A DNA stretch of 64,000 nt from positions 124,001-188,000 of the forward strand of contig JAVJQK010000031.1 in assembly GCA_040218145.1 (NCBI GenBank), in the 5' to 3' direction. The position numbers and the translations under genes are program-made. Below are positions 1 to 64,000 of the stretch, piece after piece. Positions within the stretch are counted from its first letter, which is position 1, and each line of letters opens with the position of its first letter. The stretch is from Sandaracinaceae bacterium (lineage in GTDB: Bacteria > Myxococcota_A > Polyangia > Polyangiales > Sandaracinaceae). A model generated the notes under the pieces. The model ran no database searches. It had not been told where the DNA came from and saw only the letters and a list, made by a program, of their open reading frames with translations.

Positions 1-2
1 GT

Positions 3-1280
3 CTACCGAAGCCCATGACGCCGGAGGAGCTCCATCAGATACGAGCGGTTCATCTTCGAGTCCCGCGCCGCCTGCCGCATGTTGCCGTCCGCGCGGCGCA
101 GCGCGTGCTCCAGATAGCGGCGCTCGAAGTCCGTGACCAGGTCCGCCTTCGCCTCCCGGAACGGGCGATCGAGGAGCACCGCAACCCCTTCTGCGGTCGA
201 GGCGTCCACGGCGCTGGTCGCGGGCGGCGAGCCGAGCACGACCGTCCCCGCGACGAAGTTGCGGAGCTCCCGGACGTTGCCGGGCCAGTCGTGGGCCTGC
301 GCGCTCCGGAGCGCTTCGTGGCTGAACACCGACCTCATGTCGTCGACGTCGTGGTCGGTGGCGAGGAAGTGCTCGATGAGCATCGGGATGTCGTCGGGCC
401 GCTCGCGGAGCGCCGGGACGCGGAGCGAGACGACCGCGACGCGGTAGTAGAGGTCGAGGCGGAAGCGCTCGTGGTTCACGGCGGCGCGCAGGTCACGGTG
501 GGTCGCGGACACGACCCGCACGTCGACCTCGACCTCGTCGGTCCCGCCGACCCTTCGCAGCCGACCGCGCTCGAGGGTCCCGAGGAGCGCGACCTGCTGC
601 TCCGGGGTGAGCTCTCCGATCTCGTCGATGAAGAGCGTGCCTCCGTGCGCGCGCTCGAACGCGCCGGCGTGCGCGCGATCGGCGCCGGTGAACGCGCCCT
701 TCTCGTGTCCGAAGAGCTCGCTGGTGAAGAGGCTGGTCGAGAGCGCGCCGCAATCCACGGTGACGAACGCCTCGTCGCGACGCGGGCTGGCCTCGTGAAT
801 GGCGCGCGCGAGCAGCTCCTTGCCCGTGCCCGACTCCCCGAGGAGGAGCACGCTCACGTCCGAGCGCGCGACCTGCTCGGCGGTCGCGAAGAGCTGGCCC
901 ATGGCGGGCGCGGTGCCGCGCAGCTCCCCGAGCCGCTTCGGGCCGGCCCGCTCCATGAAGAGCTCGCCGTCGCTCACCTCGAGCACGCTGTTGCCGATGC
1001 GAAGCCGCGCGCCCGAGGCCACGGTCAGCACGCCGCCTTCGAGCCGGCCTTCGACACGGGTGCCATTGGTGCTGTCGTGATCGACCACCGCGATGCGGTC
1101 CAGGTGGCGTCGCAGCTCGACGTGGTACCGGGACACCGCGGGATCGCTCAGGCGCAGGTCCGTGCCCTCGGCGGTCCCGATCGAGAGCGACTCGGTCGAC
1201 GCGTCGGCGCTCGCTCCCGCGTCCGGTCCTTCGAGCACGCGAACGCGAATCCTCCGAACGGGTCGCCCGCGCTCGTACAT
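3..1280 (-). CDS. FHA-domain sigma-54-dependent transcriptional activator (EBP)
   Basis: This 425-residue protein is a bacterial enhancer-binding protein in which an N-terminal FHA domain (about residues 25-105, with GTAEGTDLRLSDPAVSRYH- and NGT-type motifs) replaces the usual response-regulator domain. FHA domains bind phosphothreonine, so a Ser/Thr kinase probably feeds it. The AAA+ domain carries Walker A GESGTGKE near residue 150, the sigma-54-contacting GAFTGA loop near 197, Walker B LFIDEIGE, and the WPGNVRELRN motif. A Fis-type helix-turn-helix closes the protein (DGNMRQAARDSKMNRSYLMELLRRHG). The start chosen is ATG at 1280, just before the FHA fold; the open frame continues far upstream but that stretch is antisense to the next gene. 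It diverges from the DUF1592/DUF1552 pair, which has a sigma-54-type promoter, so that pair is its likely target (inference). Confidence 0.93.
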   Translation of the reverse strand: MYERGRPVRRIRVRVLEGPDAGASADASTESLSIGTAEGTDLRLSDPAVSRYHVELRRHLDRIAVVDHDSTNGTRVEGRLEGGVLTVASGARLRIGNSVLEVSDGELFMERAGPKRLGELRGTAPAMGQLFATAEQVARSDVSVLLLGESGTGKELLARAIHEASPRRDEAFVTVDCGALSTSLFTSELFGHEKGAFTGADRAHAGAFERAHGGTLFIDEIGELTPEQQVALLGTLERGRLRRVGGTDEVEVDVRVVSATHRDLRAAVNHERFRLDLYYRVAVVSLRVPALRERPDDIPMLIEHFLATDHDVDDMRSVFSHEALRSAQAHDWPGNVRELRNFVAGTVVLGSPPATSAVDASTAEGVAVLLDRPFREAKADLVTDFERRYLEHALRRADGNMRQAARDSKMNRSYLMELLRRHGLR

Positions 1281-1463
1281 CGGAGCGGTCTTCTCACTGG
1301 GTCGGGTCAACCCCACGAGACTAGCAGCCAGAACGCGAGTCGGCCGCGATCGATCTCGCGTCGAGCGCGCTTCGGTCGCGCTGGTCGGGTGGCCCAGACC
1401 ACCGGTATGGCGCACCCACCCGTCGCCGCCCCGCGGCCTCCGGCACCCGTACCGATCCGCCGG

Positions 1464-1477
1464 GGCACGGTCCTTGC
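1464..1477 (+). promoter_or_regulatory. Candidate sigma-54 promoter for the DUF1592-DUF1552 operon
   Basis: The sequence GGCACGGTCCTTGC matches the sigma-54 consensus GGCACR-N4-TTGC, with the invariant GG (1464-1465) and GC (1476-1477) separated by exactly 10 nt. Only the flanking T and W positions differ. The predicted transcription start is near 1489, giving a leader of about 5 nt before the ATG at 1494, which is unusually short. A GGTGG-N6-CCACC inverted repeat at 1388-1403 lies about 75 nt upstream and could be an activator site. The neighbouring divergent gene encodes a sigma-54 activator. Confidence 0.6.
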
Positions 1478-1493
1478 GCTGGGCTCCTGCGAC

Positions 1494-3410
1494 ATGACCA
1501 CCACGGCACGCGCAGCCCTCGCCTTGCTCTTGCTCGCCTCTGCGGGCTGCAAGGGACAGCTCTCGGATGGTCCCCTTCGGCCCACGCCGCGATCGGGACC
1601 GATCCACGTCGAGATGATGGCCGCGCGGAGCGAGCCCAACACGCGGCTGCTCTCCCGCCGGGAGCTCGAGCGCAGCCTCTCCAGCCTGCTCCTCGAGATC
1701 ACCGGCGACGGCGCGACGGACCTGGGGAGCGTGCCGCCCTTCGGGAGCGACGAGCACGCGTTCCAGCGCGTGGCCCAGAGTCAGGCGGCGAGCGTCAGCT
1801 CGCTCGAGCTGCTCGAGCCGAGCCTGGAGGACGCGGCGCTCCGGCTCACCACCGAGAGCGCCATCGCGTCCCTCGCCGGCGAGGCGTGCCCGGCGGGCCG
1901 ACTCCCGAGCGAGGGCTTCCTCGTCGAGCAGACGGACTTCGCGCCGCTCTTCCGGTGGGCCGACCCGAAGGCGTTCGAGATGCCCGTCACGCTGCCCGGG
2001 GCGGGCGAGTACGTCGTGGCGGTCGAGCACGACGGGACGAGCCGGGAGCAGGTGCTGTTCCTGAACGGCGAGGAGGTCGACCGAACGGTCTGCGACGCTC
2101 GGCCCTGCCACTGGGAGCATCGTTTCGTGGCCACCGGCGGCGGGGCTCGGGTCTTCCGCCTCGAGATCCTCGGCTCGAGCACCGCGACCTTGCAGCGCCT
2201 GCGCGTCAGCTCGCCGCTGCCCGAAGACGCGCTGGACGAGGGCGAGGCGAGGGCCTGCGCGCGCGCCTTCGGGGCCGAGCTCGCGCGTCGGGCCTGGCGT
2301 CGCCCGGTCGACGACGCGGAGCTGGAGGGGCTCGCGCGCGTCTACGATGCGCTGCGCCCCCAGGGCTTCGCGGGCGCGCTGCGCGCCGTGGTCCAGGCGA
2401 TCCTCGAGAGCCCTTACTTCCTGCACCTGATCCAGCTCGGCGACGGGGACGGCAGGCTGAGCGATCACGAGATCGCCAACCGCCTCAGCTACGCGTTCTG
2501 CGAGCGGCCCCCGGACGCCGCGCTCCTCGCCGACGTCTCGCGCCTCGGAGACGCGAGCGTCCGGGGGGAGCACGCGCGCCGGCTCCTGAGCGAATGCGGC
2601 CGCGAGACGGTGGCGACGTTCTTCCGGGAGTGGCTGGGGCTCGAGGGGCTCGAGGCCTGGTCCGCCGACCCGGCGCGCTTCCCCGAGTTCTCCGCCGCCG
2701 TCCCCGAGCGCGCGCTCGAGCAAGCCGACGCCTACTTCGAGGGGCTCGTCTTCGATCGCGAGGCCAACATGGCCGATCTCTACTCGAGCGAGGTGGCCGC
2801 GGACGGCCTGCCGCCCGAGGTCTACGAGGGTCAGCGCTTCCAGGGCATCCTGGAGCTCCCCGCGCTCGCGATGGCGCGCTCGAAGCCGTACGGCACGGCG
2901 CCCGTCCTCCGCGGCGTCTTCGTGCTCGAGCGCCTGCTCTGCGCCGAGATCGAGCCGCCTCCCCCCGGGATCGACACCGACATCGCGCCCCCGGACGAGA
3001 GCGCCACGACCCGCGAGCGCTGGACGGCCCACTCGGAGAACCCCGCGTGCTCGAGCTGCCACCGCCACATCGACCCGATCGGCTTCGCGCTCGAGGACCG
3101 CGACGCGCTCGGGCGACATCGCGTGGAGGAGTACGGGCGCCCGATCGACGCGACGGGCGGCGTGCCGCTCCTCGGGATCGAGGACGGGAGCCTGGTCGGG
3201 ACGCGCGCGCTGAGCGAGCGCCTGGCGGTGGCCCCCGAGGCGGGGCGCTGCTTCGCCCGGCACTGGCTGCGCTTCAGCCTCGGCCGGCTCGAGCACGAGG
3301 GCGACGCCGACGCGGTCGAGGAGCTCGCGCGACGCGCGGGAGAGACGTCGCTCATGGACGCGATGGTCGCGATCGCCGAGCACGACACGTTCACTCGGAG
3401 GAGGCGGTGA
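1494..3410 (+). CDS. DUF1592/DUF1588 family lipoprotein with CxxCH motif (planctomycete-type cytochrome-associated protein)
   Basis: This 638-residue protein starts with a short hydrophobic signal and a lipobox-like LLASAGC, so it is probably a lipoprotein with its body in the periplasm or on the surface. The order of conserved blocks fits the DUF1592-DUF1588-DUF1585 family. It has a ligand-binding-like beta region around residues 160-230 (PGAGEYVVAVEHDG), then DAELEGLARVY, LESPYFLHL and LSDHEIANRLSYAFCERPPD. A haem c-type CSSCH motif at about 519-523 (NPACSSCHRHIDPIGFALE) follows, then a C-terminal cap. These proteins are abundant in Planctomycetes and some myxobacteria and are usually paired with a DUF1552 protein, as here; their function is not established. 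The stop overlaps the next start (TGATG). The ATG at 1494 is chosen because it immediately precedes the signal peptide. Confidence 0.85.
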   Translation: MTTTARAALALLLLASAGCKGQLSDGPLRPTPRSGPIHVEMMAARSEPNTRLLSRRELERSLSSLLLEITGDGATDLGSVPPFGSDEHAFQRVAQSQAASVSSLELLEPSLEDAALRLTTESAIASLAGEACPAGRLPSEGFLVEQTDFAPLFRWADPKAFEMPVTLPGAGEYVVAVEHDGTSREQVLFLNGEEVDRTVCDARPCHWEHRFVATGGGARVFRLEILGSSTATLQRLRVSSPLPEDALDEGEARACARAFGAELARRAWRRPVDDAELEGLARVYDALRPQGFAGALRAVVQAILESPYFLHLIQLGDGDGRLSDHEIANRLSYAFCERPPDAALLADVSRLGDASVRGEHARRLLSECGRETVATFFREWLGLEGLEAWSADPARFPEFSAAVPERALEQADAYFEGLVFDREANMADLYSSEVAADGLPPEVYEGQRFQGILELPALAMARSKPYGTAPVLRGVFVLERLLCAEIEPPPPGIDTDIAPPDESATTRERWTAHSENPACSSCHRHIDPIGFALEDRDALGRHRVEEYGRPIDATGGVPLLGIEDGSLVGTRALSERLAVAPEAGRCFARHWLRFSLGRLEHEGDADAVEELARRAGETSLMDAMVAIAEHDTFTRRRR

Positions 3411-4774
3411 TGGGCAGAGGAGCAGGCTGGTCTCGGCGGCGATTCATGCGGGCGCTCGGCGTCGGCGGAGCGGCGGCGGCGGGCGCGCTGGCGGCGCCCC
3501 GGTGGCTCACCGCGCAGGACTCCGTCCCGCGGCGCATGGTGGTGTTCTACACGAGCCAGGACCAGCTCGACGCGCTCTGGCGGCCCCCCGTCGGCGACGC
3601 GACGGACGCCGCGTTGACGGAGCTGTCCCCCCAGCTCTCGTCGCTCTCCCCGTTCGCCGACCGCATCCTCCAGGTCCACGGAGTGCGCGGCGCCCATGGC
3701 CACATCTTCGGCCACGCGGAGGCGCTGAGCGGGACACCCGGAGGCGACCCGCTGCCCACCGCGTTCCCCTCGCAGGGCACGCTCGATCAGCTCTTCGCCG
3801 CCCAGCACTCGGGTGAGACGTCGACCGCGAGCCTGCAGCTCGCGATGATCGCGGGGCGCAACTACGAGTCGGTCATCTCGTTCCTGCCGGGCGCGGACCC
3901 CGAGGCGTTGCCGATCCCGCTCTGGCCGCAGCAGGACCCGCGCGTCGCCTTCGAGCGGGTGTTCCGCGCGCTCTCCCCCACCGCGGCGCGCGATCTGTGG
4001 CGGTCCCGTCGGAGCGTGCTCGACCACACCGTCGGGCAGCTCGGCGGGCTCCGTGACGGCGCGTCGGGCGAGGAGTCGCGGCTGCTCGAGCAGCACCTCG
4101 AGAGCGTGCGTGAGCTCGAGCGCCGGCTCGGCGAGGAGGGCGGCGCCACCGCCGCGCGAAGCTGCGAGACGCCGACCGAGCCGATGTCGGAGCTCGACGC
4201 GCCCGCGCGACTCCGGGCCCACCTGGATCTCACCGTCGCCGCGCTCGCGTGCGACCTCACCCGCTCGGTGTCGATCGTGGTCGAGCCGGGCCAGGGAGGC
4301 CCCGTCTTCAACTGGCTCGACGCGGACGGCGTCGCGCCCGGAGACTGGATCGACTGGCACGAGGTCTCCCACGGCGGCGCGAGCCCCCTGACCTCGACGG
4401 GCGCGCCGAACAAGAAGCACGCGATGCACCGCGCGGTGCAGACGTGGCACGCCGATGAGATGGCCTACCTGCTGTCCCAGCTCGACTCCGTCCCGGAGGG
4501 GGACGGCACGCTGCTCGATCACACCATGGTGCTCTGGGTGAGCGAGCTCGGGCTCACCAACGCCGGGCAGCAGAACCCGCACCTCCGCGCCGACGTGCCG
4601 CTGCTCGTCGCGGGCGGCAGCGCGGGGACGGGCCTGCGCATGGGGCGCTACCTCGACCTCCAGGACGAGTTCCACTATCACGACGTGCTGCTCACCCTCA
4701 GCCACGCGCTCGGCCTCGAGCGGGAGCGCTTCGGCGACCGGGGGACGGCCGTGGTGGAGACGCTCCTGGCCTGA
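3410..4774 (+). CDS. DUF1552 family Tat-exported protein
   Basis: This 454-residue protein is partner to the preceding DUF1592 gene and is coupled to it by a 1-nt TGATG overlap. The N terminus has a twin-arginine signal (SRRRFMRALGVGG followed by an Ala-rich core and a likely cut near LTAQD), so it should be folded in the cytoplasm and exported by Tat. The body matches the DUF1552 family, which is distantly related to DUF1501/sulfatase-like folds. Visible landmarks are FYTSQDQLDALWRP near the mature N terminus, GHAEALSGTP, the central SVRELERRLGEE helix, and WHADEMAYLLSQLDSVPEGDGTLLDHTMV with SELG near the C terminus. Biochemical function is unknown. Co-export with a CxxCH lipoprotein suggests an extracytoplasmic complex (inference). 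Confidence 0.85.
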   Translation: MGRGAGWSRRRFMRALGVGGAAAAGALAAPRWLTAQDSVPRRMVVFYTSQDQLDALWRPPVGDATDAALTELSPQLSSLSPFADRILQVHGVRGAHGHIFGHAEALSGTPGGDPLPTAFPSQGTLDQLFAAQHSGETSTASLQLAMIAGRNYESVISFLPGADPEALPIPLWPQQDPRVAFERVFRALSPTAARDLWRSRRSVLDHTVGQLGGLRDGASGEESRLLEQHLESVRELERRLGEEGGATAARSCETPTEPMSELDAPARLRAHLDLTVAALACDLTRSVSIVVEPGQGGPVFNWLDADGVAPGDWIDWHEVSHGGASPLTSTGAPNKKHAMHRAVQTWHADEMAYLLSQLDSVPEGDGTLLDHTMVLWVSELGLTNAGQQNPHLRADVPLLVAGGSAGTGLRMGRYLDLQDEFHYHDVLLTLSHALGLERERFGDRGTAVVETLLA

Positions 4775-4810
4775 TCCGCGGCCGCACCCATCTCCGGACG
4801 ACGAGCGCGC

Positions 4811-5872
4811 TCAGGTCGCGGGCGGCTCGGGCGACGCCTCGGGCGTGGCCTCCGTCGACTCGGCGTCGTCGCGGATGCGCACCGTGACGCGGTCGGGGCG
4901 GCGCTCGTTGTCGAGGTAGACGTAGGCGGCGCGGGCGCCGCGCTCGCCCAGCTCGTCCAGCACCGTGCGGAGGCGACGCAGCTTCTGTCGGAACGGCCCG
5001 TGGCCGAGGCGCACGTAGGTCGGGTCGGCGCCGGCGTAGAGGCTGAGGCCGTCGTCGCGCTCGACGTGCAGCTCCTCGATCGGCTCGCGGCGCCAGAGCC
5101 CCGCGCCGCGGTAGTCGCTCAGGAGCGCGACCGCCTCGAGCAGCACCGACGTGCGGAAGGCGCGGTCGCGGGTGAAGCGCTCGCGGTCGACGCCGGTGAT
5201 GACCGGGAGGTCGACGGGGTCGTCCGCCGAGACGCGCTTGAAGACGGCGCCGTCTTCGCTGACCAGGAAGACCTCGCCCACCGCGAGCAGCGCGACCGCC
5301 TGACGCTCTCGAATCTGGAGCGTGTAGCTGCCAGGGAGCCGGCGGCGAACCTCCGCCTCCGCGATCCACGGGTGCGACTCGAGCGCGGCCTGCGCCTCCT
5401 CGGGAGAGACGTCGAAGACGTTCTGCCCCTCGGCGAGGCCCGCGACGCCCAGCACCTCTTCGCGCCCGAGCCGGACGTGCCCTTCGAGGCCGATCTCGGT
5501 CACCGCGAACGCCGGCGAGGTCCGCACGTGGCGCTCGACGAGCCGGCCGAGCGCGACCGCGCCGACGCCGACCGCGATGACCACCAACCCGCGCAGCGCC
5601 ATCTCGGCCGGGCCGCGCAGCCGCTTGGTCCAGCCCGACGCCGCCGCGGCGCCGCCGCGCAGCCGCTCGCGCAAGGACCGCTTCGGGACGACGGGCGCCT
5701 CGGGCTCGGCGCCGGGCTTCGGGCGCACGCGCCGGTTGCGCGAAGTCTTGGGCGCGACGGGCGCCGTCTTGCGGCGCGCGCTCGCCCGCTTGGAGCGGGC
5801 GTTCTTCTCCGCCTTCGCGCCGGCCGCGTCGGGCGACGCCTTGCGGCGCGTCTTGGCGTTCTTCTCCGTCAC
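4811..5872 (-). CDS. ftsQ: Cell division protein FtsQ
   Basis: FtsQ is a bitopic divisome protein that links early and late division proteins through FtsB/FtsL. The 353-residue product has a long Lys/Arg/Ala-rich cytoplasmic tail (about 90 residues, longer than usual) and one transmembrane helix ([18 protein letters not shown]). A periplasmic POTRA domain follows ([25 protein letters not shown], then [20 protein letters not shown]), and then the FtsQ/DivIB beta domain. The start is GTG at 5872, overlapping the murC stop as GTGA, so translation is coupled. In most dcw clusters ftsA and ftsZ follow; here the gene instead faces the convergent DUF1552 gene 36 bp away. Confidence 0.93.
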
Positions 5873-7254
5873 GCGCCCTCTCGCGCCTCGAGCGCCGCGA
5901 GCAGCTCCGGGCCGGTCCGGGTGATGTCCCCCGCGCCCAGCGTGATGACGATGTCGCCGGGCTTCACCCGGTCCATCAGCGCGTCGATGAGCGCCGGGCG
6001 CGGCCCGACGTGCGCGACGTCGCGGTGGCCGTGCTCTCGGATCGCGCGGGCGAGCCGCTCGCTGTCCGCGCCCTCGATCGGCTTCTCGCCCGCCGCGTAC
6101 ACGTCCGCGAGGAGCAGGACGTCGGCCCGGTTGAAGGCGCGGGTCAGATCCTCGAAGAGGTGGTGCGTGCGCGAGTAGCGGTGCGGCTGGAACGCGACGA
6201 CGAGCCGCCGCCCGTAGGCGCGCTGCGCCGCCTCGAGCGTGACCTGGACCTCCGCGGGGTGGTGGCCGTAGTCGTCGATCACCGTCACCCCGGCGCGCTC
6301 GCCGACGATCGTGAAGCGACGATGCACGCCGCCGAAGCTCGCGAGCGCCTTCTTGGTGATCGCGAGCGGCACGCCCAGCTCGTCCGCGAGCGCGATGACG
6401 GCCAGGGTGTTCAGCACGTTGTGGATCCCGGGCATGCGCACCGAGACCTCGCCGAGGTCCTCGCCCCGCCGGATGAGCTGGAACCGGGTGCTCAGCCCTT
6501 CGACCGTCGGGTCCTTCGCGCGGTAGTCGGCCTGCGCGCTCAGGCCGTAGGTCGCCACGCGCTTCTCGATCTGCGGGAGCAGCGCCTGGACGTGCGGGTG
6601 ATCGAGGCACGCGATGACGAGGCCGTAGAAGGGCACTCGGTTGGCGAACTCCACGAACGCCTTCTTGACGCGATCGAAGTCCCCGTAGTGGTCCAGGTGC
6701 TCCGGATCGATGTTCGTCACGATCGCGATCACCGGCGAGAGGTGCAGGAACGAGCCGTCCGACTCGTCCGCCTCCGCGACGAGGAGGTCGCCCTTGCCGC
6801 TCGCGGCGCTCGTGCCGAGCGCGTTCAGCTTGCCGCCGATGACCACCGTCGGGTCCAGCTCCGCCTCGCGCAGCACGGTGGCCACGAGCGACGTGGTGGT
6901 GGTCTTGCCGTGAGAGCCGGCGATGGCGACGCCGTCCTTCAGCCGCATCAGCTCCGCGAGCATCTCCGCGCGCGGGATCACCGGGATGGCGTTGACGCGC
7001 GCCTCGACCAGCTCGGGGTTGTCCTTGGGGACGGCGCTCGAGAAGACGACCACGTCGGCGCGCTGCACGTTCTCCGCCGCGTGGCCGACGCAGATGCGCG
7101 CGCCCTGCTCGGCGAGGCGCTTGGTGGTCTCGCTCTCGCGCAGATCCGAGCCGCTGACGGAGAAGCCCTCGGCGAGCAGCACCTCGGCGATGCCGCTCAT
7201 GCCGATGCCACCGATGCCCACGAAATGAATGGCTCTGATTCGCCCGCGAAACAC
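5869..7254 (-). CDS. murC: UDP-N-acetylmuramate--L-alanine ligase MurC
   Basis: MurC adds L-alanine to UDP-MurNAc in the cytoplasmic phase of peptidoglycan synthesis. The 461-residue protein has the N-terminal nucleotide fold [16 protein letters not shown], the ATP-binding GSHGKTTTT loop near residue 115, [10 protein letters not shown], and the C-terminal domain with [10 protein letters not shown] and FQPHRYSRT, all typical of MurC. The start is GTG at 7254, supported by an AGGAGG ribosome-binding site 6 nt upstream, which is strong for this window. It forms a two-gene unit with ftsQ. murB, which often lies between these two genes, is absent. The 189-bp divergent gap to the TPR gene should hold its promoter; I could not identify one. 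Confidence 0.96.
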
Positions 7255-7443
7255 TGCGCCTCCTGATCTCGCGCCCCGGAGTCGGTTCTAATGCGGCCGG
7301 GGCTCGAGCGCGAAAAACCCGGCAGAACGTGCGTCTCTAACAGGCCGGGCGGGCCGGGGCCCGAAAGCCGAGAGGGGCGCTGTTCGCCCCACCGCGAACA
7401 CGGCGCGCACCGGGGCTCGGGACGCGGTACCCTGTCCCCCCCG

Positions 7444-10400
7444 ATGGACGAACAGCGTCCCACGACTCGACCTGAAGACACGGCCGAGCACGAGCTCCCG
7501 GACGCCAGGCCTCCCGCCTTGCAGGTGCCTCCGCCTCCGTCTCGCGCGGTCCCGCCGCCCGTGCCGCCGCCGCCGCAGAAGCGCCCGTCCCGACCGCAGG
7601 TCGCGGCGACGAAGCCTCGACCGAGCCCGCCGCCGCCTCCGCCGGGCAACAAGCCGCGCGAGCGCGACACCGACGAGCAGAGCGTGCCCGTCGCGACCGA
7701 GGAGCCCACGCAGGTGCACGTCACCGCGAGCGTCGTGGTCGGCGACTCCCACACCGACGAGATGACGCGCCCCGGGCTCCTCCTGGGAGAGCCGGGGACG
7801 CGCCCGCACCTCGGCATGGCCGCCGCACAGCTGCGCGATCTCTGCCACGCCCAGCTCGCGGTGGAGAGCCAGCTGGAGCGGGAGGCCCAGCTGCACCACG
7901 CGCTCGGGCGCCTCTCCGAGGGCCCGCTCCAGGACCTCGACGGGGCGGCCAAGCACTACGCCGAGGTGCAGAAGCGCGCGCCCGATCACGTCCCCGCGCT
8001 GCGCGGCGCGCGGCGGGTCGCGATGGCGCTCGGCCGCCACGCGGAGCTGCCCGCGCTCTACGACGCGGAGCTCGCCGTCACCCGCGACCCGGGGGAGAAG
8101 GCGCGCCTGCTCCACGCGAAGGGCCGGGTCCTCGAGCGCCGGCTCGCCGACCCCGCGGCCGCGCTGGCGGTCTACCGCGAGGGGCTCGCTCACGCCCCGG
8201 GCGACGTCGTCCTGCTCAAGGCCCTCGAGCGCGGGTACCGGCGCGACGAGAGCTGGCCGGCGCTCGCGGACACCTACGCGCGCCTGGCCGACGCGGTGGA
8301 CGATCCGCCTCTGCGCGCCGCGTGGACGGCCCTCCGCGCCCACCTGACCGAGGCGAAGCTCGGCGACGCGGCGCAGGCGGCGGTCCTCTACGAGAACGCG
8401 CTCGCCACCGACCCCCACGCGAGCGACGCCCTCGCGCACGTCAAGCGTCTGGGCGCCAGCCAGCGCCGCTGGCCGCAGCTCGTCGCCGCGCTGCGCACCG
8501 AGCACGAGCTCTGCCGCGACAAGGACGCGCGGCAGTCGATCCTCTGCGCGATCGCGCGGGTGCAAGAGAGAGCGCTCGGCGACGCGCCGGCGGCCATCCA
8601 GACGCTGGAGGCGGCGCTGCGCGCCCGCCCCGCGGATCCGTCGCTGCTCCGCGAGCTGGCGCGGCTCTCGGCCGAGACGGGGCGGACGCGCGAGCAGGCC
8701 GACGCGCTCGCCAGGTTGATCGAGACGGTGAGCGCGCCGCACGAGGTGGTGCGGCTGGCCATGACGCTCGGTCAGCTCCACGAGGGCGCGCTCCGGTCCG
8801 AGGACGCGGCGCTCGGCTGGTTCGAGCGCGCGCTCACGGCCGATCCGCGTCACCGCGGCGCGGCGGCGGCGCTCGAGCGTCTGCTGCGCGGGCGCGAGGC
8901 GTGGCCCGAGGTGCTCGCGGTGCTCGAGACGCGCGCGGCGGCGCTCACGGATCCGGAAGCGCAAGCGCAGCTCCACCACCGCATGGGCGAGCTGCACGAG
9001 CGGCGGCTGCACGACCCCGACGAGGCGACGCGCCAGCACGCGCGCGCGCTGGCGCTGGACCCCACGCATCACGAGTCCTTCATCGCCCTCACGCGGCTGC
9101 TGAGCCACGCCGGCCGCTGGCACGAGCTCGTCGAGATCTACGAGCGGGCCGTCGATCGCGCGCCCCACGACCCGGAGGCGATCGCGTGGCTCTTCCGCCT
9201 CGGCGCGGTGCTGGAGGACCGGCTGGACGACCCGGCGGCCGCGCTCTCGACCTTCGAGCGCATCCTCGAGCGCGACGCGTCGCACCTCGGCGCCTGGCAC
9301 GCGGTGCAGCGCGCGGCCGAGCGCGCGGGGAGACGAGACCGGCTCCGTGAAGCGCTCAGGAGCGAGGCGGCGCTGACCGAGGACGCCTCGCGGCGCGACG
9401 CGCTCCTCCATCGCGCGGCCGAGATCGACGCGGAGTCCGACCCGCAGGCGGCCTGCCGCGCGCTCGAGGCGCTCCTCGCCCGGACAACGCAGCACCGGGC
9501 GAGCCTCGAGACGCTGGCGCGGCTGCGGGACGAGGCGGGGCACCACGAGGCGCTGGTCGGTGTCCTCGAGCGCCTCTTGCCGATCGTGCCGCTCGCCGAG
9601 AAGGCGCGCCTCCACGCCCGGATCGCGGAGCTCCACGAGCGCCACCTCGCCGACGACGCGCGCGCGATCGTGTCCTATCGGCACGCGCTCGCCATCGATG
9701 AGAAGGCCGCGACGCAGGCCGCGCTCGCCGACGCGCTCGAGCGCTCTGGACGCTGGGAAGAGCTGGCCACGTGTCGCCGCGCGCAGCTCGACCGGCTGAC
9801 GAGCCCGGTCGAGCGCGCCGCCACGGCCCACGCCCTGGGCGTGCTCTTCGAGGAGCAGCTGAGCGATCCGAGGCGGGCCCTCGAGGCCCACGAGCTCGCG
9901 CTCGCCGCGGACCCGCTCTACCGCCCCTCCCTCGACGCCCGAGAGCGCCTGCTAACCGACGCCGCGGCGTGGGACCGGCTGGCCGACGCCATCGCGACCG
10001 AGGCCGAGGCGAGCGGCGACGGGTTCACACGAACGCAAGCCTCACTGCGCAAAGCCGTCGTGCTCTCCCAGCGCGGCGCCTCCATCACGCGGGCCCTCGA
10101 GTCGTTCCGCCCCGTCTTCTCGGCCAAACCCGAGCACGCCGGCGCGCTCGTCGCGGTCGAGGCGCTCTACGGGCGCACCGGTGACGAGGCGGGGCTCGAC
10201 GCGACGTACGCGCGCATGGCCGACGTGCTGGGCGCCAAGGCCGCCGTGCACGCGGCGCTCGAGGAGCTGGCCGCGGCGCGCTCCGAGCGCGGAGAGGAGA
10301 GCGCCGACATCCTCCGCCGCATCCTGGACGCGCGCCCGGAGGACCGGAGCGCGCTCGAGCGCCTCGCGGACGACGCCGAGCAGCGCGGCGACGCCGAGAC

Positions 10401-12711
10401 CCTGCTCCACGCGCACGCGCGCCTCGCGACCATCGCGCAGAGCGCCAAGGTGGGGGCGCATCACCAGGCGCGGGTCGGCGCGCTGAAGATCGTGCGAGGG
10501 GACGCCCCGGCCGCGCTCACCGCGTACCGGGCCGCCGTCGCGCTGGATCCGCGGAGCCTCGACGCGGTGCGCGGGCTGACCCTCGCGGCGCGCGCGGCGG
10601 CGGACCCCGGCGCCATGGTGCAGGCCGCGCGCATGGAGCGCGACGTCACCCGGGACGAGGCGGTGGCGCTGCAGGTCCTGCTCGAGGCGGCCCGGCTGTT
10701 CTTCGACGCGAACGACGAGGAGACGGCCGCGGCCACCTACGAGGAGGCGCTGCACCTCGACCCGGACAGCCCGGAGGCGGCCACCGGCCTCATGGCGACG
10801 ATGATGAGCGCGACGCTCGTCCCACGCCTGATCGAGCTGCTGACCCTGGCCGCGAGCCGCGCCGACGATCCGAGCCGCGCGTGCATCCTCCACCTCTCGG
10901 TCGCGCTCCTCTGGTCGGACGTCCGGGGGGACCTGCCCGCCTCCATCGCGGCCACCCGCCGCGCGCTCGGGGTCGTGCCCGGCTCGCAGCGCGCGCTGGC
11001 CACCCTCGCGCGCTACCTCGAGGAGAACGCGCAGTACGCCGACGCGGCCAAGGTCCTCGAGGGCGCCCTCGACGCGGCGAGCGGCAAGCCCCGCCTCGAC
11101 GCGCAGCTCTCGCTCGCGCATCTCTACGAAGCGCACCTCGACGCCCCGGAGGAGGCGAAGCAGCAGCTCCGCGCGGTGCTCTCGGCCGACGCCGACCACA
11201 CGGGCGCGCTCACCTCGCTCGTCCGCCTCGAGCGGCTCTCCGGACACGCGGACGAGGCGCTCACCCTCGCGCGGCGACTCATCGAGGTCGTCGAGGAGCC
11301 GGTCGCGCGGGCCGCGGCGCTGGCGGAGATGGCGCAGCTCGAGAAGCAGCGCGGGGATCTCGGCGCGGCGGCCTTGGCGGCGGAGAGCGCGATCGCCATC
11401 CAGGGGCCGCGCGCCCCGGCCGCGCAGCTCTACCGCGGCCTCATCGAGCAGGCCCCGCCCGACCAGGCGAGCTGGGAGCGCTACAGCCGCGCGCTGATGG
11501 CCTACCTCGAGCGCGCCAAGACGCAGCGCGGAGACCTGGCCGCCACCTATCGCGAGCTCGCGCGCGTGTTCGGGGAGAAGCACGATCGGCCCGAGCGCGC
11601 GATCGGCGTGCTCCGCGAGGGCGTGCGCGCGTGCCCCTACGACGCGTCCATCTCGCTCGCGCTCGTCCGCGCGCTGCGGCAGGCGCGCGAGGAAGGCCAG
11701 GCCATCGACGAGCTCCGCCGGCTCCTGGACGAGGACGTGCTCGAGGTGGGGGCGTGGCGGACGCTCGGCGAGGTCATCGCGAACACCGGCGAGCCGGAGG
11801 GTCGCGCCGCGGTGCTCGCGCCCCTCGTCCACCTCGGTCAGGCGACCCCGGAGGAAGAGCAGGCGGTCCGGGGGCGCAAGGTCCGCGCGGGCAAGGCGCC
11901 GGCCGGGCTGCTCGGCCACGGCGGGCTGGAGCAGCTGATGGACTCCCCCGCGCTGCACGACGCGGCGGCCAGCTTCCTCCCCGCGATGGGCGAGATCCTC
12001 TCCAAGCTCGAGGGCGTGGAGTACGAGCGCTGGCGGGTGAACAAGCGGGACCGCGTGCGCCAGGGCGAGCCACACGCCTTGCGTCACTTCGTCGACCGGG
12101 TGGCGCGCGTGTTCGGGGCCACGGAGCTGGACCTCTTCGTCTCCCCCGCGCAGCTCTCGCGCACCTTCATGGTCTCGGGCAGCCCGCCCGCGCTCATCGT
12201 GCCCACCGCCATCGAGTCGGAGCGAGACGCCACCCTCGCCTTCCACCTCGCGCGCCCGCTCGCGCTGCTCTCGCGCCAGCTCCACCCGCTCGATCACATC
12301 GACGACCGGACGCTGGGCCACCTGATGACGGCGACGGTTCGGCAGTTCGAGCCGGGCTTCGTGCTGCACCCGCTGCTCGAGGAGGACGACATCGAGGCCG
12401 AGTCGCGGCGGGTGAGCAAGGCCATCGGCTTCTTCTCGCGCGGACGGCTCCAGGACGCGGCGCTCGCCTTCGCGGCGCAGCCCACGCCGGACATCTTCAT
12501 GTGGGCGCGAGAGATCCGTCGCCTCGCCACCCGCGCCGCCCTGCTCGTCGCCGACGACCTCGTCGCGGTGCTCGGCGCGATCGGCGAGGAGCTCGGCCCG
12601 GACAACTACGCGACCGACCTCGCGCGCTTCTGGATCAGCGACCCCGCGTTCCGCTTCCGGCGCGCCCTCGCGCAGCGCGCGGCCTCCCCGCCGCCGACGC
12701 CCGCGCCCTGA
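7444..12711 (+). CDS. Giant tetratricopeptide-repeat protein (1755 aa)
   Basis: The protein has a proline-rich, probably disordered N terminus of about 110 residues (PPPPSRAVPPPVPPPPQ). About 1250 residues of tandem TPR-like helix pairs follow, recurring every 34-40 residues with motifs such as ADPAAALAVYREGLA, GDAPAAIQTLEAALRARP and LSDPRRALEAHELALAADP. The last 320 residues are not TPR-like (FSRTFMVSGSPPALIVP, then HLARPLALLSRQLHPLDHIDD). Similar C-terminal regions occur in other large myxobacterial TPR proteins, but I cannot assign a function. No signal peptide is evident, so a cytoplasmic scaffold role is likely. The gene sits on the opposite strand inside the split dcw cluster and ends 3 bp from the convergent DUF2252 gene. 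The start at ATG 7444 is the first after the long divergent gap; the frame is open to 7291 but that stretch looks non-coding. Confidence 0.85.
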   Translation: MDEQRPTTRPEDTAEHELPDARPPALQVPPPPSRAVPPPVPPPPQKRPSRPQVAATKPRPSPPPPPPGNKPRERDTDEQSVPVATEEPTQVHVTASVVVGDSHTDEMTRPGLLLGEPGTRPHLGMAAAQLRDLCHAQLAVESQLEREAQLHHALGRLSEGPLQDLDGAAKHYAEVQKRAPDHVPALRGARRVAMALGRHAELPALYDAELAVTRDPGEKARLLHAKGRVLERRLADPAAALAVYREGLAHAPGDVVLLKALERGYRRDESWPALADTYARLADAVDDPPLRAAWTALRAHLTEAKLGDAAQAAVLYENALATDPHASDALAHVKRLGASQRRWPQLVAALRTEHELCRDKDARQSILCAIARVQERALGDAPAAIQTLEAALRARPADPSLLRELARLSAETGRTREQADALARLIETVSAPHEVVRLAMTLGQLHEGALRSEDAALGWFERALTADPRHRGAAAALERLLRGREAWPEVLAVLETRAAALTDPEAQAQLHHRMGELHERRLHDPDEATRQHARALALDPTHHESFIALTRLLSHAGRWHELVEIYERAVDRAPHDPEAIAWLFRLGAVLEDRLDDPAAALSTFERILERDASHLGAWHAVQRAAERAGRRDRLREALRSEAALTEDASRRDALLHRAAEIDAESDPQAACRALEALLARTTQHRASLETLARLRDEAGHHEALVGVLERLLPIVPLAEKARLHARIAELHERHLADDARAIVSYRHALAIDEKAATQAALADALERSGRWEELATCRRAQLDRLTSPVERAATAHALGVLFEEQLSDPRRALEAHELALAADPLYRPSLDARERLLTDAAAWDRLADAIATEAEASGDGFTRTQASLRKAVVLSQRGASITRALESFRPVFSAKPEHAGALVAVEALYGRTGDEAGLDATYARMADVLGAKAAVHAALEELAAARSERGEESADILRRILDARPEDRSALERLADDAEQRGDAETLLHAHARLATIAQSAKVGAHHQARVGALKIVRGDAPAALTAYRAAVALDPRSLDAVRGLTLAARAAADPGAMVQAARMERDVTRDEAVALQVLLEAARLFFDANDEETAAATYEEALHLDPDSPEAATGLMATMMSATLVPRLIELLTLAASRADDPSRACILHLSVALLWSDVRGDLPASIAATRRALGVVPGSQRALATLARYLEENAQYADAAKVLEGALDAASGKPRLDAQLSLAHLYEAHLDAPEEAKQQLRAVLSADADHTGALTSLVRLERLSGHADEALTLARRLIEVVEEPVARAAALAEMAQLEKQRGDLGAAALAAESAIAIQGPRAPAAQLYRGLIEQAPPDQASWERYSRALMAYLERAKTQRGDLAATYRELARVFGEKHDRPERAIGVLREGVRACPYDASISLALVRALRQAREEGQAIDELRRLLDEDVLEVGAWRTLGEVIANTGEPEGRAAVLAPLVHLGQATPEEEQAVRGRKVRAGKAPAGLLGHGGLEQLMDSPALHDAAASFLPAMGEILSKLEGVEYERWRVNKRDRVRQGEPHALRHFVDRVARVFGATELDLFVSPAQLSRTFMVSGSPPALIVPTAIESERDATLAFHLARPLALLSRQLHPLDHIDDRTLGHLMTATVRQFEPGFVLHPLLEEDDIEAESRRVSKAIGFFSRGRLQDAALAFAAQPTPDIFMWAREIRRLATRAALLVADDLVAVLGAIGEELGPDNYATDLARFWISDPAFRFRRALAQRAASPPPTPAP

Positions 12712-12714
12712 GCT

Positions 12715-14109
12715 TCACTCGTAGATCTTGTCGACGAACTGGAGCGCCCCGAGCGACCAGTCCTCGCAGAACGCGCGGTGGTCGCGATAGATGCGCTCCA
12801 CCGTCTCCTCCGCGAAGCGCAGGATGTCCTCGATGAGCAGCGCGTCCTCGCCGATGGCCTCGAGGATCCGCTTCTCCGCGTTGCCCTCCATCACGCCGGT
12901 GTCTCCGTCGGCGAGCGCGTGCGCCTGCGCGAGCGAGGTGCCACAGATGCGCGCGTACCGCTTCCACTTCTTCCTCGAGAGATCGTCGATGTCGATCTCC
13001 TCCTTGTACGGGCTGCGCTCGCGCACGAGGAAGCTCTCGCCGCCGATCTCGGCCTTGCCGTAGAACGGGTCGCCGCCCACGAGGTGCACGGCCTGCGCGT
13101 TGACCACCCGATCCGCCTCTCCGTCCATCTGCTTCTGCGAGGGCGGCGCGAGCCCGGCGAGAGCCGACCGACGCGCGCGCTTGAGCTCGAGGATGACGTC
13201 GTCGGTTCCGTCCTCGCTCAGGCCCTCGAGCAGCACCCAGTAGCGCGCGAGCCCGAGCGACGCCGTGCCCGAGCCCTTCCGCTCGGCGACGTCCTTCACC
13301 TTCAGGTTCCCCGCGCGCGCGGGCAGCTCCGCCAGGTCGTTCTTCTCCGCGTACTCGTCGATGATGTCCTGGAACTCGTCGACCCGGCTCGGGAGCGGCA
13401 CGAGCTTCTCATCGGCCACGAAGCGACCGCGCTTCTCGCCGAGGTACTTCTGGAGCCACGGCTCGCGATCACGCTGGGCGCGCTGGAGCAGCTTCCGGAT
13501 CAGCTTCGGGCTGTTGTCGATGCGGAGCTGGTAGTGCATCTCGCTGTCGTCACGCGCGAAGCTCCGGAGCCCCTCGAGGTAGCCCTGCACCAGCCTCTTC
13601 GCGATCTTGCGGAGGTGCTTCCGTTTGACGCCCTGCTCCCGCGCCGCGATCATGAAGCCGACCGCGCCGCGCTTCAGATCCCATGTGAACGGCGCAAAAT
13701 AAGCTTCGTCGAAGTCGTTCACACCGAAGATGGGCGTGTTGTCGACCGAGGGCATCACGCCGAAGTTCTCGGGGTGCACGTCGCCCAGCGTGAGCACGGT
13801 GGGCATCCACGCGTCCTCGCCCGCCATGTCGCGATAGAAGAGCAGGCACGTCCCCCGGAAGTACGAGTAGACCGAGCCCGCGAGCTTCTCGAACTTCGTC
13901 GCGGCGCCCTCCGGACGCTGATGGATGCGCTGCGCGTGATCTTCGCGCAGGGTCTGCCGCACGTAGAGGCGGCGGTCCTCCGGCGGCAGGTGCCGCGGCA
14001 GCATGACGAACTCGCCCGACGCCCTCCGGCGCGCGAGCTCCGCGAAGTCCCCGAACCGCGAAGCCGTGGGCGGCTCTCCGCCCGGATTGTGAGTGCGAGG
14101 CATGTCCAC
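12715..14109 (-). CDS. DUF2252 family protein (kinase-like fold)
   Basis: This 464-residue protein matches the DUF2252 family, whose members resemble aminoglycoside phosphotransferase/protein-kinase folds. Visible landmarks are FEKLAGSVYSYFRGTCLLFYRDM, LGDVHPENFGV (a catalytic-loop-like HxxN), GVNDFDEAYFAPFTWDLKR (DFD metal-site-like) and, toward the end, GTSLAQAHALADGDTGVMEG. The substrate is unknown. The start is uncertain between GTG 14109 and ATG 14103; GTG is preferred because an AGAG lies 7 nt upstream. It is one of the three genes interposed between the two dcw blocks and converges on the giant TPR gene. Confidence 0.87.
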   Translation of the reverse strand: MDMPRTHNPGGEPPTASRFGDFAELARRRASGEFVMLPRHLPPEDRRLYVRQTLREDHAQRIHQRPEGAATKFEKLAGSVYSYFRGTCLLFYRDMAGEDAWMPTVLTLGDVHPENFGVMPSVDNTPIFGVNDFDEAYFAPFTWDLKRGAVGFMIAAREQGVKRKHLRKIAKRLVQGYLEGLRSFARDDSEMHYQLRIDNSPKLIRKLLQRAQRDREPWLQKYLGEKRGRFVADEKLVPLPSRVDEFQDIIDEYAEKNDLAELPARAGNLKVKDVAERKGSGTASLGLARYWVLLEGLSEDGTDDVILELKRARRSALAGLAPPSQKQMDGEADRVVNAQAVHLVGGDPFYGKAEIGGESFLVRERSPYKEEIDIDDLSRKKWKRYARICGTSLAQAHALADGDTGVMEGNAEKRILEAIGEDALLIEDILRFAEETVERIYRDHRAFCEDWSLGALQFVDKIYE

Positions 14110-14237
14110 GGTTCATCTCTAGGTCCGCCACGCCTCGCACCAAACGTCCCCGAACACGAAGGCGCCGCGCACGCTTCGCGCGGGCATCGACGGCGACCTC
14201 GATCCGGCCACCGCGCGATCGGACCCGCCGCGCCGCC

Positions 14238-14909
14238 CTACTCCCGCGGCGGCACGTCCACGCCCACGACCACCCCTAACGACGCGTCGAGATCGATCAC
14301 GGTGGGGCGGCGCTCACACTCCCAGGTCGTCACGTTGAAGTACGACGTGCCGCCCTCGACCCAGCGCCCGCCGTCCTGGTGAATGTGGCCGAAGAGATGC
14401 GCTCGCGGCGCGATGCGCGTCACGCGCGCGCGCAGGTCCTGACAGCCCTGGCGCCCCGGGACCGGCCCGCGATCGCCGAACCCGTGGGGCGGGCCGTGGG
14501 TGATCAAGACATCGGTCTGTGGCGGGATGAGCGCCCACCGCGCGGCGAGCGCGGGTCCGCGCGCCAGGTTGAACGCCCAGTCGTTGTACGCCGGCTGCCA
14601 CGGGCTCCCCCAGAAGCGCACGCCGTCGACCACGCAGCCGTCGTCCTCGAGGTACACGACGCCGGCCCCGAGAGCGGCGAGGGCCGCGTCCCGCTCGCGT
14701 GCGAAGCACCAGTCGTGGTTCCCCGCGACGACGATCTTGTGCCTGTGAGGCAGCCCCCGGATCCACGCCGCGACCGGCCCCAGCTCCTCCAGCGTCCCGC
14801 CGCGCAGCAGATCGCCCGCGTGCACGAACACATCTCCGTCGGGCAGCGGCCCGAGGTCCGCTTCGAAGGTGTGAGTGTCCGCGACGGCGACGATCCGCAT
14901 GCGACCCAT
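14238..14909 (-). CDS. Calcineurin-like metallophosphoesterase
   Basis: This 223-residue protein carries all five metallophosphoesterase motifs in order: ADTHTFE (DxH), GDLLRGG (GDxx), GNHDW (GNHD), THGPPHG (GHxx-type) and FGHIHQDGG (GHxH). These bind a dinuclear metal centre. It resembles the Ser/Thr phosphatase-like, UPF0046-type subgroup; the substrate is unknown. The start is ATG at 14909 or 14900, both near the first beta strand (MRIVAVADTH). It follows murG with a gap of about 105 bp, in the same direction. Confidence 0.88.
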   Translation of the reverse strand: MGRMRIVAVADTHTFEADLGPLPDGDVFVHAGDLLRGGTLEELGPVAAWIRGLPHRHKIVVAGNHDWCFARERDAALAALGAGVVYLEDDGCVVDGVRFWGSPWQPAYNDWAFNLARGPALAARWALIPPQTDVLITHGPPHGFGDRGPVPGRQGCQDLRARVTRIAPRAHLFGHIHQDGGRWVEGGTSYFNVTTWECERRPTVIDLDASLGVVVGVDVPPRE

Positions 14910-15000
14910 GGTGCCGCACCGCGCCCCCTGGCGCAGCGGTCCGCTCTCAGTGGGCGCCGACGAGGGGATCGACTCGCGATCGTCGCGCGGCGACCCACCC

Positions 15001-15022
15001 CTCAATCGACGTTCTCAATCGA
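15001..15022. repeat. 13-nt-spaced direct repeat duplicating the murG stop codon
   Basis: CTCAATCGA occurs at 15001-15009 and 15014-15022, 13 nt apart. On the minus strand each copy reads TCGATTGAG and contains TGA; the upstream copy holds the real murG stop (15015-15017). Confidence 0.8.
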
Positions 15023-16289
15023 TCATGGCCGGGACGGGCGTGCGGAGCTGGAGGTACGCGGTGGGGCGCGGACCGCGGCGTCGGCTGAGGTAGGCGAGCT
15101 CGCGGCCCGAGCGGAAGTCGACGGCGGAGAGCTGGTGGCCGCCGCCGCCGCCGTTGGTGCGCGAGCGGGGCGGCTCGCTGCGGCGCGGCGCGGGGCCCCC
15201 GAGCCACGCGAAGAGGTCGTCGACGATCGCGGCCGCGGCCTCGGGCTTGCCATGGCGCCGCGCGGCGTCGGCCATCTGCTTGCGCGCCGCGTCGTCGTCG
15301 AGGAGTCGGCCCGCCTCGGCGGCGAGGGTCTCGACGCTCAAGGCCGCCTCTCGGATGGCGATCGCGGCGCCCTCGCTCTGGAGGGCCTCGGCGTTGCGCG
15401 CCTGGTGGTCGTCCGCCGCGTGCGGGTACGGCACGAGGATGGCGGGTCGGCCGATGGCGCAGACCTCGGCGAGGGTGGTGGCGCCGGCCCGGGCGATGAC
15501 CAGCGCGGCGGAGGCGTAGGCCTTCGCCATGTCGTCCACGAAGCTCACGACCTGCGCGGGGACGCCCAGCTCGCGGTAGCGCGCCTCGACCTCCTCCTTC
15601 ATCGCGGCGCCGGTCTGGTGCACGACCTCGAGCCCGCGCTCGGCGAGCCCGAGCTGCGCGAGCGCGGCGGGCACGGTCTCGTTGAGCGCCTTCGCGCCCT
15701 GGCTCCCGCCCAGCACGAAGACCTTGCGCGAGCGCGCCTCGAAGCCGTCCGGATCACTCAGGGCGGCGCGCGCCGCGTCGACGAAGGTGCGCCGCACGGG
15801 GTTGCCGAGCAGCTTCGCGCGGCGGCCGATCTGCGCGGCCGCCTCGTCGAACGCCACGTAGGCGCGACCGGCCAGCGGCGCGATCACGCGGTTCGTCAAG
15901 CCGACGTGCGCGTTTTGCTCGAGGATCGCCGTCGGGACGCCGCGCGCCGCTGCGGCGAGCAGCATCGGCCCGCTCGCGTAGCCGCCCACGCCGATCACGA
16001 GGTCGGGCTTCAGCTCCCTGATGAGGCCCGAGGCGCGGGTGAACGCGCCGGGGAGCATCATCAAGCTCTTCATCAGCTCCGCCGCGGTCCGCCCCTTGAG
16101 CGGCGCCACGTCGAGCAGCTCGAGCCGCTCGCCCCGCTCGGGCAGCACGCGCGCCTCGATGCCCTTCTCGGTCCCCACGAAGGTGACCTCGACGTCGGGC
16201 TGCCTCCGGCGGAGCTCCTCCACCACGGCGACGCCGGGGAAGAGATGTCCGCCGGTTCCCCCTCCGGCCACGATGAGTCGTCGAATCAT
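15015..16289 (-). CDS. murG: UDP-N-acetylglucosamine--N-acetylmuramyl-(pentapeptide) pyrophosphoryl-undecaprenol GlcNAc transferase MurG
   Basis: MurG is the membrane-associated glycosyltransferase that converts lipid I to lipid II. The N-terminal glycine-rich loop AGGGTGGHLFPG is diagnostic, followed by GVGGYASGP, EQNAHVGLTNR, LGGSQGAKALNE, the UDP-GlcNAc-binding RAGATTLAEVCAIGRPAILVPYP, and DDHQARNA. At 424 residues it is about 60 longer than typical MurG. The excess is a C-terminal tail after residue 365 rich in Pro, Arg, Ser and Gly, possibly disordered. Its ATG overlaps the ftsW stop (ATGA). It is the last gene of the main dcw block. Confidence 0.95.
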   Translation of the reverse strand: MIRRLIVAGGGTGGHLFPGVAVVEELRRRQPDVEVTFVGTEKGIEARVLPERGERLELLDVAPLKGRTAAELMKSLMMLPGAFTRASGLIRELKPDLVIGVGGYASGPMLLAAAARGVPTAILEQNAHVGLTNRVIAPLAGRAYVAFDEAAAQIGRRAKLLGNPVRRTFVDAARAALSDPDGFEARSRKVFVLGGSQGAKALNETVPAALAQLGLAERGLEVVHQTGAAMKEEVEARYRELGVPAQVVSFVDDMAKAYASAALVIARAGATTLAEVCAIGRPAILVPYPHAADDHQARNAEALQSEGAAIAIREAALSVETLAAEAGRLLDDDAARKQMADAARRHGKPEAAAAIVDDLFAWLGGPAPRRSEPPRSRTNGGGGGHQLSAVDFRSGRELAYLSRRRGPRPTAYLQLRTPVPAMID

Positions 16290-17572
16290 GCCGTACCTCC
16301 CAGCGCGACACGCGGGGGCTTCGCCCTGCCCTTCTTCCGCGTGGCACGTTCCTCGACGCCGTCCGGAGCAGGCTGCTCCCTCGGGCGTGAAATGTTGAGC
16401 AGGACCCCCACCGCCGCGCTGTTGACCAGCAGGGAGGAGCCGCCGTAGCTGATGAAGGGCAGCACCAGGCCCTTCGTGGGGAGCATGCCCATCGCCACCG
16501 CGAGGTTGGTGAAGGCCTGCATGCCCAGGAACATCGTGATCCCGATCGCGAGGTAGGTGCCGTACTCGTCGACCGCGCCGAACGCGGCCCGGATCCCCCG
16601 CGCGAAGACGAGCGCGAACGCGCCGATCAACAGGATGAGCCCCGCGAAGCCGAGCTCCTCGCCGACGATGGCGCTGATGAAGTCCGTGTGCGCCTCGGGC
16701 AAGTAGAAGAGCTTCTGCAGGCTGTCGCCGATGCCCACGCCCCAGAAGCCGCCCGAGCCATAGCTGAGCAGGGACTCGGCCACCTGATAGCCCGCGCCCT
16801 GCCGCGTGCCGAAGGGATCCATGAACGCCTCGAAGCGGCGGACCCGATACGGCGAGCTCGCGATGAGCGCGTACACGATCGGCGCGGTCAGGAGCCCGGC
16901 GCCGAGGATGTAGCCGAGCTTCGCGCCCGCGGTGAAGAGGAGCACGAAGGTGAGCAGCCCGATCATCACCGCGCTGCCGAAGTCGGGCTGCTTCAGGCAG
17001 AGCAACATCACGAAGCCGGCCACGAGCACGTGCGGCAGGAACCCGACGCTGAACGACTTGATCTTCTCGCGCTTCTTCGAGAGCGAGTACGCCAGGTAGA
17101 AGATGATCGAGACCTTGGCGACCTCGGCCGGCTGGATGTGGATGGGCCCGAGCGCGATCCAGCGCGCCGCGCCGCCAGCGCTGTGGCCGAAGCCGAGCGC
17201 GACGAACGCCATCAGGCCGACGACCCCGGCGAGCAGCGGATAGGTCAGCGGCCGGTAGCGGTGGTAGTCGATGCGCGCGACGGCGACGATGAGCGGGAGC
17301 GCGACGAGCGCGAAGATGCCCTGCCGGATCAGGAAGAAGTAGCCGTTGTCGTAGCGCTGCGCGGCGAAGACGGCGCTCGCGCTGTAGACCATGACGACGC
17401 CGAACGCGATCAACGCGATGATCGTGCCGTAGAGCACCGCGTCGGCGGGCCCGATGACCTTCGGCGGCCCGGCCTTCTTCGGGCGCTCCTCGGCCGCGGC
17501 CACGGTCTTCCGCTCGGCCTTGGCCGGCTCGTCCTTCGGACCGCGGCGGAGGATGGCGCGCAGCACGCTCAC
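16286..17572 (-). CDS. ftsW: Peptidoglycan glycosyltransferase FtsW
   Basis: FtsW is the SEDS-family septal glycosyltransferase that polymerises lipid II together with its class B PBP. The 428-residue protein has a Lys/Ala-rich cytoplasmic N-terminal extension of about 40 residues and then about ten transmembrane helices. SEDS landmarks include VMVYSASAVFA, GGAARWIALGPIHIQPAEVAK, LLCLKQPDFGSA, PEAHTDFISAIVGEELGF and the signature GLVLPFISYGGSSLLVN. The start is GTG at 17572, overlapping the murD stop (GTGA). Confidence 0.96.
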   Translation of the reverse strand: MSVLRAILRRGPKDEPAKAERKTVAAAEERPKKAGPPKVIGPADAVLYGTIIALIAFGVVMVYSASAVFAAQRYDNGYFFLIRQGIFALVALPLIVAVARIDYHRYRPLTYPLLAGVVGLMAFVALGFGHSAGGAARWIALGPIHIQPAEVAKVSIIFYLAYSLSKKREKIKSFSVGFLPHVLVAGFVMLLCLKQPDFGSAVMIGLLTFVLLFTAGAKLGYILGAGLLTAPIVYALIASSPYRVRRFEAFMDPFGTRQGAGYQVAESLLSYGSGGFWGVGIGDSLQKLFYLPEAHTDFISAIVGEELGFAGLILLIGAFALVFARGIRAAFGAVDEYGTYLAIGITMFLGMQAFTNLAVAMGMLPTKGLVLPFISYGGSSLLVNSAAVGVLLNISRPREQPAPDGVEERATRKKGRAKPPRVALGGTA

Positions 17573-18966
17573 GCGGCGCCTCCGTTCTCTTCTTCCGCGG
17601 CCGCGGGCGTCTCGGGCAGCGCCCGCACGGCGTCCTGGAAGACGTCGCCGCGGTGGGCGTACGAGCGGAACATGTCGAAGCTCGAGCAGGCCGGCGCGAG
17701 GAGCACGAGGTCGCCGGCTTCGGCCAGGCTCCGCGCCTCGTTCACCGCGGCCTCCATCGAGTCCGCGAAGCGGATCGGCAGCCGGAGCGACGCCATCTCT
17801 CGCGCGATGAGCTGCGCGCTCTTGCCGATGAGCACGACGGCGCGGCCCACGCTCGCGAGGCGCTCGACGAGCGGCGCGTAGCTGCCGCCCTTGTCCACGC
17901 CGCCCGCGATGAGCACCGCCTTCTTGCTCGGCGAGGCGAGCCCGTCGAGCGCGGCGACCGTCGCGCCCACGTTCGTCGCCTTGGAGTCGTCGATGTAGGT
18001 GACGCCGTCGAGCTCCCGCACCTTCGCCGCGCGGTGCGGCAGCCCACCCACCTCACGCAGGGTCTCGCTCATCGCCTCCGGGCTCGCGCCCGCGATCCGC
18101 GCGACGAGCACCGCGGCCGCGGCGTTCTCGTGGTTGTGGCGGCCCTGGAGCAGGATCTCGGACAGCGGCAGGCTCCAGCCCGTCTTGAGGTCGACGAGCG
18201 CGTCTCCCTCGACCCGCACGATCCCGTCCTGCCCGCCGAAGCCGTGTCGGCCCACGTTGGCCGTCATCGGGCCGAGCTGCTTGCAGACGTCGTCGTTGGC
18301 GGGGAGCACCGCGTGGTCGCCCCGGCGCTGCGCGGCGAAGATGTTCGACTTCGCCCGCGCGTAGTCGTCCTGGCTCTTGTACCGGTCGAGGTGATCGGGG
18401 CTCAGGTTGAGCAGCGCGGCGACCTTCGGGCGCAGCAGCCGGACCTTCTCCAGCTGGAAGCTCGACAGCTCGAGCACGACGCGGCCGTCGGGCGTGTCCG
18501 CCTCGCTGCCCACCGCCTCGCAGGCGGCGCGGCCGAGGTTGCCGCCGAGGAACGTGACGAAGCCGCTGCGGCGGAGCATCTCCCCGACGAGCGTCGTGAC
18601 GGTGCTCTTGCCGTTGGTGCCCGTGATCGCGATGAGCGGCGCCCCGAGGAAGCGCGAGGCGAGCTCGACCTCGCCGATCACCTCGACGTCTCGGAAGAGC
18701 TCCGCCAGCTCGGGGATGGGCGGCACGCCAGGGGAGAGCACGACGAGCTCGACGCCCTCGAAGAACGCCGGGTCGTGCGAGCCGAGCGCCAGCGTCACGC
18801 CCTGGCCTTCCAGCGCGAGCGCGCGCGGGTCGAGCGCGTCCCGCTCGCGGCGATCGTTCAAGATCACCTCGGCGCCGCGACGGACGAGCAGCTCCGCCGC
18901 CGCGAGCCCACTCGCGCCCGCGCCGATCACCGCCACCTTTCGGTCCTCGACCTCCAACACCGTCAC
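17569..18966 (-). CDS. murD: UDP-N-acetylmuramoylalanine--D-glutamate ligase MurD
   Basis: MurD adds D-glutamate to UDP-MurNAc-L-Ala. The protein (about 465 residues) shows the N-terminal Rossmann motif VAVIGAGASGLAAAELL, the ATP loop GTNGKSTVT, LELSSFQLE, NLSPDHLDRY, GRHNHENAAAA and DDSKATN, all typical of MurD. The chosen start, GTG at 18966, overlaps the mraY stop (GTGA) like its neighbours; a second GTG at 18960 is also possible. Confidence 0.95.
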   Translation of the reverse strand: MTVLEVEDRKVAVIGAGASGLAAAELLVRRGAEVILNDRRERDALDPRALALEGQGVTLALGSHDPAFFEGVELVVLSPGVPPIPELAELFRDVEVIGEVELASRFLGAPLIAITGTNGKSTVTTLVGEMLRRSGFVTFLGGNLGRAACEAVGSEADTPDGRVVLELSSFQLEKVRLLRPKVAALLNLSPDHLDRYKSQDDYARAKSNIFAAQRRGDHAVLPANDDVCKQLGPMTANVGRHGFGGQDGIVRVEGDALVDLKTGWSLPLSEILLQGRHNHENAAAAVLVARIAGASPEAMSETLREVGGLPHRAAKVRELDGVTYIDDSKATNVGATVAALDGLASPSKKAVLIAGGVDKGGSYAPLVERLASVGRAVVLIGKSAQLIAREMASLRLPIRFADSMEAAVNEARSLAEAGDLVLLAPACSSFDMFRSYAHRGDVFQDAVRALPETPAAAEEENGGAA

Positions 18967-20090
18967 CTCAGCTTGAGCGTGGCCAGGCTCGCCAGGGCGA
19001 GCATCACGCTGATGATCCAGAAACGAACGATGACGCGCGGCTCCGGCCACCCCTTCTTCTCGAAGTGGTGGTGGATCGGCGCCATCAAGAAGACGCGCCT
19101 CTTGAAGAGCTTGAAGGAGGCGACCTGCGTGATGACGCTGATCGCCTCGACCACGAAGATGCCGCCGAGCAGGAGCGACAAGAGCTCGTTCTTCGTCATC
19201 ACCGCGAGCGAGCCGATGCCGCCGCCGAGCGCGAGCGAGCCCACGTCGCCCATGAAGACCTGCGCAGGGTAGGTGTTGTACCAGAGGAACCCGAAGCCAG
19301 CGCCGATGAGCGCGCCGCAGTAGACGCTCAGCTCGATGGCGCTCGGCAGCGAAGGGATGCGCAGGTACGCCGCGAGATCCTGACCGAAGAAGGTCACGCC
19401 CGTGAGGTAGGCGAGGACCATGTAGGTGCCCGAGTTGATCATGACGGGCCCGATCGCGAGCCCATCGAGACCGTCGGTCAAGTTGACGGCGTTCGATGTG
19501 CCGACGATGACGAAGGCGGCGAAGACGACGTAGAGCGCCGGGTGAAGCTCCACCGGCATGCGCTCGAAGGCGACGAAGGGGATGGAGAGTCGGTTGCGGA
19601 TCTCGATCCAGTCGGCGGGCAGCCCCGCGTCGCCGTACCAGAGGAAGCCGCCGATGCCGAACGCCACCGCGAACTGGATGACGAGCTTCCAGCGCCCCGC
19701 GAGGCCGCCGGTGTCCTTCTTCCGGATCTTCGCCGCGTCGTCGATGTAGCCGACCACGCCGTACGCGCTGGTGACGGCGGTGACGACCCAGACCATGAAG
19801 TTGGTCGGATCGGCCCAGAGCACGGTCGAGATGATCAGCGCGAGCAAGATCAGCGCGCCGCCCATGGTCGGGGTGCCGGCCTTGCTCAGGTGACCCTCCG
19901 GGCCCTCCTTGCGCACGACCTGCCCGATCTGCCGGGACTGCAGCCGCCGGATGAACCACGGGTAGAGCGAGAACGTGACCCCGAGCGCGGTGAGCGCGGC
20001 CGCGATGGCGCGGAAGGGCACGTACCGCAGCACGTTGAGGAACCCGAGGCCCGGCGAGTCGTGCAGGGGGTAGAGGAAGTAGTACAGCAT
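18963..20090 (-). CDS. mraY: Phospho-N-acetylmuramoyl-pentapeptide-transferase MraY
   Basis: MraY transfers phospho-MurNAc-pentapeptide to undecaprenyl phosphate to make lipid I. The 375-residue integral membrane protein has about ten helices and the family motifs TPTMGG, YIDDAAK (Mg-binding Asp pair), NLTDGLDGLA, GDVGSLALGG and MAPIHHHFEKKG. The ATG at 20090 shares one nucleotide with the murF stop (TGATG). Confidence 0.97.
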   Translation of the reverse strand: MLYYFLYPLHDSPGLGFLNVLRYVPFRAIAAALTALGVTFSLYPWFIRRLQSRQIGQVVRKEGPEGHLSKAGTPTMGGALILLALIISTVLWADPTNFMVWVVTAVTSAYGVVGYIDDAAKIRKKDTGGLAGRWKLVIQFAVAFGIGGFLWYGDAGLPADWIEIRNRLSIPFVAFERMPVELHPALYVVFAAFVIVGTSNAVNLTDGLDGLAIGPVMINSGTYMVLAYLTGVTFFGQDLAAYLRIPSLPSAIELSVYCGALIGAGFGFLWYNTYPAQVFMGDVGSLALGGGIGSLAVMTKNELLSLLLGGIFVVEAISVITQVASFKLFKRRVFLMAPIHHHFEKKGWPEPRVIVRFWIISVMLALASLATLKLR

Positions 20091-21526
20091 CAGCCGGCGT
20101 CTCCGAGCTGGGCGACCACGCGCTCCATGCGCATGCCGCGCGAGCCCTTGACGAGCACGACGTCCCGGGGACGGACGACGTCGCGCACGCAGCCGGCCGC
20201 GTCGTCCACGTTCTTCAAGAGGAGGATCTTCGTGCGCGCGCCCTGGCTGCGCTCCATGGTCGCGCTGAGCGCGGCGCGGCCGGCGTGGGCCATGCGCTCG
20301 CCGCAGCAGATGAAGTGCGCGGCCCCGACCCGGACGACCTCGCGGCCGACCTCGGCGTGGGCGTGCTCCTCGTGTCGCCCAAGCTCGAGCATGTCGCCGA
20401 GCACCGCGATGAGCCGCCCTCCCCGCGCGCTCGCGAGCGCCGCCGCCGTGTCGAGCGCCGCTTCGGTCGAGCGCGGGCTCGCGTTGTACGTGTCGTCGAT
20501 CACGAGCACGTCGTCGGCCACCGCCACGGGCACCATGCGGTGCGGAGGCTGCGGCACGTGCGTGAGCGCCGCGGCGCCCGCCTCGAGCTTCTCCGGGGCG
20601 AGCGCCCGCATCACGGCCACCGCGCCGGTCGCGTTGATCGCCGCCGCCTGTCCGAGCAGCGAGAGCGCCACGTCGACGCTGCCGCCCTCGAAGGTGACGT
20701 GCGCGCGGGTGTGGGCCTCGCCGTCGAGCTCCCAGCGCGCGAGCCGCACGTCCGCGGCCTCCACCGTGCCGTAGCCGATCTTGGTCTTCGCCGCCGAGCG
20801 ATCCGCGTAGGCCGCGAGGGGCGCGTCGTCGACGAACCAGATCGCAGCGCCGTCGGGCGAGAGCGCCTCGAGCAGCGCGCCCTTCTCGCGGGCCACGCCG
20901 TCGATCCCGCCGACGCCCTCGGTGTGCACGGCGGCGACGCTCGTCACGAGCCCGATCGTGGGCTGGGCCATCGCCGCGAGATCCGCGATCTCGCCCGGCT
21001 CGCTCATGCCCAGCTCGATCACCGCCGCGTCATGCGTCGCGTCGAGCGTGAAGAGCGTCATCGGCACGCCGACGCGGTTGTTGAGGTTGCCTCGCGTGAA
21101 CACGGTCGCGTGGCCGAGCCCGGTGAGCGCGGCCGCGACGAGCTCCTTCGTGGTCGTCTTGCCGACCGAGCCCGTGATGCAGACGACGGGCACGTCGAAG
21201 CGGCGGCGGTGGAGCGCGCCGAGCGCGCCGAGCGCGGTCAGGGTGTCCTCGACCCGCAGCACGCCCACGCCCTCGGGCGCCTCGACGTCGCGGTCCACGA
21301 CGACGGCGTGCGCGCCGGCCGCCATGACCTGCGGCAGGTAGTCGTGCGCGTCGTGGGTCTCGCCCTTCAGCGCGACGAAGACGTTGCCCGGCGCCACGCG
21401 GCGGCTGTCGAGCTGGACGCCCTCGAGCGCGCGGGTCGGGGGCGCGAGCCAGCGACCGCCGGTCGCCTCGACCAGCTCGTCCGGCGTGAAGCGCGCGGCG
21501 TTGTCGGGGATGGGCGTCGCGCTCAC
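20090..21526 (-). CDS. murF: UDP-N-acetylmuramoyl-tripeptide--D-alanyl-D-alanine ligase MurF
   Basis: MurF adds the D-Ala-D-Ala dipeptide. The 478-residue protein has the N-terminal LDSRRVAPGNVFVALKG, the ATP loop GSVGKTTTKE, RGNLNNRVGVPMTLF, IELGMSEPGEI, and the C-terminal DDTYNASPRSTEAAL and LGDMLELG motifs. The start is GTG at 21526, overlapping the murE stop (GTGA). Confidence 0.96.
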   Translation of the reverse strand: MSATPIPDNAARFTPDELVEATGGRWLAPPTRALEGVQLDSRRVAPGNVFVALKGETHDAHDYLPQVMAAGAHAVVVDRDVEAPEGVGVLRVEDTLTALGALGALHRRRFDVPVVCITGSVGKTTTKELVAAALTGLGHATVFTRGNLNNRVGVPMTLFTLDATHDAAVIELGMSEPGEIADLAAMAQPTIGLVTSVAAVHTEGVGGIDGVAREKGALLEALSPDGAAIWFVDDAPLAAYADRSAAKTKIGYGTVEAADVRLARWELDGEAHTRAHVTFEGGSVDVALSLLGQAAAINATGAVAVMRALAPEKLEAGAAALTHVPQPPHRMVPVAVADDVLVIDDTYNASPRSTEAALDTAAALASARGGRLIAVLGDMLELGRHEEHAHAEVGREVVRVGAAHFICCGERMAHAGRAALSATMERSQGARTKILLLKNVDDAAGCVRDVVRPRDVVLVKGSRGMRMERVVAQLGDAG

Positions 21527-23025
21527 TGCGACCTCCCCGCGATGGCCGCGCGGGCCTCCTCACGGTCGTCGAAGTGGATCTTCGTCGTGCCGCGGATCTG
21601 GTAGTCCTCGTGGCCCTTGCCCGCGATGAGGATCGTGTCGCCGGGGCGCGCCGCGGAGACGGCCTCGCGGATGGCGGCGCGGCGATCCTCCTCGACCCGG
21701 TAGAGGCCACGGTCGGCGCGCGCGAAGGCGACGAGGTCGTCACACGCGTCCCAGCCCTCGCCGCTCACGCCGGGCTCGATCGCGGCCAGGATCGCCATGG
21801 GATCCTCGGTCCGCGGGTTGTCGCTGGTGATGACCGCGAGGTCGGCGCCGCGCGCGACCGCGCGGCCCATCTGCGGGCGCTTGGCCGCGTCGCGATCCCC
21901 GCCGCAGCCGAACACCGCGAACAGTCGCCCCGGCGTGATGGGCCGGAGCGCCGCGAGCGCGCGCGAGAGCGCGTCCGGCGTGTGCGCGTAGTCGACCAGG
22001 ATGCGCACGTCCTCGAGCCCGTCGACGCGCTCGAGCCGGCCGGGGGCGCCCTTCGCCGCGCCGAGCGCCTTCGCCGCCTCGTCGGCCTCGAAGCCGAGGG
22101 CCACGAGCACGCCGAGCGCGAGCAGCAGGTTGTCGAGGTTGTGCGCGCCGATGAGCACCGAGCGGAGCTCGACCTCTTCTCCCAGCGCCGTCACCGTCGC
22201 TCGCATGCCGTCCCGGTCCATCGTCCAGGTACGCACCGCGACGTCGCCATCGCCCTCGCGCGACACGCGGAGGCAGCCCGGCACTTCGTCGGCCAGCTGC
22301 GCGCCGTGCGGGTCGTCGACGTTGATGACCGACGCGCCCGGAGAGAGCGCGGTGAAGAGGCGGGCCTTCGCCGCGAAGTACGCCTCCATCGTGCCGTGGT
22401 AGTCGAGGTGGTCCTGGGTGAGGTTGGTGAACGCCGCGACCGCGAAGTGGACGGCGTCCGCGCGGTGCATGCCGAGCGCGTGGCTCGAGACCTCCATCAC
22501 CAGGTGCGTCGCGCCCGCGTCCACGACCTTGCGCGCGAAGCGGGCGAGCGCGTCGCCCTCGGGCGTGGTGAACGGGGCCGGCTCACGCAGGCCGGGCCCG
22601 CGGCTCTCCACCGTGCCGAGGAGCGCGGGACGCTGACCGAGCGCGCCGAGCGCCTCGTCCACCAGCCACGCCGTCGTCGTCTTGCCGTTCGTGCCCGTGA
22701 GCCCGACCACCGACAGCTCGGCCGTCGGGTCGCCGTAGACCGCCGCCGCGAGCGCGCCGAGCGCGACCCGCGCGTTCTCCACGCGGAGCTGCGGCACGTC
22801 GGCGGGCAGCGCGAGCGTCGACTCGGCCGCCACCGCCACCGCGCCGCGCTCGACCGCGCTCGCCGCGAAGCGCGCGCCGTCAGCCTGCTGGCCGCTGATC
22901 GCCACGAAGAGATCGCCCGGCTCCACCGCGCGCGAGTCGTGCCGCACGCCGCGGACCTGCACCTCGCCGTCGCCGACGAGCTCGACCGCGAGCCCACGCT
23001 CGTGCAGCGCGCGCAGCGCGATCAT
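21523..23025 (-). CDS. murE: UDP-N-acetylmuramoyl-L-alanyl-D-glutamate--2,6-diaminopimelate ligase MurE
   Basis: MurE adds the third stem-peptide residue. The 500-residue protein has DSRAVEPGDLFVAISG, the ATP loop GTNGKTTTAW near residue 115, HLVMEVSSHALG, FTNLTQDHLDYH, and FGCGGDRDAAKRPQMG. The DNPR motif near residue 402 (TSDNPRTEDP) marks enzymes that use meso-diaminopimelate rather than lysine, so this organism should have meso-DAP peptidoglycan. The ATG overlaps the ftsI stop (ATGA). Confidence 0.97.
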   Translation of the reverse strand: MIALRALHERGLAVELVGDGEVQVRGVRHDSRAVEPGDLFVAISGQQADGARFAASAVERGAVAVAAESTLALPADVPQLRVENARVALGALAAAVYGDPTAELSVVGLTGTNGKTTTAWLVDEALGALGQRPALLGTVESRGPGLREPAPFTTPEGDALARFARKVVDAGATHLVMEVSSHALGMHRADAVHFAVAAFTNLTQDHLDYHGTMEAYFAAKARLFTALSPGASVINVDDPHGAQLADEVPGCLRVSREGDGDVAVRTWTMDRDGMRATVTALGEEVELRSVLIGAHNLDNLLLALGVLVALGFEADEAAKALGAAKGAPGRLERVDGLEDVRILVDYAHTPDALSRALAALRPITPGRLFAVFGCGGDRDAAKRPQMGRAVARGADLAVITSDNPRTEDPMAILAAIEPGVSGEGWDACDDLVAFARADRGLYRVEEDRRAAIREAVSAARPGDTILIAGKGHEDYQIRGTTKIHFDDREEARAAIAGRSQ

Positions 23026-25145
23026 GGCGTCACCTGCGCGAGGGTTCCGTCGGGGGTCGGCGTGACGGGCACGTCGGCCTCGGGGCGCAGCTCCGGTCGC
23101 TCGAGGATCACGCGCACCTCGCTGCCGCGGTCCACCACCGCGCCCGGCTGCGGGCTCTGCGCGACGACGAGGCCGCTGCCCTCGAGCTGGAAGTCGAGCC
23201 CGATGCGCCGCAGCGCGCCGAGCGAGCCGCGCGCGGTGAGCCCCGTCAGATCCGGGACCATGACCTCGCCCTCGCGGGGCTCGCGCTCGGGCACGACCGC
23301 GATCTCGACCGCGGTGAGCGTCTCGGGCTGGGCTGCGCCTTCGCCGCGCGCCGCGCGACGACGCTCACGCTCGCGCTGACGGTGCCGCCGCTCGAGCTCG
23401 GCCAGCGCCTCTCCGCCCGTGTCGGCGGGGACCCCGAGGTGGCGCAACGAGGCCTCCCCGATGCGGCGGAAGATCGGCCCGGCGACGGTGCCGCCGTAGT
23501 GATCGACCACCGGCTCGTCGATCACGACGGCGATGACGAGCGCGGGATCCTGCGCGGGGACGAAGCCCACGAAGGACGCGATGTAGACGTCCTCCTGGTA
23601 GCCCCCGCGGCGGTAGTCGGCCTTCTGCGCGGTGCCCGTCTTGCCGGCGACGAGGTAGCCGTCGATCGCGGCCTCGGGCCCCGTGCCGCCCTGGCCGGTG
23701 ACGGCGGTGAGCATGTCGGCGATCAGGCGCGCGGTGCGGCGCGGGATCACCTGCCGGCGCACGCGCGGGAGCGTCTCGCTCGTGGTCGCGCCGCGACTGT
23801 CCACCGTGCGCCGCAGGATGTGCGGGTGCATCAGCCGCCCGCCGTTCGCGATGGTGCTCATCGCGGTGGCGAGCTGCAGGGTGGTCGTGCTCATGCCCTG
23901 CCCGAAGCTGATCGTCGCCAGATCGAGGTCGTACCAGCGCGTGTGGTGGCGAAGGATGCCGCCGGTCTCACCGGGGAGCTCCACGCCCGTCGGCTCGCCG
24001 AAGCCGAAGCGCCGGAACGAGCGGAAGAGCCCGCGGCGCCCGAGGCGCATGCCGATCTTGGCCGTGCCGATGTTGCTCGAGCGCGCGAGGATCTGCGCCG
24101 GGGTCATGATGCCGAAGCGGTGACCGCCGTCGCCGATGGTGTCCTCGCCGATCTCGAGCTGGCCGTCCTCCTCGCAGTCGATGGCCTCCTCGGGGTGCAC
24201 GACGTTCGCCGCGAAGGCGGCGGCCAGCGTGAACGGCTTGACGGTCGAGCCCGGCTCGAAGCGGTCGGTGACGGCGCGGTTGCGGCGGTGCGCGACCTCG
24301 GCCCGGCCCGGCTCGTTCGGGTTGAACGTCGGGTAGTTCGCCATCGCGAGGATCTCGCCCGTGCGCGGATCCATCACCACCACGCTGCCCGCGGCGGCCT
24401 CGGCCGTGCGCACGCCCAGCGCGAGCTCGCGCTCGGTGATGTGCTGGATGGTCTTGTCGATGGTGAGGAAGACGTCGTCGCCCTGCGCGGCGCGGTCGTC
24501 GAGGAGCTGGTCGCTGAAGACCACGCGGCCGCGGCGGTCGCGCACGGCGGGGACGGGCTGCACCGAGCCGCGGAGGCGATCCTCCAGCGCGAGCTCGAGG
24601 CCCTCGATGCCGACGCCGTCGATGTTCGCGAAGCCCAGCAGGTGGCTGGCGAGCTCGCGGTTCGGGTAGAAGCGGCGCGCCTCGTCGGTCATCTGCACGC
24701 CCTCGATCCCGAGCGCGCGCACCGCGGCGGCCTCGGTGGGCGTGACCTGCCGCTCGATCCAGACGAAGTAGCGGTCGGAGCGGAGGCGCGCCGCGATGCG
24801 GTCGCGGTCGACGCCGAGCAGGTTGGCCAGGCGCGTCGCGGCGGACTCCGTGTCCACGCCCTCGGCCCGCATCAGCCGCGGGTTCGCGAAGACGCTCTCG
24901 ACGTCCACGCTCACCGCGAGCTCCGCCCCGTGGCGGTCGTAGATGGTGCCGCGCTTGGGCGCGAGGCGGATGTCCCGGAGCTGCTGCGACTCGGCCATCG
25001 CGCGCAGGGCCGGGCCGTGCTGGATGGTCAGCTCCCACGCGCGCGCGGAGACCAGCAGCGCGCCGGCGCCGACAGCGAGCGCGAGCACGACCATGCGCAC
25101 CCGCATCCAGCGGCGACGCTTCGGATCGGTCAGGAGGTCGCTCAT
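23022..25145 (-). CDS. ftsI: Septal class B penicillin-binding protein with C-terminal PASTA domain
   Basis: This 707-residue transpeptidase cross-links septal peptidoglycan with FtsW. It has a short cytoplasmic tail, one N-terminal membrane helix (about residues 17-37) and a PBP-dimerisation domain starting at LAPKRGTIYDRHGAELA. The transpeptidase domain has the SxxK box STVK near residue 300 (RFEPGSTVKPF), SxN as SSN (ARSSNIGTAK) and KTGTAQ near 500. After a charged Arg/Glu linker, a single PASTA domain (about 630-690, VMVPDLTGLTARGSLGALRRIGL) ends the protein. PASTA modules on FtsI are familiar in Gram-positives and some delta-type lineages and absent from E. coli FtsI. The ATG overlaps the ftsL stop. 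Confidence 0.95.
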   Translation of the reverse strand: MSDLLTDPKRRRWMRVRMVVLALAVGAGALLVSARAWELTIQHGPALRAMAESQQLRDIRLAPKRGTIYDRHGAELAVSVDVESVFANPRLMRAEGVDTESAATRLANLLGVDRDRIAARLRSDRYFVWIERQVTPTEAAAVRALGIEGVQMTDEARRFYPNRELASHLLGFANIDGVGIEGLELALEDRLRGSVQPVPAVRDRRGRVVFSDQLLDDRAAQGDDVFLTIDKTIQHITERELALGVRTAEAAAGSVVVMDPRTGEILAMANYPTFNPNEPGRAEVAHRRNRAVTDRFEPGSTVKPFTLAAAFAANVVHPEEAIDCEEDGQLEIGEDTIGDGGHRFGIMTPAQILARSSNIGTAKIGMRLGRRGLFRSFRRFGFGEPTGVELPGETGGILRHHTRWYDLDLATISFGQGMSTTTLQLATAMSTIANGGRLMHPHILRRTVDSRGATTSETLPRVRRQVIPRRTARLIADMLTAVTGQGGTGPEAAIDGYLVAGKTGTAQKADYRRGGYQEDVYIASFVGFVPAQDPALVIAVVIDEPVVDHYGGTVAGPIFRRIGEASLRHLGVPADTGGEALAELERRHRQRERERRRAARGEGAAQPETLTAVEIAVVPEREPREGEVMVPDLTGLTARGSLGALRRIGLDFQLEGSGLVVAQSPQPGAVVDRGSEVRVILERPELRPEADVPVTPTPDGTLAQVTP

Positions 25146-25450
25146 CGCACCCTCCCCGCCATGCGCCGCTGGCGGCGCTCGTTGCCGACCGGGATCACGC
25201 GCGCCGGCTCGGGCACGTCCATCTCGAGGCGGCCGCGCGCGATGGTCTCGATGCGCTCCGCCTGGCGCAGCGTGGCCGCCTCGATGGCGAGGAGCCGACG
25301 CTGCTCGATGAGGCGGCGCTGCTGCCGACGCGCCTGCCCGACCTCGTAGCCGAGCTGCACCGTCTGCTGCCGGAGCGCGAGGTGCGAGACGAAGGCCGCG
25401 GCGGCCGCGAGCACGGCCACGCTCCAGAGGACGAGGAAGCGCGCCTTCAT
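25142..25450 (-). CDS. ftsL: Cell division protein FtsL
   Basis: This 102-residue bitopic protein has one membrane helix (about residues 5-25) followed by a Gln/Arg-rich coiled-coil segment (RQQTVQLGYEVGQARRQQRRLIEQ), the layout of FtsL. The sequence is poorly conserved, so the call rests on size, topology and position between rsmH and ftsI. Both ends overlap neighbours by ATGA. Confidence 0.85.
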   Translation of the reverse strand: MKARFLVLWSVAVLAAAAAFVSHLALRQQTVQLGYEVGQARRQQRRLIEQRRLLAIEAATLRQAERIETIARGRLEMDVPEPARVIPVGNERRQRRMAGRVR

Positions 25451-26364
25451 GCCGCCTCCTCGCGGGGGACGCGCCGCGCCGCGCGCAGCTTCGCGCTGCG
25501 GGCCCGGGGGTTGTCGTCTCGCTCGGCGTCGCCCGCGACGACCGGCTTCTTGGTCAGCGGCGCCAGCGCGTCGTGCCCCTTGAAGAAGCGCTTCACCCGG
25601 CGGTCCTCGAGCGAGTGGAAGGAGATCAAGACCGCCACCCCGTCGTCGGCGAGCACGTCGGGGAGCGACGCGAGCAGCCGGTCGAGCTGCCCCAGCTCGT
25701 CGTTCACCGCGATGCGCAGCGCCTGGAAGGTGCGGGTCGCGGGGTCGATCTTGCCGCGTCGCCCGCCGACCGCGCGGTGCACGGCCGCCTGGAGATCGCC
25801 CGTGGTGTGAAGTTGCCCCGCGTTCGCGACCTCCTTGATCACGCGCGCGATGCGGCGCGACTTCCGCTCCTCGCCGAGCTGATAGATGACGTCCGCCAGC
25901 TCGGTCTCGGTCAGCGAGTCGATGAGCTCGGCCGCGGTCTGGCCCGTCGTCGGGTCCATGCGCATGTCGAGCGGGCCGTCCGAGCGGAAGGAGAACCCGC
26001 GCTCGGGCGCGTCCAGCTGGGGGGAGCTGACCCCGATATCGGCGATCAGCCCGTCGACCTGGGGCTCACCCACCTCAGCGAGGAGCTGGGCCACGGAGGC
26101 GAACGCGCCGTGCACGAAGGTCACCCGCGGCGCGAATTCCGAGAGGCGCTCGCGCGCGGCTTCGAGGGCCGCGGGGTCCCGATCGATGCCGATCACGCGC
26201 CCGTCCGGGGCGCTCGCCCGGAGGATGCCCTCGGTGTGGCCGCCGCCCCCGAGGGTGGCGTCGGCGTAGAGGCCGCCGGAGCGCGGCGACAGAGCTGCGA
26301 GCGTCTCGTCGAGCATGACCGTTCGGTGGTGGAACGGGGTGGTGGGGGTGCGGGCTTCCGTCAC
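25447..26364 (-). CDS. rsmH: 16S rRNA (cytosine1402-N4)-methyltransferase RsmH (MraW)
   Basis: RsmH methylates C1402 of 16S rRNA using S-adenosylmethionine. The 305-residue protein shows PFHHRTVMLDETL, the SAM-binding DATLGGGGHTEGIL, GIDRDPAAL, the family signature ADIGVSSPQLD with RGFSFRSDGPLDMRMD, and ISFHSLEDRRVKRFF near the C terminus. The start is GTG at 26364, overlapping the mraZ stop (GTGA); the frame is open further upstream but only as antisense of mraZ. Confidence 0.97.
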   Translation of the reverse strand: MTEARTPTTPFHHRTVMLDETLAALSPRSGGLYADATLGGGGHTEGILRASAPDGRVIGIDRDPAALEAARERLSEFAPRVTFVHGAFASVAQLLAEVGEPQVDGLIADIGVSSPQLDAPERGFSFRSDGPLDMRMDPTTGQTAAELIDSLTETELADVIYQLGEERKSRRIARVIKEVANAGQLHTTGDLQAAVHRAVGGRRGKIDPATRTFQALRIAVNDELGQLDRLLASLPDVLADDGVAVLISFHSLEDRRVKRFFKGHDALAPLTKKPVVAGDAERDDNPRARSAKLRAARRVPREEAA

Positions 26365-26813
26365 AGGCCGAGCTCCGCGAGACGCTGCGCCATCTCGACG
26401 CGCTGGTTCGGGTCCTCGAGCACGGTGGACCGCAGGGCGTCGAAGCGCTCCTTCGACCACAGCTCCAGGTGCCGCCCCATGCCGGCCCAGAGCGCGTTCC
26501 GCTCGAGGGTCGCGTAGTTGCGCAGGGCGGCGGGGATCAGGACGCGGCCGAGCTTGTCCATCTCGACCTCGACCGCCCCGGAGACGTAGATGCGGCGGAT
26601 CATGGCCACGCTCGGGTCGAAGCTCGGGAGCTTCGCGAGCCGCGCCTCGAAGGCCTCCCACTCGGCCATGGGGTAGGCGACCAGGCAGGGGTCGAGCCCC
26701 GTCGTCACGACGAGCTTGGACGTCTCCTCCGAGGAGAGGACCTCCCGAAAACGCGACGGAACGGACGTGCGTCCCTTACCGTCGATCGCGTGCTCGTACT
26801 GACCTCGGAACAC
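26361..26813 (-). CDS. mraZ: Transcriptional regulator MraZ
   Basis: MraZ is the first gene of dcw clusters and binds its own promoter as a ring-shaped AbrB-fold multimer. The 150-residue protein has two MraZ/AbrB half-repeats: FRGQYEHAIDGKGRTSVPSRFRE at the start (DGKGR signature) and VEVEMDKLGRVLIPAALRNYA in the middle (DKLGR). The start is GTG at 26813 with an AGGTG about 8 nt upstream. A sigma-70 promoter and three phased boxes lie directly upstream. Confidence 0.95.
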   Translation of the reverse strand: MFRGQYEHAIDGKGRTSVPSRFREVLSSEETSKLVVTTGLDPCLVAYPMAEWEAFEARLAKLPSFDPSVAMIRRIYVSGAVEVEMDKLGRVLIPAALRNYATLERNALWAGMGRHLELWSKERFDALRSTVLEDPNQRVEMAQRLAELGL

Positions 26814-26863
26814 CCGCGGACACCTGCTTCGCGGAGGGGGTGAGCGTCATCCCAGAGACGGAT

Positions 26864-26888
26864 GCCACTCCTTACCACTCCTTACCAC
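26864..26888 (-). promoter_or_regulatory. Three phased MraZ-type operator boxes
   Basis: On the minus strand three pentamers GTGGT, GTGGT, GTGGC are separated by identical 5-nt spacers (AAGGA), placing them on one helix face at 10-bp intervals. This is the architecture described for MraZ boxes in E. coli (TGGGN repeats with 5-nt spacers). The boxes lie about 50 nt upstream of the mraZ start and just downstream of the predicted transcription start, so MraZ should autoregulate the operon. Confidence 0.7.
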
Positions 26889-26896
26889 CGAGTCGG

Positions 26897-26925
26897 ACCC
26901 TACGGGGGGGTCACGGGGGTGTCAA
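26897..26925 (-). promoter_or_regulatory. Sigma-70-type promoter of the mraZ-murG operon
   Basis: A perfect -35 TTGACA (26925-26920) is followed after exactly 17 nt by TAGGGT (26902-26897), which keeps the key first T, second A and last T of the -10. The predicted start is near 26890, giving a leader of about 77 nt that contains the MraZ boxes. Confidence 0.65.
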
Positions 26926-27135
26926 CTTCATTCTGATCGGGCGGTCTAGCCTGTGTTCATAGGGGTTTCCGGGCGGTGACGGAGGGGGTGGTAAGGGGTG
27001 GATCGCCGGTGATCCACTGAGGGGTAGAGGCACCAGCTCGGGCGTTCAGGTAGGCGGGGCCTGGAGACCTCGGCCGCAATTGCGGCACGATCGTTCGTGC
27101 TCTCGTGTGGGCTCGCGGGGGTCGGGTCCAGATTC

Positions 27136-27762
27136 GAGTCCGCAGCCGCGACCGAAGCCGCGACCGAGTCCGCGACCGAGTCCGCCACCGCGACCGCAGC
27201 CGCACCCGAGTCCGCCACCGCACCCGCGACCGCCCCCGCGACCGGGTCCGAGTCCGCGACCGCAGTCGCCACCGAGTCCGCAGCCGCAACCGAGTCCGCC
27301 ACCGAGTCCGCAGCCGCGACCGCAGCCGCGACCGAGTCCGCCACCGAGTCCGCCACCGAGTCCGCAGCCGCGACCGCAGCCGCGACCGAGTCCGCCACCG
27401 AGTCCGCGACCGAGTCCGCCACCGCACCCGCGACCGAGTCCGCGACCGAGTCCGCCACCGCACCCGCGACCGAGTCCGCCACCGCACCCGCGACCGCCCC
27501 CCGCGACCGGGTCCGAGTCCGCCACCGCAGCCGCCACCGAGTCCGCAGCCGCGACCGCAGCCGCGACAGAGTCCGCGACCGAGTCCGCCACCGCACCCGC
27601 GACCGCCCTCCGCGACCGAGTCCGCGACCGCAGCCCCAACCGAGTCCGCCACCGCACCCGCGACCGCCCTCCGCGACCGAGTCCGCGGCCGCGGCCCCCG
27701 AGGCCGCCACCGCGACCGCCCCCGAGGCCCGCGGCCGCCACCGCGACCGAGCCCGTCACCGC
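27136..27762. repeat. Hexanucleotide repeat array A (GNNNCC)
   Basis: About 100 imperfect hexamers of the form GNNNCC, mainly GAGTCC, GCGACC, GCCACC, GCAGCC and GCACCC, with occasional phase slips in C runs. All frames are open on both strands and translate to monotonous dipeptides, so no gene is called. The main unit GAGTCC is the reverse complement of GGACTC in array B, which abuts it. The adjoining stretches 26926-27135 and 27763-27793 contain no gene I can support. Confidence 0.9.
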
Positions 27763-27793
27763 GTGTGCACCCCTGACGGAGCCGAGGCAGTTC

Positions 27794-28147
27794 GGATGCG
27801 GAGGCGGAAGCGGAACCAGAAGCGGATTCGGATTCGGAGGCGGACTCGGACTCGGACTCGGACTCGGACTCGGACTCGGAGGCGGATTCGGATTCGGAGA
27901 CGGATTCGGAGGCGGAGGCGGACTCGGACTCGGATTCGGATTCGGATTCGGATTCGGATTCGGAGGCGGACTCGGACTCGGACTCGGACTCGGATTCGGA
28001 GGCGGAAGCGGAAGCGGAGGCGGAGGCGGATGCGGATGCGGATGCGGATGCGGATGCGGATGCGGATGCGGATGCGGAAGCGGAAGCGAAAGCGGAAGCG
28101 GAAGCGGAAGCGAAAGCGGAAGCGGAGGCGCAGGCGGAGGCGCAGGC
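27794..28147. repeat. Hexanucleotide repeat array B (GGANNC)
   Basis: Fifty-nine hexamers in unbroken 6-nt phase, nearly all GGANNC, arranged in blocks of GGACTC, GGATTC, GGAGGC, GGATGC (eight identical copies at 28028-28075) and GGAAGC. The block structure implies slippage-driven growth. Translation gives Gly-X or Arg-X dipeptides in plus-strand frames; these are treated as non-coding. The array ends about 60 bp before the GTG of the next gene. Confidence 0.92.
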
Positions 28148-28206
28148 GGAGCAAGCGCCGTGCGCATTCCCGGGCCTCCTGACGCTGTCGCGGTAGACTC
28201 CCTGGC

Positions 28207-28539
28207 GTGGACGACCCGGTCGACGTCGCGTGGCGCGAGGTGGAGGCGGACTGGGCTTCCGAGCGAGCCCACAAGAAGTTCCTGACCCTCTGCGCGTCGC
28301 TGGACCGCCTCGCGGAGGCGGGGAAGCGCTACCGGGCGGTGAAGGACTCCGACCCGGATCGCGCGGAGGTCGCCAGCGAGCAGATCGACCGCTTGCTCGG
28401 GCTGGCGATGCAGAACCTCCAGGTGCTCAAGAGCGAGCCGAAGACGCGGAGCGGGAAGCAGGTGCTCTTCTTGATCGCGCTCGGGATCAGCGGCGCCCTG
28501 GTCGTCACCGCCGTGATGGCGATGTTGCGGATGATGTAG
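28207..28539 (+). CDS. Small tail-anchored membrane protein of unknown function
   Basis: This 110-residue protein has a soluble, helical, charged N-terminal part (EVEADWASERAHKKFLTLCASLDRLAEAGKRYRAVKDSDPDRAEV). It ends in one hydrophobic segment (VLFLIALGISGALVVTAVMAML), which suggests a tail-anchored inner-membrane protein facing the cytoplasm. I do not recognise a family. The start is GTG at 28207, the first start after the repeat array. It lies 26 bp before the MglA-like GTPase gene, so it may be its membrane partner (inference). Confidence 0.75.
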   Translation: MDDPVDVAWREVEADWASERAHKKFLTLCASLDRLAEAGKRYRAVKDSDPDRAEVASEQIDRLLGLAMQNLQVLKSEPKTRSGKQVLFLIALGISGALVVTAVMAMLRMM

Positions 28540-28565
28540 CCGGGTCGCTATCCTCCCGGCCTCGC

Positions 28566-29246
28566 ATGCAGCTGGATTTCAAGGCGCGCGAGCTGACCAT
28601 CAAGCTCGTGTATTACGGGCCGGCGCTCAGCGGGAAGACCACCAACCTGCAGGCGATCCATCGGTTGGTGAACACCGACGTCGCCGGGCGCCTGATGACG
28701 CTCGAGACCCAGGACGATCGGACGCTCTTCTTCGATCTCCTGCCGCTCTCCCTCAACGCGGGCAAAGGGCTCCAGGTCCGCGTGAAGCTCTTCACCGTGC
28801 CCGGGCAGGTCATCCACAACGCGACCCGGCGCCTCGTGCTCCAGGGGGCCGACGGCGTCGCGTTCATCGCCGACAGCCAGCGCTCCGAGACGAAGTCGAA
28901 CGCCGCGTCGTTCGTGAACCTCCGTCAGAACCTCACCGAGCAGGGCATCGAGCCCGCCGCGATGCCGCTCGTCATCCAGTTCAACAAGCGCGACCTGCCC
29001 GAGATCCGGACCGACGAGGAGATCGACGCGCTCGCCACCCGCGGCAAGGAGCCCGTCTTCAAGGCGGTGGCGCTCCGCGGCGTCGGCGTGCTCGAGACCC
29101 TGATGGGGCTGATGGAGATCACCTGGCAGCGGCTCGAGACCGAGCACTGCCTGAGCGAGAAGTTCGGCCTGACACCCGGCCCGCTCCTGGCGGAGCTCGA
29201 GCGGCACCTCGGCGTGCGCGAGGCCATCCAGCGGGTGAGCCGATGA
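28566..29246 (+). CDS. MglA-like small Ras-family GTPase
   Basis: MglA-type GTPases set cell polarity and gliding motility in myxobacteria. The 226-residue protein has the P-loop YYGPALSGKTTNLQ, the atypical G3 motif FTVPGQV with the RRLVLQGADGVAFIADSQ that follows it in MglA, and the G4 motif NKRD (IQFNKRDLPEI). The Thr in place of the usual Asp of DxxG is characteristic of MglA. The protein carries an extra C-terminal helix of about 30 residues beyond the 195-residue MglA. No mglB (roadblock) partner is adjacent; instead it overlaps the next gene, a histidine kinase (ATGA). It may be a paralogue rather than the motility MglA itself. Confidence 0.88.
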   Translation: MQLDFKARELTIKLVYYGPALSGKTTNLQAIHRLVNTDVAGRLMTLETQDDRTLFFDLLPLSLNAGKGLQVRVKLFTVPGQVIHNATRRLVLQGADGVAFIADSQRSETKSNAASFVNLRQNLTEQGIEPAAMPLVIQFNKRDLPEIRTDEEIDALATRGKEPVFKAVALRGVGVLETLMGLMEITWQRLETEHCLSEKFGLTPGPLLAELERHLGVREAIQRVSR

Positions 29247-30637
29247 GCGAGCCGCAGATCGACATCACGCTCGCGGACATCACGCGCCTCGAGGAGATCG
29301 TGGATCGCGGCGCCCTCGGCGAGGTGTGCCGCTCCTTCTTCGACCTCTTCTCGCTGCCGATCCGGGTCTTCTCTCACGACGGCACGCTGTTGGCCGACGT
29401 GCACGAGAGCCGCGAGATCTGCCGCTACGTCAACACCCTCAAGCAGGGCCGGCCCGCGTGCAGCGCGCTCGTCTCCGAGGTGAAGGGCATCGACCCGCAG
29501 GACGGCGTGGTGGTCCACCCCTGCTTCACGGGCGCCGTCTATCGCATCGTGCCGATCGACTACCAGGGTCGGCGGCTCGGGCGCTTCGTGATCGGCCCCT
29601 ACCTCCCCGCCGAGAAGAAAGAGGTCCCGCGCTCGCTGCTCGTGCTCGACCCGGACATCGACCCGGAGCAAGCGCGCAGCGGACTGATGGAGATGCCCCG
29701 GGTGCGCGAGGAGACGGCCGACCGCCTCTCCGAGCACCTGACGCACATCCTCGACCTGATCATCTTCAGCGGGCACCGGGCGTTCCTGACGAGCCAGATG
29801 CACGTCGCGAGCGTGCGCGAGAGCTACCGCACCCTGAGCGAGAAGAACGAGGAGCTGCAGGAGGCCTTCGATCGGTTGAAGGAGCTCGACCGGCTGAAGT
29901 CCAACTTCCTCGCCACGGTCAGCCACGAGCTCCGCACGCCGCTGACGTCGATCATCGGCTACAGCGACATGCTCGCCACCGGGATCGCGGGCGACCTCAA
30001 CGAGGAGCAGGCCGAGTTCGTCGAGACCATCCGGGGCAAGGGCGATCACCTGCTCGCGCTGATCAGCAGCCTGCTCGACCTCGGCAAGCTCGAGCAAGGC
30101 AACCTGCCGCTCAAGCGCGAGCTCATCGATCCGGCGGAGTTGCTCGACGAGGTCGCCAAGACCATGACCCCCGCGGCCGAGAAGAAGTCCGTGAAGATGG
30201 CGGTGAACGTCGAGGGCGCGCTGCACCCCTTCGCGGTCGACCCCGTCCGGATCAAGCAGGTGCTCTTCAACCTCTCCGAGAACGCCGTGAAGTTCTCTCC
30301 GCGGGGCGGCACCGTCACGCTGAGCGTGCGCTCGGTCGAGCTGGAGAGCGAGGGAGGCGGAGACGGGATGGGCTTCGTGCTCATGGCCGCGCCGAAGACC
30401 GCGCTCGAGATCTCGGTGAGCGACCAGGGGCCTGGCATCCCCAGCGGCGAGCAGGACAAGATCTTCGACGCCTTCTATCAGGTCGACGGCAGCTCCACGC
30501 GCGAGCACGGCGGCACGGGCCTCGGGCTCTCCATCGTCAAGCGGCTGGTGGAGGCGCACGCGGGGCAGGTCTGGGTCGACAGCGTCGTCGGCGAAGGCAC
30601 GACCTTCTCGTTCACGATCCCCGAGGGCGACGAGTAG
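29243..30637 (+). CDS. PocR-domain sensor histidine kinase
   Basis: This 464-residue soluble kinase begins with a PocR-type sensory domain (about residues 15-170: [48 protein letters not shown]), a fold linked to small-ligand sensing. A short coiled coil ([24 protein letters not shown]) leads to the HisKA domain with phospho-acceptor His near residue 228 ([15 protein letters not shown]). The HATPase domain has N box [11 protein letters not shown]1 DQGPGIPSG and G2 [10 protein letters not shown]. No transmembrane segment is seen. The ATG overlaps the GTPase stop, so the two are likely made together. No response regulator is adjacent. Confidence 0.88.
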
Positions 30638-30641
30638 CGCG

Positions 30642-31565
30642 ATGGACGAGTTCGCGCTCATCGCGCGGATCCGCGAGCGATTGAAGACGGATGATCCGCG
30701 CGTGCGCCTCGGGGTGGGTGACGACGCCGCGGTGATCGCCGCACCCCGCGATGACGTCGTCGTGTCGGTCGACGCGGTCGTCGAGGGCGCTCACTTCGAC
30801 CGGCGCTGGTTGAGCTGGCGGGACGTCGGGTGGCGGGGGATGGTCGGGGCGCTGAGCGACCTGGCCGCCATGCGCGCCCGCCCCGTCTGCGCGCTGCTCT
30901 CGCTCGTCTTGCCCGACGACCTCGGCGAGGAGGCGGCGCTCGCCCTCGTCGACGGCGCGGCCGAGGCCGCCCACGCGCACGGCGCGTCGATCGTCGGCGG
31001 CAACCTGGCGCGCGGCCCGGTGGTCTCGCAGCACACGACGGTGATGGGCGAGGCGGCGCACCCGCTGACCCGGAGCGGCGCGCGCCCGGGCGACGCGATC
31101 TACGTCACCGGGACCCTGGGAGCGGCCGCGCTCGGGTGGAGGCTCCTCGCGGCGGACGCCGCGGACGATGGGCCGTCGTTCGTCGCGCGGTGGCGGAGGC
31201 CGAGGGCGCGCTTCGACGCCCTCCCCTGGCTCGCGCACGCGAGCGCGTGCGTCGACGTCTCGGACGGCCTCGCGCAGGACCTCGGTCACCTCTGCGCGGC
31301 GAGCGGGGTGGGCGCCGCGCTCGAGCTGCCGCGCGTCCCGGTGGAGCCGGACCATCACGCGGTCGCCGCCGCCCACGGGCTCGACGGCGACGTCCTCGCG
31401 GCGAGCGGGGGCGAGGACTACGAGCTCGTCTTCACCTGCCCCGCCAGCCTGGACGGTCCCTTCACCCGCGTGGGCGAGATCCTCGAAGGCGAAGGCGTGG
31501 AGCTGCGGGACGCCGACGGTCGTGTGCGCCTCCTCGACGCGTCCGGTCACCGCCACTTCGGCTGA
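30642..31565 (+). CDS. thiL: Thiamine-monophosphate kinase ThiL
   Basis: ThiL phosphorylates thiamine monophosphate to thiamine diphosphate. The 307-residue protein has the AIR synthase-like fold with [57 protein letters not shown] and [11 protein letters not shown], all family hallmarks. It starts 4 nt after the kinase stop and ends the four-gene operon. Its inclusion with a GTPase and kinase looks like positional convenience. Confidence 0.94.
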
Positions 31566-31571
31566 CGCGAC

Positions 31572-31982
31572 TCAGCGCTTGGCGAGCTCGCCTTCGATGA
31601 AGCGGTAGGCCTCCCCGAACGACGCCACGTTGCACACCGGCCACTTGCTGCCCGTCAGCCAGTCGAAGGCGGTGAGCACGCCGCGCGCGACGCTGGAGCC
31701 CACCACCCGGGCTTCGCACACGCTGACCGGGGCGAGCACCTGCACGTACTCCTCGAAGACGGCCGCCGCCTCCTTGCGCAGCGACGCCGAGGCGCTGACC
31801 GGGTTGAAGGCCGTGAAGTCGATCAGCCAGCAGATGGGCTCCCCGCTCTCGGCCAGCTTCGCGTAGTGCTCGAAGAGGTGGCGGTAGGCGGTCGCGTCGA
31901 ACACGGCGGGGTAGCGCACGAGGACGATCGGCCGCTCGGAAGAGTCGACGACGACGCCCTCGTGTTCGAACTCGGAGACCAT
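31572..31982 (-). CDS. STAS/SpoIIAA-like protein, function unknown
   Basis: This protein of about 136 residues has alternating beta and alpha segments (VVDSSERPIVLVRYPAVFDATAYRHLFEHYAKL, then ICWLIDFTAFNPVSASASLRKEAAAVFEEYV) like the STAS/SpoIIAA-like single-domain proteins common in myxobacteria. The C-terminal helix (SFGEAYRFIEGELAKR) also fits. The start is taken at ATG 31982, preceded by GGAGG; an in-frame ATG at 32003 is possible. It converges on thiL with a 6-bp gap. Confidence 0.65.
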   Translation of the reverse strand: MVSEFEHEGVVVDSSERPIVLVRYPAVFDATAYRHLFEHYAKLAESGEPICWLIDFTAFNPVSASASLRKEAAAVFEEYVQVLAPVSVCEARVVGSSVARGVLTAFDWLTGSKWPVCNVASFGEAYRFIEGELAKR

Positions 31983-32036
31983 CCACCTCCAGGATCGCGC
32001 CATCGCGGGGGGAGAGCAACCGCGCCCCCCGGCCTC

Positions 32037-32708
32037 TCAGTCCACGCCGAGCGTGTGACAGGTCTCCGAGCGCGGCACCTCGGACGGCTCCGGCCCGGTC
32101 CCGAACGCGGTGTCGAGGAAGGGCGCGGTGAACGAATGCCAGTAAGCCTCGTTGCGGAAGTGGTGCATCCGATGGTTGCGGCGGATCCAGCGGTAGTAGC
32201 GACCCTTGGGTCGATAGGGCGTGTGCGTGAGGTAGTGGGTCCACTCGTAGACGAGCGTGGCCGCGGTGAAGGCCGCGATGCCCGTCAGCATCACCCCGGT
32301 CGTCGGCGCGACGAGCCACCAGAACGCGAGATGGAACGGCGCGATCATCAACAGCACGCGGAGGGGGAGCATCGCGGTCTCGATCTTCCACGGGTTCCGG
32401 TGGTGGTGGCGGTGCGTCTGCGCGAAGTACGGGTCGACGGTGAAGGGGCCGAGCCGCTTCGGCTTCATGTGGAGCAAGGTCCAGTGGAAGAACCACTCCT
32501 GCAGCGGCCAGTAGATCAGCACCCCGACCAGGACGATCGCGTCTCCGAGCGAGGCCTCGCCGAAGAAGGGCCGGAGCCCGAGCGCGATCAGCATCTGCGC
32601 GAGCAAGAGCTTCGGCCCGAGGAAGCCGAAGAAGCGGCGCACGCACCCGCCGAGGGTGGTCAGGTCGGGCTCGGTCGCGCTGGCGACGGATGGGCTCGCG
32701 GCGCTCAC
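32037..32708 (-). CDS. Fatty acid hydroxylase / sterol desaturase family membrane protein
   Basis: This 223-residue integral membrane di-iron oxygenase homologue has the histidine clusters HWTLLHMKP, HRHHHRNPW, HYLTH and NHRMHHF, set between about four hydrophobic helices. These ligate two irons in sterol desaturases and fatty acid hydroxylases; the substrate here is unknown. The start is GTG at 32708, overlapping the stop of the GntR regulator gene (GTGA), so regulator and enzyme are co-translated and probably functionally linked. Confidence 0.85.
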   Translation of the reverse strand: MSAASPSVASATEPDLTTLGGCVRRFFGFLGPKLLLAQMLIALGLRPFFGEASLGDAIVLVGVLIYWPLQEWFFHWTLLHMKPKRLGPFTVDPYFAQTHRHHHRNPWKIETAMLPLRVLLMIAPFHLAFWWLVAPTTGVMLTGIAAFTAATLVYEWTHYLTHTPYRPKGRYYRWIRRNHRMHHFRNEAYWHSFTAPFLDTAFGTGPEPSEVPRSETCHTLGVD

Positions 32709-33484
32709 GGCTTCGCCCCACCCTTCGCGCCTTGCATGCCTTGTTGGACAGTGTCCAGCGCGGCCAGCACGCCCTCGATCGCCTGCGCCCCTCGCGAGAC
32801 GATCTGCGTCGCCTTGCTCGCCGCGCGCTTGGGCTGCTGGCCGATGACCGCCTCGACCAGAGCCTCGAAGTCGTCGACCGCGCCCACCTCGGTGGCGAGG
32901 ATCTGCGTGAACTGGTCGAGCACCCCCGAGTAGGTGCTGGCGAGCGAGTTGAACGCCAGCTCGAGCGCCACGTTCTCGGTCCCGTCGACCATCGCGGCCC
33001 AGAAGTCGAGCGCGAGGCGCTGCAAGGTGGGCAGGTCCCCGCGAGACGCCTGCATCTCCCGCACGATCGCGGTCAACCTCGTGTGCACATCTTCTTTCGC
33101 TCGCTCCGTGCAGAGCTTGGCGACGATCGGCGCGAGCTGGGTGCGGAGCTCGAGCACGCCCCGCGCGATCGCGGTGTCGACCGTTCCGTCCCCGCGCACC
33201 ATCATCGACGCGAGGATCTCGAGGCCCGCCGTCCGCTTGTAGTCGAGCACCCGCGTCGCGCCGCCCTGCTGGATGGCGACGAGCCCCGCCTGCTCGAGGC
33301 GCTTGAGCCCCTCGCGCACCGCGCCTCGGTTGACCTGGAGCTGCTCGGCCAGGGTGCGCTCGGCCGGGAGCGCCTCCCCCGCTTCGAGCGTGCCTTCGAG
33401 GATGTGATCGCGGAGCTGGGCGAAGACCTCGGCCGCGAGGGAGCGCTTGGAGACGGGTTTCAGCACTCCCCGAGCCTGCGCCAC
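32705..33484 (-). CDS. FadR-type GntR family transcriptional regulator
   Basis: This 259-residue regulator has an N-terminal winged helix (about residues 15-80: EVFAQLRDHILEGTLEAGE, then LPAERTLAEQLQVNRGAVREGLKRLEQAGLVAIQQGG) and an all-helical C-terminal FCD-like domain that would bind an acyl or organic-acid effector. A near-perfect CTGGT-N3-ACCAG operator sits 18-30 bp upstream of the start, close to the FadR consensus. Coupling to a fatty-acid hydroxylase-like gene suggests control of lipid modification (inference). GTG 33484 is used as start; GTG 33466 (giving MLKPVSKRSLAAEV) is an alternative. Confidence 0.85.
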   Translation of the reverse strand: MAQARGVLKPVSKRSLAAEVFAQLRDHILEGTLEAGEALPAERTLAEQLQVNRGAVREGLKRLEQAGLVAIQQGGATRVLDYKRTAGLEILASMMVRGDGTVDTAIARGVLELRTQLAPIVAKLCTERAKEDVHTRLTAIVREMQASRGDLPTLQRLALDFWAAMVDGTENVALELAFNSLASTYSGVLDQFTQILATEVGAVDDFEALVEAVIGQQPKRAASKATQIVSRGAQAIEGVLAALDTVQQGMQGAKGGAKP

Positions 33485-33497
33485 ACTGGACCGCTTG

Positions 33498-35436
33498 TCA
33501 ACTGGTACGACCAGAAGCCGGCTCCAGGGGCTCGGCCTCGTCGCTCCACGCGCTCAGCCAGGTCCCGTGGGCCTCCGCGTACGCCATGAACGCCTCGTAG
33601 AAGGGGTGCCGCGCGAGGGTGGCGCTGTCGCCGACCACCAGGAGCAAGCGCTTGGCGCGCGTCATGGCCACGTTCATGCGCCGCACGTCGGCGAGGAAGC
33701 CGATCTCTGCGTCCTCGTTGCTGCGCACGAGGTCGACGATCACCGCCTCCTTCTCGCGCCCCTGGAAGCCGTCGACGGTCCCGATCTCGAGCCCCTCTGT
33801 CAGCCGATCCGACAGCCCGTCCCGGAGCAGGCGCGCCTGCGCGAGGTAGGGGGTGATGATCGCGAGGTCCGCGTCGGCGAGGCCGCGCGAGAGGAGCCGA
33901 CGCGCCTCCGCGATCACGCGCGCCGCGGCCCCGGGGTTGTCGGTGCTCGGGTCGTCCACCGCGCGCCGCTCGGTCCAGCCCTTTCCCCGCCGTGTCGAGG
34001 AAGACGAGGGGCCCCGGGCGAAGAGGGTCGTCGGCCACGCCGAGGTCTCCGAGCCCATGCTGCGCCACCGCCTCGTGCGCGCGAAGCTTGCCTTCATAGA
34101 GCTGCTCGGACGGGAAGCGCATCAGCACCTCGTGCATGCGGTGCTGCACCTCGAGCATCGTCGTGGCGCTCCCCTCATCCGAGAGTCGCTCGAAGAAGGT
34201 CGTGCCCAGCCCACCCCGCTCCGCGTCCGGATCGATCACCGTCGGGGGCAGCTGCCGAGGGTCACCCGCCATCGTCACGCGCGCCGCGCGCCAGAGCGCC
34301 ACGAGCGCGATGGGATCGGTGGCCTGGGTCGCCTCGTCGAGCACCACGTGGTCGAAGTGCGTCTTGCGCAGCAGCGCCGCGTCGGCGCCGGCCGCGGTCG
34401 CGCACACGATGGGGTGGCGCGCGAGCAGGAGGGTCTCCGCGCTCCTGAGCTGCGCGCGGGCGTCGCGCATCAGCCGCCCCGCCTCGCCGAAGGCCTCGCG
34501 GCGCGCGCGGTGACCGATCTGACCCCGCTCGAACCGGGCTCGCGCCTTGCGCCGCAGCGCGACGGCCTCGCGTGTCCATCGCCTCGCGAGCTGGTGCTCG
34601 GGGGTCTTCTCGAGGAGCGCGTCGAGCGTGTGGGCCTCGACGCTGGGCGAGACGCGCGCGGGGTGACCGAGCCGGAGCACCGGGGCGCCGTGATCGGCGA
34701 GCCGCTCGGCGAGGTTGTCGACGGCGAGGTTGCTCGCCGCGCTGACCAGCACGCGCTCCCCTCTCGCGACGAGCTGCCTGACGACCTCGACCAGGCAACG
34801 TGTCTTCCCCGTCCCGGGCGGCCCATGGATGAGGGAGACGGTCTCGGCCGCGAGGGCGCGGGTCACCGCCCGCCGCTGGGGCTCGTTGAGCTCCTCGTCC
34901 ATGAGCGCGAGCGACTCGGGCTTGGCGAAGAGCGCGGGCGCGTCCCCGAAGAGCACGTCCCGGAGCGGGCTCCGAGCGTCCTTCTTCTCCAGCTCCCGCC
35001 ACCGCGCCAGGGCCTTCGCGCCGCGGTCGAAGGTCGCCTCGGGGGCCTCGACGTCGAGCCGGAAGCCGTCGTCCCCGCGCTCCGGCGCCTCGTCCACCAT
35101 CACCGCGAGGCGATCGCGCGTGCGCCTCGACACGACGCCCCGCACCGCGTCGTCATCGTCCGGATCGTCCCACCAGAGCCGGACCGGATCCCCCGGTCCG
35201 ATGCGCACGACCTCCAGATCCACGTCGCCGCGCGGCTGGATCCAGAGCACCGCGCGCCCCCCCGGGGCGGCGTCCGTGTCCACCACCTCGAGGTCGCGCA
35301 GCGCGAGCCCCCGCCGCACCCGCTCGGAGAGGGAGAGCTGGGCGCGCTCCTCCGCGTGACGGCGCCGGTGGGCCTGCCGCTCCTGCTCCCAGAGCGTGCG
35401 CATCCTCTCGAACGCCGCCTCGGCCTCCTCCGTCAT
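33498..35436 (-). pseudogene. UPF1/SMUBP2-like superfamily 1 helicase, frameshifted
   Basis: The sequence encodes a helicase of about 645 residues with an N-terminal beta region and then SF1B motifs. These are GPPGTGKTRCL (Walker A), VVLDEATQATDP (motif II), MAGDPRQLPPT (III) and LEVQHRMHEVLMRFPSEQLYEG (IV), all in one frame. The GTVDGFQGREKEAVIVDLVRSN (V) and NVAMTRAKRLLLVVGD (VI) motifs are in the +1 frame. The switch falls at the homopolymer run around 33979-33987 (GGGGAAAGGG on the coding strand), where one extra base would explain it. Downstream of the run the correct reading continues as GWTERRAVDDPSTDNPGAAARVIAEARRLLS. All catalytic motifs survive, so this is either a recent disruption or a sequence error. 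The start is ATG 35436 (MTEEAEAAFERM). A typical -1 slippery heptamer would shift in the wrong direction. Confidence 0.85.
33502..33514. promoter_or_regulatory. Candidate FadR/GntR operator
   Basis: CTGGTACGACCAG is a perfect 5-bp inverted repeat around a 3-nt centre; with its AA flank it resembles the FadR-family site AACTGGTCNGACC. It lies just upstream of the GntR gene and overlaps the 3' end of the helicase gene, so autoregulation is likely. Confidence 0.5.
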
Positions 35437-35472
35437 GCTGGCGCCATCATGGGACGTGCGTAGGTCGGCTGC

Positions 35473-35859
35473 ATGAGCGAAGCAACGGTGGCCGACTACA
35501 TGAGTCGGAGCCCGCACACCATCGGCAAGGACATGTCCCTCGCGACGGCCAGCAAGGTCATGCGCGAGCACGGCGTGCGTCACCTCCCCGTGCTCGACGG
35601 CGGCCAGGTGATCGGCATCCTCTCGAACCGCGACGTCTACCTGCTCGAGACCCTCCAGGACGTGGAGGCGACCCGCGTGACGGTCGAGGAGGCGATGAGC
35701 GCCGAGCCCTACTCCGTGGCGGCGGACGCGCCGCTCAAGGACGTCGTGGTGCACATGGCGGAGCACAAGTACGGAGCCGCGGTGATCATGGAGGGCAAGA
35801 AGGTGAAAGGCATCTTCACCACCATCGACGCGCTGCGGGCCCTCGCCGAGCGGCTGTAG
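35473..35859 (+). CDS. Tandem CBS-domain protein
   Basis: This 128-residue stand-alone protein is made of two CBS motifs (VADYMSRSPHTIGKDMSLATASKVMREHGVRHLPVLD with GILSNRD, and VEEAMSAEPYSVAADAPLKDVVVHMAEHKYGAAVIMEG with GIFTTID). The pair forms a Bateman module that usually binds adenosine nucleotides. Its target is not evident. It diverges from the helicase gene with only 36 bp between them. Confidence 0.92.
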   Translation: MSEATVADYMSRSPHTIGKDMSLATASKVMREHGVRHLPVLDGGQVIGILSNRDVYLLETLQDVEATRVTVEEAMSAEPYSVAADAPLKDVVVHMAEHKYGAAVIMEGKKVKGIFTTIDALRALAERL

Positions 35860-35874
35860 CCGGCCAGGGCGCGC

Positions 35875-38800
35875 TCAGGGCTTCGGCACATCGAGGCGCT
35901 TCATCATCTTCTGGAGACCGTACCGCGAGAGCCCGAGCAGCTCGGCCGCGCGCGTCTGGTTGCCCGCCGTCTGGTCGAGCGCCTGCACGATGAGGCGGCG
36001 CTCCAGGGCGGCGACCTGCCCCTTGAGGTCGAGGGCGTCCGCCGGCGCCTGCGTCTCGGCGCCCCGCACCTTGGGCGAGAGGTGCTCGGGCCCGATGATC
36101 TCGTCGGCGAGCACGAGGGCGCGGCGGATCTCGTTCTCCAGCTCTCGCACGTTGCCCGGCCAGGAGAAGGCGCGCAGCGCGTTCATCGCGCCGCGGTCCA
36201 CCCGCACCCGGCGCTCGGGCGCGTGCCGGTCGAGGAAGGCCGCCACCAGCGGGGCCACGTCGTCGAGGCGCTCGCGCAGCGGCGGCAGCTCCACCTGCAC
36301 GACGGCGACGCGGTAGAAGAGGTCCTGCCGGAAGGCCCCCTCCTCCACCATGCGCTCGAGGTCGCGGTGCGTCGCCGCGATGAGCCTCACGTCGACGGTG
36401 GTCGTCTCCTCGCTCCCCACCGGCCGGAGCTGTCCGTCCTGCAGGACACGGAGGAGCTTGGCTTGCATCGACTCGCTCATCTCGCCGATCTCGTCGAGGA
36501 AGAGCGAGCCTCCGTCGGCCACCTCGAAGAGCCCGCGGCGCGCTCGCTCGGCCCCGGTGAACGCCCCGCGCACGTGCCCGAAGAGCGCGCTCTCCAGCAG
36601 CGTGTCCGGGATCGCGCTGACGTTCTCGCTCACGTACGGCCCATCGCGCCGCGAGCTCGCCTGGTGCACGGCCCGCGCGACGAGCTCCTTGCCCGTCCCG
36701 CTCTCGCCCCGCACCAGCACGGGCGCGTCGCTCGCCGCGAGGCGCTCCACCAGGCGCAGGGTCCTGCGCATGCCCTCGCTCTCGGCGACGATGCCGCTGA
36801 ACGCGGGGCTCTCGCTCGGGCCGCGCAGCGAGGACAGCTCCCGCTCGACCGACTCCACCCGGGCCGTGAGCCGGCGCTTGTCGCGCGCGAGCCGTCGCGC
36901 CTGTCGCCGCTGCGCGCGCAGCGCCTCCGCCCGCTCGAGCGCCCCGGCCGCGATCTCCGCGAGGTCCTGGACCAGGCGGAGCACCCCCTGATCGAAGGCG
37001 CCCGGCCGAAGCCGGTCGTCGAGCACGAGCGCGACCTCGCGGGCCCCCGGCACGGGCACCGCCAGCACCGACCGGAGCGCCATGGTGTGCACGCTGCGCG
37101 CCGCGTCGAGGCGGTCGTCCTCCAGCGCGTCGACGGAGACCATCGGGCGGCCGCCGTCGAGCGCGCGCGCCGCCACCGACGCGCTCGGCCGCTCTCCCTC
37201 GAGGTCGGCGCCGAACGCGCGCGCGGTCCTCACCTTCAGCGCGCCGTCCACCGCGCGCTCGACCCAGAAGCCGCGCTCGGCGTCGGCCAGCTCGACCGCG
37301 GCGTCGACCACCGCCTCCCGGAGCCGCGCGAGGCGAGGCTCGCGCACGACGCGCTTCGCGTGCCGGACGAGCACGCGCCACCGAGACGGCTCGGGCGCGG
37401 CGACCGTCGCGGCGGGCGCGGCGCCGAGCGCGCGTCGGTAGGCGGGCACCGTGCGCAGGCGCGCGCGGGCGGAGGGCGCGAGGGTGGCCGCGGCGGCGTC
37501 GAGCGTCGTCCTGGCGCGCGCCGACGCGATCGCCGCGTCCGTCGTCCGACCTGCGCGCTCGAGCGCCTCGGCCAGCGCGAGCTGCGCGCGGAGGCCGGCC
37601 TCCCACCCCGCTCCCTCGGCCGCGCGCGCCGCACGCGACGCCGCCTCGACCGCGTCCTCCTCCGCGCCCGCGGCGAGCGCCACCCGCGCCCGCGCGACCT
37701 CGAGCTCCACCTGCACCGCGACATGCGCCGCGCCCCGTTCGCCGCGGAGCGTCGCCTCTTCGAGCGCGGCGCGCGCCGCCGGCAGCTCCCCCCGCACCGC
37801 GGCGACGATGGCGCGGCGCGCCCCGAGGGTGGCGAGGATGCCGGCCGGGAGCGTCTCGTCGTCCCAGGCCGCGTCGAGCCGCCGGCTGGCCTCCCCCAGC
37901 TTGCCCGCCCGCACCGCGAGCTCCGCCGCGACGACCGCGGCGTAGGCCATCGCCGGCCCGTCCCCGAGCTCCTCCGCCCAGACGCTCGCCCGGCGGATCG
38001 CGTCCGCCGCGAGGTCGTCGTCACCGACCAGCGCGGCCGCGTTGCCCAGGTTGTAGAGCGCGCGCGCGGCGTCCCGGCGGCGCCCGAGCTCCGTGAGCCG
38101 GCGCGCGCCCTCGCGGAGCGCCTCGATGGCCGGCCCGGCCTGGCCTTGCTCGAGGCGGCCGAGCCCGACGTTGACGAGGAAGCTCGCCGCGGCGTGACGC
38201 TCCCCCGCCGCGTCGGCGAGGGCGAAGGCGCGCTCGTAGCGGTCGGCGGCCTCGTGCACCCGCCCCTCGGCCGAGAACACGGCGCCCCAGAGGCTCTCGA
38301 TCCGCGCGCGCGCCGCGCCGTCCTCGCCGGCCCGGGCCTCGCCTGCCCGGAGCTCGCGCGCGGCCACGTCGAGCGCGCCGCTCATGAGCGCCCCGAGCGC
38401 GCGGACCTCGTGCAAGCGCGCCGCGTCCAGGTCGGCGGCGTCGGCGGGGATCTCGAGCGCTGGCATCGGTTCGCCGCGCGAGAGCGACACCCGCGCCGCC
38501 ACGGCCGCGGCCATGGGCGTGCCGCCGCGCGCGGCCTCCGAGGCGGCGCCGTCGAGGTCTCCCAGGAGCCGCCGCAGCTCCGCGCGGAGGGCGCACGCGG
38601 CCGGGTCGTCGGGCATGACGCCGAGCAGCTCGAGGGCCTCGGCCTCGCGCGCGCGGGCGCGCAGCGCGTCGGCCGTCGCGAGCCGGAGCGCGGGCCGCGC
38701 GTCGTTCGAGCTCGAAGCCGCGAGATGCATCAAGCTCTCTTGCCCATGCGAGGCCGCGCGCTCGGGATCGCCCGCGCGGCGCGCCTCCCGCAGCGCCTCG

Positions 38801-40575
38801 AGCGAGGCCGCCTCCGCTCCCTCTTCGTCGCCGCGCGCGAGGGCGACGAACGCGCGCCCCGGGGCGTCGAGCGCGGCGTCGGCGACCGCGCGCGCGACCT
38901 CGGCGCGCCGCTCGCCCAGCTGGTCCCAGAGCGCGCGGCGCACGTCGTCCCGCAGGGTGAGGCGCCCGTCGGCCGCGACGTGCGCGACGCCGGCCGACGA
39001 GAGCGCGCGCGCCTGGGACTCGAGCTCCGGCCCCGGCGCCTCGAAGGCGTGGAGCGCCCCTCCCGCCACCGCGAGCCGCTCCGCGAGCGGCCGCGCCACT
39101 TCGGGGATGGGGATCTCGGCCGGCGCGGCCCCGAGGGTGCGCAGCGTGGCCGGGCGGCTCGGGTCGAGCCCCGCCTCGAACGCGTCCGCCACGAGCCTGC
39201 AGAGTCGGCCGGGCAGCCCACCGCTGGCTCGCATCGCCGCGTCTCGGAGGGCGTCCGAGGGATCGACCTCGAGCAGCTCCACGAGCAGCTGTCGGAAGGC
39301 CTCGGGCGGGAGCGGGCCGAGCTCCACCTGCGCGTCCTCGCTCTCCAGCGCGCCCTCGAGCACGACCGTGAGCCGCACTCCCTCTACGGCCGCGGCCTCG
39401 ATCGCGTCCCCACACGCCGCCCGATCGGCGACCGCCGACGGCAAGAGCACGATCGCGTGAGAGGCCAGGCGCGGAGGGCTCGAGGCGTCGGCGGTCACGA
39501 AGGTCGGCACCGGCGCCCCCGCCCGCGCCGCCTCGGACTGCAGCGTCCGCGCCGCCTCGCGCACGAGCCGCGTGCGCCCGGCGCCAGGCGGCCCGCTCAC
39601 CATCACGAGCCCCGGCTCCGCGAGGCACGCCACGAGGCGGCGGAGCGCTTCGGCTCTCCCCACGAGCGGGCGGGCGCCGACCCGCGCCGCCTTCTCGGCC
39701 CCGCTCGGGGCGGCGACGGTCTGCTCGGGGGGCTCGAGCCCCAGCTCCCGCGCGAGGGCCGCGAGCCGGAGCGCCGCCTCGCGGGCGGAGTCCGGTCGCT
39801 CCGAGGGACGCTCGGCGAGCAGATCCCCGATGAGCCGCCGGAGCGGCAGCGGCGTGGAGGCGGGCAGCGCCTCCGGCCGCGGCGGCTGCACGAGCCCGCG
39901 CGCGACGGTCGCGCTCGAGCCCGCGGTGTCGAACGCCGTGCGCCCGCTCATGAGCGCGTGCAGGGTCACGCCGAGCGCGTAGAGATCGGTGGCCGGCGTG
40001 CGCTCCCCGAGCCAGGCCTCCGGCGCCAGGAAGGCCGGCGTCCCACCGGCAGAGGCCGTCCACCCTGGCGGACGCGCGAGCCCGAGGTCGACGAGCTTGG
40101 CCTCGGCGGCCACGTCGGGGACCACGAGGTTGGCGGGCTTGACGTCCCCGTGCACGAGCCCCGCGGCGTGCAACGCCGAGAGCGCCCGCGTCGCCGCGAG
40201 GCCGACCTCCACCGTGAAGCGGGCCCGCTCCGGCTCGCGCGCGCGCGCGGCGACGGCCTCGTCCGCCGAGACGCCGTCGACGTGCTCCTCGACCAGGGCC
40301 GCCGCGCCGGCCGCCAGCCGGAGGGGCGGGCCGAGCGCGGCCTCGACCACCACCAATTCGAACACGCGCGCGAGGTTGGGGTGGGCGACGGAGGCGAGCA
40401 GGCTCATCTCCCAGCGGAGGCGCTCGGCGTGCTCGGCCGGCACGACCTTGATCGCGCGGCGCCCGCCCTCCGCCCGATCGTCGGCCAGGAGCACCCGCCC
40501 GGTCGCGCCCCGACCCAGCTCGCGGACATGCGCGTAGCGCCCCGCCAGCAACGGTGTTTCCGCAGGATCCGCCAT
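35875..40575 (-). CDS. Ser/Thr kinase-ATPase-TPR-GAF-sigma-54 activator fusion (1566 aa)
   Basis: One polypeptide combines a protein kinase with a transcription activator. Residues 10-275 form a kinase domain: glycine loop GRGATG, AIKVV lysine, catalytic loop HGDVKPAN near 142 (HGD instead of HRD) and DLGLAR near 165 (DLG instead of DFG). An AAA-type ATPase follows, whose P-loop GPPGAGRT near 328 has Arg for Lys and may be weak. About 500 residues of TPR-like helices come next, then a GAF-like domain (about 1085-1240) and a coiled coil. The sigma-54 AAA+ domain has GESGTGKE near 1292 and an intact GAFTGA near 1338. A Fis-type helix-turn-helix ends the protein (GNQTRAAELLGLSRYGLQKMMKR). It is soluble. 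The target is unknown; DUF3467 is divergent. Confidence 0.9.
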   Translation of the reverse strand: MADPAETPLLAGRYAHVRELGRGATGRVLLADDRAEGGRRAIKVVPAEHAERLRWEMSLLASVAHPNLARVFELVVVEAALGPPLRLAAGAAALVEEHVDGVSADEAVAARAREPERARFTVEVGLAATRALSALHAAGLVHGDVKPANLVVPDVAAEAKLVDLGLARPPGWTASAGGTPAFLAPEAWLGERTPATDLYALGVTLHALMSGRTAFDTAGSSATVARGLVQPPRPEALPASTPLPLRRLIGDLLAERPSERPDSAREAALRLAALARELGLEPPEQTVAAPSGAEKAARVGARPLVGRAEALRRLVACLAEPGLVMVSGPPGAGRTRLVREAARTLQSEAARAGAPVPTFVTADASSPPRLASHAIVLLPSAVADRAACGDAIEAAAVEGVRLTVVLEGALESEDAQVELGPLPPEAFRQLLVELLEVDPSDALRDAAMRASGGLPGRLCRLVADAFEAGLDPSRPATLRTLGAAPAEIPIPEVARPLAERLAVAGGALHAFEAPGPELESQARALSSAGVAHVAADGRLTLRDDVRRALWDQLGERRAEVARAVADAALDAPGRAFVALARGDEEGAEAASLEALREARRAGDPERAASHGQESLMHLAASSSNDARPALRLATADALRARAREAEALELLGVMPDDPAACALRAELRRLLGDLDGAASEAARGGTPMAAAVAARVSLSRGEPMPALEIPADAADLDAARLHEVRALGALMSGALDVAARELRAGEARAGEDGAARARIESLWGAVFSAEGRVHEAADRYERAFALADAAGERHAAASFLVNVGLGRLEQGQAGPAIEALREGARRLTELGRRRDAARALYNLGNAAALVGDDDLAADAIRRASVWAEELGDGPAMAYAAVVAAELAVRAGKLGEASRRLDAAWDDETLPAGILATLGARRAIVAAVRGELPAARAALEEATLRGERGAAHVAVQVELEVARARVALAAGAEEDAVEAASRAARAAEGAGWEAGLRAQLALAEALERAGRTTDAAIASARARTTLDAAAATLAPSARARLRTVPAYRRALGAAPAATVAAPEPSRWRVLVRHAKRVVREPRLARLREAVVDAAVELADAERGFWVERAVDGALKVRTARAFGADLEGERPSASVAARALDGGRPMVSVDALEDDRLDAARSVHTMALRSVLAVPVPGAREVALVLDDRLRPGAFDQGVLRLVQDLAEIAAGALERAEALRAQRRQARRLARDKRRLTARVESVERELSSLRGPSESPAFSGIVAESEGMRRTLRLVERLAASDAPVLVRGESGTGKELVARAVHQASSRRDGPYVSENVSAIPDTLLESALFGHVRGAFTGAERARRGLFEVADGGSLFLDEIGEMSESMQAKLLRVLQDGQLRPVGSEETTTVDVRLIAATHRDLERMVEEGAFRQDLFYRVAVVQVELPPLRERLDDVAPLVAAFLDRHAPERRVRVDRGAMNALRAFSWPGNVRELENEIRRALVLADEIIGPEHLSPKVRGAETQAPADALDLKGQVAALERRLIVQALDQTAGNQTRAAELLGLSRYGLQKMMKRLDVPKP

Positions 40576-40671
40576 CTATGACAGAGGTTATCACGCTGCT
40601 GCCAACGGCGGTGTCAGTCCCCGCCGGCGTGGCCATTGCCGCGCAGCGCGGGGACGTGATAGGTGCCGAGC

Positions 40672-41043
40672 ATGTCGAACGGACCCCAGCCGCCCGCGCC
40701 CGGACAACAGGTCGTCATCGAGATCGACTGGACCGACGAGCCGACGCCGGTCTACGCGAACGGCGCGCAGATCCTCAACTCCCAGCGCGAGTTCGCGCTG
40801 GTGCTCACGGACTTCGCCGCCTTCGCGGGCCGGGGCAACGTGCCGGCCGACCGCCCCCCGAAGGCGAAGATCGTCTCGAACGTCCGCATGACGCCCGACG
40901 TCTTCTTCAAGATCGCCGCCGCCGCCGCGTCCAACTGGAACAAGTTCGTCGACCGCTACGGCGACCCGGGCCAGCCCGCCCCGAAGTTCAAGCTCACCGG
41001 CGACGCGGGCGTTCAGCTCGAGGCCATCGACCCGGAGGACTGA
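40672..41043 (+). CDS. DUF3467 family protein
   Basis: This 123-residue protein matches DUF3467, small proteins of unknown function in delta-type and other bacteria. Landmarks are VVIEIDWTDEPTPVYANGAQILNSQREFALVLTDF and KIVSNVRMTPDVFFKIAAAAASNWNKFVDRYG. ATG 40672 is used, with AGGTG about 8 nt upstream. It diverges from the kinase-activator gene by 96 bp. Its last 31 nt overlap the 3' end of the convergent acyltransferase gene. Confidence 0.87.
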   Translation: MSNGPQPPAPGQQVVIEIDWTDEPTPVYANGAQILNSQREFALVLTDFAAFAGRGNVPADRPPKAKIVSNVRMTPDVFFKIAAAAASNWNKFVDRYGDPGQPAPKFKLTGDAGVQLEAIDPED

Positions 41044-42104
41044 AGCCGGTCGCGGCCCCACACCACCAGCCAGCTGACGACCATGAGCGCCAGCACGAAG
41101 GCGCTCGCAGCGAGCATGTCGAGCTGCCCGCGGATCGGCGCGCCGAGGCGCCCGTAGCAGAACGGGATGTGGAAGACGTAGGCGACGAGCGAGCCCTGTC
41201 CGAGGCGGATGAGGATCGCGCGGGCCCGCGCGGGGAGCACCAGCGAGGCGAGCGCCGCGACGGCGAGCACGAAGACGCCGCGGCCCGCGAGATCGAGCGC
41301 GTTCGCCCACACCGCGGGGTGCGCGCGCGACAGCGTCCCGCCGAGCGCCTCGACCATGGCCGTGGTGGCCCAGCTGCCCGCGAAGGCGGCGCCGAGGCCG
41401 AGCCCCGCGATCACGAGCAGCGTGCGCGTCGGCGCGCCGGCGCGGCTCTTCGGCCCAGGAGCCCGCTCGCGCGCGCGCAGCATCGCGAGGCTGGTCAGCG
41501 CCCCCACCGCGAGCCACGAGGCGAGCGGCACGAACGGCATGAGGGTCACGCCCGGCACGTCGACGAAGAGACCGGCCACGAAGCGGAGCGGGGCCGGCAC
41601 CGACAGGTCGCTCACCCACGGGCAGATCAGGGTCGGCACCAGCGCGAGCCCGAGCGCGGCCGCGACGAGCGGGCGCTTCTCGGGGATCGAGGCGCCCCGG
41701 ATCCCGAAGAACGCGAACGCCACGATCGACAGGCCGATCACGTGCAACACGTCGGCCCGGAGGAAGGTCTCGAGGCCGTCCCAGCCGTCCATCAGCGCGT
41801 AGGCGGCGTTGGCGGCGTAGCCCCACACGACCACCATCAGCCCGCGCCGGATCACCGCGCGCCGCACGTCCTCGGCGCGCTCGCCCTTGCGTCGCGCCGC
41901 GTCCACCCGGAGCACGACGGCGGCGCCCGCGAGCACCAGGAACGCGGGCAGCGGGAGCGAGCCGAGCAGCCGCGTGAAGAGATAGGCCGCGCTCTCCTTG
42001 TGGACGGGCGCGACCCAGCCGTCGTAGGCGTGCCCCTGGATCATGATGAGCGAGGCGACGCCGCGCGCGACGTCGATCCCTTCGATCCGGCGGCTCTCGC
42101 TCAC
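41013..42104 (-). CDS. Membrane acyltransferase-like protein (HGSNAT/DUF1624 type)
   Basis: This 363-residue integral membrane protein has about ten hydrophobic helices. The N-terminal RIEGIDVARGVASLIMIQGHAYDGW resembles the R-x-x-x-x-D-x-x-R-G start of acyltransferase_3, OpgC and HGSNAT-like transferases, with a potential catalytic His in the first helix. Other features are PAFLVLAGAAVVLR and the late YVFHIPFCYG. The acyl donor and acceptor are unknown. The start is GTG at 42104. The C-terminal tail is encoded antisense to the end of the DUF3467 gene. Confidence 0.7.
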   Translation of the reverse strand: MSESRRIEGIDVARGVASLIMIQGHAYDGWVAPVHKESAAYLFTRLLGSLPLPAFLVLAGAAVVLRVDAARRKGERAEDVRRAVIRRGLMVVVWGYAANAAYALMDGWDGLETFLRADVLHVIGLSIVAFAFFGIRGASIPEKRPLVAAALGLALVPTLICPWVSDLSVPAPLRFVAGLFVDVPGVTLMPFVPLASWLAVGALTSLAMLRARERAPGPKSRAGAPTRTLLVIAGLGLGAAFAGSWATTAMVEALGGTLSRAHPAVWANALDLAGRGVFVLAVAALASLVLPARARAILIRLGQGSLVAYVFHIPFCYGRLGAPIRGQLDMLAASAFVLALMVVSWLVVWGRDRLQSSGSMASS

Positions 42105-42132
42105 GCGCGCGGCTTACCACGCGGGGGTGAGG

Positions 42133-43296
42133 TCAGCCCTCTTCCGGGGAGCGCGCCTCGGGGGGACGCAGCCGGAACTCGCGGCGCACCTGCACCGAGC
42201 CGTGGCGTGGCGCCGGGAAGCGCCACCGCGTGACGCGCTCCATCACGCAGCGGGTCAGGGCCTCGTCCGCGCTCGCGCCGCGCGTGACCTCCGCGCGATC
42301 GACGTGGCCGTCCGCGTCCACGCGGAGCAGCACCTCGAGATCCACGCTGAGGCCGGGCACCGCCTCGAGGCGCGCCTCGTAGCAGGCCTGGATCTGGATC
42401 TGGTACTGCCGCACCACACGCTCGATGGCCGCGGGCGGCAAGCTCGGGACATCGGGGTCGCCGGCCTCGGGCCCCGCGCCGGCCCACGGGCGCCCGGTGG
42501 GACGTCCGGGGTAGAGGCAGAAGCCGCGCGCCAGGGCCGCGGCCAGCCAGTCCGGCCGCTCCGTCTCCCCGCGCGGGAGCGTCGCGTCGACCCACCCCTC
42601 CACGCGCCCTCCGGGCCAGGACACGCGCGCGCGCGCCCAGTCGCCGTCGGCCTCGAGCAGCTCGAGCGGCGCCCCCGTCGGGACGACCAGCCCGGCCGTC
42701 CCATCGATCGACTCCTGGTCGGCGAACAGACAGACGGCGTCCCCCTCGGGCGCGCGCGGCACGCGGCGCTCGGCCTCCCCGGCGTCCGGCCACGCGCACG
42801 CGTCGAAGGCGAGCGCGCTCCGCGGCACCACGACGGAGTGCTCCGTGTCGAGCGCGACCGAGACGCGCGCCGCCGCCGTCGAAGACGCGAGCACGAAGAC
42901 CGGCGCCCCGGCGTCGAGCGTGACCCGCAGGTCCCCCTCCGAGAAGCGCGCCGCGCGGGTCAGGCACGCCATCGGCCAGGCGTCCCGACGCGCGACGCGG
43001 CGGTGGGGCGCGTCGTCGATCGCGATGACGAAGGCGTCCGCGTCCGTGCCGATCAGCTGCGCGCTTCGCAGGTAGGTCTCCCCCGCGCCGAGCGCGTCGG
43101 TGGGGAAGAGATAGGTGCCCGGGCTGAGGTCCGCGAGGTTCGGGAGATCCGGCAGCGGGCCCTCGTCCTCCTCCTCGTCCCCGGCCGTGCCGCCCACGTC
43201 GACCACGGGATCCGGCTCCTGCGCGCGCGTGGGATCGCAGCCGAAGAGGGTCAGGACCGAGAGCAGCGCCAGCGAGCGTCGGGTGCGGGTCTTCAT
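42133..43296 (-). CDS. Lipoprotein with AgmX/PglI-type C-terminal domain
   Basis: This 387-residue protein starts with a lipoprotein signal (LLSVLTLFGC), then an acidic low-complexity linker and two cysteine-containing beta-rich regions, one SH3-like (LELLEADGDWARARVSWPGG). The last 90 residues form a TonB-like AgmX/PglI module (VVRQYQIQIQACYEARLEAVPGLSVDLEVLLRVDADGHVDRAEVTRG, then CVMERVTRWRFP). These modules are common on myxobacterial envelope lipoproteins and the function is unknown. The ATG overlaps the SRPBCC gene's stop (ATGA). Confidence 0.8.
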   Translation of the reverse strand: MKTRTRRSLALLSVLTLFGCDPTRAQEPDPVVDVGGTAGDEEEDEGPLPDLPNLADLSPGTYLFPTDALGAGETYLRSAQLIGTDADAFVIAIDDAPHRRVARRDAWPMACLTRAARFSEGDLRVTLDAGAPVFVLASSTAAARVSVALDTEHSVVVPRSALAFDACAWPDAGEAERRVPRAPEGDAVCLFADQESIDGTAGLVVPTGAPLELLEADGDWARARVSWPGGRVEGWVDATLPRGETERPDWLAAALARGFCLYPGRPTGRPWAGAGPEAGDPDVPSLPPAAIERVVRQYQIQIQACYEARLEAVPGLSVDLEVLLRVDADGHVDRAEVTRGASADEALTRCVMERVTRWRFPAPRHGSVQVRREFRLRPPEARSPEEG

Positions 43297-43754
43297 GCGC
43301 GATCATCTCCCTCGAGCAGCGACTTCAGCCGCGCGTAGTCTCCATCGACCGAGCTCTTCACCATGCGCTTCATGAGGGGCTTCGCCAGCGCGAAGACGCC
43401 GGTGGGATCGCCCTGCACGCGCGCACGGACCCGCGTGCCCTCCGGGACCGGCTCCACGCTGCGGCGCACCTGGATCGGGAACGTGCCCGACGTGCTGGTG
43501 ATCTCGATCATGCGCCCCGCCTCGAACGCGGTGACCTCGAAGAGGGTCTCGATCTTCTTGCCGAGGAAGCGAGCCTCCTGCGCGTAGGTCGCGCCCAGCT
43601 CGAACGGGCCCTCCGAGGTGATGCGGCAGCTCTTCATGCCCTTCTGCCACCTCGGGTTGTTCTCGGGGTCGGCGATGAACGCGAAGACCTCCGCCGGAGG
43701 CCGCCGCACGATCACGCTCGACGTGATGTCGATGCCTCTGCTCGGAGAGCTCAT
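43293..43754 (-). CDS. SRPBCC (polyketide cyclase/START-like) protein
   Basis: This 153-residue single-domain protein shows the START-like pattern SSVIVRRPPAEVFAFIADPENNPRWQKGMKSCRI, ending in the long C-terminal helix LAKPLMKRMVKSSVDGDYARLKSLLEG. The fold makes a hydrophobic ligand cavity; the ligand is unknown. It sits 6 bp after the NamZ-like gene and overlaps the lipoprotein gene, so these are probably one transcript. Confidence 0.88.
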   Translation of the reverse strand: MSSPSRGIDITSSVIVRRPPAEVFAFIADPENNPRWQKGMKSCRITSEGPFELGATYAQEARFLGKKIETLFEVTAFEAGRMIEITSTSGTFPIQVRRSVEPVPEGTRVRARVQGDPTGVFALAKPLMKRMVKSSVDGDYARLKSLLEGDDRA

Positions 43755-43760
43755 GGTCTC

Positions 43761-44930
43761 TCAGTAGATCAGCCACTCGCGGCGGCGCTCGCGGAACGCC
43801 CGCGCGCCGGCCCGCTCGGCCTCGAGCACCTCGGAGAGATCCGCCCTGCCCTCGACCGCGGCGCGATACTCGGGACCGCCGGTCAGCAGATCGACCGCGG
43901 GCACGTCACCGATGAACTCGTAGGGATCGGGCCGCCACGCGAAGTCGTCTCCGAGCAGCTTCGCCGCCTCCGCGATCAGGCGCAGGTAGGCGGCGTAGGG
44001 CTGGAAGATCTCGGGGTCGGTGACGTGCACCTGCACCCCGCCGCAGATCTGGCCCGCGTGCTTCTGGAACGTCGGCTGAAACGTGGTCGGCCGCAGCGCG
44101 GCGCCGTCGATCGGGGCGCGCTCCGCCAGCGCGCCGCCATCGAGCCCGGGCGCGCCCCAGATCTCGAACGGGCGGGTCAGGCCGCGCCCCTCGCTCAGCG
44201 CCGTCCCCTCGATCACGCAGCCGCCCGGGTAGACGCGCGCCGTGTCGAGGGTGGGCATGTTCGGCGACGGGAGCACCCACGGCAGCCCCGTCTGCTCGAA
44301 GGTCATGCCGCGATCCCAGCCGCGCATCTCGACCACGTGCAGCAGCGCGGGGTCGATCCCCTCGAGCGCGCACACCATCTTGGCGATCTCGCCGACGGTC
44401 ATCCCGTGCCGCACCGACACGTCGTAGAGCCCCACGAACGAGCGGAAGCCCTCGCGCTGCGGCGCGCCCTCCACGTGCACGCCGCCGAGCGGGTTCGGCC
44501 GGTCGAGCACGAGCGTGCGCACGCCCTGCTTGGCCGCCGCCTTCAGCATCAGCGCGCAGCTCCACACGTACGTGTAGTAGCGGCTGCCGACGTCCTGCAG
44601 ATCCACCACCACGACGTCGAGCCCCTCGAGGTGCTCGGGCTGGGGCGAGAGCGTCTCTTCCGTCGCGCCGTAGAGCGAGTGGATCGGCACCCCGTCGATG
44701 GACGCGTCGCCCACGCCGATCATGTCCTGCGCCTCGCCGCCGAAGCCGTGCTCGGGGCCGAAGAGCGCGCGCAGGTCGGCGCCGGCCGCGAGGAGCACGT
44801 CGCGCGCGTGGCTCAGATCCTCGTCGACGCTGGCCGGGTGCGCGAGCAGGCCGACCTTGCCGCGGATGTGGAAGAGCGCGTCCGGATCCGAGTCCGCGAT
44901 CTTCTGGAGCCCCGTCAGGATGGTTCTCAT
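43761..44930 (-). CDS. NamZ-like exo-beta-N-acetylmuramidase family protein (DUF1343)
   Basis: This 389-residue protein belongs to DUF1343, whose characterised member NamZ of Bacillus subtilis removes terminal MurNAc from peptidoglycan fragments. Landmarks are GKVGLLAHPASVDEDLSHARDVLL, ALFGPEHGFGG, VPIHSLYG, VVDLQDVGSRYYTYVW, VLDRPNPLGG, LPWVLPSPNMPTLDTARVYPG and TALSEGRGLTRPFEIWGAPG. No signal peptide is seen at the chosen ATG, which overlaps the pyrB stop (ATGA), so a cytoplasmic muropeptide-recycling role is likelier than secretion (inference). Confidence 0.88.
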   Translation of the reverse strand: MRTILTGLQKIADSDPDALFHIRGKVGLLAHPASVDEDLSHARDVLLAAGADLRALFGPEHGFGGEAQDMIGVGDASIDGVPIHSLYGATEETLSPQPEHLEGLDVVVVDLQDVGSRYYTYVWSCALMLKAAAKQGVRTLVLDRPNPLGGVHVEGAPQREGFRSFVGLYDVSVRHGMTVGEIAKMVCALEGIDPALLHVVEMRGWDRGMTFEQTGLPWVLPSPNMPTLDTARVYPGGCVIEGTALSEGRGLTRPFEIWGAPGLDGGALAERAPIDGAALRPTTFQPTFQKHAGQICGGVQVHVTDPEIFQPYAAYLRLIAEAAKLLGDDFAWRPDPYEFIGDVPAVDLLTGGPEYRAAVEGRADLSEVLEAERAGARAFRERRREWLIY

Positions 44931-45874
44931 GCTCTCGCCGGCGCCGATCCCGCCTCGCCGGCGAGCTGATAGAGGACGGCCATGCGCACCGCGAGCCCCG
45001 CCTCGACCTGGTCGAGCACGAGGCTGCGCGCGCCGTCGGCCACGCTCGGCTCGATCTCGACGCCGCGGTTCATCGGGCCCGGGTGCATGATCAGCGCGTC
45101 GTCCGGCGCCGCCGCGAGGCTGCGCGGAGAGATGCCGAACGTGCGGCTGTACTCGCGCAGGCTCGGCAAGAGCGCGCCCGCGAGCCGCTCCTGCTGGATG
45201 CGCAACACCATCACCACGTTCGCGCCCTCGAGCGCGGGCTCGAGCCGGTCGAAGACCTCCACGCCCAGGCTCTCGCCCATGGGCGGCAGGAGCGTGCGCG
45301 GGCCGACGATGCGCACCTTGGAGCCGAAGAGCGAGAAGAGCAGCGCGTTGCTCCGCGCGACGCGGGAGTGCGCCACGTCGCCGCAGATCGTCACCGTGAG
45401 CCCCGCGAGCGTGCCGAGCTTGCGTCGGATGGTGAAGGCGTCGAGCAGCGCCTGCGTCGGGTGCTCGTGCTGCCCGTCGCCCGCGTTGACCACCGAGCAG
45501 CCGACGCGCTCGGACACGAAGTGCGGCGCGCCGCTCGCCCCGTGCCGCATGATGACCACGTCCGGGTGCATCGCCTCGAGGGTGCGGACCGTGTCGAGCA
45601 GGGTCTCGCCCTTCTTCACGCTCGAGGTGGAGGTCGAGATGTTCACCACGTCGGCGCTGAGCCGCTTGCCGGCGAGCTCGAAGCTGGTGCGCGTCCGCGT
45701 GGAGGCCTCGTAGAAGAGGTTGATGACCGTCTTGCCGCGCAGCGTGGGCACTTTGCGGACGGGTCGGCGCGAGACCTCGAAGAACACCTCGGCCGTGTCG
45801 AGGATCTGGATGACGTCCTGCGGCTCGAGCCCCTCGATGCCGAGGAGGTGCTTGTGACGGAAAGGCCGGGTCAT
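44927..45874 (-). CDS. pyrB: Aspartate carbamoyltransferase catalytic subunit PyrB
   Basis: PyrB makes N-carbamoyl-L-aspartate, the committed step of pyrimidine synthesis. The 315-residue protein has the carbamoyl phosphate-binding STRTRTSFE, the STSSVKKGETLLDT loop, MRHGASGAPHF, the HPTQALLDAFTI motif, CGDVAHSRVARSN and the late MHPGPMNRGVE, all typical. The ATG overlaps the pyrR stop (ATGA). pyrC, a frequent next gene, is not here. Confidence 0.96.
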   Translation of the reverse strand: MTRPFRHKHLLGIEGLEPQDVIQILDTAEVFFEVSRRPVRKVPTLRGKTVINLFYEASTRTRTSFELAGKRLSADVVNISTSTSSVKKGETLLDTVRTLEAMHPDVVIMRHGASGAPHFVSERVGCSVVNAGDGQHEHPTQALLDAFTIRRKLGTLAGLTVTICGDVAHSRVARSNALLFSLFGSKVRIVGPRTLLPPMGESLGVEVFDRLEPALEGANVVMVLRIQQERLAGALLPSLREYSRTFGISPRSLAAAPDDALIMHPGPMNRGVEIEPSVADGARSLVLDQVEAGLAVRMAVLYQLAGEAGSAPARA

Positions 45875-46443
45875 CGCGCCCCCTCCCGACTCGCGCCGCT
45901 CACCTTGGCCGCGGTGGGCGTGCCGGCGTCGTCGAGGATCACCTCGAGCTTCGCGTCCTCGTCGATCTCCACCGGTCGGCCCACGAAGTCGGCCGCGATC
46001 GGCAGCTCGCGCCCGCCCCGGTCGAAGAGCACCGCGAGCCACACCCGGCGCGGCCGGCCGTAGTCGAGCAGGCAGTCGATCGCCGCGCGCACCGTGCGCC
46101 CCGTCTGGAGCACGTCGTCGACGAGCACCACGTCTCGCCCGCGCACGTCGAAGTCGATCGCGCTGGGCCCGATCTTGGGATCCGGCAGCGCGGTCGCCGC
46201 GTCGTCCCGGTAGAGCGCGATGTCGATCGTCCCGGTCGGCACGTCGAGGGCCTCCGCGAGCGCGATCTCGCGCGCGAGCATCTCGGCGATGGGCACGCCG
46301 CCGCGGCGGATCCCGACGATGGCGAGCCGCTCGGGGCTCTTCGCGCCGCTGCGCATCGCCTCTTCCACGATCGACGCCGCCATCCGCCGCACGCTTCGCG
46401 TGATGGCCTCCGCATCGGCGAGCAGCTCCGGCGTTTCGCTCAC
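45871..46443 (-). CDS. pyrR: Bifunctional pyr operon regulator / uracil phosphoribosyltransferase PyrR
   Basis: This 190-residue protein has a type I phosphoribosyltransferase fold with the PRPP-binding loop DVVLVDDVLQTGRTVRAA, preceded by VGIRRGGVPIAEMLA and the flexible-loop segment TIDIALYRDD, as in PyrR. PyrR binds pyr mRNA and attenuates transcription in many bacteria. It is the first gene of the pyrR-pyrB-namZ run, starting at GTG 46443. I did not find a clear pyr attenuator in the 95-bp upstream gap. Confidence 0.93.
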   Translation of the reverse strand: MSETPELLADAEAITRSVRRMAASIVEEAMRSGAKSPERLAIVGIRRGGVPIAEMLAREIALAEALDVPTGTIDIALYRDDAATALPDPKIGPSAIDFDVRGRDVVLVDDVLQTGRTVRAAIDCLLDYGRPRRVWLAVLFDRGGRELPIAADFVGRPVEIDEDAKLEVILDDAGTPTAAKVSGASREGAR

Positions 46444-46538
46444 GGCGCCTGTCTACGCCCCGCCTCCTCGGCGCGTCAAGGTCACCCCGAGCGATGCCGG
46501 GCTTGCAAGCGCGAGCGCCTGGAAGCAAGGTCCGCGCG

Positions 46539-47579
46539 GTGAGCGAAGAAGCACCGCTGTTGGAGCGCCGAAAAGACCATCACCTCGACGTCGTGCTGAA
46601 CGAGGAGGTCGGCTCCGGAGGGGCCGCCGTCGGCCTCGGGCGGTTCACCCTCGAGATGGACGCGCTGCCCGAGCTGGACCTCGAGGACGTGGACCTGACC
46701 ACGGAGCTCTGCGGCAAGACGCTGCGGGCGCCCATCCTGGTCGGGGCGATGACCGGCGGGACCGATCGCGCCGGCGAGGTGAACCGCACGCTGGCGAAGG
46801 CCGCGGCGCGGGTCGGCGTGGGCATGGCCCTCGGCTCGCAGCGCGCGATGATCGTCAAGCCCGAGCTCGCCCCGAGCTTCGCCGTGAAGGAGGCGGCGCC
46901 GGAGCTGCCCCTGCTCTTCGGCAACGTCGGCGCGGTGCAGCTCAACTACGGGGTCGACGCAGCGCAGATCCAGGAGGCCCTCGAGGCGGTGGGCGCGGAC
47001 GCGCTCAACTTCCACCTCAACCCCCTCCAGGAGGCCGTGCAGCCCGAAGGAGACACGCGCTTCTCCGGCCTGCTCGACAAGATCGCCGAGGTCGCGCAGA
47101 CCCTCGACGTCCCGGTGCTCCTCAAGGAGGTCGGCTCCGGCATCAGCCAGCGCACCGCGGCCAAGATCGCCGATCTCCCCGTCGACGGGGTGGAGACGGC
47201 GGGCACGGGCGGGACGAGCTGGGCCAAGGTCGAGAGCTTCCGCGGCGATCCCGACAGCAAGCAGGCGGCGGTCGGTCGCCGGCTCGCGGGCTTCGGCGTG
47301 CGCACCGCGGACTCCATCCTCCATTGCCGGCGCGCCATGGGCGATCGTGTGGTGATCGGCTCGGGCGGCGTGCGCACCGGGATGGACATCGCGGTCGCGA
47401 TCGCGCTCGGCGCCGACGCCGCCGCCCTCGCCGCGCCCCTCCTCGAGGCGGCGATGCGGGGCGAGGACGAGACGGTGCAGGTGCTCGAGGCGCTGATCTA
47501 CGAGCTGAAGGTCATCTGCTTCTGCACGGGCGCGCGCACCGCGCTGGACCTGCGCGGCGTCCGCCTGCTCGAGGCCTGA
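46539..47579 (+). CDS. fni: Type 2 isopentenyl-diphosphate delta-isomerase
   Basis: This FMN- and NADPH-dependent enzyme interconverts IPP and DMAPP for isoprenoid synthesis. The 346-residue TIM barrel shows ERRKDHHLDVVL at the N terminus, LVGAMTGGTDRAGEVNRTLA, GMALGSQRAM, FGNVGAVQLNYG, LNFHLNPLQEAVQPEGD, LLKEVGSGIS, GTGGTSWAKVE and IGSGGVRTGMDIAVAIALGAD (FMN phosphate site). The start is GTG 46539 with an AAGG about 8 nt upstream; the frame is open to 46494. It is transcribed alone, divergent from pyrR. Confidence 0.95.
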   Translation: MSEEAPLLERRKDHHLDVVLNEEVGSGGAAVGLGRFTLEMDALPELDLEDVDLTTELCGKTLRAPILVGAMTGGTDRAGEVNRTLAKAAARVGVGMALGSQRAMIVKPELAPSFAVKEAAPELPLLFGNVGAVQLNYGVDAAQIQEALEAVGADALNFHLNPLQEAVQPEGDTRFSGLLDKIAEVAQTLDVPVLLKEVGSGISQRTAAKIADLPVDGVETAGTGGTSWAKVESFRGDPDSKQAAVGRRLAGFGVRTADSILHCRRAMGDRVVIGSGGVRTGMDIAVAIALGADAAALAAPLLEAAMRGEDETVQVLEALIYELKVICFCTGARTALDLRGVRLLEA

Positions 47580-47609
47580 AGGCGAGGCCTGAAGGCGAGG
47601 CCTGAAGGC
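47571..47609 (+). repeat. Three tandem 13-bp repeats at the fni stop codon
   Basis: GAGGCCTGAAGGC occurs three times head to tail. The first copy contains the true TGA stop; the other two repeat it in the next two frames. Confidence 0.95.
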
Positions 47610-47774
47610 TAGAGCACATCTCGAGAACCCGGACCGAGCGTGGCCGAGCGCGACGGGTCCCAGCCGTGGTTGGGCGCGACGAGGAAATGCCGGAGTATTT
47701 TCGAGGAGCGACCGGCCGCGGATGGGGCCCGTCCCGCCGGCCAGGCGACGGGAGGGGTCTCGCGATGTGCTCTA
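47610..47774. repeat. 165-bp imperfect palindrome between convergent genes
   Basis: The two ends are inverted copies of TAGAGCACATCNCGAGANCCC (2 mismatches in 21). Further in, TGGCCG and GACGGGNCCCANCCGNGG also recur in inverted order, so arms of about 60 nt can pair around a roughly 45-nt centre. The right end overlaps the stop codon of the ccmE-like gene. It could be a miniature inverted-repeat element or a bidirectional terminator. Confidence 0.75.
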
Positions 47775-48344
47775 AGACGTCTCGCCGGCGGGGACGGCCG
47801 AGTGGGGCATCTCCTCGCCGTTCTGCTGGCGCTCGCGCATCTCGTACTTGGACGGGCAGCGCGGGATCACCTGGTTGGCGAGGAAGGTGCCGTCGGTCTG
47901 GAGCTGACCCTGCACGACGACGTCCATGGGCATGTCGTCGCGGAAGGTGTCGGGCACGACGCAGCGCGGGAAGCGGACGGCCATCTGGAGGCCCTCGCGC
48001 GCGAGCACGAAGCGGTGCTCACAGCTCGGCTGGTTCTCGAACTCGACCGAGCCCTCCTGGAGCTGTCCCTCGACGCGGAGCTCACGGCCCACGTAGCGGT
48101 CGGGCTCGCTCATGACCTCGTTGACGAGCTTGCTGTAGACGAAGGCGTCCGAGGCCGAGGTCCCGAAGAGCAGGAGCGCGACGCCGCCCCCGAGCAGGAC
48201 GAACACCGCGCCGATCTTGGCCCAGGCGGGGATCCGGGGCTCGTCGCTATCACTCCGGACGCGGGGCGCCGCGGCGGGCTCGGGCTCTGGCTCGGCCCCG
48301 CCGTCGTCTCGGCGCAGCTCCTCGGCGAGATCGTCGTCGTCCAT
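47772..48344 (-). CDS. ccmE: CcmE-like cytochrome c maturation haem chaperone, CX3Y type
   Basis: CcmE carries haem covalently to the CcmF/H ligase on the outer face of the inner membrane. The 190-residue protein has an acidic cytoplasmic tail of about 40 residues, one membrane anchor (residues 41-61) and an OB-fold domain (YVGRELRVEGQLQEGSVEF, then MDVVVQGQLQTDGTFLANQVIPRCPSKYEM). The haem-binding HxxxY of E. coli is replaced by CPSKY, Cys163 and Tyr167, the CX3Y variant known from some archaea and Desulfovibrio-type bacteria. No other ccm gene is in the window. The stop lies inside the palindromic element. Confidence 0.85.
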   Translation of the reverse strand: MDDDDLAEELRRDDGGAEPEPEPAAAPRVRSDSDEPRIPAWAKIGAVFVLLGGGVALLLFGTSASDAFVYSKLVNEVMSEPDRYVGRELRVEGQLQEGSVEFENQPSCEHRFVLAREGLQMAVRFPRCVVPDTFRDDMPMDVVVQGQLQTDGTFLANQVIPRCPSKYEMRERQQNGEEMPHSAVPAGETS

Positions 48345-48390
48345 GACCGGGGAATTATGGCGCCGCGACGCCCCGAGGGAAAGGGGGGTG

Positions 48391-48432
48391 GACGGAAAAC
48401 GAAGACCCGAGCACCCACACGGGGTACCCGGG
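48391..48432 (-). terminator. Rho-independent terminator of the atp operon
   Basis: On the minus strand CCCGGGTACCC pairs with GGGTGCTCGGG (11 bp with two G-U pairs, 5-nt loop), followed by TCTTCGTTTTCC. It lies about 40 nt after the atpE stop. Confidence 0.65.
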
Positions 48433-48470
48433 CCGTCGAGCCGGTCCGGCTGGCGAAGAGCCAGTCGAGC

Positions 48471-48794
48471 TCAGCTGAGCGCGCCGAGCAGCTGGAAGCT
48501 GATGATGAGCGCGTAGATGACCAGCGACTCGATGAGCGCGAGGCCGAGAATCATCGGGACGAAGATCTTGCCCGACGCGTTGGGGTTGCGAGCGATGCCC
48601 TCGAGCGCAGCCGCCGCCGCACGGCCCTGGCCGAGCGCGCCGCCGAACGCCGCGATCCCGATGCCGAGACCCGCCGCGAGAGCGATGGACATGTTGGCGT
48701 CGTAGTTGTTCGACGCGGCGTCCTGCGCGAAGGCGGTGGACGCGAGCGCGAGCGTCGAGAAACCCGACAGCAGAGCAAGGATTTTCTTCTTCAT
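48471..48794 (-). CDS. atpE: ATP synthase F0 subunit c with signal peptide
   Basis: Subunit c forms the ion-translocating rotor ring. The 107-residue precursor has an N-terminal signal peptide (KKKILALLSGFSTLALASTAFAQ), then two membrane helices joined by the polar loop ARNPNASGK. The ion-binding glutamate is in ALIESLVIY. A Gln in helix 1 (GALGQGRA) and the Ser after Glu match part of the sodium-binding set of Ilyobacter c subunits. GGAGG lies 7 nt before the ATG. atpF is not adjacent. Confidence 0.95.
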   Translation of the reverse strand: MKKKILALLSGFSTLALASTAFAQDAASNNYDANMSIALAAGLGIGIAAFGGALGQGRAAAAALEGIARNPNASGKIFVPMILGLALIESLVIYALIISFQLLGALS

Positions 48795-48900
48795 GGGAGA
48801 GCCTCCGTTGGACCTCTGGTTGAGCTGACGGCCTCCGGCCGCCGGACCCTACGAAACACTGATTGATTGGGACGGGAGGGCACGGACGTGCCCGGGAGCT

Positions 48901-49728
48901 TCAGTGGTCTTCCGAGTGCTCGATGGCCATCGCGATGTACACGGTGGACAGGATGCAGAAGACCAGGCACTGCACGACCACCACGAGGGAGCCGAGCAGC
49001 AGGATCGGGACGGGGACGATGAACGGCACCAGCCCGAGGAACACGCTGAGCACGAGGTGATCGGCGAACATGTTGGCCATGAGGCGCACCGCGAGCGACG
49101 CGGGCCGCACGAGATGGCTGATGACCTCGACCACGAACATCAGGAGCATCAGCGGCAGCGCGTACCACTTGATGATGGGGCCGAAGAAGTGCTTGAAGTA
49201 CGGCAAGCCGTGCTCCTTCACTCCGAAGATGTGCGTGGCGAAGAAGATGATGATCGCGCAGGCGAGCGTCACGCTGAGCGAGCTCGTCGGCGGCACGAAG
49301 CCGGGCACGAGGCCCATCGCGTTCGAGAAGAGGATGAAGAACGCGCAGGTGCCGATGAGCGGCAGGAAGAAGCGCGCCGCCTTCCCGCCCATGATGTCCT
49401 TCATCATGTTGTAGGCGGTGCCCACGAAGAGCTCCACGAACGTCCGGAGCGTCAGCGTGTCGTCGGGGATCAGCGCGGCGTGCTTGTCCTTGATCTTCGA
49501 GTAGGAGAAGAAGGACACGATCGCGAGCAGGATCACCACGAAGCCGACGTGGATGAGCGCCTGCGTCCCGTGGCCGGGGTTGTGGGCGATGTCGACCGGG
49601 CTGCCGAGCATGCCCCAGGTCTTGCCCTCGTCGTTGAACGGCCAGCCCATGAGGTGCATGGCGTTCTGGGAGTTCTCGTAGACCGGCTGGAGCAGGTTCT
49701 CCGACCAGGTGTAGCTGCCCTCGGACAT
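48901..49728 (-). CDS. atpB: ATP synthase F0 subunit a
   Basis: Subunit a provides the ion half-channels next to the c ring. The 275-residue protein has about six membrane helices, with FLPLIGTCAFFILFSNAMGLVPGF and the essential-arginine helix SLAVRLMANMFADHLV. The start is ATG 49728, with GGAGGAGAG just upstream; the open frame further upstream is not used. It begins 1 nt after the atpI stop. Confidence 0.96.
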   Translation of the reverse strand: MSEGSYTWSENLLQPVYENSQNAMHLMGWPFNDEGKTWGMLGSPVDIAHNPGHGTQALIHVGFVVILLAIVSFFSYSKIKDKHAALIPDDTLTLRTFVELFVGTAYNMMKDIMGGKAARFFLPLIGTCAFFILFSNAMGLVPGFVPPTSSLSVTLACAIIIFFATHIFGVKEHGLPYFKHFFGPIIKWYALPLMLLMFVVEVISHLVRPASLAVRLMANMFADHLVLSVFLGLVPFIVPVPILLLGSLVVVVQCLVFCILSTVYIAMAIEHSEDH

Positions 49729-49729
49729 C

Positions 49730-50143
49730 TCAGCTCTCCTCCGCCATGTCTGCGGCTTCGGGGTCGATGGGGGAGGCCCCACCGTCGAACAGCGCGGCGT
49801 GGAAGCCGCCAGCCAGAATCCCGAGCACGAGGCCGCTCAGGCCGATGGTGAATCCGATGGGGTCGACGACCCCGGTGGCCAAGACCGCCCAGGCGACGAG
49901 GAGCATCGCGAGCATCTTGACCGCGAGCAGGCCACCCCACACGAGGCGGCCACGATCGTTGGCGATGACGAGGCGCTTGCCGACCCAGCGCATGGCCATC
50001 CAGTTGAGGCTGCCGAGCACCGCGCCGACCGCCGCGCCGATCCCCGTGTGGAGGCCGAGCGTCACGAACGCCACCACCGTCAGGAGCGCGGAGGCGCCCA
50101 GGACGTAGAGGGTGATGCGTCGGAGTGTGTCGCGGAGGTCCAT
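49730..50143 (-). CDS. atpI: ATP synthase subunit I (AtpI-like)
   Basis: This 137-residue protein has four hydrophobic segments (LYVLGASALLTVVAFVTL, GAAVGAVLGSLNWMAMRW, LLAVKMLAMLLVAWAVL, FTIGLSGLVLGILAGGF) in the pattern of the ATP synthase I chain. That chain helps assemble the c ring and may bind Mg2+. It sits between atpZ and atpB, consistent with this role. Sequence conservation is low. Confidence 0.82.
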   Translation of the reverse strand: MDLRDTLRRITLYVLGASALLTVVAFVTLGLHTGIGAAVGAVLGSLNWMAMRWVGKRLVIANDRGRLVWGGLLAVKMLAMLLVAWAVLATGVVDPIGFTIGLSGLVLGILAGGFHAALFDGGASPIDPEAADMAEES

Positions 50144-50161
50144 CGGTGCGTCAGCAGTCGT

Positions 50162-50401
50162 TCAGTCGTTCTCGATGCGGTCCGGGTCGAACCGGCGGGC
50201 CGCATACCACAGGCCGCGGAAGCCGGCGAGCATGCCCAGGACGAGGCCCAGATAGGCGAGGAGAGGTGCGGTGTCGAGCCGTCCGTCGAGCCAGCGTCCG
50301 CCGAAGTAGCCCAGGCAGACCGCCAGGACCAACTCGATGCCCACCGCGCTCACGCGGCTGGCCAGCTTCAGCTGTTTGCGTTCCTCCGGGCCGAGCAACA
50401 T
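50162..50401 (-). CDS. atpZ: AtpZ/AtpI-family small ATP synthase accessory protein
   Basis: This 79-residue protein has two membrane helices (VGIELVLAVCLGYFGGRWLDG and LAYLGLVLGMLAGFRGLWYAARR), the layout of AtpZ, a partner of AtpI in ion uptake for the synthase. The start is ATG 50401 (MLLGPEERKQ). An upstream in-frame ATG at 50461 is rejected because it lies between the -35 and -10 of the predicted promoter. It is the first gene of the atp operon. Confidence 0.85.
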   Translation of the reverse strand: MLLGPEERKQLKLASRVSAVGIELVLAVCLGYFGGRWLDGRLDTAPLLAYLGLVLGMLAGFRGLWYAARRFDPDRIEND

Positions 50402-50451
50402 CGCGTCATTTCCAGTCGCCGCAGGGGCGAGTTCTCCCGGAGCGCGGCGGC

Positions 50452-50480
50452 CATGTAGCATGGGCCCCTGGGGGGGTCAA
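50452..50480 (-). promoter_or_regulatory. Sigma-70-type promoter of the atpZ-atpI-atpB-atpE operon
   Basis: TTGACC (50480-50475) and TACATG (50457-50452) are separated by exactly 17 nt; the predicted start is near 50445, giving a 44-nt leader before the atpZ ATG. Confidence 0.55.
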
Positions 50481-50532
50481 GCGGGCCCAGGGCACCCCAA
50501 CTCCGGGCAAAAACCAAAAGGATTTCAGGTGG

Positions 50533-51816
50533 CTAGACGGCCTTCAGAGCCGCCCGAAAAGCGTCCTCGGTGGCGCTCAGCGCCGCGTCGTCGTGGGTGA
50601 TGGAGAGGAAGCCCGCTTCGTACTGCGCGGGCGGCCAGTGGACGCCGTTCTCGAGCATGGCCGCGTGCCACGCGCCGAACGCCTTCGTGTCGGCCTGGGC
50701 CGCGTCGTCCCACCGCCGAACGGGGCCGTCCTTGAAGTAGGGGGTGATCATCGAGCCCACCCGCTGGACGGTCACCGTCCGGCCGGCGTCCTTCGCCGCG
50801 GCCCGGAAGCTCTCCTCGAGCCGGGCCCCGGACGCCTCGAGGGTCTCGTAGACCCCCTCCTCGCGGAGGAGCCGCAGGGTGGCGAGCCCCGCCGCGACCG
50901 CGAGCGGGTTCCCGCTCAAGGTGCCGGCCTGGTAGACCGGGCCGTCGGGGGCGATCTTCTTCATGATCTCGCGCTTGCCCCCGTAGGCGCCCATCGGCAG
51001 GCCGCCGCCGATGATCTTGCCGAGCGTGGTGAGATCGGGCGTGACCCCGAAGCGCTCCTGGGCGCCGCCCGCGGAGACCCGGAAGCCGGTCATGACCTCG
51101 TCGAACACCAGGACGACGCCGTGCTTCGTGCACAGCTCGCGCAGGCCCTCGAGGTAGCCGGGCTCGGGCGGGACGCAGCCCATGTTCCCGGCCACGGGCT
51201 CGAGGATGATCGCGGCGATCTCGTCCCCCTGGGCCTCGAAGCGCGCGCGGATGGCCTCGAGGTCGTTGTACGGCTCGACGATCGTCGTCGACGCGATCGC
51301 CTCGGGCACGCCCGCGCTGGTGGGCACGCCGAAGGTCGCCAGCCCGCTCCCGGCCTTGACCAGGAGGTAGTCGGCGCCGCCGTGATAGTTGCCCTCGCAC
51401 TTCACGACGAGATCGCGGCCGGTGTACCCGCGGGCCGCCCGGAGCGCGCCCATCACCGCCTCGGTGCCGCTCGAGACGAAGCGGATCATCTCGATCGAGG
51501 GGAAGAAGGAGTGGACCTGCTCCGCCAGCTCCGTCTCCTGGGCGGTGGGCGCGCCGTAGCTCGCGCCCCGGGCCGCCGCGTCCTGGACCGCCTTGACCAC
51601 CTGCGGGTGGGCGTGCCCGAGGATCATGGGGCCCCAGCTGCCGACGTAGTCGACATAGCGGGTGCCGTCGGCGCCCCAGAGGTAGGGCCCCTCGGCGCGG
51701 TCCACGAAGATCGGATGCTCGCCGACCGCCTTGAACGCGCGCACGGGGGAGCTGACCCCGCCCGGCATCCAGTGCTGAGCCTTCTCGAAGAGCGCTTTGG
51801 AAACGGTGTCTCCCAT
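50533..51816 (-). CDS. hemL: Glutamate-1-semialdehyde 2,1-aminomutase HemL
   Basis: HemL makes 5-aminolevulinate for tetrapyrrole synthesis by the C5 pathway. The 427-residue PLP enzyme has MPGGVSSPVRAFKAVG, DYVGSWGPMILGHAHP, RFVSSGTEAVMGALRAARG, GNYHGGADYLLV, VFDEVMTGFR and the PLP-lysine motif TTLGKIIGGGLPMGAYGG, all diagnostic. The start at ATG 51816 precedes SKALFEKAQHWMPGG. It diverges from moxR and lies 52 bp upstream of the atp promoter on the same strand. Confidence 0.97.
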   Translation of the reverse strand: MGDTVSKALFEKAQHWMPGGVSSPVRAFKAVGEHPIFVDRAEGPYLWGADGTRYVDYVGSWGPMILGHAHPQVVKAVQDAAARGASYGAPTAQETELAEQVHSFFPSIEMIRFVSSGTEAVMGALRAARGYTGRDLVVKCEGNYHGGADYLLVKAGSGLATFGVPTSAGVPEAIASTTIVEPYNDLEAIRARFEAQGDEIAAIILEPVAGNMGCVPPEPGYLEGLRELCTKHGVVLVFDEVMTGFRVSAGGAQERFGVTPDLTTLGKIIGGGLPMGAYGGKREIMKKIAPDGPVYQAGTLSGNPLAVAAGLATLRLLREEGVYETLEASGARLEESFRAAAKDAGRTVTVQRVGSMITPYFKDGPVRRWDDAAQADTKAFGAWHAAMLENGVHWPPAQYEAGFLSITHDDAALSATEDAFRAALKAV

Positions 51817-52020
51817 GCGCGCGGAGCGTGGGGGCAGGGCCGGCCACGTTCAAGGCGACTGCTCACGCCGGGGCGCGGGCCGCGCGCCGCACCCACGCTG
51901 CGGAATAATCAGCGCTCCTGGGGGTTTGCGTGCCGGCCGACAACGGTGCTACCCGGCATGCCCATCCATGACGTCACGGCCCTCCGCGGGCCGTTCCGAA
52001 CCTCCGAGAAGAGCAGCCCC

Positions 52021-53046
<1,026 letters not shown>

Positions 53047-53061
53047 AGCCCGGCCCCGGCC

Positions 53062-53949
53062 ATGATCCCCAAAGAGATCATCAAGAAGCTCCGGAAGATC
53101 GAGATCCGGACCAGCCGGCTGGCCAACGAACAGCTCGCGGGCGGGTACCACTCCGTCTTCAAGGGCCGGGGCATGGCGTTCAGCGAGGTGCGGCAGTACC
53201 AGCCGGGCGACGACGTGCGCTTCATCGACTGGAACGTCAGCGCGCGCATGAACGAGACCTACGTGAAGGTCTTCACCGAAGAGCGCGAGATGACGGTGAT
53301 GCTGCTCGTCGATCTGAGCGGCTCGGAGCGCTTCGGCTCGGTGGCCCGGCCCAAGGTCGAGACGGTGGCGGAGGTGGCGGCGCTGCTCGCCTTCAGCGCG
53401 ATCAAGAACAACGATCGCGTGGGGCTGGTGCTCTTCACCGACAGGGTCGAGAAGACGATCCCGCCGAAGAAGGGCAAGAGCCACGTGATGCGCGTGGTGA
53501 CGGAGATCCTCAACGCCCGGCCCACCGGCGAGGGCACGGACCTGTCGGTGGCGCTCGACCACCTGGGCCACGTCGCGCGCCGCCGCGCGGTGGCGTTCCT
53601 GGTGAGCGACTTCATCGCCGAGCAGTACGAGAAGCCGCTCCGCATCGCGTCCGCGCGCCACGATCTGATCCCGATCCAGGTCGTCGACCCGCGCGAAGAG
53701 GAGCTGCCCGACGTGGGGCTCGCGCTCTTCGAGGACCTCGAGAGCGGCGACGTGATCGAGGTCGACACCGGCGACCCGCGCGTCCGCAAGGCCTACCAGC
53801 GCCGGGTGGCGCGCCACCGTCAGAAGCGGGAAGAGATGTTCCGTCGGCTCAGCGTCGACCACATCACGGTGCAGACGGATCGCGACTACGTGCGGCCGCT
53901 GACGGATCTCTTCCGCCGGCGGGCGAGAAGGATGAAGGGATACGGGTGA
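53062..53949 (+). CDS. DUF58 domain protein (vWA-like)
   Basis: This 295-residue cytoplasmic partner of MoxR has the DUF58 signature FSEVRQYQPGDDVRFIDWNVSAR and a vWA-like domain with the metal-site DLSGS (LLVDLSGSERFG). These occur with MoxR and Bat proteins across bacteria. It starts 15 bp after moxR and overlaps the next gene (GTGA). Confidence 0.93.
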   Translation: MIPKEIIKKLRKIEIRTSRLANEQLAGGYHSVFKGRGMAFSEVRQYQPGDDVRFIDWNVSARMNETYVKVFTEEREMTVMLLVDLSGSERFGSVARPKVETVAEVAALLAFSAIKNNDRVGLVLFTDRVEKTIPPKKGKSHVMRVVTEILNARPTGEGTDLSVALDHLGHVARRRAVAFLVSDFIAEQYEKPLRIASARHDLIPIQVVDPREEELPDVGLALFEDLESGDVIEVDTGDPRVRKAYQRRVARHRQKREEMFRRLSVDHITVQTDRDYVRPLTDLFRRRARRMKGYG

Positions 53950-56900
53950 AGCGCGGCATCGCACACGCGACGCTCCGTTGGGTCGGCCTCTGGCTGGCCC
54001 TCGCCGTCGTGTGCCCGGGGCTCACGGCGGCGCAGAGGCCGGCGCCGCGGCCGAGCCCGGAGACCGGGGGCGATACGGCTCCGGCCCCCGGGACCGCTCC
54101 CGCTCCGGCTCCCGCTCCCGCTCCCGCTCCCGCTCCCGCTCCCGCTCCCGCTCCCGCTCCCGCTCCCGCTCCCGCTCCCGCACCCGCGACCGCTCCCGCT
54201 CCCGCTCCCGCTCCCGCACCCGCGACCGCTCCCGCGACCGCACCCGCTCCCGCTCCCGCTCCCGCTCCCGCACCCGCTCCCGCACCCGCGACCGCTCCCG
54301 CGACCGAAGCCGACTCCGATACCGCGACCGAAGCCGACTCCGACACCGCGGCCGACTCCGATACCGCGACCGACTCCGATATCGGGGCCGAGGCCGACTC
54401 CGATACCGCGACCGAGGCCGAGGCCGATACCGCGACCGAGGCCGACTCCGAAGCCCTCGAGGTCGACGGCGACGAAGACACCCTGCCCCCCGGCCACGCG
54501 CCCGAGCTGTCCCTGCGCGTCTCGGCCGACGACGTCCGCACCGGCGACCTCGTCACCGTCACCGTCACCGCCACCGTGCCCGAGGGCGACGACGTCACCG
54601 TGCCCGACCAGGGCTTCGGGGGCTTCGAGCTCTTCGACCAGTCGCTCGTCACCGAAGCCACGCAAGACGGCGAGCGTCGCTACACCTTCACGCTCGAGCT
54701 CCTCGCGCTCGAGCCGGGCGAGGTCGAGCTCCCCGCGCTGCGGCTGAGGGTGATCACCGCCGACGGCGAGGTCGGCGACGTCCGGACCGAGGCGCGCACG
54801 ATCACCGTCGGCAGCCACATCGCGAACGAGCCGGACGCCGAGCCGCGCCCGCGCACGGAGCCGGTGGTGGTGATGGAAGAGGACTACACGCTGGCGTGGG
54901 TCCTCGGCGTGCTGGGCGCGCTGCTCCTGATCGCGATCCTCGCCTTCTTCGTCGGTCGCTGGTGGTCCAAGCGCCCCAAGAAGGCGGCGCCTCCTCCTCC
55001 GCCGCGGCCGCCGTGGGAGATCGCGAACGAGAAGCTCGACGCGCTGAAGCGCGAGAAGACCGCGCTCCTCGCGGAGGGCCGCCAGGCGGAGCTCGTCGAC
55101 CAGATCAGCGACGTGGTGCGCGAGTACCTGGGCAACCGCTACGACTTCAACGGGCTCGAGAGCACGAGCGACGAGGTCGTGGCGCGGCTCCGCAAGATCA
55201 AGCTGCGCCGGCTCAAGCTGAGCGAGGTCACGGCGCTTCTGGCCGACAGCGATCTCGTGAAGTTCGCGGGATTCGTCCCCGAAGAAGCGCAGTGCGACGA
55301 GATGCTGAAGGGCGCGCGTCACATCGTCACCGCGACGACGCCGCGCGCGGGCGAGATGGGCCTGGCCGGCGCGCCGAAGGCGGTGCGCGAGGCGCCGGAG
55401 GGCACCCGCATCGCGACGAAGGCGGGCGAGGTGACGCTCCCGCTGTCGGTCCAGACGGTGGCCGAGGCGCAGCGCGAGATCGGCGCCGCGGTAGGCGCGG
55501 CGGCGCGCGACGAGGCGCATCGCGCGAGCTGGAACGGCGTGATCCGCGTCGCGCTCTCGAGCGAGCTCCGCCCGAGCGACGAGGTCGACGCGGCCCTGAA
55601 GCAGGTCCACGAGCAGCTCGCGACCGAGCTCGACCAGCTGAAGATCGCGAGCGACAAGCCGGTGCAGCTGATCCTCGAGCACTACCACCAGCGCCTCTAC
55701 GAGGCGGCCGAGCGCGGCGAGCCCGCCCGGGTGACCGTGGTCGACGACGACGGCCTCCGTGTGGAGGAGCGCTCCTTGTCCGGCCCGGAGTCGCAGCCCG
55801 GCGCGCAGAAGAAGCCGAAGAAGAAGAAGCGCGCACGAGCGCGGGACGGATCGAGCCGCGACGGCGCGGAGGCGCGGCGGGCTCCGGGTGACGGCGCCGA
55901 CCCGGCGACCGTCGAACCAGCGGACACGGACGCCGATCCGCGCGAAGCGGCCGGCGCGGATGCAACCGCAGCGCCGGGCCCGGATGCAAACGCGGCGGCG
56001 AGCCCGGACGGGACAGCGGCCGCGGCAACAGGCGCCGCAACAGGCGCCGCAACGGGCGCCGCGGATGCGGCAGCGGATGCGGATGCGGCAGCGGGTGCGG
56101 ATGCGGCAGCGGGTGCGGGTGCGGACTCGGCAGCGGCAGCGGACTCGGCAGCGGCAGCGGACTCGGCAGCGGCAGCGGACGCGGCAGCGGACTCGGCAGC
56201 GGCAGCGGACTCGGCAGCGGACTCGGCAGCGGCAGCGGACTCGGCAGCGGATGCGGATGCGGACGCCGGCGCGGCAGCAGCAAGCTCGGGAGTGGACGCG
56301 GGACGGATCCTGGGCCGTCTTGCCGGCGCCCGTTCGGGGCCTGCCTCCAGCCCCCCCGCCGCCCCCCGACGCGGCGCGGCCACGCGGCCCCTCGGCGCGG
56401 TCTCGCCCGCGGATCTCGACGCCACCCGGGAGACCCAGCGACGCCCCGCGCCACCCGCGGTGCGCGTCCTGGAGACCGCCTTCCCCGAGGCTCTCTCCCG
56501 TGTGGTCCCTTTCCTCCTGCGCCCCCCGCAGGACGGCGAGCCGATCCTCCGCTGGGTGACCGGTCTCCCTGTCCCGGTGGCCTATCGGCTCGAGGGCGAG
56601 AGCGGGCTCGTCCTGCTCGGCGCCGACGCGCTGCAGGGCCTCAAGACCTCTCGCAACGCGCTCCACGAGACCGCGCTCGAGCACGTCCGGCGTCGCCTGC
56701 CGCCCGGCTTCGCGCCGGGGCGCGCCCCGGCCTACCTGGACGACGGCGTCCCTGCCCTCCTGCTGCTCCCGGAACTGGTGCCGGACGGTGAGAGCTGGCT
56801 CGCGATCGCGCAGCCCGACGGCGCGCTGGTGGTGGTGCGCGAGGGCACGGACCGCACCGAGCGCGACCTCGCGCGACTCCGCGCCGAGCTGGAGGGCGGC

Positions 56901-56975
56901 CTCTTCGACGCGCCGGTGCGCGTGCGGCGGAGCGGCTTCGAGCCGGCCGAGTGGCCGACGGGGGGCGCGCGATGA
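53946..56975 (+). CDS. Repeat-rich membrane protein of the Bat operon (BatD-like domain, TM, DUF4381-like and DUF1444-like regions)
   Basis: This 1009-residue protein has a signal peptide. A low-complexity region follows: Ala-Pro dipeptides (residues 45-118), then Asp/Ser/Thr/Ala repeats (to about 170). A BatD-like Ig domain (about 178-290), a membrane helix (about 314-338) and a cytoplasmic part (WEIANEKLDALKREKTALLAEG, then DVVREYLGNRYDFNGLESTSDE) resembling DUF4381 come next. A second low-complexity stretch (about 660-780, ADSAAAADS repeats) precedes a C-terminal domain that looks DUF1444-like (VLETAFPEALSRVVPFLLR, LLLPELVPDGESWLAIAQPDGALVVV). The start is GTG, overlapping the DUF58 stop. 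A role in envelope integrity is inferred from the operon. Confidence 0.75.
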   Translation: MKRGIAHATLRWVGLWLALAVVCPGLTAAQRPAPRPSPETGGDTAPAPGTAPAPAPAPAPAPAPAPAPAPAPAPAPAPAPATAPAPAPAPAPATAPATAPAPAPAPAPAPAPAPATAPATEADSDTATEADSDTAADSDTATDSDIGAEADSDTATEAEADTATEADSEALEVDGDEDTLPPGHAPELSLRVSADDVRTGDLVTVTVTATVPEGDDVTVPDQGFGGFELFDQSLVTEATQDGERRYTFTLELLALEPGEVELPALRLRVITADGEVGDVRTEARTITVGSHIANEPDAEPRPRTEPVVVMEEDYTLAWVLGVLGALLLIAILAFFVGRWWSKRPKKAAPPPPPRPPWEIANEKLDALKREKTALLAEGRQAELVDQISDVVREYLGNRYDFNGLESTSDEVVARLRKIKLRRLKLSEVTALLADSDLVKFAGFVPEEAQCDEMLKGARHIVTATTPRAGEMGLAGAPKAVREAPEGTRIATKAGEVTLPLSVQTVAEAQREIGAAVGAAARDEAHRASWNGVIRVALSSELRPSDEVDAALKQVHEQLATELDQLKIASDKPVQLILEHYHQRLYEAAERGEPARVTVVDDDGLRVEERSLSGPESQPGAQKKPKKKKRARARDGSSRDGAEARRAPGDGADPATVEPADTDADPREAAGADATAAPGPDANAAASPDGTAAAATGAATGAATGAADAAADADAAAGADAAAGAGADSAAAADSAAAADSAAAADAAADSAAAADSAADSAAAADSAADADADAGAAAASSGVDAGRILGRLAGARSGPASSPPAAPRRGAATRPLGAVSPADLDATRETQRRPAPPAVRVLETAFPEALSRVVPFLLRPPQDGEPILRWVTGLPVPVAYRLEGESGLVLLGADALQGLKTSRNALHETALEHVRRRLPPGFAPGRAPAYLDDGVPALLLLPELVPDGESWLAIAQPDGALVVVREGTDRTERDLARLRAELEGGLFDAPVRVRRSGFEPAEWPTGGAR
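54105..54456 (+). repeat. In-gene hexamer repeats encoding Ala-Pro and Asp/Ser/Thr/Ala tracts
   Basis: GCTCCC/GCACCC/GCGACC hexamers encode about 33 Ala-Pro or Ala-Thr pairs; then GCCGACTCCGATACC-type units encode ADSDTATE. The vocabulary resembles array A at 27.1 kb. Confidence 0.9.
56020..56270 (+). repeat. In-gene GCGGACTCGGCA-type repeats encoding Ala/Asp/Ser tracts
   Basis: GGACTCGGCAGC and GGATGCGGCAGC units encode repeated ADSAA and ADAAA. The GGACTC and GGATGC hexamers also make up array B. Confidence 0.85.
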
Positions 56976-58135
56976 GCCGCTTCCTGCGATGGCTCCTGCC
57001 GGTCGGCTGGACCCTCTTCTTCCTCGTGCCGACCACATACGTCGTCGTGTGGCTCGTCGAGGCGCGCTTCGAGGTGCCGATCGACGCCGAGAGCTTCCGC
57101 TTCGAGCGCCCGTGGGCGTGGCTCCTGCTTCCCGCCGCGCTGCTCGTGCTCGTCGCGCGCGGCTATCTCCACGAGCAGCGAGCGCCGCGCATGAAGCTCT
57201 CGCGCGTGCACGACCTCGCGCTGATCGGCCGCCGCGGATGGCGGACGTGGATCAAGCACGCGCCGACCGGGCTGCGGGTCACCGCGATCACCCTCTTCGT
57301 CGTGGCGCTGATGGGCCCGCAGAGCATTCACGCCCGCGACACGGCCGACATCGAGGGCATCGACATCGTGCTCACGCTCGATCTCTCCCTCTCGATGCAG
57401 GCGAGCGACATCCGGCCGAACCGCTTCGAGGCGACGAAGCAGGTGGTCGACGAGTTCCTGCAGCGGCGCCCGAACGATCGGATCGCGGCCGTCGTGTTCG
57501 GGCGTGACGCCTACACCTTGATGCCGCTGACCACGGACAAGGAGGCGCTCCGCGGCGCGATCGGCGAGCTCGATCTCGGCATGATCGACGGGCGGGGCAC
57601 GGCCATCGGCAACGCGGTCGGGACGGCGCTGAACCGGCTGCGCGACAGCGAGGCGGCGAGCCGGGTCGTGATCCTCCTGACGGATGGCGACTCGAACAGC
57701 GGCAACGTCTCGCCCGAGCAGGCCGCCGACATCGCGCGCACCCTGCCCCACCCGCTCGGCAACGAGGGGCCCGACGGCGAGGACCGGCAGGGCGTCAAGA
57801 TCTACACCATCCTCATGGGGCGCAGCGCCGACGCGCGGACCCAGCGGGGACAGGACATCTTCGGCCAGCCCGTCTGGGACACCGGGAGCTTCCCGATCAA
57901 CCCGGAGCTCCTGCAGGAGATGGCCGAGACCACCGGCGGCGAGCACTTCACGGTGAGCGACCGCGAGGGGCTCGAGCGCTCCTTCCACGCCATCCTCGAT
58001 CGGCTGGAGCGCACGGAGATCGAGGACGCGGGGCGGGTCTACGGCGAGCTGTTCCCCGCGTTCCTGTGGCCCGCGCTCGCCTTGCTCATCCTGGAGCTGT
58101 TGCTCGGCTCGCTCGTGCTCCGGAGGTGGCCGTGA
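56972..58135 (+). CDS. batA: BatA-like von Willebrand factor A membrane protein
   Basis: This 387-residue protein has N-terminal membrane helices (WLLPVGWTLFFLVPTTYVVVWLV and WAWLLLPAALLVLVA), a third near residue 113, a vWA domain with the MIDAS motif DLSLS (VLTLDLSLSMQASDIRPNRF) and VVILLTDGDSNSGN, and a C-terminal helix, as in BatA. Bat proteins are linked to aerotolerance and envelope stress. It overlaps both neighbours (ATGA upstream, GTGA downstream). Confidence 0.88.
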   Translation: MSRFLRWLLPVGWTLFFLVPTTYVVVWLVEARFEVPIDAESFRFERPWAWLLLPAALLVLVARGYLHEQRAPRMKLSRVHDLALIGRRGWRTWIKHAPTGLRVTAITLFVVALMGPQSIHARDTADIEGIDIVLTLDLSLSMQASDIRPNRFEATKQVVDEFLQRRPNDRIAAVVFGRDAYTLMPLTTDKEALRGAIGELDLGMIDGRGTAIGNAVGTALNRLRDSEAASRVVILLTDGDSNSGNVSPEQAADIARTLPHPLGNEGPDGEDRQGVKIYTILMGRSADARTQRGQDIFGQPVWDTGSFPINPELLQEMAETTGGEHFTVSDREGLERSFHAILDRLERTEIEDAGRVYGELFPAFLWPALALLILELLLGSLVLRRWP

Positions 58136-59223
58136 CCTGGCAGCACGGAGACCTGCTCTGGCTCCTCCTGGCGGTGCCCTTCCTGGCGGGGCTGCCGCTC
58201 TTCGCGTGGTGGCGGCGGCGGCGCGCGACGCAGCGCTTCGGCGACCGGGAGGTGCTGCGCACGCTCACCGCGGGACGCAGCGGGCCGTGGCGCGCGACCC
58301 GCGCGGTGTTGTTCGTGCTCGGCGTCGCGCTGGCCATCGTCGCGCTCGCCGGTCCGCAGTACGGGAGCCGCACGCGCATCCTGCGCAAGCGCGGCATCGA
58401 CGTGGTGATCGCGCTCGACTTCTCCAAGAGCATGCTCGCGCGCGACGTCAGCCCGAGCCGCATCGAGCGCGCCAAGGCGGAGATCCTCCGGCTCCTCGCG
58501 GACCTGGACGGCGATCGCGTCGGCGTCGTCGCGTTCGCGGGCGAGTCGATGGAGTTCCCGATGACCACCGACTATCGGGCGCTCTCCCTGTTCTTCCGCG
58601 ACCTCGGGCCCTACGACATGCCGGTGGGGGGCACCGCGATCGCCCGCGCGCTCATCACCAGCAAGCGCCTGCTCGAGCGCGCCGACGCCAACCGGCGGGA
58701 CGCCCCGGACGCGACGCAGCGCTCGCGCGTGGTGATCCTGATGACGGACGGAGAGGACCACGAGGGTGACCCGGTCGAGGCGGCGCGGGAGCTGGCCGAC
58801 GCGGGCATCACGGTGTTCACGGTGGGGATCGGATCGCGGTCCGGCGAGCCGATCCCGACCTACGCGCCCGACGGAACCTTCACCGGGCACCTGCGAGACC
58901 AGGACGGGAACGTCGTGCTCAGCGCGCTGACCGAGGAGAACGAGGCGCAGCTCACCGAGGTCGCCGAGGCCACCGGCGGGCGCTACTTCCGCGCGCCACG
59001 CGGCCAGGTCGGCGTCGACCAGATCCGCAGGCAGCTCCGCTCGATGCAGCAGAGCGAGAGCGAGGCCCGTCGCGTGACCGTGCACGAGGCCCGCTTCGCG
59101 CTGGTCCTGTTCCCTGCCTTCTTGCTGCTCCTGCTCGAGGCGCTGCTCCCGGACGCGTGGATCGGCCGGCGCCGCGCCGCGCCGCCGCCCGAGAACCGAC
59201 GACGAAAGCGAGGTCGGCGATGA
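58132..59223 (+). CDS. batB: BatB-like von Willebrand factor A membrane protein
   Basis: This 363-residue vWA protein has two N-terminal helices (LLWLLLAVPFLAGLPLFAWW, VLFVLGVALAIVALAGP), MIDAS motif DFSKS (VIALDFSKSMLARDVSPSRI), VVILMTDGEDHEGDP, and a C-terminal anchor (LVLFPAFLLLLLEALL). The GTG start at 58132 has GGAGG 5 nt upstream and overlaps the batA stop. BatA and BatB homologues typically work together. Confidence 0.88.
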   Translation: MTWQHGDLLWLLLAVPFLAGLPLFAWWRRRRATQRFGDREVLRTLTAGRSGPWRATRAVLFVLGVALAIVALAGPQYGSRTRILRKRGIDVVIALDFSKSMLARDVSPSRIERAKAEILRLLADLDGDRVGVVAFAGESMEFPMTTDYRALSLFFRDLGPYDMPVGGTAIARALITSKRLLERADANRRDAPDATQRSRVVILMTDGEDHEGDPVEAARELADAGITVFTVGIGSRSGEPIPTYAPDGTFTGHLRDQDGNVVLSALTEENEAQLTEVAEATGGRYFRAPRGQVGVDQIRRQLRSMQQSESEARRVTVHEARFALVLFPAFLLLLLEALLPDAWIGRRRAAPPPENRRRKRGRR

Positions 59224-60137
59224 GCCGCGTCGTGATCCTCTCCCTCTTCCCCTTCGCCGCTCTTCTGCTCGCCGCGCCGGGGAGCGCGGTGGCCTGGGAT
59301 CCCTTCCTCGTGCCGAACGATCACGTCGAGGACGGCAACGCGCGCATGGTGGACGACGACCCGCAAGGCGCCCTGCACCACTACGAGCAGGCGGCGCGTC
59401 AGCTCCCGAACGAGCCGGGCGTGCACCTCAACCGGGGCCTCGCGCTGCTCGACGCGGGGGAGCTCGATCGGGCGCTCGAGGCGTTCGAGGTCGCGGCCGA
59501 GCCCGGGGGTCCGCGGGAGATCCGCGCGGACGCCTTCTACGACATGGGGCTGGTGTACTACCAGCAGGGCGACGCGGCCGCCTCCGAGGAGAACCACGAG
59601 GAGGCGCAGCGCCTCTTCCGGGAGGCGGCCGAGCGCTTCCGCCAGTCGCTCCGGCAGCGGCCCGGTAACACCGACGCGGGCTGGAACCTCGAGCTCGCGC
59701 TCCGCCGACTCCACGAGGAGGAGGAGGCGCAGGAGCAGCAAGAGGAGCAGGAGCAGCAGGACCAGGATCAACAGAACCAGGATCAGCAGAACCAGGACCA
59801 GCAGAACCAGGATCAGCAGAACCAGGATCAGCAGAGCCAGGATCAGCAGGACGGAGAGCCGGAGGATCAGCAGGAGGACGGGTCCGACGGGAGCGACGAC
59901 GAGCAGCCCTCGGACGAGCCGCCGCCCGACGAGCAAGAGGGCGAGGGAGGCCAGGGCGACCGGCCCGGCGAAGAGGAGCCCGAGCAGCAGCCCTCGACCG
60001 ACGGGACACGCGACGCCCTGCCGCAGGAGCATCGACGGGTGCTCGACGCCCTCCAGGACGGCGAAGACAACCTCGAGCGACACCGGGCGCGCAGCCGCGC
60101 GGCCCAGGAGCGGCGACGCGTGGAGCAGGACTGGTGA
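59220..60137 (+). CDS. batC: BatC-like TPR protein with Gln/Asp repeats
   Basis: This 305-residue protein has a signal peptide, then TPR motifs (DDPQGALHHYEQAARQLPNEP, LNRGLALLDAGELDRALEAFEVAAE), then an acidic Gln-rich tail with four near-perfect copies of QDQQN between residues 180 and 210 and a Glu/Asp/Pro-rich region after. BatC is the periplasmic TPR member of Bat complexes. The repeat tract is probably variable between strains. Confidence 0.85.
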   Translation: MSRVVILSLFPFAALLLAAPGSAVAWDPFLVPNDHVEDGNARMVDDDPQGALHHYEQAARQLPNEPGVHLNRGLALLDAGELDRALEAFEVAAEPGGPREIRADAFYDMGLVYYQQGDAAASEENHEEAQRLFREAAERFRQSLRQRPGNTDAGWNLELALRRLHEEEEAQEQQEEQEQQDQDQQNQDQQNQDQQNQDQQNQDQQSQDQQDGEPEDQQEDGSDGSDDEQPSDEPPPDEQEGEGGQGDRPGEEEPEQQPSTDGTRDALPQEHRRVLDALQDGEDNLERHRARSRAAQERRRVEQDW

Positions 60138-61978
60138 GGCGACGTCTCCTCGTCCTCGCGCTCGGCGCGTGTCTCGCCAGCTCCGCCTCGGCTCAGTCGC
60201 CGAGCGGCGAGATCACCATGACCGCCGACCGCGCGCAGGTGGAGGTGGGCGGCATCTTCCAGCTCCGGATCACCGCGACGGTGGTGGGCGGCCAGGCGCA
60301 GCTCGCGCCGCCCGAGCTCGCGTCGTTCGACGTGATCGGCCGGTCCGTCTCCAGCGGCTCGCTCAACCGGGGGATGCAGCGCGAGTCGCGCCTGACCCAG
60401 ACCTTTCAGCTGCGCGCGCGCGAGCCCGGCGTCTTTCAGGTGGGCCCCGCGACCATCGACTTCGGGGGCGGTACGCGCATCGAGTCGAACGTGCTGCAGA
60501 TCACCGTGGGCGGCGGGCTCCAGGCGGGGCAGACCCCCGGGGCGGGCGGGACCCCCGGTTTGCCCCCGGCCAACCTGCCCTCCGCGAACCACGTGGACGG
60601 CATGGCGTTCTCGCAGAACGGCTTCCTGCGCACCTGGGTCGACGACGCGGAGCCCTACGTCGGACAGCAGGTCAACGTCACGGTCTATCTCTATATGCGC
60701 GGGCCCCTGCGCGCGTCGCCCGCCATCACGCGCGAGGCGACCACGGACGGCTTCTGGACGCGCGATCTGCTGCCGCCGAGCCGCTCGCTCGACGCGAGGC
60801 AACAGACCCTCCAGGGGCTGACGTTCCAGGTCTACACCCTGCGCCACGTCGCGGCGTTCCCGCTCCAGTCCGGCGCGCTGACCATCGGCGCGCCGGCGAT
60901 GGAGGTCCGCAACGCCGGCATCTGGAGCCTGCTCGGCGGCGGCGGGAACGAGCCGATGCGCCTCGAGGGCATCCCGGTGACCGTCAACGTGCGTCCCTTG
61001 CCCGAGGCTGGCCGCCCCGACGGTGAGGTGCACGTCGGCGCGCTGACGCTCGGCGCCGAGCTCGACCGGACCCAGGTCGGGACGGGCGACGCGGTGACCC
61101 TGACCGTCCAGGCGGAGGGGCGCGGGGCCATCGAGCAGGTCCGCATCCCCGACCCGAGCGGCGCCGGCCTGCGCGTCCTCTCCCCCGAGATCCGCGACTC
61201 GGTCAGCACCCCCGGCGGCGTCGTGCGCGGGACGCGGATCTATCGCTGGCTCATCGTGCCGGAGGAGCCGGGGACGTTCACGCTCGGGCCCTTCGAGGTC
61301 CCCGTGTTCGACCCCGAGACGGGGCAATACAGCGTGGCGCGTGCGCCGGAGATCACGCTCACCGCGGCCGGCAACGCCGCGGCCACGGCGCCCGACCCCG
61401 ACGCGCCAGAGCCGGACGCGGACGCGAGCGGCCCGGACGCCGACGCGCCGAGCTTCGGGCCGATCCACACGCGCAGCGAGCTGACCCGCAGCTACGCGAC
61501 CCTCGTCGACCGCGGCTGGTACCGGGGGCTGCTCGCGCTCGGACCCCTCTTGCTCCTCGTCGGCCTCGGGGTGCGCACGTGGCGGCGCCGCGCGGCGTCG
61601 GACGATCCCTCGAGGGCGCCACGGCGCGCGCGGCGTGCGGCCCGCGCGCGATTGAAGGCGGCGCGCGCGCACGCCGAGGCGAACGAGCCGCGCGCGTTCT
61701 ACGCGGCGGTGGGCGCGGCCCTCAAGGACGTGCTCGAGGCGCGTCTGGGGCAGCCGGTCGGGAGCCTCACCCACGCGGAGCTGTCCGCGCTGCTCACGCG
61801 ACGCGGGATGGACGCCGAGACGACGAGCGCGCTGGTCGACGAGCTCGAGGGCTGCGACTTCGCGCGGTTCAGCGCGGCGGGAGTGGAGGCGCGCGAGATG
61901 GAAGAGTGTTTGACGCGGACCCGCGCGCTGCTCGCGAAGCTCGACCGCTTCACCCCGACCGCGGAGGACGACGCGTGA
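60134..61978 (+). CDS. batD: BatD-like oxygen tolerance family protein
   Basis: This 614-residue protein has a signal peptide cut near SASAQ and a large periplasmic part with the BatD pattern (MTADRAQVEVGGIFQLRITATV; FDVIGRSVSSGS; RLTQTFQLRAREPGVFQVGPA; AEPYVGQQVNVTVYLYMR). A membrane helix (GLLALGPLLLLVGLGV) near residue 465 precedes a cytoplasmic helical tail. It overlaps batC and batE by GTGA. Confidence 0.88.
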   Translation: MRRRLLVLALGACLASSASAQSPSGEITMTADRAQVEVGGIFQLRITATVVGGQAQLAPPELASFDVIGRSVSSGSLNRGMQRESRLTQTFQLRAREPGVFQVGPATIDFGGGTRIESNVLQITVGGGLQAGQTPGAGGTPGLPPANLPSANHVDGMAFSQNGFLRTWVDDAEPYVGQQVNVTVYLYMRGPLRASPAITREATTDGFWTRDLLPPSRSLDARQQTLQGLTFQVYTLRHVAAFPLQSGALTIGAPAMEVRNAGIWSLLGGGGNEPMRLEGIPVTVNVRPLPEAGRPDGEVHVGALTLGAELDRTQVGTGDAVTLTVQAEGRGAIEQVRIPDPSGAGLRVLSPEIRDSVSTPGGVVRGTRIYRWLIVPEEPGTFTLGPFEVPVFDPETGQYSVARAPEITLTAAGNAAATAPDPDAPEPDADASGPDADAPSFGPIHTRSELTRSYATLVDRGWYRGLLALGPLLLLVGLGVRTWRRRAASDDPSRAPRRARRAARARLKAARAHAEANEPRAFYAAVGAALKDVLEARLGQPVGSLTHAELSALLTRRGMDAETTSALVDELEGCDFARFSAAGVEAREMEECLTRTRALLAKLDRFTPTAEDDA

Positions 61979-62766
61979 GGCGCGGCGCGCTCAGCCTGAC
62001 CGCGCTCGCGGTGGCCCTCCTGGCGCTCCCCGCGACCACGCGCGCGGACAGCCTGGAGGAGATCTTCGACCGGGCGAACCACGCCTACTTCCAGGGCGAC
62101 TACGAGGGCGCGGCCGACGGCTACCGCGAGCTGCACGGGCTCGGCGTGGTCGATCCGGACGTCGCCTTCAACCTCGCCACGGCGGAGGCGCGGCGGGGGC
62201 GGTACGGCACCGCCATCCAGCACTTCGAGCGCGCCCTCTGGCTCCGGCCTGGCGACGAGGACGCGCGCGAGGGGCTCGAGTCGGCGCGAGCCGCGGTCGG
62301 CGCCCGGCGCGCCAACGCGCAGGGAGAGGCGGAGGTCGACGAGGGGCCCCCGCTCGGCGAGGCGCTCTTCGGGGGGTTGTCCCGCGACCTGCTCGCGCTG
62401 CTGACGCTGCTGTCGTCGCTCGCCCTCTTCGGCGCGCTCACCGCGCTCCTCTTCGTGCGGCGGGAGAGCGTGCGCCTGGGCCTCGGCATCGCCGCGCCGC
62501 TGATGGGGCTCGTGCTGCTCGTCAGCGGCGCCGGCATGGTGATCCGGAACGGCTGGCTGGAAGAGGGCGAGCCCGCCGTGGTGCTGGCGGAGCGTGTCCC
62601 CCTGCGCGAGGGCCCGGAGGCGGAGGCCTCCGAGCGCCACCAGGCGCGCGAGGGACAGCGCGCCTGGATCCTCGACGACGGCGAGGACGGCTGGCTGCTC
62701 GTGCGCGTGCCGAGCGTGGGCGAAGGCTGGGCGCAGGCGGACGCGATCGGCGCCGTCCGGCCCTGA
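61975..62766 (+). CDS. batE: BatE-like TPR/SH3 membrane protein
   Basis: This 263-residue protein has a signal peptide, TPR motifs (ANHAYFQGDYEGAADGYRELHGLG; GRYGTAIQHFERALWLRPGDEDA), two membrane helices (LLALLTLLSSLALFGALTALLF and LGIAAPLMGLVLLVSGAGMVI) and a C-terminal SH3-like segment (VPLREGPEAEASERHQAREGQR, then DDGEDGWLLVRVPSVGEGW). This is the BatE layout. It ends the operon. Confidence 0.85.
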   Translation: MRRGALSLTALAVALLALPATTRADSLEEIFDRANHAYFQGDYEGAADGYRELHGLGVVDPDVAFNLATAEARRGRYGTAIQHFERALWLRPGDEDAREGLESARAAVGARRANAQGEAEVDEGPPLGEALFGGLSRDLLALLTLLSSLALFGALTALLFVRRESVRLGLGIAAPLMGLVLLVSGAGMVIRNGWLEEGEPAVVLAERVPLREGPEAEASERHQAREGQRAWILDDGEDGWLLVRVPSVGEGWAQADAIGAVRP

Positions 62767-62789
62767 CCGGACGGGCCTGAGCGGACGGG
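62762..62789 (+). repeat. 14-bp tandem duplication at the batE stop codon
   Basis: CCTGACCGGACGGG and CCTGAGCGGACGGG are head to tail (one mismatch); the first contains the stop TGA. Confidence 0.85.
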
Positions 62790-62796
62790 CTTTCGG

Positions 62797-62830
62797 AGCC
62801 TACTTCGAGAGCACGAGCCTACTTCGAGAG
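62797..62830 (-). repeat. 19-nt-spaced duplication at the response-regulator stop codon
   Basis: AGCCTACTTCGAGAG occurs at 62797-62811 and 62816-62830; both copies contain the reverse-strand TAG, and the second holds the real stop. Confidence 0.9.
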
Positions 62831-63202
62831 GACCTTGCGAATGCGATCGTCGAGGTCTTCGAACTCGAAGGGCTTGTCGAGGTACTCGTCCGCGCCGTAG
62901 AGGGGCGAGGTCATCTCGTTGAGTCGCTCGCCGATGCCGGTGAGCATGATGACCGACGTGCTGGAGAGGCTGTCGTCCTCGCGGATCGCGCGGCAGACCT
63001 CCCAGCCGGTCATGCCGGGCATCATCACGTCGAGGATGACCAGGTCCGGCTTCTCGCGGCGCGCGACCTTCAGCGCCTCTTCGCCGTCGGACGCCTCCAG
63101 GATCTTCATGTCGTGCGTCTTCAAGTGGCGCGTGACGAGGCCGAGGATCTCGACGTCATCGTCCGCCACGAGGACGGTCTTCTCCGACAGGTCTTGACTC
63201 AT
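62819..63202 (-). CDS. Single-domain response regulator
   Basis: This 127-residue CheY-like receiver has the acidic triad start VADDD, phospho-acceptor Asp58 (LVILDVMMPGMTGWE), conserved Thr (VIMLTGIG) and Lys (YLDKPFEFEDLDD). No output domain is present. The start is ATG 63202 with GGGAG about 8 nt upstream. No kinase is adjacent; the PocR kinase at 29.2 kb lacks a cognate regulator nearby, but a link is only a guess. Confidence 0.93.
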   Translation of the reverse strand: MSQDLSEKTVLVADDDVEILGLVTRHLKTHDMKILEASDGEEALKVARREKPDLVILDVMMPGMTGWEVCRAIREDDSLSSTSVIMLTGIGERLNEMTSPLYGADEYLDKPFEFEDLDDRIRKVLSK

Positions 63203-63277
63203 GTGAAGCGCTCCCTTTGAACGGGCGGCGCCATGGTCACCGGCGGCGGGCCCGGATGTCAATGGGCGCCTGTCGAA

Positions 63278-63303
63278 GGGTACTGTCGATGGGTACTGTC
63301 GAT
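63278..63303. repeat. 13-bp tandem repeat upstream of the response regulator
   Basis: GGGTACTGTCGAT occurs twice head to tail, with a partial third copy before it (CTGTCGAA) and GGG after it. It lies 21 bp after the end of the next minus-strand gene. Confidence 0.9.
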
Positions 63304-63323
63304 GGGAGAGCGGGGCAGGGAGC

Positions 63324-64000
63324 TCACTCGTCCTCGTCGACCGCGGTCCGCCGGCCGAGCTGCGCGCGGCGGCTGCTCGCCTCCCGGTACACCGAGCTCG
63401 ACGGGGGCACCATCAACAGGACGCGCCCGTAGACCCCCATGGCGCGGGCCGGCGGCGCGTTCCGCGCCTCGATCATCATGCCGCGGGCCTGCGCCTCGCA
63501 CCCCGACGCCATCTGGCGAGCCTCGGGGTTGCGCGCGTCCACCCGGAGCGCCTGGCGCACCGCCGAGCACGAGCCCACCGGGTTGCTGCGCTGACGCCGC
63601 GCGTCGGCCAGATACGCGCTCACCACGTGCGGGCGCATCCGGTCGCGGTACTGACCGTTGCGCGCGATCTGCCGGTCGAGCGCCATCGCCTGCTCCATCT
63701 GCGGCCGCACGCTCGCCGCGAAGCGAGCGGACGAGACCCGGCGCCAGAGCGAGCCGAAGCGCTCGATGCGGCCCGCGAGCGTGGTCAGATCGTTGCGGTC
63801 CGCGCCGTTCGCCGACGTGGCCAGCGAGCGCGCGGTCGACGCCGCGCGCGCGAAGTCCCCGGCCAGGTAGGGGGTGACGATCGCGCTGCGATCGACCGAG
63901 CGCCCGCGGCGCGACCCGCGGCTCGGGCGCCCGCGCCGGGGCCCACGCCGGCCTCGCGTCGCGGCGCTCGGGCGCGCGTCGTCCGTGTCTTCCTCGGCCT
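63324..64000 (-). CDS. Partial gene (3' end), Arg/Gly-rich linker and helical C-terminal domain
   Basis: The open frame runs off the right edge, so only the last 225 or so residues are visible. They begin with an acidic then Arg/Gly/Pro-rich, probably disordered stretch ([19 protein letters not shown]). A helical, TPR-like domain follows (IVTPYLAGDFARAASTARS, DLTTLAGRIERFGSLWRRV), containing three cysteines and ending MVPPSSSVYREASSRRAQLG. Codon pattern and continuity show the frame extends upstream of the GTG at 63710. I do not recognise the family; such tails occur on myxobacterial kinases and FHA proteins, but the upstream part is needed to say. Confidence 0.7.
   Translation of the reverse strand, partial: AEEDTDDARPSAATRGRRGPRRGRPSRGSRRGRSVDRSAIVTPYLAGDFARAASTARSLATSANGADRNDLTTLAGRIERFGSLWRRVSSARFAASVRPQMEQAMALDRQIARNGQYRDRMRPHVVSAYLADARRQRSNPVGSCSAVRQALRVDARNPEARQMASGCEAQARGMMIEARNAPPARAMGVYGRVLLMVPPSSSVYREASSRRAQLGRRTAVDEDE

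Follow-up and report, generated by a model that had tools for sequence, protein, structure and literature searches.

A candidate two-part MraZ operator at the mraZ promoter of a Sandaracinaceae bacterium and its relatives in the Myxococcota

The mraZ gene, its neighbours and its promoter

We analysed a 64 kb stretch of DNA, hereafter the window, from a member of the Sandaracinaceae (Myxococcota). MraZ heads the division and cell-wall (dcw) cluster in many bacteria, and the minus strand of the window carries this cluster in the order mraZ, rsmH/mraW, an ftsL-like gene and a penicillin-binding protein gene. The mraZ gene (26361..26813) begins with GTG and encodes an MraZ regulator of 150 aa, which matches PF02381 (E 3.6e-35) and TIGR00242 (126 bits against a cut-off of 98, E 1e-36). 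It is followed by rsmH/mraW, the second gene of the cluster (25447..26343; PF01795, 2.8e-97), by the ftsL-like gene (25142..25450; PF04999, 8.4e-07) and by the gene for an FtsI-like penicillin-binding protein with a PASTA domain (23022..25145; PF00905, PF03717 and PF03793). Divergent from mraZ on the plus strand, a gene of 110 aa with a hydrophobic C-terminus (28207..28539) had no match in Pfam or NCBIfam; it adjoins a GTPase-like ORF (28566-29246) with weak small_GTP and Arf matches. A search of Rfam over 26300-28600 returned no RNA element matches. Among the regions listed, the start codon of mraZ is GTG or TTG in families f1, f4 and f7 and mostly ATG in f5 and f11. The f and g labels denote family and genus groupings of our genome set, and f1 is the family of the window.

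The sequence-only reading of this DNA had proposed an mraZ promoter followed by three phased MraZ boxes, and the minus strand reads exactly as it described. A -35 hexamer TTGACA (26920..26925) is separated by a spacer of 17 nt from a -10 hexamer TAGGGT (26897..26902). Three boxes, identified by motif search and by comparison with relatives, follow on the same strand: GTGGT (26884..26888, 8 nt after the -10 hexamer), GTGGT (26874..26878) and GTGGC (26864..26868), where GTGCC is usual in the order. Together they form the stretch GTGGTaaggaGTGGTaaggaGTGGC at 26888-26864, 50 bp ahead of the mraZ start, with the spacer AAGGA between boxes 1 and 2 and again between boxes 2 and 3. Assuming that transcription starts about 7 nt past the -10 hexamer, the boxes lie at about +3 to +27, in agreement with the placement given earlier.

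We assessed how unusual this arrangement is. The pattern GTGG-N6-GTGG-N6-GTGG has a single match on both strands of the 64 kb and none in 100 dinucleotide shuffles, and a longer string, with up to 3 mismatches allowed, likewise has a single match in the window and none in the shuffles. When 2 mismatches were tolerated in three GTGGY boxes, we found 1 match against 1.53 expected. Because this relaxed version is no rarer than chance, it is the exactness of the triple that is informative. A generic sigma-70 scan requiring at least 9 of 12 matches did not call a promoter at TTGACA-N17-TAGGGT. TAGGGT is a weak -10 hexamer, and the promoter call therefore rests on conservation: TTGAC is kept in 141 of 146 relatives.

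The proximal boxes in relatives and in known systems

To follow the boxes through the order, we searched 183 genomes with the MraZ of the window and matched 162. Upstream stretches were obtained for 148 of these, and two (L125 and L135) were excluded because they lie at contig ends, leaving 146. The alignment was anchored on box 1, for which GTG was required and a bonus given for TTGAC. TTGAC lies 33-44 bp ahead of box 1 in the 141 genomes, with a mode of 40, under an anchor that favoured it. Box 1 is GTGG in all 146 genomes (the GTG being imposed by the anchor) and box 2 is GTGG in 131, so that 131 genomes have an exact pair of GTGG boxes with a 10-bp period; in the third unit, GTGC and GTGT predominate. 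Among loci from public genomes, 79 of 80 could be used (L289 is without upstream DNA), and 76 of the 79 have a three-box score of at least 10 out of 12. The boxes are thus kept upstream of mraZ in relatives, where the earlier reading had suggested looking for them, and the lack of conservation that would have counted against that reading is not seen.

One detail of that reading did not hold. It had treated T or C in place of G at the variable base as a departure from the plan, and all four bases are seen there in relatives. In the 146 order genomes, box 1 ends in G 111 times, in T 25 times, in C 5 times and in A 5 times; Pseudomonas loci have C at this fifth base and Blautia loci T, and several groups among the public-genome loci have T, C or A. 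Since G, T, C and A all occur, T or C at this position is ordinary, and the Pseudomonas and Blautia bases together with the spread across the order rule out a myxobacterial specialisation. In 8 of 10 genomes of the family, a pattern search found GTGGNAANNNGTGGNAANNNGTG once each and exclusively at mraZ, pointing to a regulon of a single operon for this long form. In family f33 (L192-L195, L197, L200 and others), the promoter-proximal operator resembles GTGGGATGAATTCCCAT; it is nearly palindromic, with a half box in inverted orientation as its second unit.

The boxes share their layout with the MraZ operator of Escherichia coli K-12, as had been claimed. There, TTGACA and the -10 hexamer TAAACT are followed after 7 nt by GTGGGAAATTGTGGGGCAAAGTGGG, the MraZ operator at Pmra (Eraso et al. 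2014, as cited in excerpts of PMC8475190 and PMC7761207). Both promoters have three boxes 10 bp apart beginning 7-8 nt past the -10 hexamer; E. coli differs in having G at all three variable positions and in lacking an inverted upstream pair. In Burkholderia cenocepacia, according to excerpts of PMC7761207, MraZ, described as AbrB-like, binds by EMSA to GTG repeats that overlap the start site of PmraBc. These repeats are one helical turn apart as in the window, but number four, and an upstream fragment from -386 to -136 was unbound. The MraZ box of the Mollicutes consists of AAAGTG[T/G] repeats (Fisunov et al. 2016, as cited in PMC8475190), likewise direct repeats with a GTG core at the mraZ promoter; the flanks differ, and the excerpted text of PMC8475190 mentions no distal inverted site. 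According to the same excerpts, E. coli MraZ represses the operon it belongs to, and in Mycoplasma genitalium the protein represses the division genes. The proximal boxes of the window are almost certainly an MraZ operator of this already known kind. From the box position and the E. coli and Mycoplasma publications, it is plausible that MraZ represses by blocking promoter clearance.

An inverted pair of boxes upstream of the promoter

The proposal of an mraZ promoter with an MraZ operator is thus strongly supported, but it described only half of the arrangement and overlooked an inverted pair of boxes 99 bp upstream. This distal pair, GTGGTAAGGGGTGG (26988..27001, plus strand), has the form GTGG-N6-GTGG and is followed by ATCG to 27005. 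It lies upstream of the promoter, 62 bp from the -35 hexamer and 99 bp from box 1, is oriented away from mraZ and shares the GTGG box and the 10-bp period with the proximal boxes. A second copy of the motif near the promoter, as expected of an auxiliary operator, is therefore present, although the two sites diverge beyond the second box. At 44 distal sites compared across the order, the fifth base of the second box is A in 22, as in GTGGATC, where the proximal consensus is GTGGCAA. This set of 44 leaves out G046, which is cut by its contig end, and G039 and G054, where the only pair is at 281 bp; G118 has an additional pair at 294 bp.

The orientation and spacing of the pair are specific. In a first batch of regions (84 of 90 used, as 5 scored below 10 for the triple and 1 was shorter than 100 bp), the exact inverted GTGG-N6-GTGG is present in 24 of 84, against 1 of 84 for the same strand. 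Alternative spacers of 3-5 and 7-12 were found in only 0 to 3 regions each, and at a PWM score of at least 8 there were 22 observed against a shuffle mean of about 1. In the order set, the exact inverted pair occurs in 46 of 146 genomes (a count that includes G039 and G054) and in 25 of 72 genera, with 9 genomes in f1, 7 in f4 and 30 in f11; all nine f1 genomes with an mraZ region have it. Same-strand pairs appeared in two rows, of which G046 is a contig-end artefact, leaving 1 genuine case. At a PWM score of at least 10, 36 inverted pairs compare with 1 same-strand pair. The exact pair is absent from 100 of the 146 genomes and is thus not essential.

We also looked for the pair outside the order. 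Among 40 other Myxococcota, which were taken from the top-scoring matches listed with several close relatives in f33 skipped and so are not a random sample, the inverted pair occurs in 20 and a same-strand pair in 4. These pairs were counted over the whole stretch of about 500 bp, and the same-strand pairs of G232 and G188 lie inside the promoter box cluster. Of the public-genome loci, four (L246-L249) were taken as Myxococcota, and only 3 of the remaining 75 have the inverted pair; the region upstream of E. coli mraZ has none. Within this sampling, the arrangement is enriched in the phylum.

Where close relatives could be compared, the distal site stands out from its surroundings. In the six genomes of genus g81 it reads CCCCACTTC, one variable base and TCCCACGG, amid diverged flanks; in the three genomes of g6, CGATCCACTTTCTACCACC is an island of identity amid diverged flanks, and in g79 and g48 the site is likewise a conserved island. 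Very probably, the inverted pair takes part in the control of mraZ as a genuine, conserved element.

Possible roles of the distal pair

The motif is closely tied to mraZ. Two strict versions of it gave 30 hits in the 183 genomes: 18 are distal inverted sites at mraZ, 9 are proximal sites at mraZ (those in G166 and G171 being assigned to mraZ by an additional check) and 3 lie elsewhere. MraZ probably binds the distal pair. An unlikely alternative partner is a different regulator of mraZ, either an activator or another regulator of the dcw cluster that reads GTGG repeats. The bases after the second distal box, often GTGGATC, are unlike the proximal ones and make another protein possible. However, the GTGG core and the exact 10-bp period are the same at both sites, and a strict motif with 27 of its 30 genome-wide hits at mraZ is ill-suited to a regulator with other targets.

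Binding of MraZ at both sites would raise the question of geometry. In most of the order relatives that have a distal pair, it lies about 68 to 164 bp upstream, and the spacers between the facing boxes cluster near 72, 86, 97, 109, 119, 130, 140, 151 and 162 bp. A phasing test on deduplicated spacers (n = 29) gave p 0.0008. With one spacer per genus (n = 24), p was 0.01 for periods of 10-11.2, 0.052 for periods of 7-15 and 0.054 for a period of exactly 10.5 bp. Helical phasing between the distal and proximal sites is therefore suggestive, and is weaker under the stricter sampling.

We lean towards a two-part autoregulatory operator for MraZ, with the distal pair as an auxiliary operator bridged to the promoter. 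In its proximal part, MraZ would occupy the three boxes, one helical turn apart across the start of mraZ and the dcw cluster, and repress its own operon. The distal part, the inverted pair of the same boxes, would act on mraZ and not on the divergent gene. Most likely, one MraZ ring, or two stacked rings, would hold both parts with the DNA bearing the -35 and -10 hexamers looped out between them, and such a loop would raise the local concentration of MraZ and tighten repression. The anatomy of the pair, its conservation, its orientation bias and its near-uniqueness to mraZ are observed, as are the lack of a distal promoter and the independence from neighbouring genes; MraZ binding at the distal site, looping and the direction of the effect are what we infer. 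We regard looping between the two sites as an evenly balanced proposition. For one cyclic ring, an inverted orientation is not the obvious geometry. The absence of such a pair in E. coli and the unbound upstream fragment of B. cenocepacia also weigh against the model.

Loop formation has precedents among repressors. LacI, GalR and lambda CI form loops by way of a further operator at a distance of tens to hundreds of bp, in a manner that depends on helical phase. The proposed second operator at mraZ is comparable; MraZ differs in being a ring-forming, AbrB-like protein, and its looping is only proposed. It is rather unlikely that MraZ binds the two sites independently, the distal pair titrating MraZ or acting on RNA polymerase from upstream with no loop. 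The modest phasing signal and a range of site distances spanning about nine helical turns would fit such independence. Two observations speak against it, an orientation bias of 46 genomes to 1 and a suggestive phasing signal; both point to a geometric constraint relative to the promoter.

A bridged operator could have wider meaning. Across the Myxococcota, MraZ may tentatively be pictured as a DNA-bridging ring that holds the direct triplet and the inverted pair on the same face of the DNA with the dcw promoter looped out, although we put this at somewhat less than even. We know of no clear reason for the large MraZ rings; a bridging ring, if true, would amount to lineage-specific dcw control and would give the ring a reason to exist. 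The distal pair also offers a natural DNA substrate for testing ring-mediated bridging, in lineages that include the large-genome myxobacteria. These observations suggest that MraZ operators can be bipartite, in which case assays of the proximal repeats alone may miss part of the switch. In the full-text literature, whose coverage leaves most subscription papers outside, we found no report of a distal or inverted MraZ site, and none is mentioned in the available excerpts of PMC8475190, PMC5138195, PMC5089854, PMC7761207 and PMC9602371.

A further possibility, which we consider improbable, is that the distal pair is an operator for the divergent 110-aa gene with the GTPase-like ORF, so that MraZ would control a bidirectional promoter region. 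The 110-aa gene is adjacent and divergent to mraZ in 36 of 42 genomes checked, and in f1 the pair is present in 9 of 9 genomes, of which 8 have the divergent gene on the same contig and one (G006) on another contig. Outside f1, however, most genomes with an adjacent divergent 110-aa gene are without the pair, and this holds for most of the large genus g22, and in the 30 f11 genomes that have the pair, the 110-aa gene is not the neighbour wherever contigs are comparable. The genes upstream of the distal site vary between genomes, although upstream-ORF searches against Pfam often gave no match and gene calls are uncertain in such high-GC DNA. In G168, the upstream gene, with a B12-binding domain, is co-directional and its stop codon touches the distal site, which leaves no divergent gene start beside the site. 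The ORF L236:192-2633 is antisense to the co-directional B12-binding gene, and codon-position conservation near the site favours the latter. When the 44 distal sites were examined on their own strand, TTGAC was not present 33-44 bp upstream of any of them, and a promoter with a gene reading away on the other strand, as a bidirectional operator would have, was not found. Neighbours, G168 and the 0 of 44 sites with TTGAC rule out a divergent-gene operator as the general explanation. A hidden promoter over the distal site was also rejected for either strand, as promoter scores equal those of shuffles. The distal site probably serves mraZ itself, and the 110-aa gene is probably not its target.

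Several families of the order conserve the 110-aa gene next to mraZ in divergent orientation. The gene lies 1394 bp from mraZ in the window and 240-604 bp from it in 35 other genomes, and the gap in the window holds, at 27135-28150, degenerate simple repeats extending over about 1 kb, with periods of 12, 24 and 42 and then of 6 and 18. In family f3 (G011-G023), a detectable MraZ was found in 0 of 13 genomes and the 110-aa gene in 12 of 13; MraZ looks to have been lost there.

It is scarcely credible that the inverted pair is a G-rich coincidence and that the proximal boxes alone are of consequence. Many genomes of the order do lack the exact pair, and the window has 9 matches to GTGG-N6-GTGG, three of them at the mraZ promoter, where 1.7 are expected. 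Orientation and spacer specificity, however, far exceed shuffles, and together with the conserved islands amid diverged flanks they contradict coincidence when all the genomes are taken together.

Between the distal site and the promoter, TACATAG is identical in the six g81 genomes (G172-G177); in most of them its context is CCTACATAGG, which is palindrome-like.

Follow-up and report, generated by a model that had tools for sequence, protein, structure and literature searches.

In a member of the Sandaracinaceae, the gene for a GTPase of the SofG type overlaps the gene for a histidine kinase with a PocR sensory domain. Conservation of this pair in Polyangia, in Myxococcia, and in some other Myxococcota shows that it reflects more than chance. 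We lean toward the interpretation that the two proteins make up a SofG-PocR-kinase module of Myxococcota, in which the kinase is bound and coupled to the SofG-type GTPase and, in this lineage, a membrane adaptor is added. The DNA we analyzed (hereafter, the window) is a stretch of 64,000 nucleotides from contig JAVJQK010000031.1 of assembly GCA_040218145.1, and positions are counted from its first letter.

Three genes on the forward strand occupy positions 28207-30637, as the first-pass annotation of this DNA had described. The first (28207-28539) has a GTG start and encodes a small, putatively tail-anchored protein of 110 amino acids. The second (28566-29246) encodes a 226-amino-acid GTPase, which we assign to the SofG type within Group 1 of the MglA family from its matches to MglA structures, the conservation of its motifs in 157 orthologs, and its position in a tree. 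The third (29243-30637) encodes a histidine kinase of 464 amino acids with the architecture PocR-HisKA-HATPase_c, and its start lies inside the GTPase stop. The ATGA overlap that had been claimed for the last two genes is present at 29243-29246, where the four bases are common to the stop of one gene and the start of the other. Just one terminator-like match was found in the region; it falls within the kinase gene, at a level that chance predicts, so we see no separator between the genes of the trio. The gene that follows (30642-31565, forward strand), which from its sequence we read as a thiL-like gene for thiamine-monophosphate kinase, is also a frequent next gene at other loci and served as our control for linkage.

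The surroundings of the trio have features of their own. Between mraZ and the small gene lies a stretch of approximately 1 kb of degenerate tandem repeats rich in GC (27135-28150; periods 6/18 and 12/24/42), from which long spurious reading frames arise on both strands. On the reverse strand, back to back with the trio, is the start of a division and cell-wall cluster (23022-26813; mraZ, rsmH, ftsL, and ftsI). This divergent arrangement recurs in eight of the 78 relatives with enough sequence and also at locus L264.

For the GTPase, Pfam returned just a sub-threshold match to Arf. Residues 3-188 match crystallized MglA proteins (E ~1e-52), with 46-48% identity and the same catalytic residues. 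Group 1 of the MglA family is defined by GxxxxGK[TS], an Arg in G2, TVPGQ in G3, NKxD in G4, and a length of 150-240 amino acids (Wuichet and Sogaard-Andersen, 2014; PMC4316618). This signature is complete in the window GTPase, which has the P-loop, the catalytic Arg of G2 (R52; 28719-28721), the TVPGQ on which the first-pass annotation had based its MglA assignment (28794-28808), and NKRD. Nearly all of the 157 kinase-linked orthologs likewise have the features of Group 1; 156 of them retain the catalytic Arg and 155 the Gln. Beyond the MglA match, from approximately residue 191, the protein continues in a C-terminal extension of about 35 residues (29136-29243).

The same annotation had placed this GTPase in an MglA operon in which a kinase takes the place of MglB. 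This view did not survive a search of the whole 11.1 Mb assembly, which contains four MglA-family genes and a single roadblock gene. The roadblock gene (G000:C21) directly precedes a canonical mglA of 196 amino acids. An mglB-mglA pair thus already exists in this genome, and the window GTPase belongs to a separate clade. Within four genes of the window GTPase, we found no mglB (roadblock) gene, a result in favor of the first-pass annotation, which a functional mglB partner would have contradicted. With the only roadblock gene beside another mglA, we ruled out MglB as a hidden partner and regard the window GTPase as what Wuichet and Sogaard-Andersen (2014; PMC4316618) term an orphan, rather than as an MglA deprived of its MglB. 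Another orphan MglA-family gene of this genome (L085; G000:C127, from 3554, reverse strand) adjoins a gene for a Ser/Thr protein kinase.

We compared the window GTPase with SofG by way of its orthologs in Myxococcus-type genomes rather than through the named M. xanthus protein. SofG is 239 amino acids long and MglA 195 (PMC4316618). The MglA-family proteins of Myxococcus-type genomes are approximately 195, 239, and more than 330 amino acids long; only the 239-residue protein is linked to the kinase, and the orthologs of the window GTPase in four such genomes (G443, G449, G460, and G469) are all of this length. In Myxococcaceae, the gene diverges, back to back, from a GNAT acetyltransferase gene, and then come two genes for PilT-type ATPases. 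We take sofG to be MXAN_6703. Two papers identify MXAN_6704 as a GNAT protein. Since both the length of 239 amino acids in Myxococcus-type genomes and the divergent GNAT gene are as expected at the sofG locus, we read the window GTPase as a likely SofG ortholog on the basis of length, synteny, and the locus tag. There is a slim chance that the GTPase is instead a third, uncharacterized member of the MglA family and that another paralog is the SofG of M. xanthus. This reading has to contend with the fact that, among the three MglA-family proteins, only the kinase-linked one has the 239 amino acids of SofG, and with the GNAT neighbor of the kinase-linked ortholog. As for the function of the likely ortholog, GTP hydrolysis by SofG is not aided by MglB, and SofG is without a known GAP (PMC4316618). 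The bactofilin BacP is implicated in the subpolar localization of SofG, which sorts two pilus ATPases (PMC5703909). Bactofilins are also encoded in the genome of the window, with three matches above the cut-off.

In a maximum-likelihood tree of 95 GTPases, which was built quickly and has several long branches, the SofG-like family was separate from MglA and from the longer paralogs (SH-aLRT 100). Kinase-linked GTPases fell on one side of a branch (support 91) and related kinase-less members on another (94). The SofG-like GTPases in other Myxococcota lineages have no such kinase beside them. Those of loci L226-L250 lie in a constant neighborhood made up of a riboflavin gene and the genes for methylmalonyl-CoA mutase and its GTPase chaperone. 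The GTPase on a contig labeled Bdellovibrio (L150) is almost identical to the one in a bin assigned to Myxococcota (L148), so the Bdellovibrio label may be wrong.

At a threshold of E 1e-60 or better, orthologs of the GTPase were present in 22 of 28 near-relative genomes (its own included) and in 84 of the 193 genomes of the class. In the family of a Myxococcus bin, each of the 56 genomes has an ortholog. The kinase gene is immediately downstream in 80 of 80 loci of the named collection, which come from Sandaracinaceae, Sorangium, Polyangium, Minicystis, Plesiocystis, Enhygromyxa, Paraliomyxa, and bins of Archangium or Myxococcaceae. It is also downstream in every Myxococcaceae ortholog locus that we fetched, and in the ortholog loci of the class except at one contig end and one second copy. 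We had considered that the pair might be confined to close relatives of the window, an idea dropped once the search of Myxococcaceae showed the pair there. When identical proteins were merged, 157 of 199 GTPases were linked to the kinase. For GTPases at least 53% identical to that of the window, the kinase was downstream of 150 of 154 distinct proteins. Of the four exceptions, two lie at contig ends, one is explained by a frameshift, and one is a second copy of the gene. The two genes overlap by exactly 4 bases in 93 of the 157 pairs and by 1 base in 17. The linkage of the pair exceeds plain gene-order inertia, as thiL is kept after the kinase in only about half of the loci with enough sequence (48 of 98).

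Several loci depart from this pattern. An apparent GTPase-kinase fusion in Sorangium cellulosum So ce26 (L139; a reading frame of 738 amino acids) was rejected, since a single extra base relative to a close relative explains the frame; the base is either a sequencing error or a real mutation. L087 (G141:C108, 4158-6220, reverse strand) is a second SofG-like copy, and the gene that it overlaps encodes a Ser/Thr protein kinase rather than a histidine kinase. At L267 (G038:C54), a kinase is paired with a diverged GTPase in which VPGN replaces VPGQ, a change that may alter GTP hydrolysis.

The description of the third protein as a PocR-domain kinase proved correct, as all three of its domains, encoded on the forward strand, scored above the Pfam cut-off. 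The PocR sensory domain (29294-29773; PF10114, E 5e-19), which was found in the same place in the genome search, is followed by HisKA (29897-30100; PF00512, E 5e-21), with the phospho-acceptor His228 at 29924-29926, and by HATPase_c (30239-30625; PF02518, E 3e-30). The protein ends three residues past the HATPase match. The phospho-acceptor His is conserved in 153 of 154 kinases and the ATP-binding Asn (Asn347) in 152. With catalytic residues nearly invariant in both proteins, GTPase and kinase are both maintained in working form. Within the kinase, conservation is lowest in the sensor domain, whose three PocR cysteines are kept in about two-thirds of the proteins. Pfam found PocR in the Myxococcus, Polyangium, and Sorangium kinases and gave weak matches in two others; it did not recognize the domain in the Plesiocystis and Enhygromyxa kinases, though these loci retain the kinase core and the GTPase. 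Judged by conservation, the kinase core and the GTPase are the constant part of the system and the sensor is the adaptable one.

Growth substrates are the predicted ligands of PocR domains (PMC1592074). A single PocR domain besides that of the kinase is encoded in the genome of the window, and a sequence search of the PocR part against solved structures returned no match. Among the neighbors that we read, no response regulator gene was recognized beside the pairs, the usual next gene being thiL. Orphan kinases often work through unlinked response regulators. With the full set of residues of an ordinary kinase, the protein may simply phosphorylate a response regulator encoded elsewhere.

The small protein matched no family in Pfam or NCBIfam. 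Its AlphaFold model (pLDDT 92.5) contains four helices and a long C-terminal helix; residues 82-109 (approximately 28450-28533) are predicted to form this one helix, which is consistent with a tail anchor. Fold matches were weak, non-significant, and mostly TPR-like. Three residues, W9, H22, and Y42, are invariant among the homologs, and some versions open with a zinc-ribbon-like CPKC segment (L121, L123, and L124). In a profile search, a homolog immediately preceded the GTPase at 40 of 162 kinase-linked loci, in several orders, and at none of the kinase-less loci. The first-pass annotation had called for conservation of the three-gene order in relatives. The order is indeed conserved in relatives, for the GTPase and the kinase far beyond Polyangiales; the small protein is present in only about a quarter of the pairs. 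A strict three-gene module was ruled out by these counts and by the location of relatives of the small protein elsewhere in genomes without an upstream copy, and we define the core as two genes, not three. The small protein is best seen, from its predicted helix and its distribution, as a putative membrane adaptor that is old but optional. In Myxococcus-type genomes, a relative is found approximately 17 kb from the sofG-like gene, beside a gene for an M50-type protease. At three loci from another group of Polyangia (L265, L266, and L268), the order is M50-type protease, small protein, GTPase, kinase, and CBS-domain protein, a row that hints at an older, larger cluster.

Twenty-six genomes that at first seemed to be without the GTPase were searched for the kinase: 19 have neither gene, five have a diverged pair, and two (G032 and G037) have the kinase alone. 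The kinase-less GTPases of other Myxococcota and the two kinase-only genomes indicate that neither gene strictly needs the other. In a mirror-tree comparison of 52 loci that also have thiL, distances correlated at r 0.76 for GTPase and kinase versus 0.65 for GTPase and thiL (partial correlations, 0.56 versus 0.25). The bootstrap 95% interval of the excess over thiL, 0.0004-0.245, barely excludes zero, and the comparison gives weak support to co-evolution of GTPase and kinase beyond that with thiL.

In the mechanism that we propose, the SofG-type Ras-like GTPase and the cytosolic sensor histidine kinase would bind each other. The PocR domain would read a small cytosolic metabolite, and kinase activity would be coupled to the GTP/GDP state or the position of the GTPase. 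The GTPase would carry the signal to a site in the cell, which in Myxococcus would be the pole at which PilB and PilT are positioned, and the membrane adaptor, where present, would hold the complex at the membrane. As no roadblock GAP is encoded with the pair and SofG is reportedly not stimulated by MglB, the kinase or its phosphorylation target is the leading candidate for the regulator. Our guess is that control runs, somewhat more probably, from the kinase to the GTPase than in the reverse direction. More tentatively, the PocR kinase could be the missing direct regulator of SofG, exerting ligand-sensing control over its nucleotide state or position without a roadblock GAP; the pair would then be a second, independent bacterial kinase-GTPase circuit besides the conservons, general to Polyangia and Myxococcia.

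In the main rival reading, the order of events is the opposite, with the GTPase upstream: SofG-GTP would act at a subcellular site to recruit or activate the kinase, which, as its effector, would signal through an unlinked response regulator. A kinase with every catalytic residue for ordinary phosphotransfer suits such a role, as do the two genomes that retain the kinase after loss of the GTPase, which fit a kinase with its own output. The pattern of conservation is also in line with it: the kinase core and the GTPase persist, whereas the sensor varies most and goes unrecognized as PocR in Plesiocystis and Enhygromyxa. However, no response regulator gene was recognized beside the pairs read, where thiL is the usual next gene, and we consider a GTPase-first order unlikely.

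We regard as more improbable still that the overlap serves co-expression only, with translational coupling setting the dosage of two proteins that act in separate pathways without physical or regulatory contact. The SofG-like GTPases that lack the kinase in other Myxococcota and the kinases that stand alone in two genomes are what such an arrangement would allow. It fits poorly, however, with the near-complete linkage of the pair across Polyangia and Myxococcia while thiL, the GNAT gene, and small genes come and go, and with the absence of both genes from 19 of the 26 genomes.

The first-pass annotation had presented the arrangement as one not known to be described. In open-licence papers on SofG, MglA, and PocR, a scope that leaves the original SofG paper outside, we found no description of a pair of GTPase and PocR kinase; MglA and PocR occurred together only in studies of Salmonella gene expression. 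The pairing of a SofG-type GTPase with a PocR kinase is thus new as far as this literature goes, whereas a kinase beside a small GTPase is already known from conservons and Group-1 Rup loci. The pairing names a candidate partner for SofG, and since the overlapping kinase is also present in the family of the genetic model, control of SofG becomes directly testable. It also provides a second arrangement of kinase and small GTPase to set against the conservons, with another GTPase group and no roadblock protein.

Among known systems, SofG of M. xanthus shares with the window GTPase the Group-1 MglA-family motifs and the absence of mglB beside its gene, and bactofilins are found in the genome of the window as well. 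The M. xanthus protein, an orphan that positions PilB and PilT with BacP, has 239 amino acids, whereas the window version has 226 and is preceded by the membrane adaptor. The MglA-MglB polarity module of Myxococcus and Thermus has a GTPase with the same catalytic residues (46-48% identity), but the window GTPase is without MglB, falls in a separate clade, and has an extra C-terminal segment of about 35 residues. Group-1 Rup loci (PMC4316618) resemble the trio in placing a small GTPase beside a signaling output gene, sometimes a histidine kinase, together with a membrane protein; they differ in their GTPase family, which lacks the G3 glutamine, and in their other associated genes. In actinobacterial conservons (CvnA-D; PMC13343842), as in the window, an operon encodes a sensor histidine kinase and an MglA-family GTPase without an adjacent response regulator. 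The conservon GTPase, however, belongs to Group 2 (GTPGQ in G3) and is accompanied by the roadblock protein CvnB and by CvnC, whereas the window GTPase is of Group 1, with TVPGQ, its own Arg finger, and no roadblock protein; and the conservon kinase has a C-terminal extension with LPxR that the window kinase lacks. In conservons, an accessory protein stimulates autophosphorylation of the kinase (PMC13343842; PMC4316618), and the conservon is, by analogy, the nearest working model for how a GTPase and a kinase could be coupled.
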